A DNA stretch of 52,553 bases from an uncultured SAR86 cluster bacterium (GTDB lineage: Bacteria; Pseudomonadota; Gammaproteobacteria; Magnimaribacterales; AG-339-G14): positions 1 through 52,553 of the forward strand of contig CABXRO010000007.1 in assembly GCA_902514645.1 (NCBI GenBank). Direction: 5' to 3'. Each line of letters starts with the position of its first letter. Positions within the stretch are counted from its first letter, which is position 1. The notes beneath the pieces are model-generated. The model was not told where the DNA came from, ran no database searches, and saw nothing but the letters and a program-made list of their open reading frames with translations. Below, piece after piece: positions 1-52,553 of the stretch. The position numbers and the translations under genes were made by a program.

Positions 1-2
1 AG

Positions 3-206
3 AATGACCTTATCGGAAACAATCTAATAAGAATATCCTCAGCGATCTGCTACGAAATCGCCTATCAAAATGTTTTTTTATCTAATAGCGAAGATACCAA
101 CGTTTTATTTAATGCCAGTAATGATAATTGGTTTGGAACTGGTTTAGGCCCACATCAACATTTACAGATCGCAAGGTTTAGAGCAGCCGATAAAAATAAT
201 AATTAA
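3..206 (+). CDS. lnt: Apolipoprotein N-acyltransferase, C-terminal fragment (5' partial)
   Basis: This frame is open from the left edge to a TAA at 204-206. It encodes the nitrilase-domain end of Lnt, the inner-membrane enzyme that adds the third acyl chain to lipoproteins. The motif ICYEI carries the catalytic cysteine, and it is followed by NASNDNWFG and GPHQHLQIARFRAA, which match the conserved ISNDAWFG and GPWQHxQMARMRA blocks of the family. The Lnt reading stops being recognisable after RAA, around base 190, in an AT-rich stretch. The N-terminal half of Lnt lies immediately to the right but on the opposite strand, so this is one piece of a gene broken by an inversion or a chimeric join. 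About 170 central residues, with the catalytic Glu and Lys, are missing. Confidence 0.8.
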   Translation, partial: NDLIGNNLIRISSAICYEIAYQNVFLSNSEDTNVLFNASNDNWFGTGLGPHQHLQIARFRAADKNNN

Positions 207-800
207 GATAACGGAAGATAGATACAAAGATTTCCTTTGATTTAAGCCTCTTAAACTAACAAAAAAAGAAATAAATATTTGAGAAATAAAAACGATAAAA
301 AAGCCCATACCAAAAATTCCAAGTATGGGAATGTAACCTTGTATCAAGTTATTATCGACAGCGGTATAACCTACATACAACCATGGAAAACCAGTAAATA
401 GAAATTCTCTCAGCCATTCGCTTAAAACCCAAGATGCTGGAAAAAGCAAAAAAAAATCATAATTTTTTCTTTGGTTGGAGACAATTTTGAACACAGTGAA
501 ACTGACAGCCTGGAACAAGCTTAAAAAAGCAGCTAGTAATAATGTTAGAAAACTTCCCAATATTGGTGAAGCCCCTCCAAAAACGGTTATGCTATTTTCT
601 ATCCAGAATATTCCAAATGCCCAAAGTCCAAAACCAAAAAAATAAGAAATAAAAAAAGTGTTTTTTATGCTTTCACTTTTAATCAATTGATGTAAGAGCC
701 CTGGAATAAGGAAAGTTAAAAACCAATAATTAAAGGGCTGAAAAGCTAAGACAATTAAAGAACCCAGAGAAAAGCCAGCGAAAAGTTTAAAAAAATTCAC
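162..800 (-). pseudogene. lnt: Apolipoprotein N-acyltransferase, N-terminal membrane fragment (truncated)
   Basis: This 212-residue minus-strand frame is the membrane half of Lnt. It is made of successive hydrophobic segments and carries the family-like AFQPFNYWFLTFLIPGLL near residue 20, FGIFWIENSI near 63, and FPASWVLSEWLREFLFTGFPWLYVGY near 118-145. Real Lnt sequence appears to run to about residue 200 (base ~200). The last dozen residues are antisense of the C-terminal fragment on the plus strand and are not Lnt. The nitrilase domain is therefore missing from this strand and the product as written could not be active. It lies 23 bp downstream of maf on the same strand. An assembly or amplification chimera is the likeliest cause. 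Recognition of Lnt is firm; the biological reality of the break is doubtful. Confidence 0.75.
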
Positions 801-823
801 ACTTTATTTTATCTGAATTAAAG

Positions 824-1489
824 TTATTGATTCAGCCAATAGCCGATATTCTTTTCTTTGAAAATCTTACAAGTCTCGACGATCGGTAAACCCACAACAT
901 TGCTGTAACTTCCTTCTAAATATTCAACAAATAAAGCACCATAACCTTGAATACCATAAGCCCCTGCTTTATCTTTTGGTTCTTCGGTTTCCCAATATTT
1001 TGCACATTGGTTGGCAGTTAAATTTGCAAATTTAATTTCGGTACTGACAAGATCAAACATCATTTTTACTTCGATATCAGACTGAGGATTAGTCTCTCCT
1101 AAGCAAATACATGTCATTACTGTATGTTTTCTTCCAGAAAACTCTAGGAGCATCGAAATGGCATGATCTTTGCTTTGAGGCTTGCCAAATATTTTGCCAT
1201 CTAAAGCAACAATTGTATCAGCCGTTAAAATAGGTTTATTGTGCAATTTCTTTTTTTGTCTTACTGCATGAGCTGCAAGACATTTTTGCTGGGTGTTTTT
1301 TATAACAAAATCCTCAGGACTTTCATCGGTAAAATTGGATTCGTCGAAATCGCATTTAAGGATTTCAAAATTAACTTTTAAATTTTTAAGAATTTCAATT
1401 CTTCTAGGCGAACTAGAAGCAAGATAAATATCGAAGTTATTTGATTTTTTCTTCTTTGTAGATAACGTGCTTTTTGACTCTAGGGTCAT
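824..1489 (-). CDS. maf: Maf-family nucleoside triphosphate pyrophosphatase
   Basis: A Maf/YceF-type house-cleaning pyrophosphatase that hydrolyses non-canonical nucleotides to the monophosphate. The signature [14 protein letters not shown] begins at residue 22. The DFDES motif, [26 protein letters not shown] and [12 protein letters not shown] follow in the family order. The 221-residue product has about 20 extra N-terminal residues before the usual start, and these overlap the 3' end of rpmG by 53 bp. I see no ATG, GTG or TTG between the ATG at 1489 and the conserved LASSSPRR, so the overlapping start is kept. Substrate preference (dTTP/UTP type against m7GTP type) cannot be set from the sequence alone. 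Confidence 0.9.
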
Positions 1490-1592
1490 ATTTTTTAAAT
1501 TCTATTTTATCTGGAGTTTTGGTCTTATTCTTATCTGTAGTATAGAAATGACCTGTTCCTGCAGAGGAAACTAGTTTAATTTTTTCTCTCAT
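1437..1592 (-). CDS. rpmG: 50S ribosomal protein L33
   Basis: A 51-residue small ribosomal protein beginning [19 protein letters not shown] and ending [12 protein letters not shown], which matches gammaproteobacterial L33 almost position for position but lacks the few residues (MAKGI) before REKIKL in E. coli. An in-frame stop lies two codons upstream of the ATG, so this start is forced. The ATG overlaps the rpmB stop by four bases (ATGA), and GAGGTG upstream, inside rpmB, can serve as ribosome binding site. It is cotranscribed with rpmB, the usual bacterial L28-L33 pair. It lacks the zinc-ribbon cysteines, so it is the Cys-minus form. Confidence 0.95.
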
Positions 1593-1825
1593 ATCTTTTC
1601 ACCTCGGTCTCTGATTTCTTTTAAAACCACATCAATACCTTTTTTGTCGATTATTCTCATTCCTTTAGCAGAAAGAGTGAGAGTTATATATTTTTTTTCA
1701 GACTCTACCCAAAACTTATGACGATGCAAATTAGGCATAAACTTTCTTTTAGTTTTGTTCACAGCCTTAGAAACATTGTTCCCTGCCATTGGCGTTTTAC
1801 CTGTTACTTGACACTCTTTACTCAT
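1589..1825 (-). CDS. rpmB: 50S ribosomal protein L28
   Basis: A 78-residue L28 starting [21 protein letters not shown]. The middle [33 protein letters not shown] matches the family. A longer frame exists from a TTG at 1840, but the ATG at 1825 gives the canonical N-terminus. First gene of the rpmB-rpmG pair, divergent from coaBC across a 74-bp gap. Confidence 0.95.
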
Positions 1826-1847
1826 AATATTCTTTTGCAAGAAGAGC

Positions 1848-1876
1848 TTTATACCAGAATCCTAAGTTCAAAGAAA
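1848..1876 (-). promoter_or_regulatory. Probable rpmBG promoter
   Basis: On the minus strand TATAAA (1848-1853), preceded by TGG as in an extended -10, lies 17 bp from a weak -35 TTTCTT (1871-1876). It would start transcription about 15-20 bases before rpmB. This is a consensus match only. Confidence 0.4.
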
Positions 1877-1893
1877 CCTATCTGAGTTATAAT
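1866..1893 (+). promoter_or_regulatory. Probable coaBC promoter, possibly giving a leaderless mRNA
   Basis: TATAAT at 1888-1893 is a perfect -10 and a weak -35-like GTTCAA lies 16 bp upstream (1866-1871). The coaBC ATG at 1900 falls where transcription would begin, and there is no Shine-Dalgarno before it. The element overlaps the divergent rpmB promoter. Confidence 0.45.
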
Positions 1894-1899
1894 TTTTGT

Positions 1900-3102
1900 A
1901 TGGAACAGTTGGCTAATAGACAAATTTTACTTTGCGTCACTGGAGGTATTGCTGCATATAAAGCGGCTGAGTTAATTAGGCTATTCAAGAGTTCAGGCTC
2001 TGAAATTCGAGTACTCATGACTGACGCAGCCAAAGAATTCATCACGCCCCTTACCATGCAGGCGTTATCTGGCAATGAAGTTCATTCAGATCTTTTAGAT
2101 ACCAATGCCGAATCAGCTATGGGACACATAGAATTAGCAAGATGGGCTGACGCTATTGTAATTTCTCCTTGTTCGGCAGATAGTCTTGCAAAACTTGCCG
2201 CCGGAAGAGGCGATGATTTAATGTCTGCGGTATGTCTTGCTGCAGACTCTAAAATATTTTTTGCTCCTGCAATGAATCAAGGTATGTGGAAGGATAAACG
2301 TACAAAAAAGAATCTTTCATTATTGAAAAAACCTGTTTTTCACCAGATCGGCCCTAACGAAGGTGATCAAGCTTGTGGTGATGTGGGTCCCGGTAGAATG
2401 TCAGAGCCTAAAGAAATTATTGAGGAGGTAGCTAAAGAATTTTCTTCTGGACTATTAGCTGGTAAAAAAGTATTGATTACTGCTGGACCCACTAGAGAAA
2501 AAATAGATCCCGTTAGATATATTTCCAACAAAAGTTCTGGAAAGATGGGTTTTTCAATTGCTAAAGCAGCTGTTGATGAATCTGCAATAGTGACTTTGAT
2601 TTCTGGTCCAGTAACTTTAGACACACCAGAAAGGGTCAAAAGAATAGATATTGAATCTGCCGAGGAAATGAAAGAGCACGTCACTGAAAATCTATCTGAT
2701 ATCGATTTGTTTATCTCAACTGCTGCTGTAGCCGATTTCAAAATGAAAAATATCGAACCTCAAAAAATAAAAAAAGGTCAATCCAAAAATATAAGCCTTA
2801 GCCTAGAACAGAATGAGGATATTTTGAAACTCGTTTCCGAGAAAAATCCTGATTTAAAGATAGTTGGTTTTGCTGCAGAAACAGAAAATATGATTGATAA
2901 CGCTAGAAAAAAATTATCTTCAAAGAATTTGAATTTAATTGTCGCCAACGATGTCTCAGATAGTTCTATAGGTTTTGACTCAAATAATAATGAGGTGACA
3001 TTGATTACTGAAAAAGAAGAATTAAAAATTCCTAAAACCTCAAAGGAAAAGGTTGCTAGAAAAATAGTTCAATTTATTTCAAAAAACCTCCTTGATGATT
3101 AG
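1900..3102 (+). CDS. coaBC: Bifunctional phosphopantothenoylcysteine decarboxylase / phosphopantothenate-cysteine ligase
   Basis: Two-domain coenzyme A enzyme of 400 residues. The N-terminal flavoprotein decarboxylase (CoaC, about 1-185) shows [37 protein letters not shown] and the substrate-clamp [10 protein letters not shown]. The C-terminal ligase (CoaB, about 190-400) shows [29 protein letters not shown] and VGFAAETEN. Together these turn 4'-phosphopantothenate and cysteine into 4'-phosphopantetheine in the cytosol. It overlaps dut by 8 bp, the conserved coaBC-dut pair. The start has no visible Shine-Dalgarno and may be leaderless. Other CoA genes here are the type II pantothenate kinase (27398-28201) and panB at the right edge. 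Confidence 0.96.
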
Positions 3103-3646
3103 ATGGATTTTACTCAAATTAGTAGGAATCTTTCTACCTTCTTTGATATCAAAAGCGGTTGGTCCCGGACAACAAGCAACCTCTAATATTGCACTTAACG
3201 TTGAATTTAAAATTCTTGATAACGAACTTGGTGACAAAATTCCCTTACCTAAATTCAGTACCGCAGGATCTGCAGCCTTAGATTTGAGGACCAATATTAA
3301 AGAAAAAAAAGTTCTTCAGCCCGATGAGACTTTTCTATTTACTACTGGATTTTCAATACATATAAAAGATTCTAAATATGCAGCCTTGATTCTTCCTAGG
3401 TCAGGCTTAGGACACAAACATGGAATCGTTTTGGGAAACCTAGTGGGCCTCATTGACTCGGATTATCAGGGAGAGATCATGGTCTCTTTATGGAATAGAT
3501 CCAAAGAATCTTTTGAGATTCTTCCTGGAGATAGGATTGCTCAGATGATGTTTTTTGCTGTTACTTCACCTAACTTCAAGTTAGTTTCTGAATTTGATTT
3601 CTCGGAAAGAGGCTCCAAGGGTTTTGGTTCTTCTGGAACTAAATAA
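3095..3646 (+). CDS. dut: dUTP diphosphatase with an unusual hydrophobic N-terminal extension
   Basis: Trimeric dUTPase that hydrolyses dUTP to dUMP and pyrophosphate, keeping uracil out of DNA and feeding dTMP synthesis. The five family motifs are visible: [42 protein letters not shown] and the C-terminal GSKGFGSSG. The E. coli protein is 151 residues. Here about 32 extra residues precede the normal start, including the hydrophobic run [18 protein letters not shown] 3095 overlaps the coaBC stop (8 bp), and a TTG precedes it directly at 3092. A downstream TTG at 3143 would remove the hydrophobic part. The function is certain, the start is not. Its stop lies 1 bp from that of convergent typA. 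Confidence 0.9.
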
Positions 3647-3647
3647 A

Positions 3648-5435
3648 TTAAAATCTAAAAGCTTTTTTTCTCAATCTAATCGCTGAAGGAGTAACTTCCA
3701 CTAATTCGTCATCTTCAATAAATTCTAATGCTTGTTCCAAAGAATGTTCAATGTGTGGGACCAAGATAAGATTTTCATCAGTACCTGAGGCTCTGATATT
3801 GGTTAACTGTTTTGCCTTGGTCGGGTTGACCGGTAAGTCGTTGTCTCTGGAATGTAAGCCAACAATTTGACCTTTATAAACATTCAATCCATGTCCGACA
3901 AAAAGCTTTCCTCTATTTTGTAGATTGAATAATGAATAGGCCAAGGTTTTTCCTTCAGCCATAGATACCAAGACTCCATTTTGACGTGTAGTAATCTCAC
4001 CTTTTTTTGCAGGACCGTAATGATCGAAGATACTAGTTAGAATTCCGGTGCCGCTCGTCAAGGTAAGAAACTGAGATCTAAATCCAATCATGCCTCTGGA
4101 AGGTGCAATAAAATCTAATTTTATTCTTCCCGTTTCGCTGGGTTCCATATTTTTAAGTTCTGCTTTTCTTGAACCCATCTCTTCCATTACAGGTCCCTGA
4201 TGTTGTTCCTCGATATCTATTACTATTTGTTCAAAAGGTTCATGAATTTCGCCATTCACTTCTTTCTGAATGACCTCAGGTTTTGACACTCCCAATTCAA
4301 AACCATCTCGACGCATGTTTTCTATCAAAACCGATAAATGCAATTCACCACGGCCAGAGACTTTGAATTTATCAGCACTTTCACCTTGCTCAACTCTAAG
4401 AGCGACATTACTCAGCAATTCTTGTTCAAGACGGTCTTTGATATTTCTTGAAGTTACAAACTTACCTTCTTTACCAGCAAATGGGGAATCATTCACTTGA
4501 AAGGTCATGCTCACAGTCGGCTCATCTACAGATAGAGGCGGGAGTTGTTCTAGATTCTCTGGGTTACACAAAGTATCTGAGATATACAATTTTTCAATAC
4601 CAGTCACACAGACAATGTCACCCGCTTCAGCTTTATCAACCTCAACTCTTTCTAAACCTTCGTGACCCAAAACTTGGAGAATTTTTCCTGTTTTTTGCTT
4701 TCCTTCAGCATCGATCACTACAACCTGATCGTTTGGTTTAACGTTCCCACGAGATATTCTGCCGATACCGATTACACCCACATAGCTATTACTATCTAAG
4801 GCACTGATTTGCATTTGAAAGGGCTCTTCCAAACTCACAGGGGGCTCATTCACTTTAGTTACGATGAGGTCTAAGAGTGGAGACATATCTTCTTCAATTT
4901 TCTCTAAATCTAAACCGGACGTTCCATTCAAAGCAGATGTGTAGATTGTAGGAAAATCCATCTGTTGATCATTCCCACCCAGCCTATCGAAGAGATCAAA
5001 AACTTGATCTTGCACCCAATCGGGTCTTGCACTTGGACGATCAATTTTATTTATAACTAGAATTGGATTTAGTCCTTTTTCAAAAGCTTTTTGAGTCACA
5101 AATCTGGTTTGTGGCATGGGACCATCGACGGCATCAACTAGCAACAAAACCGAATCCACCATAGACAAAACTCTTTCAACTTCTCCGCCAAAATCAGCAT
5201 GTCCAGGAGTATCCACGATATTGATTTTGTGATCTTTCCACTTGATGGCAGTGTTTTTAGAAAGAATCGTTATCCCTCTCTCTCTTTCTTGATCGTTGGA
5301 ATCTAAGATTCTTTCCGAGCCAATATTTTTTCGATCTAAGGTACCGGAATGTTCTAGTAATTTATCAACTAAAGTAGTTTTCCCATGATCGACGTGTGCA
5401 ATGATGGCGATATTTCTAATAAATTCAGGATTCAT
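3648..5435 (-). CDS. typA: Ribosome-associated translational GTPase TypA/BipA
   Basis: A 595-residue GTPase of the elongation-factor class that binds 70S ribosomes and helps large-subunit assembly and stress adaptation. The G domain begins [19 protein letters not shown] (G1). It continues with the switch region [24 protein letters not shown] (G3) and VINKID (G4). The EF-G-like domains III and V follow, and the C-terminal TypA-specific domain ends [14 protein letters not shown]. Length is usual for the family (about 605). It is followed on the opposite strand by dut with no room for a separate terminator. Its start lies 42 bp from the rpmE stop on the same strand, so rpmE and typA may be cotranscribed. 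Confidence 0.97.
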
Positions 5436-5477
5436 ATAAATGGCTGATTTGGAGCCTAAAAAATAAAGTATGAAAAA

Positions 5478-5960
5478 TTATTTTTCTTCAGAAGAATTAG
5501 AAGATTCATCACTGACTTCTTCAACAGAAGTTTCTTCTTGAGGAGCATCAGAAGGAGCTGCTTCAGCACCTTCGATAGTTTCTTCAGCCGAGGCTTCAGG
5601 AGCCTCTTTCGTTACTTCATCAACCGGAGCTGAAGCTTTTACATCTTCTTTTTCTTCTAATGGAGGAGTCTCTTCTTGAAGATTTTCTTCAGCAGGGGCA
5701 GCTTTAACAGCAGCTTTCTTTTTCGAAAAACGTTTTTTAAACCTTTCAACTCTTCCACCAGTATCAATAATTTTGTTTTGACCGGTATAGAAAGGGTGTG
5801 AGGCAGAAGACACATCAAGAGGACAATAAGGATAGGTATTACCATCCTCCCATTCTCTTGTTTGGTCAGTCTCCAAAGTAGACGGAATGAGATAATACTT
5901 ATCTACACTCACATCATGAAATAAAACGGTTCTGTATTCTGGATGAATTTCTTTTTTCAC
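5478..5960 (-). CDS. rpmE2: 50S ribosomal protein L31 type B with long acidic C-terminal tail
   Basis: Residues 1-80 match the zinc-independent, Cys-minus L31 (YkgM/RpmE2 type): [32 protein letters not shown] and [11 protein letters not shown]. The CxxC zinc ligands of the ordinary RpmE are absent. In other bacteria this version is often used under zinc limitation; here it may be the only L31, which I cannot check. From about residue 81 a tail of some 80 residues follows, first Lys/Ala rich and then dominated by Glu, Ala, Ser and Pro. L31 type B is normally about 85-90 residues, so the tail doubles it. The start is GTG at 5958-5960. A strong promoter lies just upstream. Confidence 0.9.
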
Positions 5961-5992
5961 TATTCTTCTTGATTAAAAAAATATGCTGCCGC

Positions 5993-6020
5993 ACTATACC
6001 AGAAGACTATTTATTCTCAA
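5993..6020 (-). promoter_or_regulatory. Strong rpmE promoter with GC-rich discriminator
   Basis: Reading the minus strand, TTGAGA (6015-6020), a 16-bp spacer and TATAGT (5993-5998) form a near-consensus sigma70 promoter. The sequence GCGGCAGC directly after the -10 is a GC-rich discriminator, typical of ppGpp/DksA-inhibited ribosomal promoters. Predicted leader is about 25 nt. Confidence 0.6.
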
Positions 6021-6030
6021 ATAAACTTAA

Positions 6031-8196
6031 ATGGAAAATTTATACTACGAAGTAGCTCTCCCTTTGCCTTTGAGAAACTCTTTTACTTACAGTTCAAATA
6101 TTAAGATTTCCAATGGCTCCAGAGTTCAAGTTCCATTTAGAAACCGAGAAATTGTCGGATACGTATTAAAAAAACAATCCAGCCCTAATGTAAAATTTAT
6201 AAAACCCATAACTAAAGTTTTAGACGGAAATTCTTTAATAGATAAGTCCTCATACGACCTCATTCATTGGATAGCTGATTACTACAAAGCACCTATTGGA
6301 GAAATTTTTAAATCCTATTTCCCACCTTTCTTGAGAAAAGGCAAAGAAATAAACGATTCCATAGAGGTATACGCAATTACAAACTTGGGTAAATTAGCAA
6401 GCAAAGAATCCTTTGGGCGTGCAAAAAAGCAATTTGAAGCCTTGGAAGTTTTTCAACATAAATCGGAATTATCCCGTCCAGGTATAAAAGCAAACAAAAT
6501 CTCTAAAGCCATCTTGGATGTTTTAATTTCAAAAGGTTATCTTGAGAAAAAAAGCCGCAATCGAAATGAATTGAAAACTAACAAGGAACTTAACTCAGAA
6601 GCTTTTTTTGAATTGAATGTTGAGCAAAATAAAATTTACAAGTCCATTAAAAATTCATCAACTAATCTTACGCATCTAATTTTTGGAGTTACGGGAAGTG
6701 GTAAAACCGAAATATATTTTCATCTCATTAGAGACTTCATAGAAAAAGGTCAACAAGTATTAATTCTTGTTCCAGAAATTGGTCTGACTCCAAATCTAAA
6801 AGCCGAAATCGAAAGGAGATTTGGCGAAGACAATGTCGCTCTTTTGCACTCAGAAATGTCAGAAAAAGATAGAGCTTACGCTTGGAATGATATTAACAAA
6901 GGCTTTAAATCTATTTTAATTGGAACAAGATCAGCAATTTTTACGCCGTTTAAAGATTTAGGCTTGATAGTGGTAGATGAAGAGCATGATTCTTCATACA
7001 AACAAATTGATGGCTTTAGATATTCAGCTAGAGATGTTGCAGTCTATCGAGCAAATCTCGAAAAAATTCCTGTCATCATGTGCTCAGCAACGCCAAGCTT
7101 GGAAAGTCTTAAAAATTGTCAGGATGAAAAATACTGCTTACACAAACTAACCCGAAGGGTAAAAGATGCCAGACAGCCTAAGTTTGAAATCTCTGATTTA
7201 AGATCATCTGAACTAAAGTCAGGTTTAACTGAATACAGTCTTAATGAAATTTCCAAAGAATTGAGTAAAGGCAATCAAGTTTTAGTCTTCCTCAACAAAA
7301 AAGGCTATGCACCAATGGTCTTTTGTAACAAATGCGGCTGGACTCCGGAATGCAGTAATTGCGACGTATCAATGGTTTATCACATCAATCCCAAAAGATT
7401 AGTTTGTCATCATTGTGGTACCAAGCATCCTATGCCTGTTGCTTGTTTGAACTGTAACGAAGAAAGTTTAGAATTTTTTCATACGGGAACCGAGAAACTC
7501 GAAGAATTTTTAAAAGAGTATTTTAAAAATACTCCTGTGATTAGAGTTGACCGTGAAGCTTTGGGTAAAGAGCAATTAAGATCCAACTCGGTATTACCTG
7601 ATTCCAAAGAACCTCTTATATTGGTGGGAACGCAGATTCTAGCCAAAGGGCATCACATGCCTAATTTAACTTTAGTGGTGGTAGTAGATGCGGACAGTGG
7701 TCTTTTCTCAGTTGATCATAAAGCTTCTGAAAGACTAGCTCAGTTACTGATTCAGGTTTCAGGAAGGGCTGGTAGAGAAGACAAAGAAGGCAGAGTCATT
7801 TTGCAATCGTTTGTTCCGGAACATCCTTTTTTAGAAAAAATTTCTTCTTTTGATTACGATAGGATTGCCAACGAAATTCTAGAAGAAAGACAAACTAGTA
7901 AGCTTCCGCCTTTTGTTTATCAAATTAACATTCATGCGGAGTCCCTAAAAAGACCTCTTCCAGAGAAGGTTCTGTTGGAAATCTCTCGTTCCTTAAACAT
8001 TAACGATGATGAATTTATAGGACCAAAACCAGAACTAATCGAAAAAAGAAAAAATTACTTTCGATGGGTCCTAACCCTTAAATCTGAAAATCGAAAAAAA
8101 ATACATGCTCTTGCAAATCATGTTATCAAGATGATCGATCAAAGCGATTATTCAAAAAATGTCAGAGTTGGAATTGATGTGGATCCACTCAACTAG
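6031..8196 (+). CDS. priA: Primosomal replication restart helicase PriA
   Basis: A 721-residue superfamily 2 3'-5' helicase that recognises stalled or repaired forks and loads the replicative helicase. The N-terminal DNA-binding region (about 1-190) is followed by Walker A GVTGSGKT (219-226) and the DEEH box (316-319). Eight cysteines follow in four CxxC pairs (432/435, 441/444, 459/462, 472/475), the two zinc sites characteristic of PriA. The helicase C lobe carries GTQILAKGHHMPNL and QVSGRAGRED. Length matches E. coli (732). It is divergent from rpmE (70 bp) and converges on tsaE with a 1-bp gap. Confidence 0.97.
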   Translation: MENLYYEVALPLPLRNSFTYSSNIKISNGSRVQVPFRNREIVGYVLKKQSSPNVKFIKPITKVLDGNSLIDKSSYDLIHWIADYYKAPIGEIFKSYFPPFLRKGKEINDSIEVYAITNLGKLASKESFGRAKKQFEALEVFQHKSELSRPGIKANKISKAILDVLISKGYLEKKSRNRNELKTNKELNSEAFFELNVEQNKIYKSIKNSSTNLTHLIFGVTGSGKTEIYFHLIRDFIEKGQQVLILVPEIGLTPNLKAEIERRFGEDNVALLHSEMSEKDRAYAWNDINKGFKSILIGTRSAIFTPFKDLGLIVVDEEHDSSYKQIDGFRYSARDVAVYRANLEKIPVIMCSATPSLESLKNCQDEKYCLHKLTRRVKDARQPKFEISDLRSSELKSGLTEYSLNEISKELSKGNQVLVFLNKKGYAPMVFCNKCGWTPECSNCDVSMVYHINPKRLVCHHCGTKHPMPVACLNCNEESLEFFHTGTEKLEEFLKEYFKNTPVIRVDREALGKEQLRSNSVLPDSKEPLILVGTQILAKGHHMPNLTLVVVVDADSGLFSVDHKASERLAQLLIQVSGRAGREDKEGRVILQSFVPEHPFLEKISSFDYDRIANEILEERQTSKLPPFVYQINIHAESLKRPLPEKVLLEISRSLNINDDEFIGPKPELIEKRKNYFRWVLTLKSENRKKIHALANHVIKMIDQSDYSKNVRVGIDVDPLN

Positions 8197-8197
8197 T

Positions 8198-8650
8198 TCA
8201 AAGTTTTAAGTCTAAAGAAGTTTCAACTCTACATTTTCTTGCAAAGTCGCCTTGATGAAATAAAAAAATACTGATGTCAGGCTCTTTTAAAAAACCTGAT
8301 CCTTTTTCAGGCCATTCAATAAAGTTGATGGAATTCGCTTCTTGCAGATATTCTTCTAAACCAATTGCGCTCAGCTCGGCAATCTTCTCCACACGGTACA
8401 AATCGATATGGAAGATTTTCAAATCATTGATTTCATAAGGCTCAATTAAAGTAAAAGTTGGACTGTTGATGAAATTCTCTACGCCAAGGTAATTTAAAAC
8501 TTCTTTTACTAAAGTAGTTTTTCCTGTGCCTAAATCACCAGAAAGATGAATAGAAATCGGAAAATTATTTTCTTCTTTTAAAAAAGAAGCAAGTTTTTCT
8601 GCAAGTTGTTTTGTTTCATCTAGGCTTGATAAGACAAGTTCTTTATTCAT
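8198..8650 (-). CDS. tsaE: tRNA threonylcarbamoyladenosine biosynthesis ATPase TsaE
   Basis: A 150-residue P-loop ATPase of the YjeE family that works with TsaD and TsaB to make t6A37 in ANN-decoding tRNAs. Walker A GDLGTGKTTLV sits near residue 39. FINSPTFTLIEPY and HIDLYRVE are family blocks, and the Walker-B-like region ends in INFIEWPEKG. The ATG is embedded in the end of nnrD (8-bp overlap), reproducing the nnr-tsaE order of E. coli, so translation is probably coupled. Confidence 0.93.
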   Translation of the reverse strand: MNKELVLSSLDETKQLAEKLASFLKEENNFPISIHLSGDLGTGKTTLVKEVLNYLGVENFINSPTFTLIEPYEINDLKIFHIDLYRVEKIAELSAIGLEEYLQEANSINFIEWPEKGSGFLKEPDISIFLFHQGDFARKCRVETSLDLKL

Positions 8651-9518
8651 TCTTCATTTTCATAAAGTTAAATAAATCTGAAGGCATCAAAGATTTCATA
8701 TCGTGCTTTTCAATATAACTATCTGCTGCACTTGCATGCATATCCACTCCTAAGCAAGCAGCGTCTATGGACGATAAACCTTGAGCAATTAATCCAGAAA
8801 CCAGTCCAGAGAGCACATCGCCCATGCCGCCTACTGCCATACCAGCATTGCCTTTTTTACACATAAATGAAGTTCTTTTGTTACCAACCAATGTTTCATG
8901 ACCTTTAAGAATGACCGTTGCATTGTATTTGTCGCAAAGCTTTGCTAATGCTTGTGGTCTATTTTTTTGAATGGTCGAGACTTTAGTTTTAAGCAATCTT
9001 GCTGCTTCTCCTGGATGAGGCGTAAGGATTAATTTTTTTGGCAATTTAATTTTCAGTCTGTTTTCAGAAAGGATATTTAATCCATCAGCATCTATCAAAA
9101 TCGGCAGATTTTCTTTTGCTGCAAAGTTTGTAGCTTTAAACAGCATCTGATCAGCCCAATAATTTCTACCCAATCCAGGACCAATACAAATGACGGTTTT
9201 ATTAGGCAAGTGATTTTCCAAGTCAGAAATGCTTTCCACAGTTTTTGTCATTACTTCAGGGCAATATGATAGCGCTGCAGAAAGATGGTCTTTTCTTGTT
9301 GCCAAAGTCGCCAAACCTGCACCGCTTGCAAGAACTGCCTTTGAGGAAAGAAGGCCAGCACCACCAAAACCGTGATTCCCTGCAATGACTAAAACATGAC
9401 CAAAGTCCCCTTTATTAGAATTAGGATTTCTGACGATCTTTTTTTCTACGGTATTAGATTTAAATTCTTTGATTTTCAATTTGTATAAAAATTTATTAAA
9501 TATATTATGTACAAACAA
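8643..9518 (-). CDS. nnrD: ADP/ATP-dependent NAD(P)HX dehydratase, stand-alone domain
   Basis: Repairs hydrated NAD(P)H back to NAD(P)H. The ribokinase-like dehydratase domain is clear: NKGDFGHVLVIAGNHGFGGAG near residue 36, IGPGLGR, LIDADGLN, LTPHPGEAARLL, and NAGMAVGGMGDVLSGLVSGLIAQG with the catalytic Asp. Most gammaproteobacterial Nnr proteins are about 500 residues with an epimerase (NnrE, YjeF_N) domain in front. Here that domain is absent and only about 35 residues precede the dehydratase. The ATG at 9518 is only 20 bp from the divergent NUDIX gene. A TTG 13 codons downstream is an alternative start. Confidence 0.9.
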   Translation of the reverse strand: MFVHNIFNKFLYKLKIKEFKSNTVEKKIVRNPNSNKGDFGHVLVIAGNHGFGGAGLLSSKAVLASGAGLATLATRKDHLSAALSYCPEVMTKTVESISDLENHLPNKTVICIGPGLGRNYWADQMLFKATNFAAKENLPILIDADGLNILSENRLKIKLPKKLILTPHPGEAARLLKTKVSTIQKNRPQALAKLCDKYNATVILKGHETLVGNKRTSFMCKKGNAGMAVGGMGDVLSGLVSGLIAQGLSSIDAACLGVDMHASAADSYIEKHDMKSLMPSDLFNFMKMKNE

Positions 9519-9538
9519 TCCTGAAATCTAAAATTTAT

Positions 9539-10408
9539 ATGTCAGAAAAAGATTCTAAAGATATCAATGTAGAGATAAATCCTAAGATCAACATTCAACA
9601 AGCTGATCCTTCTTTACCGCCTTCGAAACCTAAACCTGCAGCTACAGTGCTGCTGGTTAGAACTATCGAAGAAGCAGTAGAAGTATTCATGATTCAAAGA
9701 TCAATTAAAACAAATTTCGGCGGTGCATGGGTATTCCCTGGAGGGAAGCTTGATGAATACGATTTAAAGGATGACATCAACAATTATTGCCACGGTTTGA
9801 CCGATGAAGTTGCATCGCAATTGCTAGGCGTTAAGTCAGGCGGACTTAACTATTGGATTGCTTGTATAAGAGAATGTTTTGAAGAATGTGGTGTGTTACT
9901 CGCTTATCGTAGTAACGGTGAGGTTTTTGGGTCTTCAGAAGGTAAGGAAAAAGAGATTCTCAACGAATATCGAGACAAATTAAATCGAGGTGAACCAGTT
10001 TTATTGGAATTGTGCCAAAAATTAGATTTACAACTTGCTGTTGATCGCTTGGCTTACATTTCACATTGGGTTACACCAAAATCTGAAGCTAAAAGATACA
10101 GTACACACTTTTTCATAGCGTTATTTCCTGAAGGGCAAACTGCTAAACATGATGGTAGTGAAGGAGTGAAAAGTATTTGGATCAAACCTGAAGATGCTCT
10201 TACACAAGGCGAAAAGGGTGATTTTCCTATAATTTTCCCTACCATTAAAAATTTAGAATCCATAAGAGGTTTTGCCGACACTGAAATACTGTTAAAGAAT
10301 AAAGTTGAAGACCAAAACAATATCGTGACAGTTGAGCCAAAAATTTTTATGCAAGACGGAAAAATGGTTTTGCTTATGCCAGGGGATAAAGGCTATGACG
10401 ATCACTGA
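9539..10408 (+). CDS. NUDIX hydrolase (NUDT19-like)
   Basis: A 289-residue NUDIX-fold hydrolase. TVLLVRTIEEAVEVFMIQRS opens the fold near residue 36 and is followed by GAWVFPGGKLD. The Nudix box is interrupted by an insert of about 40 residues before RECFEECGVLLA (111-122), as in the NUDT7/NUDT19 coenzyme-A-diphosphatase-like branch. Substrates of bacterial members are not established, so CoA or acyl-CoA derivatives are only a guess from family resemblance. It overlaps the next gene, a metallo-beta-lactamase-fold hydrolase, by 14 bp, so the two are probably made together. The first 30 residues are polar and Pro/Lys rich. Confidence 0.85.
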   Translation: MSEKDSKDINVEINPKINIQQADPSLPPSKPKPAATVLLVRTIEEAVEVFMIQRSIKTNFGGAWVFPGGKLDEYDLKDDINNYCHGLTDEVASQLLGVKSGGLNYWIACIRECFEECGVLLAYRSNGEVFGSSEGKEKEILNEYRDKLNRGEPVLLELCQKLDLQLAVDRLAYISHWVTPKSEAKRYSTHFFIALFPEGQTAKHDGSEGVKSIWIKPEDALTQGEKGDFPIIFPTIKNLESIRGFADTEILLKNKVEDQNNIVTVEPKIFMQDGKMVLLMPGDKGYDDH

Positions 10409-11210
10409 GTTATCGCCATTAGTCAGAAGAATTACAGCAGGAAATGCCAGCGTCTTTACCGGCCCTGGAACGAATACCTATCTCGTAGGTAAAGAGGAAA
10501 TCACGGTGATTGATCCGGGTCCTGCCATGCCAGAGCACATTGAAAATATTGCTAAAGCTTGTGGCGATGACATAAAACAAATCTTGGTAACTCACACTCA
10601 TCCAGACCATTCTCCAGGAGCAAAGTTACTGCATCAAAGAACCGCAGCACCTGTCATGGGGATGTATGCTAAACACAAACAAAATCAAGATAAGACTTTT
10701 AAAGCTAACCGAGTTTTGACCGATGGAGATGAGATTAAAGAGTTCGAGTACAGTCTAAAAGTAATTCATACGCCTGGACATGCTTCAAATCATTTATGTT
10801 TCTATTTGGAAGAAGAAAATTTAATTTTTTCTGGAGACCATATAATGGAAGGATCTACTGTAGTTATAGGACCACCTGACGGAAATATGAAAGAGTATCT
10901 TGATTCTTTGGAGAAACTAAAACCTTTTAAAGCAGACTTATTGGCTCCTGGGCATGGAAATTTAATGAAAGATCCTAATAGCGTGGTTGACTGGCTCGTT
11001 AGCCACAGAATGTTTAGAGAAAAGAAAGTTGTGGACGCACTTACTGAATTTTCTAAAGCGAATATGGATCAACTTGTAAAGAAAGTTTATGACGATGTCG
11101 ACGAGAGGCTTCATGGCATAGCAAGAGCTTCTTTACTAGCTCATTTGAATAAATTGATTGAAGAAGATAAAGCTATCAGCAAAGGCGAGGAGTTTCACTG
11201 GAAAGGTTAA
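10395..11210 (+). CDS. Metallo-beta-lactamase-fold hydrolase (LACTB2-like)
   Basis: A 271-residue hydrolase with the zinc motif HTHPDH (HxHxDH) at residues 67-72, TPGHASNHLCFYL and FSGDHIM for the other metal ligands, APGHG, and a C-terminal helical region like that of LACTB2. Mammalian LACTB2 is an endoribonuclease; bacterial relatives are mostly unassigned. A longer frame runs back to 10332, but the ATG at 10395 gives the usual N-terminus MTITELSPLVRRITAGN and lies within the last codons of the NUDIX gene. It ends overlapping the convergent msrA by 4 bp. Confidence 0.87.
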   Translation: MTITELSPLVRRITAGNASVFTGPGTNTYLVGKEEITVIDPGPAMPEHIENIAKACGDDIKQILVTHTHPDHSPGAKLLHQRTAAPVMGMYAKHKQNQDKTFKANRVLTDGDEIKEFEYSLKVIHTPGHASNHLCFYLEEENLIFSGDHIMEGSTVVIGPPDGNMKEYLDSLEKLKPFKADLLAPGHGNLMKDPNSVVDWLVSHRMFREKKVVDALTEFSKANMDQLVKKVYDDVDERLHGIARASLLAHLNKLIEEDKAISKGEEFHWKG

Positions 11211-11836
11211 TCATTAAACCTTACTCCACAACCACCGTGTCCACAGTAACCGTTAGGGTTTTTTGCTAAGTATTGTTGGTGGTAATCCTCAGCATAGAAT
11301 TCTTCTGAAACTGGCAAGATTTCCGTGACAATTTCACCAAAGCCATTGGAGTCTAATTTTGCTTGATAAATTTCTTTGGTTTTGAGGGCCAGTTCTTCTT
11401 GAGCTTTATCAAAAAAATAGATCCCTGAACGGTATTGCGTGCCAACATCGCCACCTTGACGCATGAATTGGGTAGGATCGTGTCCTTCCCAGAAGACTTG
11501 CAACAATCCTTCTAAATTGGAAGCATCTTTGTAAGTCACAAAAACAATTTCAGAATGTGCAGTTAATCCCGAACAAACTTCTTCATAAGTAGGGTTGGGC
11601 GTGTGTCCAGCAGCATAGCCAACACCGGTAACCTTGACACAATCCAAATCCCAAAACATTTTCTCTGCTCCCCAAAAGCAGCCCATGCCAAAGAGTATTC
11701 TGGGACTATTTTGAGACATGCACTCGGACATTGGCGCCCCGGTAACGAAATGATTTTCTGGATGGTAAATTGCCTGAGTTCTACCAGGCAGACAATCTTC
11801 TTTAATAGGTATTTCTAAACTTTTAAATCCAAACAT
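11207..11836 (-). CDS. msrA: Peptide-methionine (S)-S-oxide reductase MsrA
   Basis: Reduces the S-epimer of methionine sulfoxide in oxidised proteins. The catalytic motif GMGCFWGAEKMFW has the nucleophilic Cys at residue 53. GYAAGHTPNPTYEEVCSG, FWEGHDPTQFMRQGGDVGTQYRSGIYF and the C-terminal glycine/cysteine-rich GYCGHGGCGVRF, which holds recycling cysteines, are all present. At 209 residues it is the long E. coli-type MsrA. Its ATG follows the acs stop with no gap, so it is read from the acs transcript. Confidence 0.96.
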   Translation of the reverse strand: MFGFKSLEIPIKEDCLPGRTQAIYHPENHFVTGAPMSECMSQNSPRILFGMGCFWGAEKMFWDLDCVKVTGVGYAAGHTPNPTYEEVCSGLTAHSEIVFVTYKDASNLEGLLQVFWEGHDPTQFMRQGGDVGTQYRSGIYFFDKAQEELALKTKEIYQAKLDSNGFGEIVTEILPVSEEFYAEDYHQQYLAKNPNGYCGHGGCGVRFND

Positions 11837-13765
11837 TTATTTATTTAATCTTTCTTTGATCAAGATGTCTACGATACTGGGATCAGCAAGGGTGGTGGTA
11901 TCTCCCAGATTATCCAATTCGTTTTCTGCAATTTTTCTTAAAATCCTACGCATGATTTTTCCTGATCTAGTTTTGGGTAAATCGTAACAGAATTGAATGG
12001 AATCTGGTTTTGCAATGGGACCGATTTCTTTGACAATAAGTCCAATTAATTCTTGATGGATTGCATCTGATGATTGTGCTTCTTTCATAAGGTTCACATA
12101 ACAATAAATTCCTTGTCCTTTGATTTCATGTTCAAAACCAACTACCGCAGCTTCTGCAACTGCTTGGTGTAACACTAAAGCACTTTCAATCTCTGCAGTA
12201 CCCAAGCGATGCCCAGAGACATTTAAGACATCATCAACACGTCCTGTGATTCTATAAAAACCATCCGCATCTCGCTCAGCACCATCTCCCGTGAAGTAAA
12301 AACCTTTGTAAGTTGAATAATAGGTTTCGACACATCTTTGATGATCCCCATAAACTGTTCTGATTTGTGACGGCCAAGAACTCTTGATGACCAAATTGCC
12401 TTTACCTGGTCCTTCGATTTCATTGCCTGCTTCATCTACAAGGGCAGGATTGATCCCAAGGAAAGGTTTACCAGCACAACCTGGCTTTTGATCAGAAAAT
12501 CCTGCCAAACCGGATATCATGATGCTGCCGGTTTCGGTTTGCCACCAAGTATCAACTATTGGGCATTTGCCTTTACCAACCTCATGGTAATACCACTCCC
12601 AGGCTTCAGGATTTATAGGCTCTCCGACCGTACCCAATACTTCCAAAGAATCTCTCGAAGAGGATTGCAAAGGTTCATTGCCATGAGCCATAAGCGCTCT
12701 GATCGCAGTAGGGGCGGTGTAGAAAATATTAACTTGATGTTTATCAATCACATTCCAAAATCTTGAAACATCGGGGAATGTCGGTATGCCCTCAAACATC
12801 AATGTGGTTGAGGCATTTGCTAAAGGACCATAGACAATATAAGTGTGACCTGTAACCCAGCCGACGTCTGCGGTGCACCAGTAAATGCTGTCTTCTTTTA
12901 AATTGAAAATGTATTTGTGGCTTAAAGCTGCACCCAACAAATATCCTCCGGTGGTATGTAGGACTCCTTTGGGTTTTCCAGTTGAGCCTGAAGTATAAAG
13001 AATGAAAAGCGGGTCTTCGGCATCCATCTCTTCACAAGGACAATCTGCATCAAAGTTTTCAATGACCTCGTAATAGTCGACATCTACTCCATTTTCTTTT
13101 ATCGGAGCGTTTTCCGTTCGATTTACGACTATTACGCTGTGTACATTAGGACAATCTTTTAGAGCTTCATCCACATTATTTTTTAGCGGGACGAGTTTTC
13201 CTCCTCGAATCCCTTCGTTTGCGGTTATAACTGCGGTGCAATCCGAGTCTAAAATTCTATCTTTAAGGGATTCGATGGAAAATCCCCCAAAAACCACTGA
13301 GTGAATTGCACCAATTCTGGCACAAGCCAACATCGCATAAGCTGCCTCAGGAATCATAGGCATATAAATGCATACTCGATCGCCTTTTTTTATATTTCTG
13401 GATTTTAAGAGGTTGGCGAACTGACAAACGTTTTTATGCAACTCTTGAAAGGAAATTTCTTTGTTATCATTAGGATCATCGCCTTCCCAAATGATTGCGG
13501 TTTTGTTCGCATGATTTTCCAACTGACGGTCAACACAATTAAAACAAGCATTCAATTTCCCTGTTTTGAACCAGGCCACTTCGCCTGCTTCCAAATTAGA
13601 TGCAGACACTTCATCCCAATTTGAAAACCAGTCCAAGGTTTCTTTAGCTTTTTTTTGCCAAAAGCTCTCTGGATTATTTATTGACTCTTGATATTCAGTA
13701 TTGAAATCTTCTTCAGAGATAATGGAATTTTTCTTTTTTGCTTCGCTTACCGAATAAGTTTTCAT
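11837..13765 (-). CDS. acs: Acetyl-CoA synthetase (AMP-forming)
   Basis: Activates acetate to acetyl-CoA through acetyl-AMP. The 642-residue length fits Acs. The AMP-binding loop [12 protein letters not shown], the [11 protein letters not shown] and [10 protein letters not shown] blocks, [20 protein letters not shown] and the C-terminal [11 protein letters not shown] with the lysine acetylated in other bacteria are visible. It lies 23 bp after folK on the same strand and is directly followed by msrA. It would allow use of acetate or recovery of acetate released in metabolism. Confidence 0.97.
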
Positions 13766-13788
13766 TAAATAATTCTATCTTGAAAACT

Positions 13789-14229
13789 TTAGTCAAAGCT
13801 AAAGTTTTTAAATTCTTTAGCTTGGCAATTTATTTCTTTGAGCGGGTTTATGAAAAAGTCTCGGTTTTGCCAATCGTAGTGCGGTACTTTTAAAAGAGGT
13901 GTTTCCATTGTTTCATCATCAAAAAATACAATATCGATATCAATGGTTCGAGGCTTCATGTGAGAATCTTTTTCGCGTTTGAGTTTAGTTTCAATTTTTT
14001 GTAGCTGTTCAAGAAGCACCAAAGGCATGAACTTCGTTTCAACTTCCAAAGCAATATTGAAAAAAAATGGCTGGTCGATCGGACCGTAAGCAGGAGACTT
14101 ATAGATTTCACTTTCTTTTAGGATTTTTGTTTCAGAAAGAGCATTTATTTCTTTCTTAGTATTTGCAAGATTTGTTGACCTATCTCCTAAGTTAGAGCCT
14201 AAGACCAAGTACGCAATATGCGATGTCAT
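13789..14229 (-). CDS. folK: 2-amino-4-hydroxy-6-hydroxymethyldihydropteridine pyrophosphokinase
   Basis: Folate synthesis enzyme that transfers pyrophosphate from ATP to the hydroxymethyl-pterin. The 146-residue product starts with YLVLGSNLGDRSTNL and carries SPAYGPIDQPFFFNIALEVET, RTIDIDIVFFDD with the metal-binding Asp pair, and VPHYDWQNRDFFINPL. It is slightly shorter than E. coli FolK (159). Its ATG overlaps the dksA stop by one base (TAATG), the common dksA-folK type of linkage. Confidence 0.95.
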   Translation of the reverse strand: MTSHIAYLVLGSNLGDRSTNLANTKKEINALSETKILKESEIYKSPAYGPIDQPFFFNIALEVETKFMPLVLLEQLQKIETKLKREKDSHMKPRTIDIDIVFFDDETMETPLLKVPHYDWQNRDFFINPLKEINCQAKEFKNFSFD

Positions 14230-14837
14230 TAACCGAACTGTTGTTTTTCTTTAATTTCGTCAACGGTTTTACAATCGATGCATTTGGTTGCAGTAGGTCT
14301 AGCTTCCAATCTTTTTATGCCAATTTCAACACCACAGGATTCACAGTAACCGTAAAGATTATCTTCTAAATCCTTCAGAGAGAGATCAATTTTTGTTATA
14401 AGTTTTCGTTCTCTTTCTCTTTTTCTCAATTCCAACATAAATTCTTCTTCTTTAGCAGCACGATCCAAAGAATCTGGAAAATTACTTTGATCTTGTTGAA
14501 TTAACTGTTCAGTTTTTTCTTGTTCTTCAATAAGAGCTTCTTTCCAAGCAGTAAGCATTCCAAAAAAATGCTTGTGCTGATTTTTATTCATGTACTTTTC
14601 TGATTTTTTTGACCTATAGGGTTGGAAATTCTTTAAGAAAGCTGAAAAATCCGTTGGGGAGGCACTGACTTTGGCAGTCGCTTTCCTAGGAGCTTTTTTA
14701 GCTACAGTTGCTTTTTTTACCGGTTTGACTGCTTTTTTTGCAGCAGGTTTTCTTACCGGTTTCTTTTGAACCTTAGTTACTTTTTTAACTGCAGGCTTTT
14801 TTGCTTTTGTTGATTTTTTGGAATTTTTAGTAACCAT
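14229..14837 (-). CDS. dksA: RNA polymerase-binding transcription factor DksA with basic N-terminal extension
   Basis: DksA binds the RNA polymerase secondary channel and with ppGpp down-regulates rRNA promoters. The core from about residue 62 aligns with E. coli DksA: the coiled-coil tip PDSLDRAA keeps the two Asp (122, 125) and Ala (127) needed for activity. The zinc finger has CESC (165-168) and CIDC (186-189). E. coli DksA is 151 residues; this one is 202. The extra 60 residues at the N-terminus are nearly all Lys, Ala, Val, Pro and Thr, like histone-H1-type or AlgP tails, and may bind nucleic acid. First gene of a dksA-folK unit. Confidence 0.93.
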   Translation of the reverse strand: MVTKNSKKSTKAKKPAVKKVTKVQKKPVRKPAAKKAVKPVKKATVAKKAPRKATAKVSASPTDFSAFLKNFQPYRSKKSEKYMNKNQHKHFFGMLTAWKEALIEEQEKTEQLIQQDQSNFPDSLDRAAKEEEFMLELRKRERERKLITKIDLSLKDLEDNLYGYCESCGVEIGIKRLEARPTATKCIDCKTVDEIKEKQQFG

Positions 14838-14891
14838 AATTTTGAAGAGCAGAATTTATCAAAAGAAAATGAAAGTATCCAGTTAATTTTT

Positions 14892-15872
14892 TTATTTTTT
14901 AGAGAACTCCTTTAAATATTCTGCGTACTTATTTTTTTTTAGTCTCGGTCCAATTTCAGAGACCCCTTTTGAGGCTAAAAAGTTACCAAATTTTACTGAA
15001 TTGTCATTTTCCCAGCCTTCGCTTAAACCATGAATAACACCACCGGCGAACATGTCCCCAGCACCATTGGTGTCAACTGCCTTTGCTTCATAGGCTGGCA
15101 CCTCATAGGTTTGATTTTCCTCAAGAACTATAGTTGGGTTCACTCCGTTCGTGATAAACATTGTTTTTGCATAGTTTCGTAAGTCATCGAATTCATTGGC
15201 ATCACAAAAAGTTTTTGCTTCTTCATGGTTGCAAAATAAATAGTCAATTTTTTTCTTCATCCAAGATTTCAACTCATCTTTAAAGCCAGCCACAATTCCA
15301 GGATCAGAAAGACTTAAAGCTATTTTGATATTAGATTCGTGACAGCTTTTGATGAGTTTCTTTGCGGTATCTTTTGTATCCGGCGAAGTAACTACATAAG
15401 CTTCCATAAAGAGTAGATTTGTTGTAGAAATTTTCTGGAAATTTATTTCAGAAAATTTTGTTTCGGAGCTTACTCCTAAATAAGTATTCATCGTTCTCTC
15501 TGCATCAGGAGTTATTAAAACAACACAATTACCGGTTTTACCATTTGATGATGTAATGCAATTTGATATTTCAATGTTATTATTTTTCAAATCGGCGTTA
15601 TAGATTTCACCATCTTCATCTTCAGCAACTTTTCCAATGAAGCCAGAACTGGTTCCTAAAGCTGCAGCTGCATAAATACTATTTGTTGCTGACCCTCCAC
15701 ATGAAGAAATTTGATCGTAATTTTGATCTTGTAGAAAAGTAAGTAACTCAGTCTGTTCCTCTTGAGAATTCAAAGTCATCAAACCTTTTTCTATGCCCAA
15801 ATCATTAAGCGTATCGTCTTTGATTAGAAATTGCTTATCGACTAGTGCTGCACCAAAACCAATAACTTTCAT
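14892..15872 (-). CDS. PfkB-family carbohydrate/nucleoside kinase (adenosine kinase-like)
   Basis: A 326-residue ribokinase-fold kinase. The N-terminus FGAALVDKQFLI, the GGSATNSIYAAAALG substrate loop near residue 60, GFIGKVAEDEDGE, and the catalytic and anion-hole motif DTNGAGDMFAGGVIHGL near residue 265 define the PfkB family. The layout resembles adenosine kinases and related proteobacterial sugar kinases. Its start overlaps thiE by 4 bp (ATGA), so it is the third gene of thiD-thiE-pfkB. That context could mean a salvage kinase for a thiamine precursor, but the sequence does not show ThiM or ThiD features. Exact substrate unknown. Confidence 0.85.
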   Translation of the reverse strand: MKVIGFGAALVDKQFLIKDDTLNDLGIEKGLMTLNSQEEQTELLTFLQDQNYDQISSCGGSATNSIYAAAALGTSSGFIGKVAEDEDGEIYNADLKNNNIEISNCITSSNGKTGNCVVLITPDAERTMNTYLGVSSETKFSEINFQKISTTNLLFMEAYVVTSPDTKDTAKKLIKSCHESNIKIALSLSDPGIVAGFKDELKSWMKKKIDYLFCNHEEAKTFCDANEFDDLRNYAKTMFITNGVNPTIVLEENQTYEVPAYEAKAVDTNGAGDMFAGGVIHGLSEGWENDNSVKFGNFLASKGVSEIGPRLKKNKYAEYLKEFSKK

Positions 15873-16495
15873 AACTTTTTATATTCATTTAAAAAATGTT
15901 CAGGATTTTTATAGAGGGCTTCACTAAGAGCAAAACAAGAATAGCCCAAATTTTTAACTTCCTTGATGTTTTTTTTATTAATACCCCCAACTGCTACTAA
16001 AGGCTTATCAGTATAGCTTAGGAATTCTCTTTTTACGTTTTCATTTCTCTCAGGAATAGTTGACTTAGTATTGGATGGATAAAAAGACCCAACTGCTAAA
16101 TAAGTCCATTTGATTTCATTTTCAGGAGGCTTTACCACCAACTCCTTATTCCATTTACAAGATAAACCACATATAAAATTATTTGAAATAAAGTCTTTGT
16201 TCTTTTTTAAGAGCTCTAAGTTTTCCTCAGATGAGTAATCTTCTAGGCCCAGATGAAAGCCATCGGCACTTATCTCTAAGCAAATTTCGACATGATCATT
16301 GATAAGTAACTTGGCTTCATATTTTTTAGTTAACTTCAAAAGCGCATTAGCTTTTTCTTGAAAAGTCTGTTTATTAAGATTTTTGTCTCTGTACTGTATG
16401 AGTTTAATCCCTTCTTTGAGCAAGACTTCCGTTTCAGAAAGTAAATCATTCTCTTTCAATCCAACAGGCGTAATTGCATAAAGTCCTTGAATCAT
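15869..16495 (-). CDS. thiE: Thiamine-phosphate synthase
   Basis: Joins HMP-pyrophosphate and thiazole phosphate to thiamine phosphate. A 208-residue TIM barrel with GLYAITPVGL at the start, LIQYRDKNL (pyrophosphate-binding Arg), LLINDHVEICLEISADGFHLG, a GLSCKW segment in place of the common GxSxH, and KPLVAVGGINKKNI near the end. It follows thiD after 2 bp and overlaps the PfkB kinase by 4 bp. No TPP riboswitch could fit upstream, since only 41 bp separate thiD from divergent argC. Confidence 0.92.
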   Translation of the reverse strand: MIQGLYAITPVGLKENDLLSETEVLLKEGIKLIQYRDKNLNKQTFQEKANALLKLTKKYEAKLLINDHVEICLEISADGFHLGLEDYSSEENLELLKKNKDFISNNFICGLSCKWNKELVVKPPENEIKWTYLAVGSFYPSNTKSTIPERNENVKREFLSYTDKPLVAVGGINKKNIKEVKNLGYSCFALSEALYKNPEHFLNEYKKL

Positions 16496-16497
16496 TA

Positions 16498-17259
16498 TTA
16501 GATTTTAAGAATATTCTGATGAATATGATTTCTTGAGTTTTTTACTAATACTTTCATCAAGCTTTGTGATCTCGAACATGCATCCTTCAAACTTTTTTTA
16601 TCTATCAAATAGCATAAGATTGATGCCGATAAAGCACACCCACTACCATGAATGATAGTTTTTAATTTAGAAACTTCATCTATATTTATCAATTCGCCTT
16701 TTGAGTAAAGATGATTTCTGATTTTTCCTTTTTTTAATTCTCCAGTTACGTAAACATTTTCAATGCCTTGATCATGTAAAAATAAAATACCATCAATAAG
16801 ATCTTTTCTGTTTGTCAGTGTTTGCAACTCATGAAGGTTTGGCGTCAAAAGAGTTGCTTTGCTATAGAGCTTTTGCATTAGTGAATTCAAATCTTTTTTC
16901 AGAAAAATTTTTTTTCCAGTCCCTGATTTCAAAATGGGATCAATGACTACTATTTCAGGTTTGTTGGAAGAAATTAAGCTACCCAATTTACTGGCTATTT
17001 CGATGTTTGGGACTAAGCCAATCTTGAAATACTTCAGTGAAAAGTTTTTTAAAAGATGGTTAAAATTTTCTTGAACATATTTTTCTTCTTGAGGAATAAT
17101 TTTTTTAAAACTTTTTAAATTTTGAATAGTCTCACAAGTAAGAATTGAGAGACAATGCTTGCCGTGATGATTAGCAATTTGTGCATCAACCTGAATTCCG
17201 GCACCGCCTGAAGGGTCGTGTCCAGCGATAGATAGAATTAGGTTTTCATCCTTGATCAT
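16498..17259 (-). CDS. thiD: Hydroxymethylpyrimidine (phosphate) kinase
   Basis: Phosphorylates HMP and HMP-phosphate for thiamine synthesis or salvage. The 253-residue ribokinase-fold protein has the substrate loop SIAGHDPSGGAGIQVDAQ near residue 10, VVIDPILKSGTGKKIF, LLTPNLHELQTLT and HGSGCALSASIL (catalytic region). First gene of the thiD-thiE-pfkB unit. No thiC, thiG or thiM is seen in the window, so precursors may come from elsewhere in the genome or from outside. Confidence 0.92.
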   Translation of the reverse strand: MIKDENLILSIAGHDPSGGAGIQVDAQIANHHGKHCLSILTCETIQNLKSFKKIIPQEEKYVQENFNHLLKNFSLKYFKIGLVPNIEIASKLGSLISSNKPEIVVIDPILKSGTGKKIFLKKDLNSLMQKLYSKATLLTPNLHELQTLTNRKDLIDGILFLHDQGIENVYVTGELKKGKIRNHLYSKGELINIDEVSKLKTIIHGSGCALSASILCYLIDKKSLKDACSRSQSLMKVLVKNSRNHIHQNILKI

Positions 17260-17268
17260 GCAATAAAG

Positions 17269-17274
17269 TATAAT
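17269..17274 (+). promoter_or_regulatory. Likely -10 element for argC
   Basis: A perfect TATAAT lies 26 bp before the argC ATG in the 41-bp thiD-argC divergent gap. No convincing -35 is seen at 16-18 bp, where the sequence is already thiD coding. Confidence 0.35.
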
Positions 17275-17300
17275 GTGTTTGCAAAATTAAAAATAAATAA

Positions 17301-18281
17301 ATGTCTTTGAATATTGGAATAGTAGGTGCTACAGGCTACGTGGGAGAGGAGTTAGCCTCAATCATAGAAACTAGGGAGGATCTGAGCCTTGTATTTGTCT
17401 CTTCTTTTTCGCATGAAGGAAAGAAGTACAAAGAGATCCATTCGAAAACGAATAGCAAATTAATTTTACAACCCATTAACCAAATGCCTGAAAATCTTGA
17501 TTATGTTTTTTTTGCTACCAAACACGACTACTCAATGGACTATGTTCCAGAGATTTTAAAAAAAGGCATAAAAGTTATTGATCTTTCCGCAGATTTTAGA
17601 CTTTCAAATGGAAAACTTTGGCAAGAAACTTATGACAGTAAACATAGGGCAGATGATCTTCTGTCTCAAGCTATTTATGGCTTACCTGAATATTCGGCAG
17701 AAAAAATTAAAGCAGCAAATTTAGTCGCAGTACCCGGATGTTATCCGACTGCTTCCATACTTGGATTACTTCCAGTTATTCCTTACTTACAAAAAAATAC
17801 AAAAATTATTTTAGATGCTAAATCCGGAATAAGTGGGGCTGGTAAATCTTCCGTAGAAAACGGTCTTGAGGAGGATATTAAAGAAAATTTTAAATCCTAT
17901 AATGTTGGTTTTCATAGACACCAACCTGAAATAAAAGATTTTTTAAAAATGGAATTCAACCTTGATTATGAGGTTATCTTCATCCCACATCTTTTGCCAC
18001 TATTCAGAGGAGAATACGTGACACTTTATTGTGAAGTCACTCAAAATGATTTAAACCTTAACGATTTATATGAAAGTTACTATGAGAATCATGAATTAGT
18101 GAGGATTAAAGAAAAAGGAGAAATAGCTGAAATCAAAGATGTAATTAATACATTCTATTGTGATATATCCGTTTCATATGCTTTCCAAAGTAATACAATT
18201 GTTATTAATTCGGCAATTGATAACCTGCTAAAAGGTGCCGCAAGCCAAGCAATACAATGTTTGGATATAATGAGTAATTGA
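17301..18281 (+). CDS. argC: N-acetyl-gamma-glutamyl-phosphate reductase
   Basis: Third step of arginine synthesis, NADPH-dependent reduction of the acyl phosphate made by ArgB (gene at 44778-45635). The 326-residue product has the nucleotide-binding start [18 protein letters not shown], the catalytic Cys in [16 protein letters not shown] near residue 147, [19 protein letters not shown] and [20 protein letters not shown]. It is one base upstream of erpA. The order argC-erpA-anmK-peptidase-tyrS-rrn also occurs in Pseudomonas, so this block is old. Confidence 0.96.
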
Positions 18282-18282
18282 T

Positions 18283-18630
18283 ATGGTTGAAAAATTCACT
18301 CCAAAAGAACTTAACATTACTGAAAATGCTGCTTTAAAGGTTAAAAACTTAATAGCTGATGAAAATAAAAAAAATCTTCACCTCAGAGTTTTTGTAACAG
18401 GAGGCGGATGTTCTGGTTTTCAATATGGTTTTAAGTTAGATGACAATGCTGAAGACGATGACACAGTCTTAAGAGAAGATAATGTGTCGGTATTGATCGA
18501 TTCCTTAAGCATCCAATACCTTTTTGGCTCAACTTTAGATTATGTCGAGAACCTAGAAGGTTCCAAATTTGTAATTGAAAATCCAAATGCAACGACAACA
18601 TGCGGTTGTGGAGCATCTTTCTCAATTTAA
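18283..18630 (+). CDS. erpA: Iron-sulfur cluster insertion protein ErpA
   Basis: A-type carrier that hands [4Fe-4S]/[2Fe-2S] clusters to apo-proteins such as IspG/IspH. The 115-residue length is typical. The three cluster cysteines sit in [18 protein letters not shown] and the C-terminal [11 protein letters not shown]. It follows argC by one base and its stop overlaps that of convergent anmK by 4 bp. Confidence 0.95.
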
Positions 18631-19748
18631 TAAATTACTTCTCCCATCAAACAAGGTTTTGATCCTGTGACACTGGTAAGTTTAATTTTTTGTTTTTCTA
18701 ATCTTTTTTTCGCCAACCACGCAAAAGTCATCGCTTCTACATCAAGTGGGTCAATTCCCAAATTAGAAGTTTTGAAGAATTGCAAATTTGCTAAATTTAA
18801 TTTCTTAAACTTATCCATTAGATAATCATTTTTTGTTCCGCCACCACAAAAATAAATCTCATAATCTTGAGTACAGTATTTTTGTAGGTCTCTAAGAATT
18901 GATTGAAAAGTAATCTCAGTCAATCCAGAAATTAAATCAACATCTTTAAATTTCTTTTTTTCTAACAGATCGAATCTAAACTTTTCCAAATCATAATTTT
19001 CAACTGATTGGCTCTTAGGAATTGATTTTTTAAAGTAACTTGAATTCAGAAATTTTTTTATAGAAGTTTTCAAAACCTGTGGATTTCCCTTTTTTGCCAA
19101 GGCCCCTTTATTATCGAATTGTTTTTTTCCATTGGATATTTTTTTTACAGCTTGATCTATGTAGCAATTACCAGGCCCAATATCCCATCCAAGAACCTTT
19201 CCTTTTGAGGGCAACAAAGTAACATTAGTTATACCGCCGATATTTATGATCGCACGATTAACTTTTTCTTTAGACATATATTCTTGATGAAATGCCGGAG
19301 TGAGAGGAGCCCCCATACCTCCATTTGCTATGTCGCTCTGTCGAAATCCATGTACAACTTTAATACCTGTGAGTTTTCTAACTAATTCTGCATTTCCAAT
19401 TTGTAAGCTAAAAGGATTTTTTCTCGAAGAGCTGTGTTTAATAGTCTGACCATGACTACCTATGGCTTTAACTATTTTGTTATCTATCATAGTTTTTTTA
19501 ATTAATTTGTTTACGCATTTAGCTATGAGCTCACCTAAAATAAGGTCTAATTCTTTTTGCTTTTTTGCATAATTAGATGTTTTCTTATTTAAGACAAGTT
19601 CAAAAATTTCATCTTTTATTTCTTTAGGTATTTTTTGTGAAAAACGATCAATGACTTTCCTAGAACTTGAAAAGTCAACTAATAAAGAATCTATTGAATC
19701 TGCTGAGGTTCCAGAAAGAACCCCAATATAAATATCAGGTTTGGGCAT
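18627..19748 (-). CDS. anmK: Anhydro-N-acetylmuramic acid kinase
   Basis: Recycles cell-wall anhydroMurNAc to MurNAc-6-phosphate. The 373-residue protein belongs to the ASKHA-fold AnmK family: [19 protein letters not shown] at the start (a variant of the usual GTSxDGxD), [35 protein letters not shown] and YFCGGGTKN. It overlaps the upstream M23 peptidase gene by 14 bp, which joins two peptidoglycan-turnover steps in one transcript. Confidence 0.94.
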
Positions 19749-21027
19749 AGAATTTTAGGAATAGTTCATCAAGTCGATTGATCATTTTTATCGCATGATC
19801 AAGAAATTCTTTTTTTTCAACTTCTGATATGGGCTTAGCATCTGGTAGTTTTACTGTTAAAGGATTTGTGTGATTTCCTCCTACTCTAAATTCATAATGT
19901 AAGTGTGGGCCTGTTGCCAATCCAGTTTGCCCGACATACCCAATAGTTTCTCCTTGTTCTACTTTTGAGCCATTACTTAACCTTGGGCTGAACTTTGATA
20001 AATGTGCATAACGAGTTGAATAATCTTCAGAATGTTTAATTTCTATGAGTTTTCCATAACCACCTTTATTACCAATAAAAGATATTGTTCCTGAACTTGT
20101 AGATCTAACTGGAGTACCTGTAGGAGCTGCATAATCAACTCCTGTATGGGCTCTAATTTTATTTAAGACAGGATGTTTTCTTTTAAGGTTGTAGCGAGAA
20201 CTTATGTAAGAGAATTCTACAGGAGTACGTAAAAATGCTTTTTTTACATTTTCTCCTCTCGTCGAAAAATATTCTTTTGTTCCCGATACTTCAGAAAAAA
20301 ATCTTATTGCTGAAAAAACCTTTTTCCCTCTTTTAAATCTAGCAGCTTTAATATCTCCATTTTTAATTTTTTCTCCTTTATAAAAATATTCTTCATAAAG
20401 AATTTCAAAACTATCTCCTGATCTGATATCAAAAACAAAATCTATATCCCAGCCAAATATAAATACTAGATCCATAATTACACTATCAGATATTCCTTCT
20501 TTTAAAGCAGATTGATAAAGAGACTCATCAATGGTCACAGAGGCAAATCTCTCAACAACTTCTGGAACCCTCTCATGATTTTTGATAATAAAAGTTTTAT
20601 CTTTGAATTTTGCTAGAACTCCTTTCAAACCATTTCTAGTCACGAATATTTCTTCGGGAACTTTATTTTTAGAGAATGTGATTTCTATCAAGTCTCCAGT
20701 TTTTAAATTAGCAAGTTTTTCAGAACCTTTGGTCTTAATGAGGGCTTTGATATATTTACTTTCTACTTCATTAGATCCTAATATCTTTATTAAGGTATCG
20801 TTTTTATCTACATTGATTTTCTTTGACATGGATCCCTCAAAGGCCTCTTCATTATCATCTCCATTTAAGTTTATTTGATCTCTATAAGAAGCTTCTGCAA
20901 TTATTTCAGGAGCAAAATTTTTATTTTGATTAATACCAAAATTCAGATATAGATAAAAAGCAGTTGAAACAACTACTAGGAAAAGCAAATAATATTTAAT
21001 ATCAAGAATTAAATTTTTCATATACAT
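19735..21027 (-). CDS. Membrane-anchored M23 peptidase (MepM-like murein DD-endopeptidase)
   Basis: A 430-residue protein with an N-terminal signal-anchor (about residues 12-30, KYYLLFLVVVSTAFYLYL), a central OapA/LysM-like region, and a C-terminal LytM zinc-peptidase domain. Zinc ligands are in HTGVDYAAPTGTPV (His, Asp) and GPHLHYEFRVGG (HxH), with GQTGLATG between. Such enzymes cut peptidoglycan cross-links in the periplasm during growth. It is divergent from tyrS (60 bp) and overlaps anmK. Two close Met codons make the start uncertain by two residues. The peptidase call is firm; equivalence to E. coli MepM is by architecture. Confidence 0.9.
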   Translation of the reverse strand: MYMKNLILDIKYYLLFLVVVSTAFYLYLNFGINQNKNFAPEIIAEASYRDQINLNGDDNEEAFEGSMSKKINVDKNDTLIKILGSNEVESKYIKALIKTKGSEKLANLKTGDLIEITFSKNKVPEEIFVTRNGLKGVLAKFKDKTFIIKNHERVPEVVERFASVTIDESLYQSALKEGISDSVIMDLVFIFGWDIDFVFDIRSGDSFEILYEEYFYKGEKIKNGDIKAARFKRGKKVFSAIRFFSEVSGTKEYFSTRGENVKKAFLRTPVEFSYISSRYNLKRKHPVLNKIRAHTGVDYAAPTGTPVRSTSSGTISFIGNKGGYGKLIEIKHSEDYSTRYAHLSKFSPRLSNGSKVEQGETIGYVGQTGLATGPHLHYEFRVGGNHTNPLTVKLPDAKPISEVEKKEFLDHAIKMINRLDELFLKFYAQT

Positions 21028-21087
21028 TTTTAGAGTATCATTTCAATGAAATATATAGATTTTGTAGAGAAATAAATAATTATATTC

Positions 21088-22311
21088 ATGAGTTTATCAA
21101 TTTCAAAAAAATTAGAAATATTAAAACGTGGGGTAGAAGAAATCATCCCAGAAAACGGCTTAGAAAAAAAATTAAATAAAAATAAATCTTTAATTATTAA
21201 GGCTGGATTTGATCCAACTGCTCCGGACTTGCATTTAGGACATACTGTTTTAATAAATAAATTAAAACAGTTTCAAGACCTCGGGCATAAGATAATTTTC
21301 CTAATAGGAGATTTTACTGGAATGATAGGGGATCCTTCAGGAGTGAGTGAAACCAGACCAATCCTGACTTTAGATCAATTAAAGAAAAATTCTAAGACTT
21401 ATCAAGAACAAATTTTCAAAATCTTAGATAAGAAAAAAACAAAAATTGAGTTTAATTCTTCTTGGTTCAAAAAAATGACAAGCGCGGAGCTTATTAATTT
21501 GAGTTCTAAGATGACTGTTGCTCGAATGCTAGAAAGAGATGACTTTAGAAATAGGTATAAGGGCAATAAACCGATCTCAATTCATGAGTTTATTTATCCT
21601 TTAGTCCAAGGATATGACTCTTTTGAGCTTAAATCAGATATTGAACTTGGTGGAACAGATCAAAAGTTTAATCTCTTAGTAGGCAGAGATATTCAAAAAT
21701 CTTTTGGTATGGAAGAGCAAATCATTATGACCTTGCCAATTTTGGAGGGGACTGATGGCGTGAAGAAAATGTCAAAATCTCTAAATAATTATATTGGCTT
21801 GAGAGAAAATCCAAATGATATGTTTGGCAAAATCATGTCAATTTCAGATGATTTGATGTGGCGATACTTTGATTTATTAAGTTTTAGGACTTCCATGGAG
21901 ATAGAAGAATTAAAGAAAAAAACAGAACAAGGATTGAATCCCATGGAGGCAAAAAAGATGCTTTCTGCAGAAATTGTTACAAGATTTCATGGTGAAAAAA
22001 AAGCTATTACAGCTGAAAAAGAATTTACAAATAGGTTTTCTAACAGAAATAATCCTACGGAAATTAAACATATTAATTTAACCTTAAAAGCATCTTCAAT
22101 ACTGATTGTTGATCTATTGTCTAGTGAGGATCTTGGAGAATATAAGCTTTGCAAAAGTAAATCAGAAGCTAGGAGAATGATCTCTCAAGGAGCAGTAAAA
22201 ATAGATGGAAAAAAGATTTCAGACAATACTATTTTGGTTCAAAATCCGTCTGAAAATACCTTTCAGGTAGGTAAGTTGAAGCATCTAAAAATAAAGATTA
22301 AAAAAGGCTGA
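21088..22311 (+). CDS. tyrS: Tyrosyl-tRNA synthetase
   Basis: Class I aminoacyl-tRNA synthetase, 407 residues. The HIGH-type motif appears as [13 protein letters not shown] near residue 42, the KMSKS loop as KKMSKSLNN near 232, and a C-terminal S4 RNA-binding domain as [21 protein letters not shown]. The spacing between motifs fits the TyrZ-type (about 400-residue) TyrRS of Pseudomonas. The rRNA promoter begins right after its stop codon, the same tyrS-rrn adjacency as in Pseudomonas. Confidence 0.96.
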
Positions 22312-22317
22312 ATCTTC

Positions 22318-22347
22318 GCTTCCTTATTATCGAAAGCCATGTATAAT
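22318..22347 (+). promoter_or_regulatory. rRNA operon promoter
   Basis: A perfect TATAAT at 22342-22347 is followed by the GC-rich discriminator CGCTCGCTCG, the hallmark of stringently controlled rRNA promoters. The -35 is poor (GCTTCC or CTTCCT, 17-18 bp upstream). It starts 7 bp after tyrS, about 170 bp before mature 16S. Confidence 0.55.
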
Positions 22348-22379
22348 CGCTCGCTCGTGCCTATGGAAATAGGTTCGGG

Positions 22380-22391
22380 TGTTCTTTAAAA
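22380..22391 (+). promoter_or_regulatory. boxA antitermination element, 16S leader
   Basis: TGTTCTTTAAAA-type sequence close to the boxA consensus TGCTCTTTAACA, positioned downstream of the rrn promoter. A nearly identical copy lies before 23S (24127-24138). It would recruit NusB/NusE for rRNA antitermination. Confidence 0.65.
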
Positions 22392-22397
22392 CTATAA

Positions 22398-22426
22398 ACA
22401 AGTAATTCGTGCGGGCACTTACCATT
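22398..22426 (+). other. 16S precursor processing stem, 5' arm (3' arm 24068-24096)
   Basis: Positions 22398-22419 pair with 24075-24096 with one U-U mismatch and two G-U pairs. The first 12 bases (ACAAGTAATTCG) pair perfectly. Weaker pairing continues to 22426/24068. The stem would bring both ends of 16S together for RNase III cleavage. Confidence 0.75.
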
Positions 22427-22516
22427 TAAATAAAGGTTAGTGTCAATTTTAAGATTATCGAAATTCGGTAGTCACCTATTTTTTATTATTTTTTTTAAAA
22501 AAATAATCGTTTAATT

Positions 22517-24050
<1,534 letters not shown>

Positions 24051-24126
24051 ACAAATTACACGACTTTTATTGTGAGTGTCCGTTCGAATTACTTGTCTTA
24101 CTATTTTCATAGGAAAATAAGTGATG

Positions 24127-24138
24127 TGTTCTTTAAAA
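24127..24138 (+). promoter_or_regulatory. boxA antitermination element before 23S
   Basis: TGTTCTTTAAAA, same as the leader copy at 22380. Paired boxA sites in leader and spacer are usual in bacterial rrn operons. Confidence 0.65.
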
Positions 24139-24152
24139 GTATTGTAGATCCA

Positions 24153-24236
24153 GTAACTAAATTTATTTAGTTACGACACTAATAATTAATGTTATCAATT
24201 ATTAGTGCACCAAGTTTTAAGATAATTATCTTAAAA
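24153..24236 (+). repeat. Three consecutive perfect hairpins in the rRNA spacer
   Basis: Stem 1: 24153-24161 with 24166-24174 (9 bp, loop of 4). Stem 2: 24177-24187 with 24197-24207 (11 bp, loop of 9). Stem 3: 24215-24236, a perfect 22-nt palindrome. All are AT rich and occupy the place where spacer tRNAs are usually found. Confidence 0.8.
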
Positions 24237-24281
24237 TGCTAATGGCAAATTTTGGCGCTTATTATTCGAAAGACTTAACTT

Positions 24282-24299
24282 TATTAATTTAAAGTATTT

Positions 24300-24306
<7 letters not shown>
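24282..24306 (+). other. 23S precursor processing stem, 5' arm (3' arm 27197-27221)
   Basis: The 25-nt arms pair with three U-U mismatches. A second, outer helix joins 24138-24151 with 27250-27263 (14 bp, one G-U). Together they form the stalk flanking 23S that RNase III would cut. Confidence 0.7.
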
Positions 24307-27205
<2,899 letters not shown>

Positions 27206-27275
27206 ATACTTTATATTAATAGAGTTTAATAACGCTAAAATTAAACAAAGGATCTACAGTACTAAACTAGAATTT

Positions 27276-27392
27276 TGCCCGATGACATTAGCAAGTGTGT
27301 CCCACCTGATTCCATCCCGAACTCAGAAGTGAAACCACTTAGCGCCGATGGTAGTGTGGTTCGTCCATGCGAGAGTAGGACATCGTCGGGCT
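27276..27392 (+). rRNA. rrf: 5S ribosomal RNA
   Basis: About 117 nt, from TGCCCGATGAC to CATCGTCGGGCT, whose ends pair as 5S helix I. The conserved CCATCCCGAACTCAGAAGTGAAAC segment lies at 27312. A short precursor stem (27265-27272 with 27392-27399) flanks it. The right arm overlaps the stop codon of the convergent pantothenate kinase gene and no U-rich terminator follows. Confidence 0.95.
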
Positions 27393-27397
27393 TCTAG

Positions 27398-28201
27398 TTA
27401 AACTTCTAAAGTACCTATTGCTGTAGCGAATTCTCTATTTTCTGGAAAGATTACCTCTAAACCTGAAAACTCGATCCATTTTTTAAGAACTTCCTTGTAT
27501 AAAAAATAATTAGGAGTTCTTCCAATAACAACTATTTTATCCAATTTAGCTGCCAGAGCTGTAGTGGCAGCTAGCCTTGCTATATTTGTAGCAACAAGAT
27601 AAATGATAGATCTGCAAATATCTTCTTTTTCTAGTTTATCTATCATATCTAAATTTCCAAGATGAACAGCAATACTATCTTCAGGTAAATTTCCTATAGG
27701 TCCTGATATCACATCTTTTAAAGTGTAGTCTCCTATTTGACTTCCTTTTTTAGATAAATTATCTATCTCATCAGGATCATCTATTTGAGCTGCTAACTTA
27801 CATAACCCTCTAATTGTGCCACCTCCTAAACCAGTTCCCCCAAGATGAGTAGTAATTTCATTTTCGTAAGCAACACATGCGGTTCCTGATCCGCAGCTCA
27901 AGACTAAAAAATTTGAATCTAGCTGAGATATTTTCTTTGCTCCAACACCAATGCAATCTATCTCATTTTTCTTGATTATTTTTTGACCATCAAAATTATC
28001 AGGAAGGTCTAAATGTTTTCCTCCCGTTACTGAGATACTTTTGATTTTTGATTCTTTCTGGATGCTTTTAAGAATATTATTTAGAGATAAATGGATATTT
28101 TTTTCACTACTTAAAGATTTATAAGAAAAATTATTATTTGAATTGATAACAATATCAGAATTAGTTATTCCAAAATCAATTCCTATATCAACATTATCCA
28201 T
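27398..28201 (-). CDS. coaW: Type II pantothenate kinase (CoaW-like)
   Basis: First committed step of CoA synthesis, pantothenate to 4'-phosphopantothenate. At 267 residues it is the same length as Staphylococcus aureus CoaW and shows the type II (eukaryote-like, acetate-kinase-fold) pattern: IGIDFGITNSD phosphate loop, Glu80 in the position of the catalytic base, SCGSGTACV near 102, GGTGLGGGTIRGL near 121-133, a DVISG block where CoaW has VRHIY, and a C-terminal ENREFATAIGTLE. Most gammaproteobacteria use type I (CoaA) or type III (CoaX) enzymes, so this type is unusual. It lies downstream of the diiron gene across an 89-bp gap with an inverted repeat, and converges on the 5S gene with essentially no spacer. 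Confidence 0.83.
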   Translation of the reverse strand: MDNVDIGIDFGITNSDIVINSNNNFSYKSLSSEKNIHLSLNNILKSIQKESKIKSISVTGGKHLDLPDNFDGQKIIKKNEIDCIGVGAKKISQLDSNFLVLSCGSGTACVAYENEITTHLGGTGLGGGTIRGLCKLAAQIDDPDEIDNLSKKGSQIGDYTLKDVISGPIGNLPEDSIAVHLGNLDMIDKLEKEDICRSIIYLVATNIARLAATTALAAKLDKIVVIGRTPNYFLYKEVLKKWIEFSGLEVIFPENREFATAIGTLEV

Positions 28202-28235
28202 TTTGAATGAAATTTTTTTGAAAGAATATAGGTTC

Positions 28236-28270
28236 TATCACTTTGAAAAGTACAATTATTCAAAGTGATA
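28236..28270. repeat. 12-bp perfect inverted repeat between the diiron gene and the pantothenate kinase gene
   Basis: TATCACTTTGAA (28236-28247) and its exact complement (28259-28270) flank an 11-nt loop. No T-run follows directly on either strand, so it is not a standard intrinsic terminator. It could be an mRNA-end stabiliser, a weak terminator or an operator for the downstream kinase gene. Confidence 0.6.
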
Positions 28271-28290
28271 AGAAATTAATTCTTTAGAAA

Positions 28291-29439
28291 TTAATGATTG
28301 TGAAACATTTCCTTTATCACTTCAGCTTGTTCTTCTGCTTGAGTTTCTATCTCATCAGAAGATTCTAAAGGTTTGGAAATTTCGGCCCAATCAATTTCGA
28401 AATCACTTGGAGCAACTTCGTATTCCAATAAGCCCAATTCATCGTAAAGAGGACGGACAGACTCAGTTAAGAGACCGATTTTTTTCAAATTAGGCATTAC
28501 TCTATTAAAAAGGAGACCCCTAAAGTCATCGTTTACACCTGATTTAAGGATTGCTTCTCTAGCTTCTTTTTCAGAATAACCGAAGAACTTCTTACCTAAT
28601 TCATAGTTTTGGATTCTATCTCTCATAATTACACAAGCTTCATAAGCAAACCTTGCTCTTTCTTCAATTTCGTCCTCTGAAAGAGTTTTATTGAAATCTT
28701 CTAGATAATTAATTCCAAAAGTAACATGTCTTGCCTCATCTCTTATGATGTAATGAGTTAGATCTCTTAGAAGAGGGCAACTTGTTGTCATCTTAGTCGA
28801 TTGGAAGGCTGCAAGAGCTAAGCCTTCGATAATGATTTGCATTGCTATAAATTTAAGATCCCATCTCGGATCGGTAAGCCCTTTGTCTAAAAGTGCTTTT
28901 AAACTGGGTGAAATTGGATAGGACATTCCCATTACATTCTGAAGATACCTATTAAAAACCTCTACATGTCTAGCTTCATCAAAACATTGAGAAGCTGCGT
29001 AGAGCTTTGCTTGATAAGTTGGTGCACAAGACACAAGTTGAGAGGCAACTAGAAGAGCGCCTTGTTCTCCATGTAAGAATTGGCTTAAGCCCCATGCAGA
29101 TGCATGCCAGCTGACTTCTCTTTTTTCATCTTCCGACATGTCATTATATTCAGGATAAACATTTCCAAGGTCATCAAATTCAGGTTTTACTGGAAGGTCG
29201 CCACGTTTAATATGATTAGACCAATCTAAGTCTATTGATCCATTCCAATTAAGTTCTTTCCCAAGTTCATAGAGTCTCTTAATTCTATTATCAGCGACTG
29301 TGTAGTCCCAGTTATAAGATCCAGTTAATGGGGTATTGAAGATTTCTCTAACATCTTCAACATGCTCTGAAGTCATACGATCTTCAATATCGTCAAATTC
29401 CTGAAAACCAGGAGGTCCGTCTACATTTGTAATTTTCAT
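28291..29439 (-). CDS. Ferritin-like diiron protein, probable oxygenase or oxidase, substrate unknown
   Basis: A 382-residue protein with a complete four-helix-bundle diiron site: Glu125 (HGEQGALL), Glu155 and His158 (FDEARHVE), Glu205 (IIEGLALA), Glu235 and His238 (RDEARHVT). This E...ExxH...E...ExxH spacing is that of ribonucleotide-reductase-like and AurF-like carboxylate-bridged diiron enzymes. I cannot assign it to a named subfamily. No signal peptide is seen. The last 30 residues are acidic and Gln rich. It is the third gene of cobS-cobT-diiron, 37 bp after cobT, which suggests that the AAA+/VWA pair acts on it. Ligands are clear; the reaction is unknown. Confidence 0.82.
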   Translation of the reverse strand: MKITNVDGPPGFQEFDDIEDRMTSEHVEDVREIFNTPLTGSYNWDYTVADNRIKRLYELGKELNWNGSIDLDWSNHIKRGDLPVKPEFDDLGNVYPEYNDMSEDEKREVSWHASAWGLSQFLHGEQGALLVASQLVSCAPTYQAKLYAASQCFDEARHVEVFNRYLQNVMGMSYPISPSLKALLDKGLTDPRWDLKFIAMQIIIEGLALAAFQSTKMTTSCPLLRDLTHYIIRDEARHVTFGINYLEDFNKTLSEDEIEERARFAYEACVIMRDRIQNYELGKKFFGYSEKEAREAILKSGVNDDFRGLLFNRVMPNLKKIGLLTESVRPLYDELGLLEYEVAPSDFEIDWAEISKPLESSDEIETQAEEQAEVIKEMFHNH

Positions 29440-29476
29440 ATATAAATTATAAGCCTGTTTTTGAGAAATCCAAACC

Positions 29477-31225
29477 TTATTTTTCTTGAAAGAGTCCGGT
29501 TAATTGTTCCAACATAACATTTCCTAGCTCCTCCGCTCTGTGAATAGTTACAGCTTTTTTATAATATTTTGTAACATCATGCCCTATCCCTATCGCTATT
29601 AATTCCAGTTCTGTTCTGTTTTCAATTTCAGCAATCACCTGTTTGAGATGATTATCCAAGTAACTGGTGGAGTTGCTAGATAAAGTACTATCGTCTACTG
29701 GCGCTCCGTCAGAGATCACCATAAGTATCTTTCTTTGTTCAGGTCTTTTCATTAATCTAGAAGAAGCCCATAAAAGAGCTTCACCATCAACATTTTCTTT
29801 AAGGAGTCCTTCTCGAAGCATCAAACCTAAATTTTTTTTAGCTCTACGCCATGCTAAATCAGCAGGTTTGAAGATGATGTGTCTTAAATCATTTAGTCTC
29901 CCAGGAGAGCTTGGTTTTCCGCATTCAACCCATAGTTTTCTGCTATCTCCACCTTTCCAATGCTTTGTAGTAAAACCTAGGATTTCAGTTTTAATATTAC
30001 ATTTATCTAAAGTTGAACCAATAATGTCGGCAGATATTGCCGCGGTAGTCATTGATCTGCCTCTCATCGATCCTGAACTATCAACTAACATAGTTAAAAC
30101 AGTATCTTTAAATGATGTTTCCTTTTCTGTTTTGAAGCTCAAAGGCGTTAAAGGATCAGTGATGATTTTATGAAGTTTTGAAGAATCCAAAATACCTTCC
30201 TCTTTATCAAATTCCCACGAACGTCTTTGTTGAGCTAGAAGCAATCTTTGAAGTCTATTCGCTAATTTTGCAATTACAGATTTTGAAGGATCAATCAATT
30301 GATCCAATCTATCTCTTAACCTTTTTAGCTCTTCTGATGAGCACAAGTTATCTGCATCTACTATCTCATCAAAATCTCTGCAAAAAACCTTATATTCTTG
30401 ATTTTGATTTAAAGCAATTAACTCTTCCAGTTTAGATCTGTTTTCAACCCAATCTTCTGTATCATCAACTTCCCCTTCTTCAATTTCAAAGTCTTCAATT
30501 TCCGTTTCACTTTCATCATCTGCTTCTGATGAATCATTGTCTGGTTGATCTTCTTGTTCTTGATCTGATGAGCTGTCTTCTTCATTATCTTCATTTTCTT
30601 CTTCATTTTCAGATTTAGGCTCCTCTTGCTCAGGAGGCTCAAATTCGAAACCTAATTTTTGAAACAATGAGATTAAATGTTCATTAAATTTCTCTTTGTC
30701 ATTTAAGTATTTATCTGCAAGTTTAAAATCAGACTCTACTTCAGAAAGAGCTTTTTCCCACGGCTTTAGGAAAACTTCTTCCAACTTATTATTTTTTTGT
30801 TTTAAAAGTTTATTCTTTAAACTAATTTCTAAGGCTATTTTTAAAGCATCTTGCTTACTTTCAACTGTTTGATGGGAGAGGTTTTTTAAAAATAAATTTC
30901 TTAAGTTTTGCTTAACTCCCAAAAAATCTCTGGAGCCGAGGATCTCAGATCTTACAGCTTCAAAATCCTTAAGTAGATAATCTAATTCAGAATTTCCAGT
31001 TTTTTTAAAAGGCTTTTCTAGTAACTTGTACTTTTGTAATAATGCTTGCCTGTCTGCATCCCCTCTTGAAAGCTGAATAGACTCAATATTTTCTTTGAGA
31101 TTATGACCAGGTTCAGCAACTTGTTGGAGGTTTACTTCTATATTGAGATCTTTGTCCTTAGAGATTGCTCTACTGGAAGCATTAATTACATCTTTGACGT
31201 TTTGTTCAGTAGATTTTTGACTCAA
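29477..31225 (-). CDS. cobT: CobT-type VWA-domain protein (cobaltochelatase subunit homologue)
   Basis: A 582-residue homologue of the aerobic cobaltochelatase subunit CobT. The central region (about 198-258) is a highly acidic Glu/Asp/Ser linker. The C-terminal von Willebrand A domain has the MIDAS motif DSSGSMRGR at 382-390, followed by [57 protein letters not shown] and [15 protein letters not shown], all diagnostic for CobT. In B12 producers CobT and CobS energise the CobN chelatase. No cobN or other corrin gene is in the window. It overlaps cobS by 4 bp and precedes the diiron gene, so it may serve another metalloprotein. Confidence 0.92.
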
Positions 31226-32208
31226 GCTTGTTCAACTAAATTTAAAATAGAATCACTAGTTTCCGAATCGAAACACCTTTGAAAGTATTCTGCAATTATA
31301 GATTTTTCTGTCTCATCACATTTATTCAAGAAACTTAATTCAAATGAATTTCCAATGTCATTAAAAATAGAATAGTTTTCAGCCCAACTGATAACTGTTC
31401 GAGGAGACATTAAATTAGAAATATCTCCATTTTTAAAACCTTCTCTAGTTAAATTAGCAAGTGAGATCATTGCTTTTACTATAGATTGACCTTTTTTATT
31501 ATTTAAATCTTTAACTTTTGAAAGAATAACTTTAAGTTCCAAGTCTTCAGAGAGATAGTTGAGGGGCGAAACAATGTGCCACCTATCCATTTGACCTTGA
31601 TTAATTTGTTGGGTCCCATGATACAAACCTGTGCTATCTCCCAGACCAACAGTATTTGCCGTAGCAAAAAGTCTAAAATAAGGATGTGGCGTAAGAACTC
31701 TATTTTGATCTAGTAAAGTAAGTTTACCTTCAACTTCTAAAACTCTTTGAATTACGAACATTACATCTGGCCTACCAGCATCATATTCATCAAAGACCAA
31801 AGCAACAGGATTTTGAATAGCCCAAGGTAAAATGCCCTCTTGAAATTTTGTTATCTGTTTACTATCCTCAATAGCAATTACATCTTTACCTAATAAGTCT
31901 ATTCTGCTGATATGACTGTCTAGATTTATACGAATACATGGCCAATTTAGTCTTGCTGCTACTTGTTCAATGTGCGTTGATTTTCCTGAACCATGAAGTC
32001 CTTGAACCATGACTCTTCGATTATTTTGAAAACCTGCAAGAATAGAAAGAGTAGTAGCTTTATCAAAACAATAATCAACATCCAACTTGGGAACATATTC
32101 ATTGCTTGTTGAAAAGGAATTTACTTTTAAATCAGAATCAATTTCAAAGGTGTCGTTAACCTTTACATTTGCATCTGGTTCTTGGATTGAAAAATTATCA
32201 AATTTCAT
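31222..32208 (-). CDS. cobS: CobS-type AAA+ ATPase (cobaltochelatase subunit homologue)
   Basis: A 328-residue MoxR-like AAA+ ATPase. Walker [10 protein letters not shown] is at 70-78, Walker [10 protein letters not shown] at 137-145, with [23 protein letters not shown] between them and the sensor region [23 protein letters not shown] after, closely matching CobS. CobS forms hexamers that work with CobT to drive metal insertion. It is the first gene of cobS-cobT-diiron, divergent from cysE over 113 bp. No corrin-ring or chelatase CobN gene is nearby, so its target here need not be cobalamin. Confidence 0.92.
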
Positions 32209-32321
32209 ATTTTTAACGGCTCTAAAGGTGAGTCAACATTATCCTTTTTTAAAAAAAAACAGCAAGAAAATATATAATTTTGAGTTAACTTGCCTTAGAC
32301 TTGCGACTTAAAATTTTACTT

Positions 32322-33104
32322 ATGACTATTGTAGAAGACATTTGGGCTGAGATTCTCAAAGAAAGCAAAAATAAAATTTCCTTAGAACCAGAATCAGAGA
32401 GTCTTTTTCTAAAAAAAATATTGTCCTGCCGAAGCTTGGATAATTCTCTATCAGCAAAACTTGCAGACGACCTAGCTACAAAAGAATATTCATCTGAAAT
32501 TTTGAAAGATAAGTTTAATGAGGTTTTCTCTAATATGGATTTTTTAGAAAAGGCTGTCATCGACCTAAAAGCAGTAAAGGATAGAGATCCAGCATCTAGC
32601 GGTTTTGTATTTACATTATTATTTTCGAAAGGATTTGCTGCATTACAAGCTCACCGAATCTCAAATTATTTTATGAAAGCCAAACAAGAGGTTTTTGCAT
32701 ATTTTATCCAGAGCAGAAGTTCTGCAATATATGAGGTAGACATTCATCCCAAAGCAGAGATAGGACACGGAGTGATGTTGGATCATGCAACTGGAATCGT
32801 AATTGGAGAGACCTCGGTAATTGAAAATGATGTATCAATATTTCAGGGCGTAACTCTTGGAGGAACAGGAAAAGAAACTGGAGATAGACATCCAAAAGTT
32901 CGCGAAGGAGTCTTAATAAGTTCAGCAGCACAAATTTTAGGAAATGTAGAAATTGGAAAGGGCGCAAAAGTAGCTGCTGGGAGTGTAGTACTTTCAGATG
33001 TAGAACCAAATACAACAGTTGCCGGTGTGCCAGCAATAGTTGTCGGCAAACCTTCTTCCGAAAAACCTGCAACAGACGTTGATCACACTTTAGAAGAGAC
33101 TTAA
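32322..33104 (+). CDS. cysE: Serine O-acetyltransferase
   Basis: Acetylates serine for cysteine synthesis. The N-terminal helical domain begins MTIVEDIWAEILKES. The C-terminal left-handed beta helix shows DIHPKAEIGHGVMLDHATGIVIGE with the catalytic His, FQGVTLGGTGKETGDRHPKV and GVPAIVVGKP. It is 260 residues from the ATG at 32322. A longer frame opens with TTG at 32301 but the ATG gives the usual start. A TATAAT at 32273-32278 may be its -10. tesB follows after 3 bp. Confidence 0.94.
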   Translation: MTIVEDIWAEILKESKNKISLEPESESLFLKKILSCRSLDNSLSAKLADDLATKEYSSEILKDKFNEVFSNMDFLEKAVIDLKAVKDRDPASSGFVFTLLFSKGFAALQAHRISNYFMKAKQEVFAYFIQSRSSAIYEVDIHPKAEIGHGVMLDHATGIVIGETSVIENDVSIFQGVTLGGTGKETGDRHPKVREGVLISSAAQILGNVEIGKGAKVAAGSVVLSDVEPNTTVAGVPAIVVGKPSSEKPATDVDHTLEET

Positions 33105-33107
33105 TTC

Positions 33108-33983
33108 ATGTCAACACAAAAAAGTTTAGACGACTTGGTAGAAACCTTAAATCTTGAAAGGCTTGAGGAAAATCTATATCGAGGCGAATGCGAAAAAACT
33201 GCTTGGGGCAGAGTTTTTGGAGGACAAGTTCTTGGCCAATCTCTTAGTGCTGCCTACAACACCATAGAAGAAAAAAGATATGCTCACTCTTTTCATGCAT
33301 ACTTTTTAAGACCAGGCAGGATTGATATGCCAATAGTCTACAACGTAGTGAGAATTAGAGACGGCGGAAGTTTTACGACCAGAACTGTGGATGCAATTCA
33401 AAATGGTGAAGTTATATTTAACATGATTGTTTCTTTTCAAATTGATGAAGGAGGGTTTGAACATCAATTCGACATGCCTGATGTGCCAGGACCAAATGAT
33501 TTGCAAAGTGAAAGAGAACTTAGAGAATCGATGATCGATGAAATACCAAAAGAGTTTAGGGATGGCTTCCTTAGAGAGAAAGCCGTTGAACTTCGAACCG
33601 TGGAACAATATAGCCCTTTGAATTCAGAAAAGAAACCACCTTACAAACACACCTGGATGAAAGCCAACGGCAAGCTACCAGATGATATTTTGGTTCATCA
33701 AAATATTTTGGCTTATGCATCAGATTTTGGGCTATTAAGTACTGCTCAACTTCCTCACGGTATTAGTTGGGGTGGTATGAACAGAAGGGTTATGTCAGCA
33801 AGCATAGATCATGCAATGTGGTTTCATAGACCTTTCAGAGCAGATGAATGGCTTTTGTATGTTACAGATAGTCCTAGTGCAAGTAATGCTAAAGGCTTCA
33901 ATAGGGGTACAGTTTATACAGAAGATGGAAAACTGGTAGCCTCAGCCATTCAAGAAGGCCTCATGAGGCAAATAAAAAAATAA
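33108..33983 (+). CDS. tesB: Acyl-CoA thioesterase II
   Basis: A 291-residue double hot-dog thioesterase that hydrolyses medium- and long-chain acyl-CoA. Motifs: WGRVFGGQVLGQSLSAA near residue 29, HSFHAYFLRPGRIDMPIVY near 62, RDGGSFTTRTVDAIQNG, and in the second hot dog LSTAQLPHGISWGGM with SIDHAMWFHRPFRADEWLLY near 235. Probably cotranscribed with cysE (3-bp gap), although the pathways are unrelated. It converges on gltD with a 6-bp gap. Confidence 0.95.
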   Translation: MSTQKSLDDLVETLNLERLEENLYRGECEKTAWGRVFGGQVLGQSLSAAYNTIEEKRYAHSFHAYFLRPGRIDMPIVYNVVRIRDGGSFTTRTVDAIQNGEVIFNMIVSFQIDEGGFEHQFDMPDVPGPNDLQSERELRESMIDEIPKEFRDGFLREKAVELRTVEQYSPLNSEKKPPYKHTWMKANGKLPDDILVHQNILAYASDFGLLSTAQLPHGISWGGMNRRVMSASIDHAMWFHRPFRADEWLLYVTDSPSASNAKGFNRGTVYTEDGKLVASAIQEGLMRQIKK

Positions 33984-33989
33984 GAAAAT

Positions 33990-35441
33990 TTAGACGAGAG
34001 TAGTTATACCCATAATCTTTTTATCGATTTCTCGAGCAGCAGCTCTTCCTTCATTAATAGCCCAAACAACAAGAGATTGACCTCTGCGACAATCACCAGC
34101 TGCAAAAACTTTTGGGTGAGAAGTTTGGTGAATATTATGCTCTGCTTTGAAATTAGATCTTTCGTCTAATTCCAATTTTAATTTTTTATTTAGATAGTCT
34201 TCAGGCCCAAGAAAACCCATCGCTAAGAGGATTAAATCAGCCTTCCATATTTGCTCTGTGCCACTAATCTCATTGAAGTCTTTGTCAACCTTAACGGTTT
34301 TGATTCCAGTAAGCTTTCCATTTTTATCTCTTAAAAACTCTTTTCCAGAAACAGAATATTCTCTAGGATCTTTCCCAAATACTTCTCTCGATTCTTCATG
34401 ACCATAATCAACTTTGTACACTCTAGGAAATATTGGCCAAGGGTTACTATCCAACCTTTCCTTGGGAAGCTCAGGAAGTATTTCAAAATTTGTAAGGCTT
34501 TTACAGCCATGTCTAAGCGATGTACCTAGACAGTCATTACCGGTATCTCCGCCACCAATAACGATGACATCTTTATTTTTTGCGTTAATAAAACTATCAT
34601 CTTTTAAATCGCTGTCTAAAAGGCTCTTTGTATTTTGACCTAAAAACTCCATTGCAAAATAGACTCCTGCACCATCTCTATTCTTAATGGGCAAATCCCT
34701 TGGCTTAGTTGCACCTGTGGTCAATAAAACAATATCATTCTCTTTGATAAGTTTTTCCATCGATATTGAATTTTTTCCTATTCCACCAACATTGCAATTG
34801 GTATGAAAATTTATTCCTTCTTCTTCCATGATATCCACACGCATATCGATGATGGACTTATCAAGTTTCATATTTGGAATTCCATACATCATAAGGCCAC
34901 CAATTCTATCTGCTCTTTCGTATACATTTACAGAGTGACCAACGCTGTTAAGCTGTTGAGCAGCTGAAAGACCCGCAGGACCTGAACCAACAATAGCAAT
35001 TTTTTTATTTGTTCTTTTCTTTGGAATAACGGGTTTTATCCAACCTGATTCAATGCCTTTATCAGCGATTGCAAATTCTAAATTTTTTATTGTCACGGGA
35101 GTTTCTGTGATTCCTAAAACACAAGCTCCTTCGCATACGGCAGGACAAACTCTTCCTGTTACTTCAGGAAAATTATTTGTTTTCAACAATCTCGAAAAAG
35201 CTTCTTCCCACTTTTCGTTATAGACTAGGTCATTCCATTCAGGGATTAGATTATAAACTGGACAGCCTTCATTGGATTGACAAAAAGGAACTCCACAGTC
35301 CATACACCTAGACGCTTGAGTCTCTAAACCTTCATCCTCATGAGGAGTATATATTTCTCTGAAGTCCAAAACTCTTTCATTTGGTGGCCTATACGGTTCA
35401 ACGGATCTCTGAAATTCTTTAAATCCAGTAGGTTTACCCAT
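33990..35441 (-). CDS. gltD: Glutamate synthase small (beta) subunit
   Basis: A 483-residue FAD/NADPH subunit of GOGAT that passes electrons to GltB. The N-terminal iron-sulfur region shows CMDCGVPFCQ and GCPVYNLIPEWNDLV, then CPAVCEGACVLG. The first nucleotide-binding fold is KKIAIVGSGPAGLSAAQQL near residue 148, the second DVIVIGGGDTGNDCLG near 291. Its ATG lies within the end of gltB (8-bp overlap). The usual gltB-gltD order. Confidence 0.97.
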   Translation of the reverse strand: MGKPTGFKEFQRSVEPYRPPNERVLDFREIYTPHEDEGLETQASRCMDCGVPFCQSNEGCPVYNLIPEWNDLVYNEKWEEAFSRLLKTNNFPEVTGRVCPAVCEGACVLGITETPVTIKNLEFAIADKGIESGWIKPVIPKKRTNKKIAIVGSGPAGLSAAQQLNSVGHSVNVYERADRIGGLMMYGIPNMKLDKSIIDMRVDIMEEEGINFHTNCNVGGIGKNSISMEKLIKENDIVLLTTGATKPRDLPIKNRDGAGVYFAMEFLGQNTKSLLDSDLKDDSFINAKNKDVIVIGGGDTGNDCLGTSLRHGCKSLTNFEILPELPKERLDSNPWPIFPRVYKVDYGHEESREVFGKDPREYSVSGKEFLRDKNGKLTGIKTVKVDKDFNEISGTEQIWKADLILLAMGFLGPEDYLNKKLKLELDERSNFKAEHNIHQTSHPKVFAAGDCRRGQSLVVWAINEGRAAAREIDKKIMGITTLV

Positions 35442-38400
35442 TCGAGACCTCCTTCTTATTAGTTGCCATCTCCATGAGCACTCTTTTGTAGTCAGTAGGC
35501 ATCACTTTTACAAAATGTTTTATTTCTTCTTCCCAATTATTAAGAATTTTTTTTGCTATTTCAGAACCTGTATATTTATTATGATTCGTAATAAGCTTCT
35601 TCAGCTCTTTAATATCTTTTTGTTCCTCTAAATTCTCCAATTCGAATGTATCGGTATTACATTTTGAAGGAAAAATCTTTCCTGGATCATAGACATAAGC
35701 TTCTCCTCCACTCATTCCCGCACCAAAATTTCTTCCTGTTGGCCCGAGAATAACTGCTTTACCACCAGTCATATACTCACAACCATGGTCACCAATTCCC
35801 TCCACAACAACCTCTGCACCACTATTTCTAACGCAAAACCTTTCTGCAGCTATGCCACGAAAATATGCCTCACCTTTGGTTGCTCCATAAAGAGCTACGT
35901 TTCCTAAAAGAATATTTTCTTCAGCTTTGAAAGAACTTTCCTTAGGAGGATAAATAATTAGTTTCCCGCCAGACAAACCTTTTCCAACAAAGTCATTAGC
36001 ATCTCCTTCAAGTTCAATGCGAACTCCTTTTACCAACCAAGCCGCAAGACTTTGACCTGCTGAGCCATGAAGTTTTATTTTTAAAGTATCTTCGGGCAAC
36101 CCCGCATCCTCCCAAATTTTCGTTACTTCGTTGGAAAGCATGGTTCCCACAACTCTGTTTGTATTTACTATTTTTGATTCGATAGTTATTCGTCTTTTAT
36201 ATTTGATGGCATCTCGAGCTTTTTTTATGAGGGCCTTATCTAGTGCTTTATCTAAACCGTGATCTTGTTTTATGGTGTTATAGACTTCAGTATTTTCAAA
36301 TATTTTCTCTGCAGGTTTTAAAATATTTGAGAAATCTAAACCTCTTCTTTTCCAGTGATCGATGGCATCGTCAGCTTGTAAGCAATCTACTCTACCAATC
36401 ATATCGTTTACAGTCTTGAATCCCATTTCAGCCATAATATTTCTTAAATCTTTTGCTACCATGAATAGGTAGTTAACTACATGCTCGGGCTTACCCTTGA
36501 ATTTTTTTCTTAATTCTTTGTCTTGGGTTGCAATTCCCACTGGACAAGTATTTAAATGACATTTTCTCATCATAATGCAACCTAGAGTGACTAATGGTGC
36601 AGTAGCAAAACCAAATTCTTCAGCTCCTAGCAAGGCCGCTATAGCAACATCACGACCAGTTTTAATTTGTCCATCAGTTTGCAGGACTACTCTTGAACGG
36701 AGATTGTTCATAACCAATGTTTGATGAGTCTCTGCCACACCCAATTCCCATGGTAATCCTGCATGTTTAATTGAAGTGAGCGGAGAGGCACCTGTTCCGC
36801 CGTCATGACCTGCAATTACAAGATGGTCTGTTTTAGCTTTAACAACTCCTGACGCAATTGTGCCAACACCTATCTCAGAAACCAGTTTTACACTTATTCT
36901 TGATGATCTATTAGCATTTTTAAGGTCATGAATAAGTTGGGCCATATCTTCTATAGAGTATATGTCGTGATGTGGAGGAGGACTTATTAAACCTACTCCA
37001 GGAGTGGAATGTCTTATTTTAGCGATATATTCGTCAACTTTCTTTCCAGGGAGTTCTCCACCTTCACCAGGCTTTGCACCTTGGGAAATTTTTATTTGGA
37101 TCTCATCTGAATTTGTAAGATAGTGCATAGTTACGCCAAACCTTCCTGATGCAACTTGTTTTATTGCAGATCTTTTTGAAATTCCGTCTTCAAGTGGCTT
37201 AAATCTTATTGGGTCTTCTCCGCCTTCTCCAGTGTTTGATTTTCCACCAAGTTCATTCATTGCTATTGCGAGAGATTCGTGTGACTCAGTAGATATAGAA
37301 CCCAAACTCATTGCACCAGTAGCAAACCTTTTCACTATCTCTTTTTCAGATTCAACTTCATTCAAATCAATTGGCTTATATTTAGATGAAAATTTCAAAA
37401 GTCCCCTTAAAGCACTATTTCGGGTCGTGTTTTCATTGGCGTGTTTTGCAAAATCCCAATATGCTCCCTCGTCATTTGACCAAGACGCAAGTTGAAGAGT
37501 TGAAATAGTTTTAGGATCCCACATGTGCGAATCGCCACCATTTCTCCAATGAAAATCACCGTTATTACCGAGTATGGAAACATTACTTTTTTCATCGGGG
37601 AAACCTAGATCATGTCTTCTTTTAGCTTCCCTTGCTAAGCCATCGAATCCGATCCCTTGTACGCGACTTGCTGTACCAGGAAAGCTTCTTTCAATAATTT
37701 CTTCCGAGAGTCCAACGGCTTCAAAAATTTGTGCTCCTTTATATGACTGTAAAGTTGAGATTCCCATTTTAGCCATAACTTTCATCATTCCTTTCTTAAC
37801 AGCTTTTTTGTAAGCATTAACTATGTCGTCATAACTTTTTAGTTCAGTTGCTTTTAACATTCCATCTTCTTGAGCCTGCCAAAGAGATTCAAAAGCTAGA
37901 TAAGGATTTATTGCATCGGCACCATAGCCAAACAAGAGACAGTGATGATGGACTTCACGAGCTTCTCCCGTTTCTATTACTAACCCAATTCTTGTTCTCT
38001 TTTGACTTTTTACTAAATGATGATGCACAGTCGAGCAAGCAACTAGAGCGCTTATAGCAATCATGTCTCTGTTAATTGATTTATCCGACAAAACAATAAA
38101 TGAGTAACCGTCAGCTATAGCCTTATCAGCTTTTTTACAGATTGATACAAGAGCTTGCTTCAAACCTTTATTGCCAAGCTTCTTTTCATAAGTGATATCA
38201 ATTTTTTTTGTTTTCCATCCTCTAGTATTAAGAGTTTTTATTGCTTCTAACTCAGCATTAGAAATGATCGGAGATTTAAGTCTTAATCTGTGAGCATTTT
38301 CTGGAACAGAAGATAGTAAATTTCCTTCTGGGCCTATTAAGCACTCCAGAGACATAATTACTTCCTCCCTTATTGAATCAATAGCTGGGTTGGTAACTTG

Positions 38401-40002
38401 TGCAAAAAGTTGCTTGAAATAATCATAGATAAGTCTCGGCTTATCCGATAAGCAGGCGAGGGCAGCATCATTACCCATAGAACCAAGAGGATCTCTAAGT
38501 TCAGAAACCAAAGGCATTAGCATAAATTGCATAGTTTCCGTCGTATACCCAAATGATTTCATTCTTTTGATGAGGTCTTTATTGACGACCTTTTTATTTT
38601 TTTGAGGTTTTACTATTTTCTCAAGATCAACAATTTGTTCGGAAATCCATTTTCCATAAGGCTTTGAGTTACATATCTCAGATTTAAGCTCTTCGTCTGG
38701 AATCATTCTTCCTTCTTCGAAATCAATGAGAAACATTTTCCCAGGCTGCAATCTTCCTTTAAGCAGAACGTCTTGTGGATTAACATCCAAAACACCCACT
38801 TCAGAAGCCATTATTACTTTGTCTTGTTTAGTAACATAAAATCTACTGGGACGAAGGCCATTTCTATCTAAAACTGCTCCAGCACATTTGCCATCAGTGA
38901 AGCAAATGGAAGCCGGACCATCCCAGGGCTCCATTGAGGCTGATGAGTATTCGTAGAAATCTTTCTTTGTTTTCGACATGTTTACATCTGATTGCCATGC
39001 CTCAGGAATCATCATCATTACAGATTCTTTCAAACTTCTTCCATTCATGATGAGAAATTCAAGAACATTGTCGAAACTTCCTGAGTCAGTACAGTCGGGC
39101 TCGCAAATAGGGAATAACTGTTTAAGTTTTTTTCCATAAATTTCACTTTCAGCAACTCCTTGTCTGGCTTTCATTGCATTCATATTTCCTTTAAGAGTGT
39201 TTATCTCTCCGTTGTGGCACATAAATCTATTCGGTTGCGCTCTATCCCAAGAGGGGAAAGTATTTGTGCTAAATCTTGAATGCACCATTGCCAAATGTGT
39301 TTGATAATCTTTATGCATTAGATCAGGATAAAAAGGAAATAATTGAGCAGGAGTTAACATGCCTTTGTAGGTAATAACCTTCGAAGATAAACTGCATGCG
39401 AAGAACATTTCGTTTTGCCTTATTTCATCATTGCCTTTAATTTTGTGTGTAAATTTCTTTCTTGCTAGAAAAAGCAGCTTTTCAAAATCTTCTGCACTTT
39501 GATTTTTTGAAGCACCTACAAAAAGTTGCTCTATAAAGGGTTGGGCGTCTCTAGAAGCAGGCCCTACATCAGCTTTGTCTGCATCAACTGGAACTTTTCT
39601 CCAACCGATGAATTTAAGTTTTTCCGTTTTTAAAACTCGCTCAATGAGCGTCTTACATTTTTCTCTGTATTTTTTTTGCTGAGGTAAGAAAATGTTTCCT
39701 ACCGCATAGAAATCTTTTTTAGGTAAAACAAAGTTTAGTTTTTTAGCTTCTTCTTGAAAGAATCTATCAGGCAAAGCCATCAAAATACCTGCCCCATCTC
39801 CAGTATTCTCTTCGAATCCACATCCACCTCTATGATCCATCCTAGAGTTTATGATGTAAGCATCTTCCATGATTTCTCTTGAAGGAATACCTTTAATATT
39901 TGCCACAAGGCCAACTCCGCAGGAATCCTTTTCGAATTGCGGATCATAAAGACCCATCTTTGATGGGCGTCTAATAACGTTTTTTATTCTATCAGCACAC
40001 AT
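35434..40002 (-). CDS. gltB: Glutamate synthase large (alpha) subunit
   Basis: A 1522-residue GOGAT subunit that makes two glutamates from glutamine and 2-oxoglutarate. The glutaminase nucleophile is the Cys in EKDSCGVGLVA (residue 28), exposed after removal of the propeptide. The FMN/2-oxoglutarate synthase domain carries GGKSNTGEGGEDP, PGEGGELPGKKV and HDGGTGASP, and the 3Fe-4S cysteines are in CIMMRKCHLNTCPVG. The C-terminal GXGXG beta helix includes NSGAEVVVEGIGDHGCEYMTGG. A Met at residue 16 (MGLYDPQ) is an alternative start at 39957. Three tandem hairpin repeats lie in the 170-bp gap upstream. The order aroK-aroB-gltB-gltD resembles Pseudomonas. Confidence 0.97.
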   Translation of the reverse strand: MCADRIKNVIRRPSKMGLYDPQFEKDSCGVGLVANIKGIPSREIMEDAYIINSRMDHRGGCGFEENTGDGAGILMALPDRFFQEEAKKLNFVLPKKDFYAVGNIFLPQQKKYREKCKTLIERVLKTEKLKFIGWRKVPVDADKADVGPASRDAQPFIEQLFVGASKNQSAEDFEKLLFLARKKFTHKIKGNDEIRQNEMFFACSLSSKVITYKGMLTPAQLFPFYPDLMHKDYQTHLAMVHSRFSTNTFPSWDRAQPNRFMCHNGEINTLKGNMNAMKARQGVAESEIYGKKLKQLFPICEPDCTDSGSFDNVLEFLIMNGRSLKESVMMMIPEAWQSDVNMSKTKKDFYEYSSASMEPWDGPASICFTDGKCAGAVLDRNGLRPSRFYVTKQDKVIMASEVGVLDVNPQDVLLKGRLQPGKMFLIDFEEGRMIPDEELKSEICNSKPYGKWISEQIVDLEKIVKPQKNKKVVNKDLIKRMKSFGYTTETMQFMLMPLVSELRDPLGSMGNDAALACLSDKPRLIYDYFKQLFAQVTNPAIDSIREEVIMSLECLIGPEGNLLSSVPENAHRLRLKSPIISNAELEAIKTLNTRGWKTKKIDITYEKKLGNKGLKQALVSICKKADKAIADGYSFIVLSDKSINRDMIAISALVACSTVHHHLVKSQKRTRIGLVIETGEAREVHHHCLLFGYGADAINPYLAFESLWQAQEDGMLKATELKSYDDIVNAYKKAVKKGMMKVMAKMGISTLQSYKGAQIFEAVGLSEEIIERSFPGTASRVQGIGFDGLAREAKRRHDLGFPDEKSNVSILGNNGDFHWRNGGDSHMWDPKTISTLQLASWSNDEGAYWDFAKHANENTTRNSALRGLLKFSSKYKPIDLNEVESEKEIVKRFATGAMSLGSISTESHESLAIAMNELGGKSNTGEGGEDPIRFKPLEDGISKRSAIKQVASGRFGVTMHYLTNSDEIQIKISQGAKPGEGGELPGKKVDEYIAKIRHSTPGVGLISPPPHHDIYSIEDMAQLIHDLKNANRSSRISVKLVSEIGVGTIASGVVKAKTDHLVIAGHDGGTGASPLTSIKHAGLPWELGVAETHQTLVMNNLRSRVVLQTDGQIKTGRDVAIAALLGAEEFGFATAPLVTLGCIMMRKCHLNTCPVGIATQDKELRKKFKGKPEHVVNYLFMVAKDLRNIMAEMGFKTVNDMIGRVDCLQADDAIDHWKRRGLDFSNILKPAEKIFENTEVYNTIKQDHGLDKALDKALIKKARDAIKYKRRITIESKIVNTNRVVGTMLSNEVTKIWEDAGLPEDTLKIKLHGSAGQSLAAWLVKGVRIELEGDANDFVGKGLSGGKLIIYPPKESSFKAEENILLGNVALYGATKGEAYFRGIAAERFCVRNSGAEVVVEGIGDHGCEYMTGGKAVILGPTGRNFGAGMSGGEAYVYDPGKIFPSKCNTDTFELENLEEQKDIKELKKLITNHNKYTGSEIAKKILNNWEEEIKHFVKVMPTDYKRVLMEMATNKKEVSNG

Positions 40003-40030
40003 TACCTACATCTCTATTAGTAACATGTCC

Positions 40031-40105
40031 TTTTAACGCATGGACAATGCGTCACTTTTAAGGCATGTGATATGCCTCACTTTTAAGGCATGTGATATGC
40101 CTCCT
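40031..40105 (-). repeat. Three tandem 25-bp hairpin repeats in the gltB leader
   Basis: The units are exactly 25 bp each: 40031-40055, 40056-40080 and 40081-40105. Each carries a 6-bp stem with a 5-nt loop. Units 2 and 3 have AGGCAT-GTGAT-ATGCCT (40061-40077 and 40086-40102). Unit 1 has ACGCAT-GGACA-ATGCGT (40036-40052), where both arms changed so that pairing is kept. The array starts about 30 nt before the gltB ATG, in the aroB-gltB gap. The rest of the gap shows no other feature. It may be a multi-site operator or a leader RNA element; I match it to no known riboswitch. Confidence 0.85.
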
Positions 40106-40172
40106 AAAAAGGATAAAAAGAATTTATCAGATTCAACTTCAAAAATTTGCACCAAAATAGTGCATATAACAA

Positions 40173-41264
40173 TTATGAATAAGAGAATGTTTTATTGATA
40201 ACTTTTGATATTAGTTTTTTGTCTTTCACTTTTTGAATTTTAGCTCTTCCAATTTTATCAATGATAATAAAGTTAATTATGCCTTTATCTTTTTTCTTAT
40301 CAGACTCCATGAGTTTAATTAAAGAATTTGTCTCTATCTTTTTTTTAAGAGAAGTTCGTATTCCTAGTTTTACAAGCAAATTTTTTATTCTTTTAATTTC
40401 TATATTGCTTAGGTTAGAAATATTTTCTGACAAATTAGAAGCCGCTAACATTCCTAGGGCTACAGCCTCACCATGAGTGTAGAGCTTATTTTCTCCTGCA
40501 GTTTCAATAGCATGCCCAAAAGTGTGTCCGAAATTTAATATTGCCCTTAAACCTTTTTCCTTTTCATCTTTCGAAACCACTTTAGCCTTAATTTCAATTG
40601 ATTTTTTTATTGCGGATTCAATTGATGAAATTTTAAGTTTCTTTAAATTTAATGCATTTTTTTCAATCCAGGAGAAAAATTTATTATCTAAAATTACTCC
40701 ATGTTTAATTACTTCAACAAGGCCAGACAAGACCTCTTTTTTCGGCAAACTCTTTAATGTAGAACTATCAACAATCACTAAAGAGGGCTGATAAAAGGCT
40801 CCGATCATGTTTTTAAACCCTTTGTGATTTACACCTGTTTTACCTCCAATACTTGCATCTACTTGTGCTAAGAGCGTAGTAGGTAAGAGTAAAAATTCTA
40901 CTCCTCTTAGATAGGTTGCGCTCACAAAACCAGCTATATCACAAGTTATCCCACCTCCAACTCCTATTACTAAGCAATCTCTTCCAAGTTTTTTGTTTAA
41001 CATGGAGTCATAAATTTTTGAAACATAAATAAGATTTTTATTTTTTTCAGAAGCAAAAATTCTTTTCTCAATAATTCTTTTGGGAAAACTTGACGAAAGA
41101 TTCTTTTTTAAACCTTCGATTGTTTTTTTTGGAACATTTTTGTCAACAATTATGAAAATTTCCCTTTTATGTGCAATGGAATCGAAATTAAAATTTCTTG
41201 CAAGTCCTTCGCCAATACAAATTTGGTAATTTTTTGAAGTGGTTTTGATAGATATCTTTTTCAT
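40173..41264 (-). CDS. aroB: 3-dehydroquinate synthase
   Basis: Second shikimate-pathway enzyme, NAD- and zinc-dependent, 363 residues. Motifs: LVIGVGGGITCDIAGFVSATYLRG near residue 98, PTTLLAQVDASIGGKTGVNH, the zinc/His region LNFGHTFGHAIE near 245 and THGEAVALGMLAA. It overlaps aroK by 4 bp. A Lys-rich, low-GC C-terminal end is in keeping with the AT-rich genome. Confidence 0.96.
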   Translation of the reverse strand: MKKISIKTTSKNYQICIGEGLARNFNFDSIAHKREIFIIVDKNVPKKTIEGLKKNLSSSFPKRIIEKRIFASEKNKNLIYVSKIYDSMLNKKLGRDCLVIGVGGGITCDIAGFVSATYLRGVEFLLLPTTLLAQVDASIGGKTGVNHKGFKNMIGAFYQPSLVIVDSSTLKSLPKKEVLSGLVEVIKHGVILDNKFFSWIEKNALNLKKLKISSIESAIKKSIEIKAKVVSKDEKEKGLRAILNFGHTFGHAIETAGENKLYTHGEAVALGMLAASNLSENISNLSNIEIKRIKNLLVKLGIRTSLKKKIETNSLIKLMESDKKKDKGIINFIIIDKIGRAKIQKVKDKKLISKVINKTFSYS

Positions 41265-41758
41265 GTATTTTTTATTATTTGTTCAATTATCTCCTCATTA
41301 GTCTTATTATCCATCTCGATTTGATACTTAGAGGTATCCTCGTAATATCTTAATCTTTTATCAAAAAGTTCTTGTAAGGTTTTTAAATTGTTGCCTTTGT
41401 TCAAGAGAGGTCTCTTGTCGCTATCTTTAGTCCTTTCAAATTGTCTTCTTACGGAAGAATTTAGAAAAAAAACGTTCCTTTCTTTTTTGAGTAACAATCT
41501 GTTTGCTTCTCTTTCAATAATCCCCCCTCCTGTTGCTATCACACCACTCTGGACTTTTAATGTTTTTTTTAGAACCATAACTTCCAAATCTCTGAAATAA
41601 TTTTCTCCTTTTGTACTAAAAATTTCTTTGATTTTAATTCCTTCTTGGATTTCTATTAATTTATCTGTATCGATAAATTTTAAGTCGATTTGTCTCGCTA
41701 AGATTTTTCCTATACTCGACTTTCCAGAGCCCATGGGCCCAATTAAAATTATCCTCAT
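41261..41758 (-). CDS. aroK: Shikimate kinase
   Basis: Phosphorylates shikimate at O3. A 165-residue P-loop kinase: Walker A GPMGSGKSSIG near residue 7, FIDTDKLIE (shikimate-binding Asp), FRDLEVMVL (Arg), GVIATGGGIIERE and a lid with RPLL. It overlaps aroB by 4 bp and is divergent from mrcA across 46 bp, where many gammaproteobacteria have the pilMNOPQ genes. Confidence 0.95.
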   Translation of the reverse strand: MRIILIGPMGSGKSSIGKILARQIDLKFIDTDKLIEIQEGIKIKEIFSTKGENYFRDLEVMVLKKTLKVQSGVIATGGGIIEREANRLLLKKERNVFFLNSSVRRQFERTKDSDKRPLLNKGNNLKTLQELFDKRLRYYEDTSKYQIEMDNKTNEEIIEQIIKNT

Positions 41759-41804
41759 AATTACATTCTTAGACTAGAATATTAAGATAAGTTTACCTTA
41801 AAAG

Positions 41805-44201
41805 ATGCTTTATCTATTTAAATCAAAACTCTTTAATTTTCTTTTGGTAGCAATCCTGCTGCCGATGCAAATTTCTTTAGGAATATATTTGTATTTTGCC
41901 TCCGAAATTCCCTCATCTGAAGAAGTTGCATCTGTCGAGTTACAAATTCCTTTAAAAATTTTTACAAAGGACGGTAAGCTAATTGGTGAATTTGGAGAAA
42001 TTCACAGAACGAAACTCAAATTTAACGAAATACCAGATACTTTTGTTAAGGCATTCTTAGCTGCAGAAGATAGCGATTATTTCAACCACACTGGGGTTGA
42101 TATTCTTAGTTTGGTTAGAGCTGCATATCAATTTTTGCGAGAAGGTGAAATTGTTAGCGGAGGCGGAACCATTACCATGCAGGTGGCGAGAAATTATGTT
42201 CTAACTAAAGAAAGAACTTTTGAAAGAAAACTTAAAGAAATTTTTACTGCACTGAAAATAGATTTTTCTTTTTCCAAAGAAGAGATCTTCGAGCTTTATG
42301 TAAATCAAATTTTTTTGGGAAATAGGGCTTATGGCATCAAGGCCGCTGCGGAAATTTATTATGATAAAAATTTAGAAGATCTAAATCTTTCTCAGTATGC
42401 GATGATAGCTGCTTTACCCAAGGCACCGTCCAAAATTAACCCCCTTATAAATCCTAGAAAGGCAATAAACAGAAGAAACTATGTTCTGAGAAGAATGCTT
42501 GCTTTAGAATTCATCGATCAATCACAATTTGAACTTGCAGTAACGGCTCCAGTTACGGCTTCATATTCAGGAATATCTCCAGAGGTGGAAGCTGATTATT
42601 TGGCGGAAGAGATAAGAAAATTTATTATCCAAAATTATGGCCTTTCTGCTTACAAAGATGGCTATAAAGTTTTTTCAACATTAGATTCAGGATATCAATC
42701 TGCTGCAAGAGAGGCTGTAGAGAAGGGGATTGAAGATTATGAGGATAGACATGGGTTTGAGAAACCTGAAAATCACGGATATTTATTACCTAAGAGCTTT
42801 AAAAATCGATCCAAATTTTTCTATACATTTGCGTATGATCCATTTTCTTATTTAGATGAATTTGGAATTGAACTCGAAGCTAAGAATCCATTTAATAGGG
42901 CTATGGAATTCTTGGAAGGGAAAGCTGATTTCAAAAATTTTAAGCCGTCAATTTTAATTTCCGTTGAGGATAAAAGAATTTTGGCTTTAAACAAAGAAGG
43001 GCAAATAGAGAATATCCTTTTTAAAGATCTTAAAAAATCGATTAGACCTAGAATTAATGAGAGTAGAAAAGATAAAAAATTGACTGATTTTTCTGATTTT
43101 TTTGAAAGCGGAGATTTAATATGGCTTTCAAGAGATGAGAGCCAAGATAGCTTGATCAGCTTATCAATCCACCCGAAGGTTCAATCTGCTCTGGTCAGCC
43201 TAAACCCTTCTTCAGGTCAAATTTTGGCTTTAGTTGGAGGTTATAATTTCAAAAATAGTCAATTTAACAGAGCTATCCAAGCTAAACCTCAACTAGGATC
43301 AAACTTTAAGCCCTTCTTGTACGCAGCTGCATTTGAAAATGGATTCAATCCAGCATCCATAATAGTCGATGCTCCTTTAGTATTTGAAGATAAAAACTTA
43401 GAAGAAATATGGAGACCGAGAAATGCAAGCGGTAAATTTTATGGACCCACTAGACTAAGAGAAGCTCTCGTCCAATCACGCAATGTTGTCAGTGTAAAAT
43501 TGCTTCAAGAAGTTTCAATTAAGAACGCAAAGGAAGCTCTAGAAAAATTTGGATTTCTCAAGGAGGAATTACCAGATGATTTATCTTTGGCTTTAGGCTC
43601 TTACGGAGCGAGCCCATTAAAAAATGCTGAAATGTTTTCAATTTTTGCCAACGGAGGCAAGAAAATAATTCCTTATTTTATTGACAGGATAGTTTTTCCC
43701 GATGAAAGTGAAATGATTTTTTCCGAAGAAGAAAAATTTAAGACTGGGGATTACTTATCCCAATGGTACGGAATTAAAAATAGAAAAAATGAAAATTTTG
43801 CTATAGATCCGAGAATTGCTTTCATGGTAAATGATATTTTAAAAGAGGCTGCACAAAGAGGAACGGGAAGAAAGATAAATGATTTAGGAAGAAAGGATTT
43901 TGCTGCAAAAACAGGAACATCAAATGATGCTGAAAGTACATGGTTTACTGGGTTTAATGAAAATATTCTGACTACCGTTTGGTTTGGATACGATACTCCT
44001 TCTGGTTTAGGCGACAACGAATTCGGCAGTACAACGTCTTTACCAATCTGGCTTGACTACAAAAAAAAGATTATTGACAGCATTCCAAAAGGAAAATTCA
44101 AAAGGCCTGCAGGCCTAATTGCTCGGAAAATAAATTTAGACACTGGAGAACTTGCTAAACCAGATGATACTAAAGTTGAGTTTGAATTATTTCTTAATTA
44201 G
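41805..44201 (+). CDS. mrcA: Penicillin-binding protein 1A
   Basis: Bifunctional class A PBP of 798 residues that polymerises and cross-links peptidoglycan. An N-terminal membrane anchor (about 8-30) is followed by the GT51 transglycosylase domain with FLAAEDSDYFNHTGVD (catalytic Glu) and GGGTITMQVARNYVLT. The transpeptidase domain has GSNFKPF (SxxK), SRN and KTGTS. The insertion between the domains matches the PBP1A OB-like region. Divergent from aroK and convergent with slmA, whose stop codons it overlaps by 8 bp. Confidence 0.96.
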   Translation: MLYLFKSKLFNFLLVAILLPMQISLGIYLYFASEIPSSEEVASVELQIPLKIFTKDGKLIGEFGEIHRTKLKFNEIPDTFVKAFLAAEDSDYFNHTGVDILSLVRAAYQFLREGEIVSGGGTITMQVARNYVLTKERTFERKLKEIFTALKIDFSFSKEEIFELYVNQIFLGNRAYGIKAAAEIYYDKNLEDLNLSQYAMIAALPKAPSKINPLINPRKAINRRNYVLRRMLALEFIDQSQFELAVTAPVTASYSGISPEVEADYLAEEIRKFIIQNYGLSAYKDGYKVFSTLDSGYQSAAREAVEKGIEDYEDRHGFEKPENHGYLLPKSFKNRSKFFYTFAYDPFSYLDEFGIELEAKNPFNRAMEFLEGKADFKNFKPSILISVEDKRILALNKEGQIENILFKDLKKSIRPRINESRKDKKLTDFSDFFESGDLIWLSRDESQDSLISLSIHPKVQSALVSLNPSSGQILALVGGYNFKNSQFNRAIQAKPQLGSNFKPFLYAAAFENGFNPASIIVDAPLVFEDKNLEEIWRPRNASGKFYGPTRLREALVQSRNVVSVKLLQEVSIKNAKEALEKFGFLKEELPDDLSLALGSYGASPLKNAEMFSIFANGGKKIIPYFIDRIVFPDESEMIFSEEEKFKTGDYLSQWYGIKNRKNENFAIDPRIAFMVNDILKEAAQRGTGRKINDLGRKDFAAKTGTSNDAESTWFTGFNENILTTVWFGYDTPSGLGDNEFGSTTSLPIWLDYKKKIIDSIPKGKFKRPAGLIARKINLDTGELAKPDDTKVEFELFLN

Positions 44202-44778
44202 GAAAGATACTCTTTTTAAGGAAATTCCATTGATCTTGCCATGAAGTACTGAGATCTTTTTTAAATTTACTTCTAACAAAAGATTGAATTTGACCTTCCA
44301 GACAAGATAAAAGTAAATCGCAAGACATTGCTACATTTAAATTTAGCTTTTTCTTTGTAGTTCTTTCATATTCTTGAAGAGACTGCCTCAACTCTACATT
44401 TATTTTTTCAAAACAGTTGGATACTTTATCTATTATCTTTATTTCGTCCGCAGTGAAAACTTCTCGAGTAAGAATTCTGGAAAACCCTTTATTTGTCTCA
44501 CAAAATTTCAAAATAAGTGAAATCAGTTGCCCTGGAAAGTCTTCAGGCTTTGTTTCTTCTTTCAATACATTCATTCTGGTGAAGATACTTTCTTCAAAAA
44601 AAATCACCAACTCCTCATATATTTTTCTTTTACTTGGAAAGTGCTTGTAGATTGCCGCTTCTGTAATTTCTGATCTTTTTGCTAACTCAGCGGTTGTAAT
44701 TTTTAAAAGGTCTCTTTCCTCGAGCATTGCTGCAAGAGATTGCATAATTATAAGTTTCCTTTGTTTTTTCCTTTCCAT
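44194..44778 (-). CDS. slmA: Nucleoid occlusion factor SlmA (TetR family)
   Basis: A 194-residue TetR-type DNA-binding protein. SlmA bound to DNA blocks FtsZ assembly over the nucleoid. The helix-turn-helix reads ITTAELAKRSEITEAAIYKHFPSKRKIYEELV, nearly the same as in E. coli SlmA, and the FTRMN, GFSRILT and SFVRSKFK segments also align. Length fits (E. coli 198). It overlaps argB by 1 bp and is the last gene of algC-argB-slmA. A generic TetR regulator is the alternative but is less likely given these matches and the neighbourhood. Confidence 0.88.
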   Translation of the reverse strand: MERKKQRKLIIMQSLAAMLEERDLLKITTAELAKRSEITEAAIYKHFPSKRKIYEELVIFFEESIFTRMNVLKEETKPEDFPGQLISLILKFCETNKGFSRILTREVFTADEIKIIDKVSNCFEKINVELRQSLQEYERTTKKKLNLNVAMSCDLLLSCLEGQIQSFVRSKFKKDLSTSWQDQWNFLKKSIFPN

Positions 44779-45635
44779 TATTTACTTATCCAAGTACCAA
44801 CTCCTTTGTCGGTTAAAAGTTCAATCAGAACAGAATGAGGTACTCGACCATCAACAATATGAGCATTTTTTACTCCTTTCTCAAGACAATCAATTGCTCC
44901 TGTCAATTTGGGGTACATTCCTCCTTTGATATTTTTTTTGTCCTTTAAAATTTTTTTTGCTTCTTTCAAATTCATTGTAGATATTTTTTTTCCTTGGAGA
45001 TCTCTTACACCTGAAATGTCTGTAAGTAGTATTATTTTTTCCGCCTTTAGTGAAGCTGCGATAGAGCAAGCAGCAAAATCACCATTAATGTTCATTGCTT
45101 TTTTTTCTGTTGTCCAACCGATCGGTGAAATCACTGGAATTTTTCCTGATTTCAAAGAAGCTAATATATTTTTTTTAGTTATACCTTTAATTCTTCCAAC
45201 CTCCCCAAGGTTTTTTTTACAATCTCTAATAGCTTTTATAGGAGAATTTTTTCCAATAAGCCTGCTAGTTTTCCCTCCCCAGAATTGAATCAAATCAGCA
45301 ATTTCTTTATTTATTTTGTTATCAAGTACTTTTTGCACAATGTTTATCATCTCAAGCGTTGTTTTTCTAATTCCATCAATAAATTCAAAGGAGATATTGT
45401 TAGCTTTCAATTCTAAGTCTATTTGTGGACCTCCGCCGTGAATTAAAACTGGATGAATGCCGACAGTTTTCATAAGAACTAAGTCTCTTGCAAAGTTTTT
45501 TTGTAAAACTTTATTTTCCATAGCATTTCCACCATATTTGATAACAACAATTTTATTATTAAATTTTCTTATGTAAGGAAGAGCTTCGGTTAAAACTTTA
45601 GAGATGTTTAGCGCGTTTTTTTCAGAGACACTCAT
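44778..45635 (-). CDS. argB: N-acetylglutamate kinase
   Basis: Second arginine step, phosphorylation of N-acetylglutamate. A 285-residue amino-acid-kinase fold: IVVIKYGGNAMEN near residue 29, VLIHGGGPQIDLELK, INGDFAACSIA, ILLTDISGVRD and GGMYPKL. It is of the long, potentially arginine-inhibited type. It overlaps algC and slmA by one base each, so the three are a tight operon. Confidence 0.96.
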   Translation of the reverse strand: MSVSEKNALNISKVLTEALPYIRKFNNKIVVIKYGGNAMENKVLQKNFARDLVLMKTVGIHPVLIHGGGPQIDLELKANNISFEFIDGIRKTTLEMINIVQKVLDNKINKEIADLIQFWGGKTSRLIGKNSPIKAIRDCKKNLGEVGRIKGITKKNILASLKSGKIPVISPIGWTTEKKAMNINGDFAACSIAASLKAEKIILLTDISGVRDLQGKKISTMNLKEAKKILKDKKNIKGGMYPKLTGAIDCLEKGVKNAHIVDGRVPHSVLIELLTDKGVGTWISK

Positions 45636-47008
45636 TAGAAATCAGATTGCAAATCAATTTCTATTTTAGACAAAATTTCTTTGAAATAATTTTTTATTTC
45701 CAATAAGTCATTTTCAGTTTTTCCTTCAAACCTTAGAACAAGATTTGGAGAGGTATTTGACGCCCTTACTAAACCCCATGAATTTTCGCTCTCAAGTCTA
45801 ATTCCATCTATATCTATAAATGTATATTTTTCAAGATTAATCAATTTTTTAAGCTCATCAATAATTTTAAACTTTTTTTGTTCAGAAACTTTTAGATTTA
45901 TTTCTGGAGTAGAAAAAAAATTTGGATAAGAATCAAAAACTTCGTATGAGGATTTTTTTTGCTTAGATAGAATTTCTATGATTCTTAAAGCAGAATAAAT
46001 AGCATCATCAAATCCATACCAGTCATCATTAAAGAAAATATGCCCACTCATTTCTCCACCAAGAAGAGCGTCAGTTTCAATAATTTTTGATTTTATATAT
46101 GAGTGACCAGTTCTCGACATGATAGGGGTTCCATTAAAATCTTTTATAATTCTTTCTAGATTTTTTGAACACTTAACATCATAGACAATATTGCCTTCAT
46201 TATTTTTTTTTAAAAGATCTTCTGCTAAAAGCATCATATATGTATCCGGAAAAATTATGTTTCCTCTGCTGTCTATCAAGCCGACTCTATCCCCGTCTCC
46301 ATCAAGAGCAATTCCTAAGTCTGATCTTGTCTCCAATACTATTTTTTGAAGATCCTTTAAATTTTTTGGGTTACTTGGATCAGGATGATGGTTTGGAAAG
46401 TTTCCATCAACTTCCGAATAAAGTTCAACCAAATCTATGTTGAAAAGTTTGAATGCTTCAGGGGCAATAATGCCTCCAACACCATTTCCACAATCTAGGC
46501 AAACTTTAAATTTTGAATTTATCTTAATCTTTTTTTTTAGTTCTTTTAAGTAATCTTCCTCAACATTTAGGGAGGATTTTCTGCCAAAACCATTGGAGAA
46601 ATTATCTTTCTCTATCATCAATTTTATTTTTTTTATCTTTTCACCAGTCATTGATTTTCTGTCGATGACAATCTTTAGCCCATTGTAGTTTTTTGGATTA
46701 TGACTTCCCGTTAGCATTACACCATCAGAAATATTTGTTTTAAAAGTAGAGAAATAAAGGAGAGGAGTTGGAACTTCTCCAATATCAACAACATCACAAC
46801 CTGATGAAGTAACACCTTCGTGAAAACAATTTAATAATCTAGGTCCAGAAACTCTACCATCTCTTGCAGTTAGCAAAGATTCTCTGCCTTCTGAAAGAAC
46901 ATACGAGCCTAAAGCCTTTCCAATGTAATAAATACTCTCTTCAGTAAGTCCTTCGTCTACAATTCCTCTTATGTCATATGCGCGGAAAATATCAGAATTA
47001 ACTTTCAT
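45635..47008 (-). CDS. algC: Phosphomannomutase/phosphoglucomutase (AlgC-like)
   Basis: Interconverts hexose 1- and 6-phosphates for envelope polysaccharide precursors. The 457-residue alpha-D-phosphohexomutase has the start FRAYDIRGIVDEGLTEESIYYIG, the phosphoserine loop TGSHNPKNYNGLKIV near residue 98, the metal loop DGDGDRVG near 238, the sugar loop GGEMSGHIFF near 318 and the phosphate loop RASNTSPNLVLRFE near 415. It heads the algC-argB-slmA operon and is divergent from ilvE (36 bp). In many gammaproteobacteria it directly follows dut. Confidence 0.95.
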   Translation of the reverse strand: MKVNSDIFRAYDIRGIVDEGLTEESIYYIGKALGSYVLSEGRESLLTARDGRVSGPRLLNCFHEGVTSSGCDVVDIGEVPTPLLYFSTFKTNISDGVMLTGSHNPKNYNGLKIVIDRKSMTGEKIKKIKLMIEKDNFSNGFGRKSSLNVEEDYLKELKKKIKINSKFKVCLDCGNGVGGIIAPEAFKLFNIDLVELYSEVDGNFPNHHPDPSNPKNLKDLQKIVLETRSDLGIALDGDGDRVGLIDSRGNIIFPDTYMMLLAEDLLKKNNEGNIVYDVKCSKNLERIIKDFNGTPIMSRTGHSYIKSKIIETDALLGGEMSGHIFFNDDWYGFDDAIYSALRIIEILSKQKKSSYEVFDSYPNFFSTPEINLKVSEQKKFKIIDELKKLINLEKYTFIDIDGIRLESENSWGLVRASNTSPNLVLRFEGKTENDLLEIKNYFKEILSKIEIDLQSDF

Positions 47009-47044
47009 ATTGGTGTGTGCACTTTATAATGATTTTTTTTATTC

Positions 47045-47968
47045 ATGACTAGTTTGGCAGAAAAAAAAGGTTTTATCTGGTTTGACGGAAAGATTGTCAA
47101 TTCAGATGAAGCCAATGTACACGTTCTTACCCACACCTTACATTATGGTCTGGGAGTCTTTGAAGGTGTAAGAGCATACGAAACACCAGACGGTACAAAA
47201 ATATTTCGATTGAATGATCATACGGAAAGGCTTTTTGCTTCTGCACAAGCTGTAGATTTAGAGATTCCCTTTTCAAAAGAACAAATAAATCAAGCCCAGA
47301 TAGAAATTGTAAAATTAAATAATTTGAAAGAAGCCTACATCAGACCAATGTGTTTTTATGGCTCAGGAAGCTTGGGCCTCAGGGCCGATGATTTAAAGGT
47401 TCATACAATAGTTGCTGCATGGGAGTGGCCCAGTTATATGTCTCCTGAGGTTTTTGAGAAAGGTATAAAAGTTAAAATATCATCTTATAAAAGAGAGAGA
47501 GGCAACTTGGTTTCTAGATCTAAAGTCAATGGTAATTATGTAAAGTCGATGATGGCTTTAAAAGAAGCTTTAAAGGAAGGGTATGATGAGGCCTTATTGT
47601 TAGATACCGAAAACTTTATATCTGAAGGCTCAGGTGAAAATCTTTTTGTAATAAAAAATAATGAGCTTTTTACACCTAATTTGGAGGCTTCTTTAGATGG
47701 CATTACAAGAAAGGCGATAATATCCCTTGCCGAAGAAATCGGCATCACGGTTAAAGTTTCTGATTTAACAGAAGATGACATTAAATCAGCAGATGAACTT
47801 TTTTTTACTGGGACCGCCGCTGAAGTTGTTCCAATTACTCAAGTTAATGATCAAAAGATTGGTAATGGAGCTAGAGGTAAAGTCACTGAAGTTCTTCAAA
47901 AAAATTATTTTGATCAAGTTAGAGGAAAAAGACCATCTTTTCCTGAATGGCATACTCCGGTTAGTTAA
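47045..47968 (+). CDS. ilvE: Branched-chain amino acid aminotransferase
   Basis: PLP enzyme for the last step of Ile, Leu and Val synthesis. At 307 residues it shows IWFDGKIVNSDEANVHVLTHTLHYGLGVFEGVRAYE at the start, the PLP-lysine region SRSKVNGNYVKSMMALKEAL near 158, SEGSGENLFVI, LDGITRKAI and ELFFTGTAAEVVPI. It is followed after 9 bp by the glycosyltransferase gene, so it may share its transcript. Confidence 0.96.
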   Translation: MTSLAEKKGFIWFDGKIVNSDEANVHVLTHTLHYGLGVFEGVRAYETPDGTKIFRLNDHTERLFASAQAVDLEIPFSKEQINQAQIEIVKLNNLKEAYIRPMCFYGSGSLGLRADDLKVHTIVAAWEWPSYMSPEVFEKGIKVKISSYKRERGNLVSRSKVNGNYVKSMMALKEALKEGYDEALLLDTENFISEGSGENLFVIKNNELFTPNLEASLDGITRKAIISLAEEIGITVKVSDLTEDDIKSADELFFTGTAAEVVPITQVNDQKIGNGARGKVTEVLQKNYFDQVRGKRPSFPEWHTPVS

Positions 47969-47977
47969 AGGATTAAC

Positions 47978-49225
47978 TTGAAAAAACTTAAAATTGCTTT
48001 GTTGAGCTATAGAAGCAAACCTTTTTCAGGTGGGCAAGGTATTTATGTAAAGTATCTTTCAAAAGCTCTTCAAAACTTAGGACATGAAATAGACGTCTTC
48101 TCTGGTCCTCCTTATCCTGATTTAGATCCAGATGTAAATTTGATAAAAATACCTAGTTTGGGCCTATATGAAAAAAAAAGTAAGTTTTATGATGTCAAAT
48201 TTTTGCAGCTATTGGACCCGATAAACCTTTTTGAATGGTTAAGTGTTAACTCTGGCGGTTTTCCAGAGCCTTATACTTTTGGTAAACGAATAAAAAAAGT
48301 TCTTAAAAAAAAATATAAAAAATATGATGTCATTCATGACAATCAAAGTCTTGCATATGAATTACTTTTTCTTCAAAAGAAAAAACCTTTGGTGACCACT
48401 ATCCATCATCCAATTTCAATGGATCTCGCTTATCAATTAGAAAGTACTAATGATTTTTTTCTGAAACTTCTTATGAGACGATGGCATTCATTTCTTGTCA
48501 TGCAGAAGTTTGTAGCAAGAAGACTAAATAAAATTATTGTTCCATCCAATTCTTCGATAACTGACATCAATAACGAATTTGATGTGAGTAAAAGTAAAAT
48601 GGAAAGAGTGATGAATGGTATTGACCTTAAAATTTTTTTTCCAGATTTGAATATAGAAAAAATTCCTTACAGGCTCGTTACTGTAGCAAGTGCCGACGTT
48701 CCTCTTAAAGGATTAGATTATCTTCTCCAAGCCCTATTTGATTTAGCAAAAGTCTATCCAGACATTTCTTTATCAATTATCGGGGAGCGTAAAAAAGGAG
48801 GTCATACTGAAAGACTTATAAAAAAACTTAACCTAAGCAATCGAGTTAATTTTTATTCTAATTTAACCCAAGAAGATGTGAGAAAAACTTATTGTGAATC
48901 TGTGCTCGCAATAATACCTTCATTATATGAAGGTTTTGGATTTGCAGCTGTTGAAGCAATGGCATGTGGAGTTCCTTTAATTTCAACTTCCGGAGGAGCT
49001 CTTCCAGAGGTCATTAAAGATGCTGGAGTTATAATTCCGCCAAAAAATTCCAAAGAGATTTATAATTCAATCGATTTTCTCTTGTCTTCGCCAGATCATG
49101 CAAGTCATTTGTCTCAAAAAGCTTACGAAAGAGTAAAATCAAAATTTTCTTGGGAAGTAATTGCAAAGAAATTAGAGAAGGTTTACCTAAAACAGATAGA
49201 AACTCATAAACATGCAAACAATTGA
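47978..49225 (+). CDS. GT4-family glycosyltransferase of an uncharacterised cluster
   Basis: A 415-residue GT-B retaining glycosyltransferase. The N-terminal acceptor domain has SGGQGIYVKYLSKALQNLGH near residue 17 and DVIHDNQSLAYELL. The C-terminal donor domain has VASADVPLKGLDYLLQA and the family-4 motif SLYEGFGFAAVEAMACGVPLI with the E-x7-E pair, then GALPEV. Start is TTG with an AAGGA ribosome binding site 9 bp upstream. It overlaps the following methyltransferase by 14 bp. I recall similar glycosyltransferase-methyltransferase pairs from actinobacteria, but the product is unknown. Confidence 0.88.
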   Translation: MKKLKIALLSYRSKPFSGGQGIYVKYLSKALQNLGHEIDVFSGPPYPDLDPDVNLIKIPSLGLYEKKSKFYDVKFLQLLDPINLFEWLSVNSGGFPEPYTFGKRIKKVLKKKYKKYDVIHDNQSLAYELLFLQKKKPLVTTIHHPISMDLAYQLESTNDFFLKLLMRRWHSFLVMQKFVARRLNKIIVPSNSSITDINNEFDVSKSKMERVMNGIDLKIFFPDLNIEKIPYRLVTVASADVPLKGLDYLLQALFDLAKVYPDISLSIIGERKKGGHTERLIKKLNLSNRVNFYSNLTQEDVRKTYCESVLAIIPSLYEGFGFAAVEAMACGVPLISTSGGALPEVIKDAGVIIPPKNSKEIYNSIDFLLSSPDHASHLSQKAYERVKSKFSWEVIAKKLEKVYLKQIETHKHANN

Positions 49226-49916
49226 CATAAAATATTTGAATCCAGAAAAAGGCTCAAAAATTCTTGATCTAGGATGTGGTGAGGGAAGGCATTGTTTTGG
49301 AGCCTACATGTATGCAGATTCAGAAGTCTTCGGCTTCGACATGAGCCATGATGATGTCATAAAAGCAAAAACTAATTTTAGTGATTTTGATGAGTCATCT
49401 GATAAAAAAAGCTGCTCTTTTGGGGTGACCGACGCAAGAAAACTACCCTTCGATAATAATTCTTTTGATTATGTTATTTGTTCAGAAGTTTTAGAACACA
49501 TAATTGATTACGAATTGGTTATAGATGAGATCAATAGAGTTTTGAAACCTGGAGGTACTTTTGCTGCAAGTGTACCTAAATATTTTCCTGAGTGGGTTTG
49601 CTGGAAGTTAAGTAAAGCCTATCAGGAAATGCCAGGAGGGCACGTCAGAATTTTTAAATATAAACAATTTAAAGGAGCGATTGAGGAGAGAGGATTCTCA
49701 TTTATGAAAAGACATTGGAATCATGCTCTTCACTCGCCTTATTGGTGGCTACAATGTTTATTCTGGGAAACTAAAGAAAAATCTTGGATCATAAACAAAT
49801 ATCATGATTTTTTAGTTTGGGACATGATGAAGAAACCTCTTTTGACAAAGGTGTTAGAATTCCTCCTTCAACCTATCATAGCTAAAAGTGTCGTTGCATA
49901 TTTCAAAAAAAAATAA
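49212..49916 (+). CDS. Class I SAM-dependent methyltransferase
   Basis: A 234-residue Methyltransf_11-type enzyme. Motif I is SKILDLGCGEGRHCFGAY (SAM binding) near residue 15, motif II VTDARKLPFDNNSFDYVICSEVLEHI, and motif III INRVLKPGGTFAASVPKYFPEW. The C-terminal half is Trp rich (HSPYWWLQCLFWE), perhaps for membrane association or a hydrophobic acceptor. It overlaps the glycosyltransferase (14 bp) and the next gene (29 bp), so it is translationally linked to both. Acceptor unknown. Confidence 0.87.
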   Translation: MQTIDIKYLNPEKGSKILDLGCGEGRHCFGAYMYADSEVFGFDMSHDDVIKAKTNFSDFDESSDKKSCSFGVTDARKLPFDNNSFDYVICSEVLEHIIDYELVIDEINRVLKPGGTFAASVPKYFPEWVCWKLSKAYQEMPGGHVRIFKYKQFKGAIEERGFSFMKRHWNHALHSPYWWLQCLFWETKEKSWIINKYHDFLVWDMMKKPLLTKVLEFLLQPIIAKSVVAYFKKK

Positions 49917-50913
49917 TTCAAAAAGTATTTTTGATAAAGAAGTTTATTTAAATTTTGCCAAATATATTTTGTCTTGTCAGGATTCAGAGGGAGGAATACG
50001 TTGGGAGCCTAACTCAAAACTTGATCCTTGGGATCACATAGAATCAGCAATGGGTCTAGATGTTTTAGGATTTGAAGAGCAGTCAAATAAAGCTTACGAA
50101 TGGCTAAGAGCTTATCAAGAAAATGACGGCTCTTGGCTATCTCTATATCATTCTTCAAATAAGAATGATTTAAAAGAAACTAACTACAGCTCGTACATTG
50201 CTGTTGGAATGTGGCATCACTTTTTAAATTTCAATAATTTAGATTTTTTAAATGAATTTTGGCCTGTCTTAGACTCTGCAATAGAATTTACACTCTCGGC
50301 CCAATCAAAACATGGAGATTTTTTCTGGGCTAAAGACAAAGATAATTGGCTAGACGATTCATTAAAAACTGGCTGCTCATCTATTCTTATGAGTCTTATT
50401 TGTTATAAAAAAATTGCAAAAGAATTAAATTTGAAAGACAGAGTTTCTGACAAACAGCTAATGAACTTAAAAGATTGTCTCAGGAATAAGCCGTTAAGAT
50501 TCGATAGAAATTGGGAGAGTAAATCTCGGTACAGTATGGATTGGTATTATCCAGTTTTGTCAGGAGCTTTTAGTAAATCTGAATCTGCCAAAATTCTTAG
50601 TAAAAAATGGGATGAATTTGTGGTGGATGGACTCGGATGCAAATGTGTAACAGAAGAACCTTGGGTTACTGCTGCTGAATCTTCTGAATTAGTTATATCA
50701 TTAACTAAATCAGGCTTAACAAATAAAGCAGAAGAATTATTACAAGATACTTTTAACTTGATGGATGAAGATGGTTTGCTATGGACGGGCTACGTTTTTA
50801 AAGACGAAAAATTTTGGCCTGTTGAAAAGCCCAGTTGGACAATGGGAGCTGCTATCCTTGCAGGAAACTCAATAAATAAATTTAGTCCTTCGAGTAATTT
50901 TTTTGAATTTTGA
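49888..50913 (+). CDS. Alpha/alpha-toroid protein (prenyltransferase / terpene-cyclase-like)
   Basis: A 341-residue protein built of toroid-type repeats. It has QW-like segments: SCQDSEGGIRWEPN near residue 30, AYQENDGSWLSLYH near 75, SAQSKHGDFFWAKDKDNW near 135, and DEDGLLWTGYVFKDEKFW near 295. It is rich in Trp and Asp. The fold is shared by squalene cyclases, protein prenyltransferases and some glycosidases. No DXDD or other catalytic signature is evident, so activity is open. The only early starts are GTG 49888 (used here) and TTG 49894; the first ATG comes far downstream. Ends 1 bp from the stop of the convergent methyltransferase. Confidence 0.75.
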   Translation: MSLHISKKNNSKSIFDKEVYLNFAKYILSCQDSEGGIRWEPNSKLDPWDHIESAMGLDVLGFEEQSNKAYEWLRAYQENDGSWLSLYHSSNKNDLKETNYSSYIAVGMWHHFLNFNNLDFLNEFWPVLDSAIEFTLSAQSKHGDFFWAKDKDNWLDDSLKTGCSSILMSLICYKKIAKELNLKDRVSDKQLMNLKDCLRNKPLRFDRNWESKSRYSMDWYYPVLSGAFSKSESAKILSKKWDEFVVDGLGCKCVTEEPWVTAAESSELVISLTKSGLTNKAEELLQDTFNLMDEDGLLWTGYVFKDEKFWPVEKPSWTMGAAILAGNSINKFSPSSNFFEF

Positions 50914-50914
50914 T

Positions 50915-51508
50915 TCAAACTTTTTTTAGAATTCCTAGGGTTTCATAAATACCAAGATCATCATATTCTCTCGATTCCCTCGCTAAATTATAAATCTCAA
51001 ATGGCGGCCTTCCTCCGTCTGCAGGGTTTGGAAAAACATCATGAATTACAAGCATTCCCCCTGAGCAAATCTTATCCTTCCATGAATTGTAGTCACTTAA
51101 AGCAGTTTCAAAAGAATGTCCTCCATCTATAAACAAAAGACTAATTTTTTCAGAAAAAAATTTTGATGCGTTCAGAGATTTATCAATAATTGGAATAATG
51201 AATTTTGCAAGTTTTCTAGATTTAATATTATTTAAAAATTCCGGAAGCGTATTAAATTTTTTTAGTCTTTCATCGAAAAGATCTGAATCATGATATTCCT
51301 CTCCTAGTTGGTGTTCTTCGGAACCGGTATGATGATCTATGGTAAATATAAGCCCTTTTATATCTTTTGCGACGTAAGCAAAATTCAAAGTCGATTTGCC
51401 ACAATACGTTCCTATTTCTAAAACAGAACCTAGATGGTGGACTTTTAGAAATAATTCTTGTAATTTTTTAGCTTCTTTATCACTCAGAAAGCCTTTTATA
51501 TCTTTCAC
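50915..51508 (-). CDS. Class I SAM-dependent methyltransferase (Methyltransf_24 type)
   Basis: A 197-residue O-methyltransferase-like protein. Motif I is SVLEIGTYCGKSTLNFAYVA near residue 28. IFTIDHHTGSEEHQLG, LLFIDGGHSFETALSDYNSW (metal-binding Asp in related enzymes) and GGMLVIHDVFPNPADGG follow. It is on the opposite strand to its neighbours but fits tightly between them (1 bp and 15 bp gaps). Probably belongs functionally with the glycosyltransferase/toroid cluster. Substrate unknown. Confidence 0.83.
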   Translation of the reverse strand: MKDIKGFLSDKEAKKLQELFLKVHHLGSVLEIGTYCGKSTLNFAYVAKDIKGLIFTIDHHTGSEEHQLGEEYHDSDLFDERLKKFNTLPEFLNNIKSRKLAKFIIPIIDKSLNASKFFSEKISLLFIDGGHSFETALSDYNSWKDKICSGGMLVIHDVFPNPADGGRPPFEIYNLARESREYDDLGIYETLGILKKV

Positions 51509-51523
51509 AAAATAATAATATCA

Positions 51524-52441
51524 ATGGATTTAGTAAAAAGAAAAGAAGTCAAAATATCTAATGAAAGTTTTTCTTTCATTAAACTAGAAGGCAATAGCAA
51601 AGAAAAAAATATTTTTTTCTTTCATGCTACAGGTTTTAATGCAGAAACCTATAAACCGTTATTTCTTAGATTATATGAATTATTGGATGGCCAATATTCA
51701 ATTTATGCTATAGATCAAAGAGGTCATGGACTTTCGAAAGCCACTGCAATTCCATCAAAATTAACATCTTGGAAAACTTATTTTGCAGATGGAAAAAATT
51801 TTCTTGATAAATTTATTTCTTCAGAGAACATATTAATGGGTCATTCTATGGGAGGAGTAGTAGCATCAAAACTAGCCTTCGATTTTAAAGACAAAGTAGA
51901 CAAAAGTATTCTATTAGATCCAGTTTTGCAGCCTCAAAGCTTAAAATTTCAAATACCTTTTTTTAATATCTCGAATAAATCTTTTATTTCTTTGATTAAT
52001 TTTTTCAAAAAAAATCGAGCTAGCGAGATGATTACAAATGCAAAAAAAAGGAGGTCTATATTTGCGGATGATGAAGAGATTTTTGCTCACTATCAAGGAA
52101 GAGGAGCATTTAAAAACTGGCCTGAAGATTCTTTAAAATCTTACATAAGGGGTGGAGTTGTATCACAAAATAATAAAATAAATCTCAGTTGCGATCCCGA
52201 ATGGGAAGCAAAAACCTTTGCAGTTTCTTATGTGGCTAGAACAAATTTCATAAAAAGAATAAATACAAAAACTTATGTTCCCTTTGCTTCTGAAGGATCT
52301 ACTTTGGCATCTGAGTTTAGAGAATTTCTTTCTGTAAATTCAAATTTTATTTTTGAAAAAATCGATGGTAGTCACTTTTTTCCAATGGAAAAAAAAGATT
52401 TAATATGTAACAAAATATCAAATTTCATAATCGAATTATGA
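51524..52441 (+). CDS. Alpha/beta hydrolase
   Basis: A 305-residue alpha/beta-hydrolase-fold protein. FFHATGFNAETYKPLF carries the oxyanion region (residues ~32-47), followed by YAIDQRGHGLS. The nucleophile elbow GHSMGG has Ser108, LLDP near 132 may supply the acid and GSHFF near 286 the catalytic His. The substrate cannot be told from sequence; epoxide hydrolases, esterases and haloperoxidase-like enzymes share this layout. Its stop overlaps the panB start by 4 bp (ATGA), so the two are cotranscribed. Confidence 0.85.
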   Translation: MDLVKRKEVKISNESFSFIKLEGNSKEKNIFFFHATGFNAETYKPLFLRLYELLDGQYSIYAIDQRGHGLSKATAIPSKLTSWKTYFADGKNFLDKFISSENILMGHSMGGVVASKLAFDFKDKVDKSILLDPVLQPQSLKFQIPFFNISNKSFISLINFFKKNRASEMITNAKKRRSIFADDEEIFAHYQGRGAFKNWPEDSLKSYIRGGVVSQNNKINLSCDPEWEAKTFAVSYVARTNFIKRINTKTYVPFASEGSTLASEFREFLSVNSNFIFEKIDGSHFFPMEKKDLICNKISNFIIEL

Positions 52442-52553
52442 GTAAAAACATAACTCTTGAAGATTTTAGGACTCACAAAAAGAATAAAACCAAATTTGCC
52501 TGTTTAACAGCTTATGATGCCTCGTTGACGAAATTAATGTCTCAGGCTGGAGT
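52438..52553 (+). CDS. panB: 3-methyl-2-oxobutanoate hydroxymethyltransferase, N-terminal part (3' partial)
   Basis: The first 38 codons before the window ends. MSKNITLEDFRTHKKNKTKF followed by ACLTAYDASLTKLMSQAG matches the PanB N-terminus, in which the F-x-x-x-TAYD segment is conserved. PanB makes ketopantoate, the first step towards pantothenate, so the cell probably makes its own pantothenate for the kinase encoded at 27398-28201. The ATG overlaps the stop of the hydrolase gene. Confidence 0.88.
   Translation, partial: MSKNITLEDFRTHKKNKTKFACLTAYDASLTKLMSQAG

Follow-up and report, generated by a model that had tools for sequence, protein, structure and literature searches.

The genes of the AAA+ ATPase CobS and of its VWA-domain partner CobT form an operon-like row with the gene of a ferritin-like diiron protein on the minus strand of a 52,553-nucleotide stretch of SAR86 DNA, here called the window. 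This operon with an iron enzyme suggests that a cobalt-inserting machine now services that enzyme. The preferred reading, with a probability of roughly 0.45, is that a NorQ/NorD-like, diiron-linked branch of CobST inserts metal into the diiron protein or remodels it. Judged from the sequences, such loading or remodelling is plausible both in SAR86 and in one further gammaproteobacterium, genome G105. The wider claim is put forward tentatively and lies distinctly short of even odds: a separate CobST branch, free of CobN and vitamin B12, would be present in SAR86 and in one or more other gammaproteobacteria, where it would insert metal into a diiron oxygenase or activate it. To our knowledge, no AAA+/VWA pair of this sort has been known for a diiron carboxylate enzyme. 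A literature search of titles and the openings of abstracts returned no report of a link between CobST and a diiron protein.

The assembly of the window comprises 939 kb in 36 contigs and is 70% complete. The closest CobS loci (L031 and L032) encode proteins 97–98% identical to the CobS of the window. The ORF coordinates (Table 1) agree with the overlap of cobS and cobT and the 37 bp gap claimed in the sequence-only reading: cobT has a TTG start codon and overlaps cobS by 4 bp, and the diiron ORF begins 37 bp after cobT. The claimed absence of nearby corrin genes was also borne out, as a scan of six neighbouring proteins returned no corrin enzyme besides CobS and CobT. Scans for promoters and terminators gave signals no better than those of shuffled sequence. 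The pantothenate kinase-like (panK-like) gene adjoins or is near the diiron gene in the genus of the window and shifts its place in other SAR86; it probably lies outside the CobST-diiron system. A 16S-23S-5S rRNA operon is located at positions 22517–27391 of the window.

Table 1. Genes of the cobS-cobT-diiron locus and its flanks (positions refer to the window, residue numbers to the respective protein).
Feature	Position	Strand	Length	Residues and remarks
cobS, AAA+ ATPase	31222..32208	-	328 aa	Walker A 70-78, Walker B 138-141
cobT, VWA partner	29477..31225	-	582 aa	MIDAS D382, S384, S386, D506
Ferritin-like diiron protein (AurF-family match)	28291..29439	-	382 aa	Ligands E125, E155xxH158, E205, E235xxH238
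Type II pantothenate kinase-like gene, downstream	27398..28201	-		
cysE (serine acetyltransferase), divergent flank	32301..33104	+		Outside the system
tesB (acyl-CoA thioesterase), flank	33108..33983	+		Served as synteny anchor

In an HMM scan CobS matches TIGR01650 (517.6 bits) and CobS_N, and CobT matches CobT_C (297.5 bits), CobT and TIGR01651 (555.8 bits). These are the best-matching families, although the scores stay below the NCBIfam equivalog cut-offs (558.55 bits for CobS and 759.05 bits for CobT). Solved chains of both proteins (CobS 9ujv and others, CobT 9uka and others) match the window proteins with E about 1e-142. Both proteins are homologous to their counterparts in the aerobic cobaltochelatase CobNST over most of their length; SAR86 differs from that system by these sub-cut-off scores and in that searches found neither CobN nor CbiC. 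Walker A and B motifs in the ATPase and four MIDAS residues in its partner, a feature expected of AAA+/VWA activators, are present. The tested Walker and MIDAS positions, CobS Tyr142 included, are identical in 15/15 diiron-linked rows of the alignments. A screen of all alignment columns yielded seven CobT positions, four of which are found in G105. One position picked out in this way is 391, five residues past S386 of the MIDAS, which is Ser in 15/15 linked rows and Pro in 26/29 others. Lying close behind the MIDAS motif, this change would fit an altered target surface.

The third protein of the row matches the AurF family (PF11583) with 37.4 bits at a gathering threshold of 29.6, and solved chains of aldehyde-deformylating oxygenase and R2-like oxidase match it weakly. 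The sequence-only reading had assigned it a complete E...ExxH...E...ExxH site, and each of the six ligands is indeed identical in 60/60 aligned homologue rows (59 of them different). This site is shared with the AurF family, with aldehyde-deformylating oxygenase and with R2-like ligand-binding oxidase. In contrast to AurF and other ferritin-like diiron oxygenases, overall similarity is low and the extra histidine of AurF is missing. This histidine is a seventh ligand, four residues before the last Glu; the corresponding position is Val or Ile in 60/60 rows.

A paralogue with the same ligands is found unlinked elsewhere in SAR86 genomes. It precedes a pyrG-like gene in 5/5 loci read and follows an alr-like gene in 4/5 (names assigned by eye). 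In the part of the alignment examined, linked copies have no C-terminal tail peculiar to them, as tails vary in both groups, and no other marks part linked from unlinked copies. A tblastn search of a plasmid collection found the diiron protein in six records. Four of these were read: in the Rhodococcus and Streptomyces records neither CobS nor CobT is listed among the genes that surround it, and in those of Burkholderia cenocepacia and Nonomuraea the region is unannotated.

Linkage was followed through a set of 61 genomes of relatives, the genome of the window included. CobS is present in 49 of these, and 45/49 carry the diiron gene on the contig of cobS, at most 4 kb away. In the remaining four (G008, G019, G026 and G035) a contig break falls at cobS, as deduced from coordinates for G026 and G035, so these genomes carry no information on cobS linkage; in G026 cobT and the diiron gene stand side by side on another contig (L017). 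In 29/29 SAR86 loci chosen for having both genes in view, cobT is followed by a diiron gene in the same orientation, 18–255 bp away. Thirteen of these loci come from a search of a contig collection and 16 from a genome search, and some may be of the same genome; the diiron proteins of L036 and L141 are identical. In family f2 a second diiron gene stands in tandem (7/7 loci read). The contig collection contained 80 CobS loci, with the diiron gene present in 13, absent in 61 that had at least 1.3 kb beyond cobT, and six loci too short to score. The 13 positive loci comprise 10 records titled SAR86 and three titled Gammaproteobacteria (L032, L036 and L040).

The surroundings of the row vary only in part: panK, cysE and a gene that by eye resembles an enoyl-CoA hydratase are present in some loci and missing from others. 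The tesB gene, on the other hand, is found on the opposite side of cobS in 16/16 loci read of families f1–f3. As tesB is a conserved neighbour too, part of the linkage conservation may be plain synteny. Joint loss of CobS and the linked diiron copy was considered for genomes G010, G013 and G025. A tesB match is missing there too, which makes an assembly gap likelier than co-loss, and the three genomes were left out of the argument. The tesB gene of G014 is located on a contig of 6.1 kb, about 0.9 kb from its end.

Among 274 sampled gammaproteobacterial genomes, the diiron protein is matched in seven (E ≤ 1e-10), three of them of the SAR86 order, and CobS in 14 (E ≤ 1e-60), two of them of that order. 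G105 is the only non-SAR86 genome with both matches. Its diiron gene and cobS-cobT are divergent; about 530 bp separate them, and a 142-codon ORF lies in this interval, between the diiron gene and cobS. The surroundings differ from those in SAR86, rplM- and rpsI-like genes (by eye) being located about 7 kb away on the same contig. No CobN match was found in G105, and two further diiron copies are present on other contigs. A search of the order of G105 for further linked cases returned G105 alone. In a sample of 398 genomes of the phylum the diiron protein is matched in 10 (E ≤ 1e-20). Five of these 10, outside the class, have diiron homologues with 54–57% identity and CobS at distant places.

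In the phylogenetic tree of the CobT VWA domain G105 and SAR86 group with support of 100/96, and with 100/98 after removal of the four longest rows; six loci of the same phylum (L226, L227, L228, L231, L232 and L233) were left out of the CobT trees. The combined CobS and CobT tree, in which the bootstrap had not settled, unites them in one clade (100/99) of 14 rows, 13 from SAR86 and one from G105, with G105 inside SAR86 (83/73) on a long branch. None of the other 24 rows of this tree has a diiron match within its locus of 9–15 kb. Thus, in these trees diiron linkage goes with one CobST clade. The tree of CobS alone separates G105 from SAR86 (89/80), a hint that linkage arose separately in the two. 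Separate origins were discarded, as the CobS data do not reject a joint clade (p-AU 0.105) and both the CobT and the combined trees unite G105 with SAR86.

The diiron protein also occurs without CobST. Family f4 has CobS in 0/8 genomes and keeps one diiron gene in 8/8, with all six ligands intact and beside tesB in five. The f4 diiron proteins fall inside the linked clade, with 97/90 in a first tree without one of the G105 copies and 95/90 in a second tree that includes it. Compared with the window protein, they reach a median identity of 55.8%, and those of f3 one of 63.9%. The median for tesB is not likewise lowered (45.2% in the five f4 loci, 46.6% in f3). Either the constraint on the f4 protein changed once CobST had been lost, or its origin is deeper; both may account for this divergence. 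G073, a 100% complete genome, has diiron genes and no CobS as well. With these genomes, the diiron protein has no strict need for CobST. The interpretation given in the sequence-only reading is supported in part: a position beside the candidate client, as in other activator pairs, is conserved in 45/49 CobS-bearing genomes of the relatives set and seen again in G105, but f4 and G073 have the diiron gene without CobS.

A second proposal, that the diiron protein could explain orphan CobST in general, was not upheld. Orphan CobST is widespread with no diiron gene nearby, so the diiron protein is not its general reason. This situation lends weight to the alternative that survives best, which is quite possible: CobST may serve a general client that SAR86 has in common with SAR11 and with further carriers of an orphan CobST, and co-transcription with the diiron gene would be regulatory or historical. 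Among the 12 non-SAR86 gammaproteobacteria with CobS, CobN is matched in three and unmatched in nine, G105 being one of the nine. The control genome of Caulobacter vibrioides has a CobS match and is not among the genomes matching CobN or CbiC. Some neighbours of orphan CobST in the gammaproteobacteria resemble xsc/pta or trimethylamine-methyltransferase genes (by eye). In eight SAR11-type loci bolA- and dnaJ-like genes (by eye) precede cobS and the diiron gene is absent, and SAR86 CobST lies near SAR11 CobST in the trees. The conservation of tesB as a further neighbour points in the same direction. However, the linkage tracks one CobST clade that includes G105 with its different surroundings, and the second diiron copy of f2 sits in the same row too. 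Both observations argue against this alternative.

The characterised role of CobST is exerted together with CobN, and CobNST acts in metal insertion. CobN was not found in the genome of the window (0/1) and CobN-Mg_chel in 0/61 genomes of the relatives set; the corrin-pathway marker CbiC/CobH is likewise matched in 0/61. At least 90% completeness is reached by 29/61 of these genomes, and other control genomes were positive for CobN and for CbiC. The bacterium of the window seems to be unable to make vitamin B12. A cobN gene with a cobalamin pathway, which would have spoken against the sequence-only reading, was not found in SAR86 as judged by CobN and CbiC. CobST could still partner a diverged cobalt or magnesium chelatase subunit missed by the CobN model, or serve corrinoid salvage. 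Its characterised role and the close match to the solved chains favour this explanation, but the empty searches, with 29 nearly complete genomes and positive controls, render it improbable.

CobS and CobT are the cobaltochelatase counterparts of the parts of NorQ/NorD. As CobN is absent and the row includes a metalloprotein gene, it is simplest to suppose that the diiron protein is handed by CobT to CobS, which would insert metal or reset the site. In the proposed working, CobS and CobT, with neither CobN nor the corrin marker CbiC, would have turned into an AAA+/VWA activator that is encoded with its client, the diiron oxygenase-like protein. A hexamer of CobS would grip the VWA domain of CobT, and the MIDAS metal of CobT would dock on the diiron protein, in its apo or inactive state, at an acidic patch. 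Twisting driven by ATP would open the diiron protein, and iron (or another metal) could enter the opened site or the site could be reset, much as NorQ/NorD are proposed to act on the FeB site of NO reductase. The conserved gene order, the intact motifs, the lack of CobN and CbiC matches and the CobST clade that goes with the linkage are observations; physical contact, metal loading, the kind of metal and the chemistry of the diiron protein are predictions.

Passages of PMC13036017 and PMC9976466 describe NorQ and NorD, a MoxR-type AAA+/VWA pair, as required for inserting the non-haem iron (FeB) of NO reductase. They place the VWA finger of NorD in the NorQ pore and propose that the MIDAS attaches to the target through an acidic patch, with ATP-driven rotation stretching a linker. 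The present system resembles the one described there in its AAA+ ATPase, its MIDAS-bearing VWA protein, its iron-enzyme client, a candidate in this case, and its proposed mode of action. In contrast to NorQ/NorD, the pair belongs to the CobS and CobT families and a diiron protein takes the place of the membrane haem enzyme. Reactivation or assembly of the diiron enzyme by CobST with no metal loading, comparable to the action of CbbQ/CbbO on RuBisCO, has a low probability, since CobNST and NorQD act in metal insertion and it is a metalloprotein that is encoded beside CobST. Precedents for it are the contribution of CbbQ/CbbO to RuBisCO activation and the contact of RavA/ViaA with fumarate reductase, both mentioned in passages of PMC9976466.

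That CobST is a relic of a lost B12 pathway would agree with the failure to find CobN and CbiC, but is very improbable, as all 15 linked rows agree at the Walker and MIDAS positions tested, CobS is retained in 49/61 small genomes and its clustering (98/93) with two alphaproteobacterial sequences and those of SAR11 suggests that it was acquired and is not a remnant. SAR86 CobS and CobT are probably of alphaproteobacterial descent.

In practice, cobS and cobT serve as markers of B12 synthesis. As both occur in genomes in which neither CobN nor CbiC was found, surveys based on these markers may miscount marine B12 producers. Should CobST act on clients besides CobN, its orphan forms in SAR86 and Caulobacter would turn into a tractable question of how metal sites are loaded or reset, and SAR86 offers a named candidate client, the diiron protein. 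If true, the wider claim of a separate CobST branch would amount to a CobN-free use of the motor subunits of the cobaltochelatase.

The CobS proteins of SAR86, SAR11 and two alphaproteobacterial sequences form one group in the CobS tree (clade support 98/93). This grouping suggests lateral transfer of CobS between ocean lineages. At five loci of gammaproteobacteria other than SAR86 (L186, L188, L196, L187 and L193), CobST has nearby genes that, judged by eye, resemble xsc, pta or both, or else genes for methylamine methyltransferase/FAD oxidoreductase.

A second diiron paralogue of SAR86 is located inside a row of housekeeping genes (L119, L124, L125, L126 and L130). With gene names assigned by eye, the row at these five loci resembles rpsF-rpsR-rplI-dnaB-alr-diiron-pyrG-kdsA(-eno); on the same inspection, the alr-like ORF is absent beside the paralogue at L125.

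The Fumble gene is close to the diiron gene in the genus of the window and its location varies across other SAR86. The spacer of the rRNA operon has no detected tRNA, as ARAGORN found none anywhere in the window.

Additional features of the window
Feature	Position	Strand
16S-23S-5S rRNA operon, complete	22517-27391	plus
Type II pantothenate kinase-like gene (Fumble)	27398-28201	

Caulobacter vibrioides, a control genome in the profile searches, matched the CobS model and was absent from the match listings of both CobN and the corrin pathway marker CbiC, for which it was likewise a control. This species could serve as a model organism for studying orphan CobST in the laboratory.
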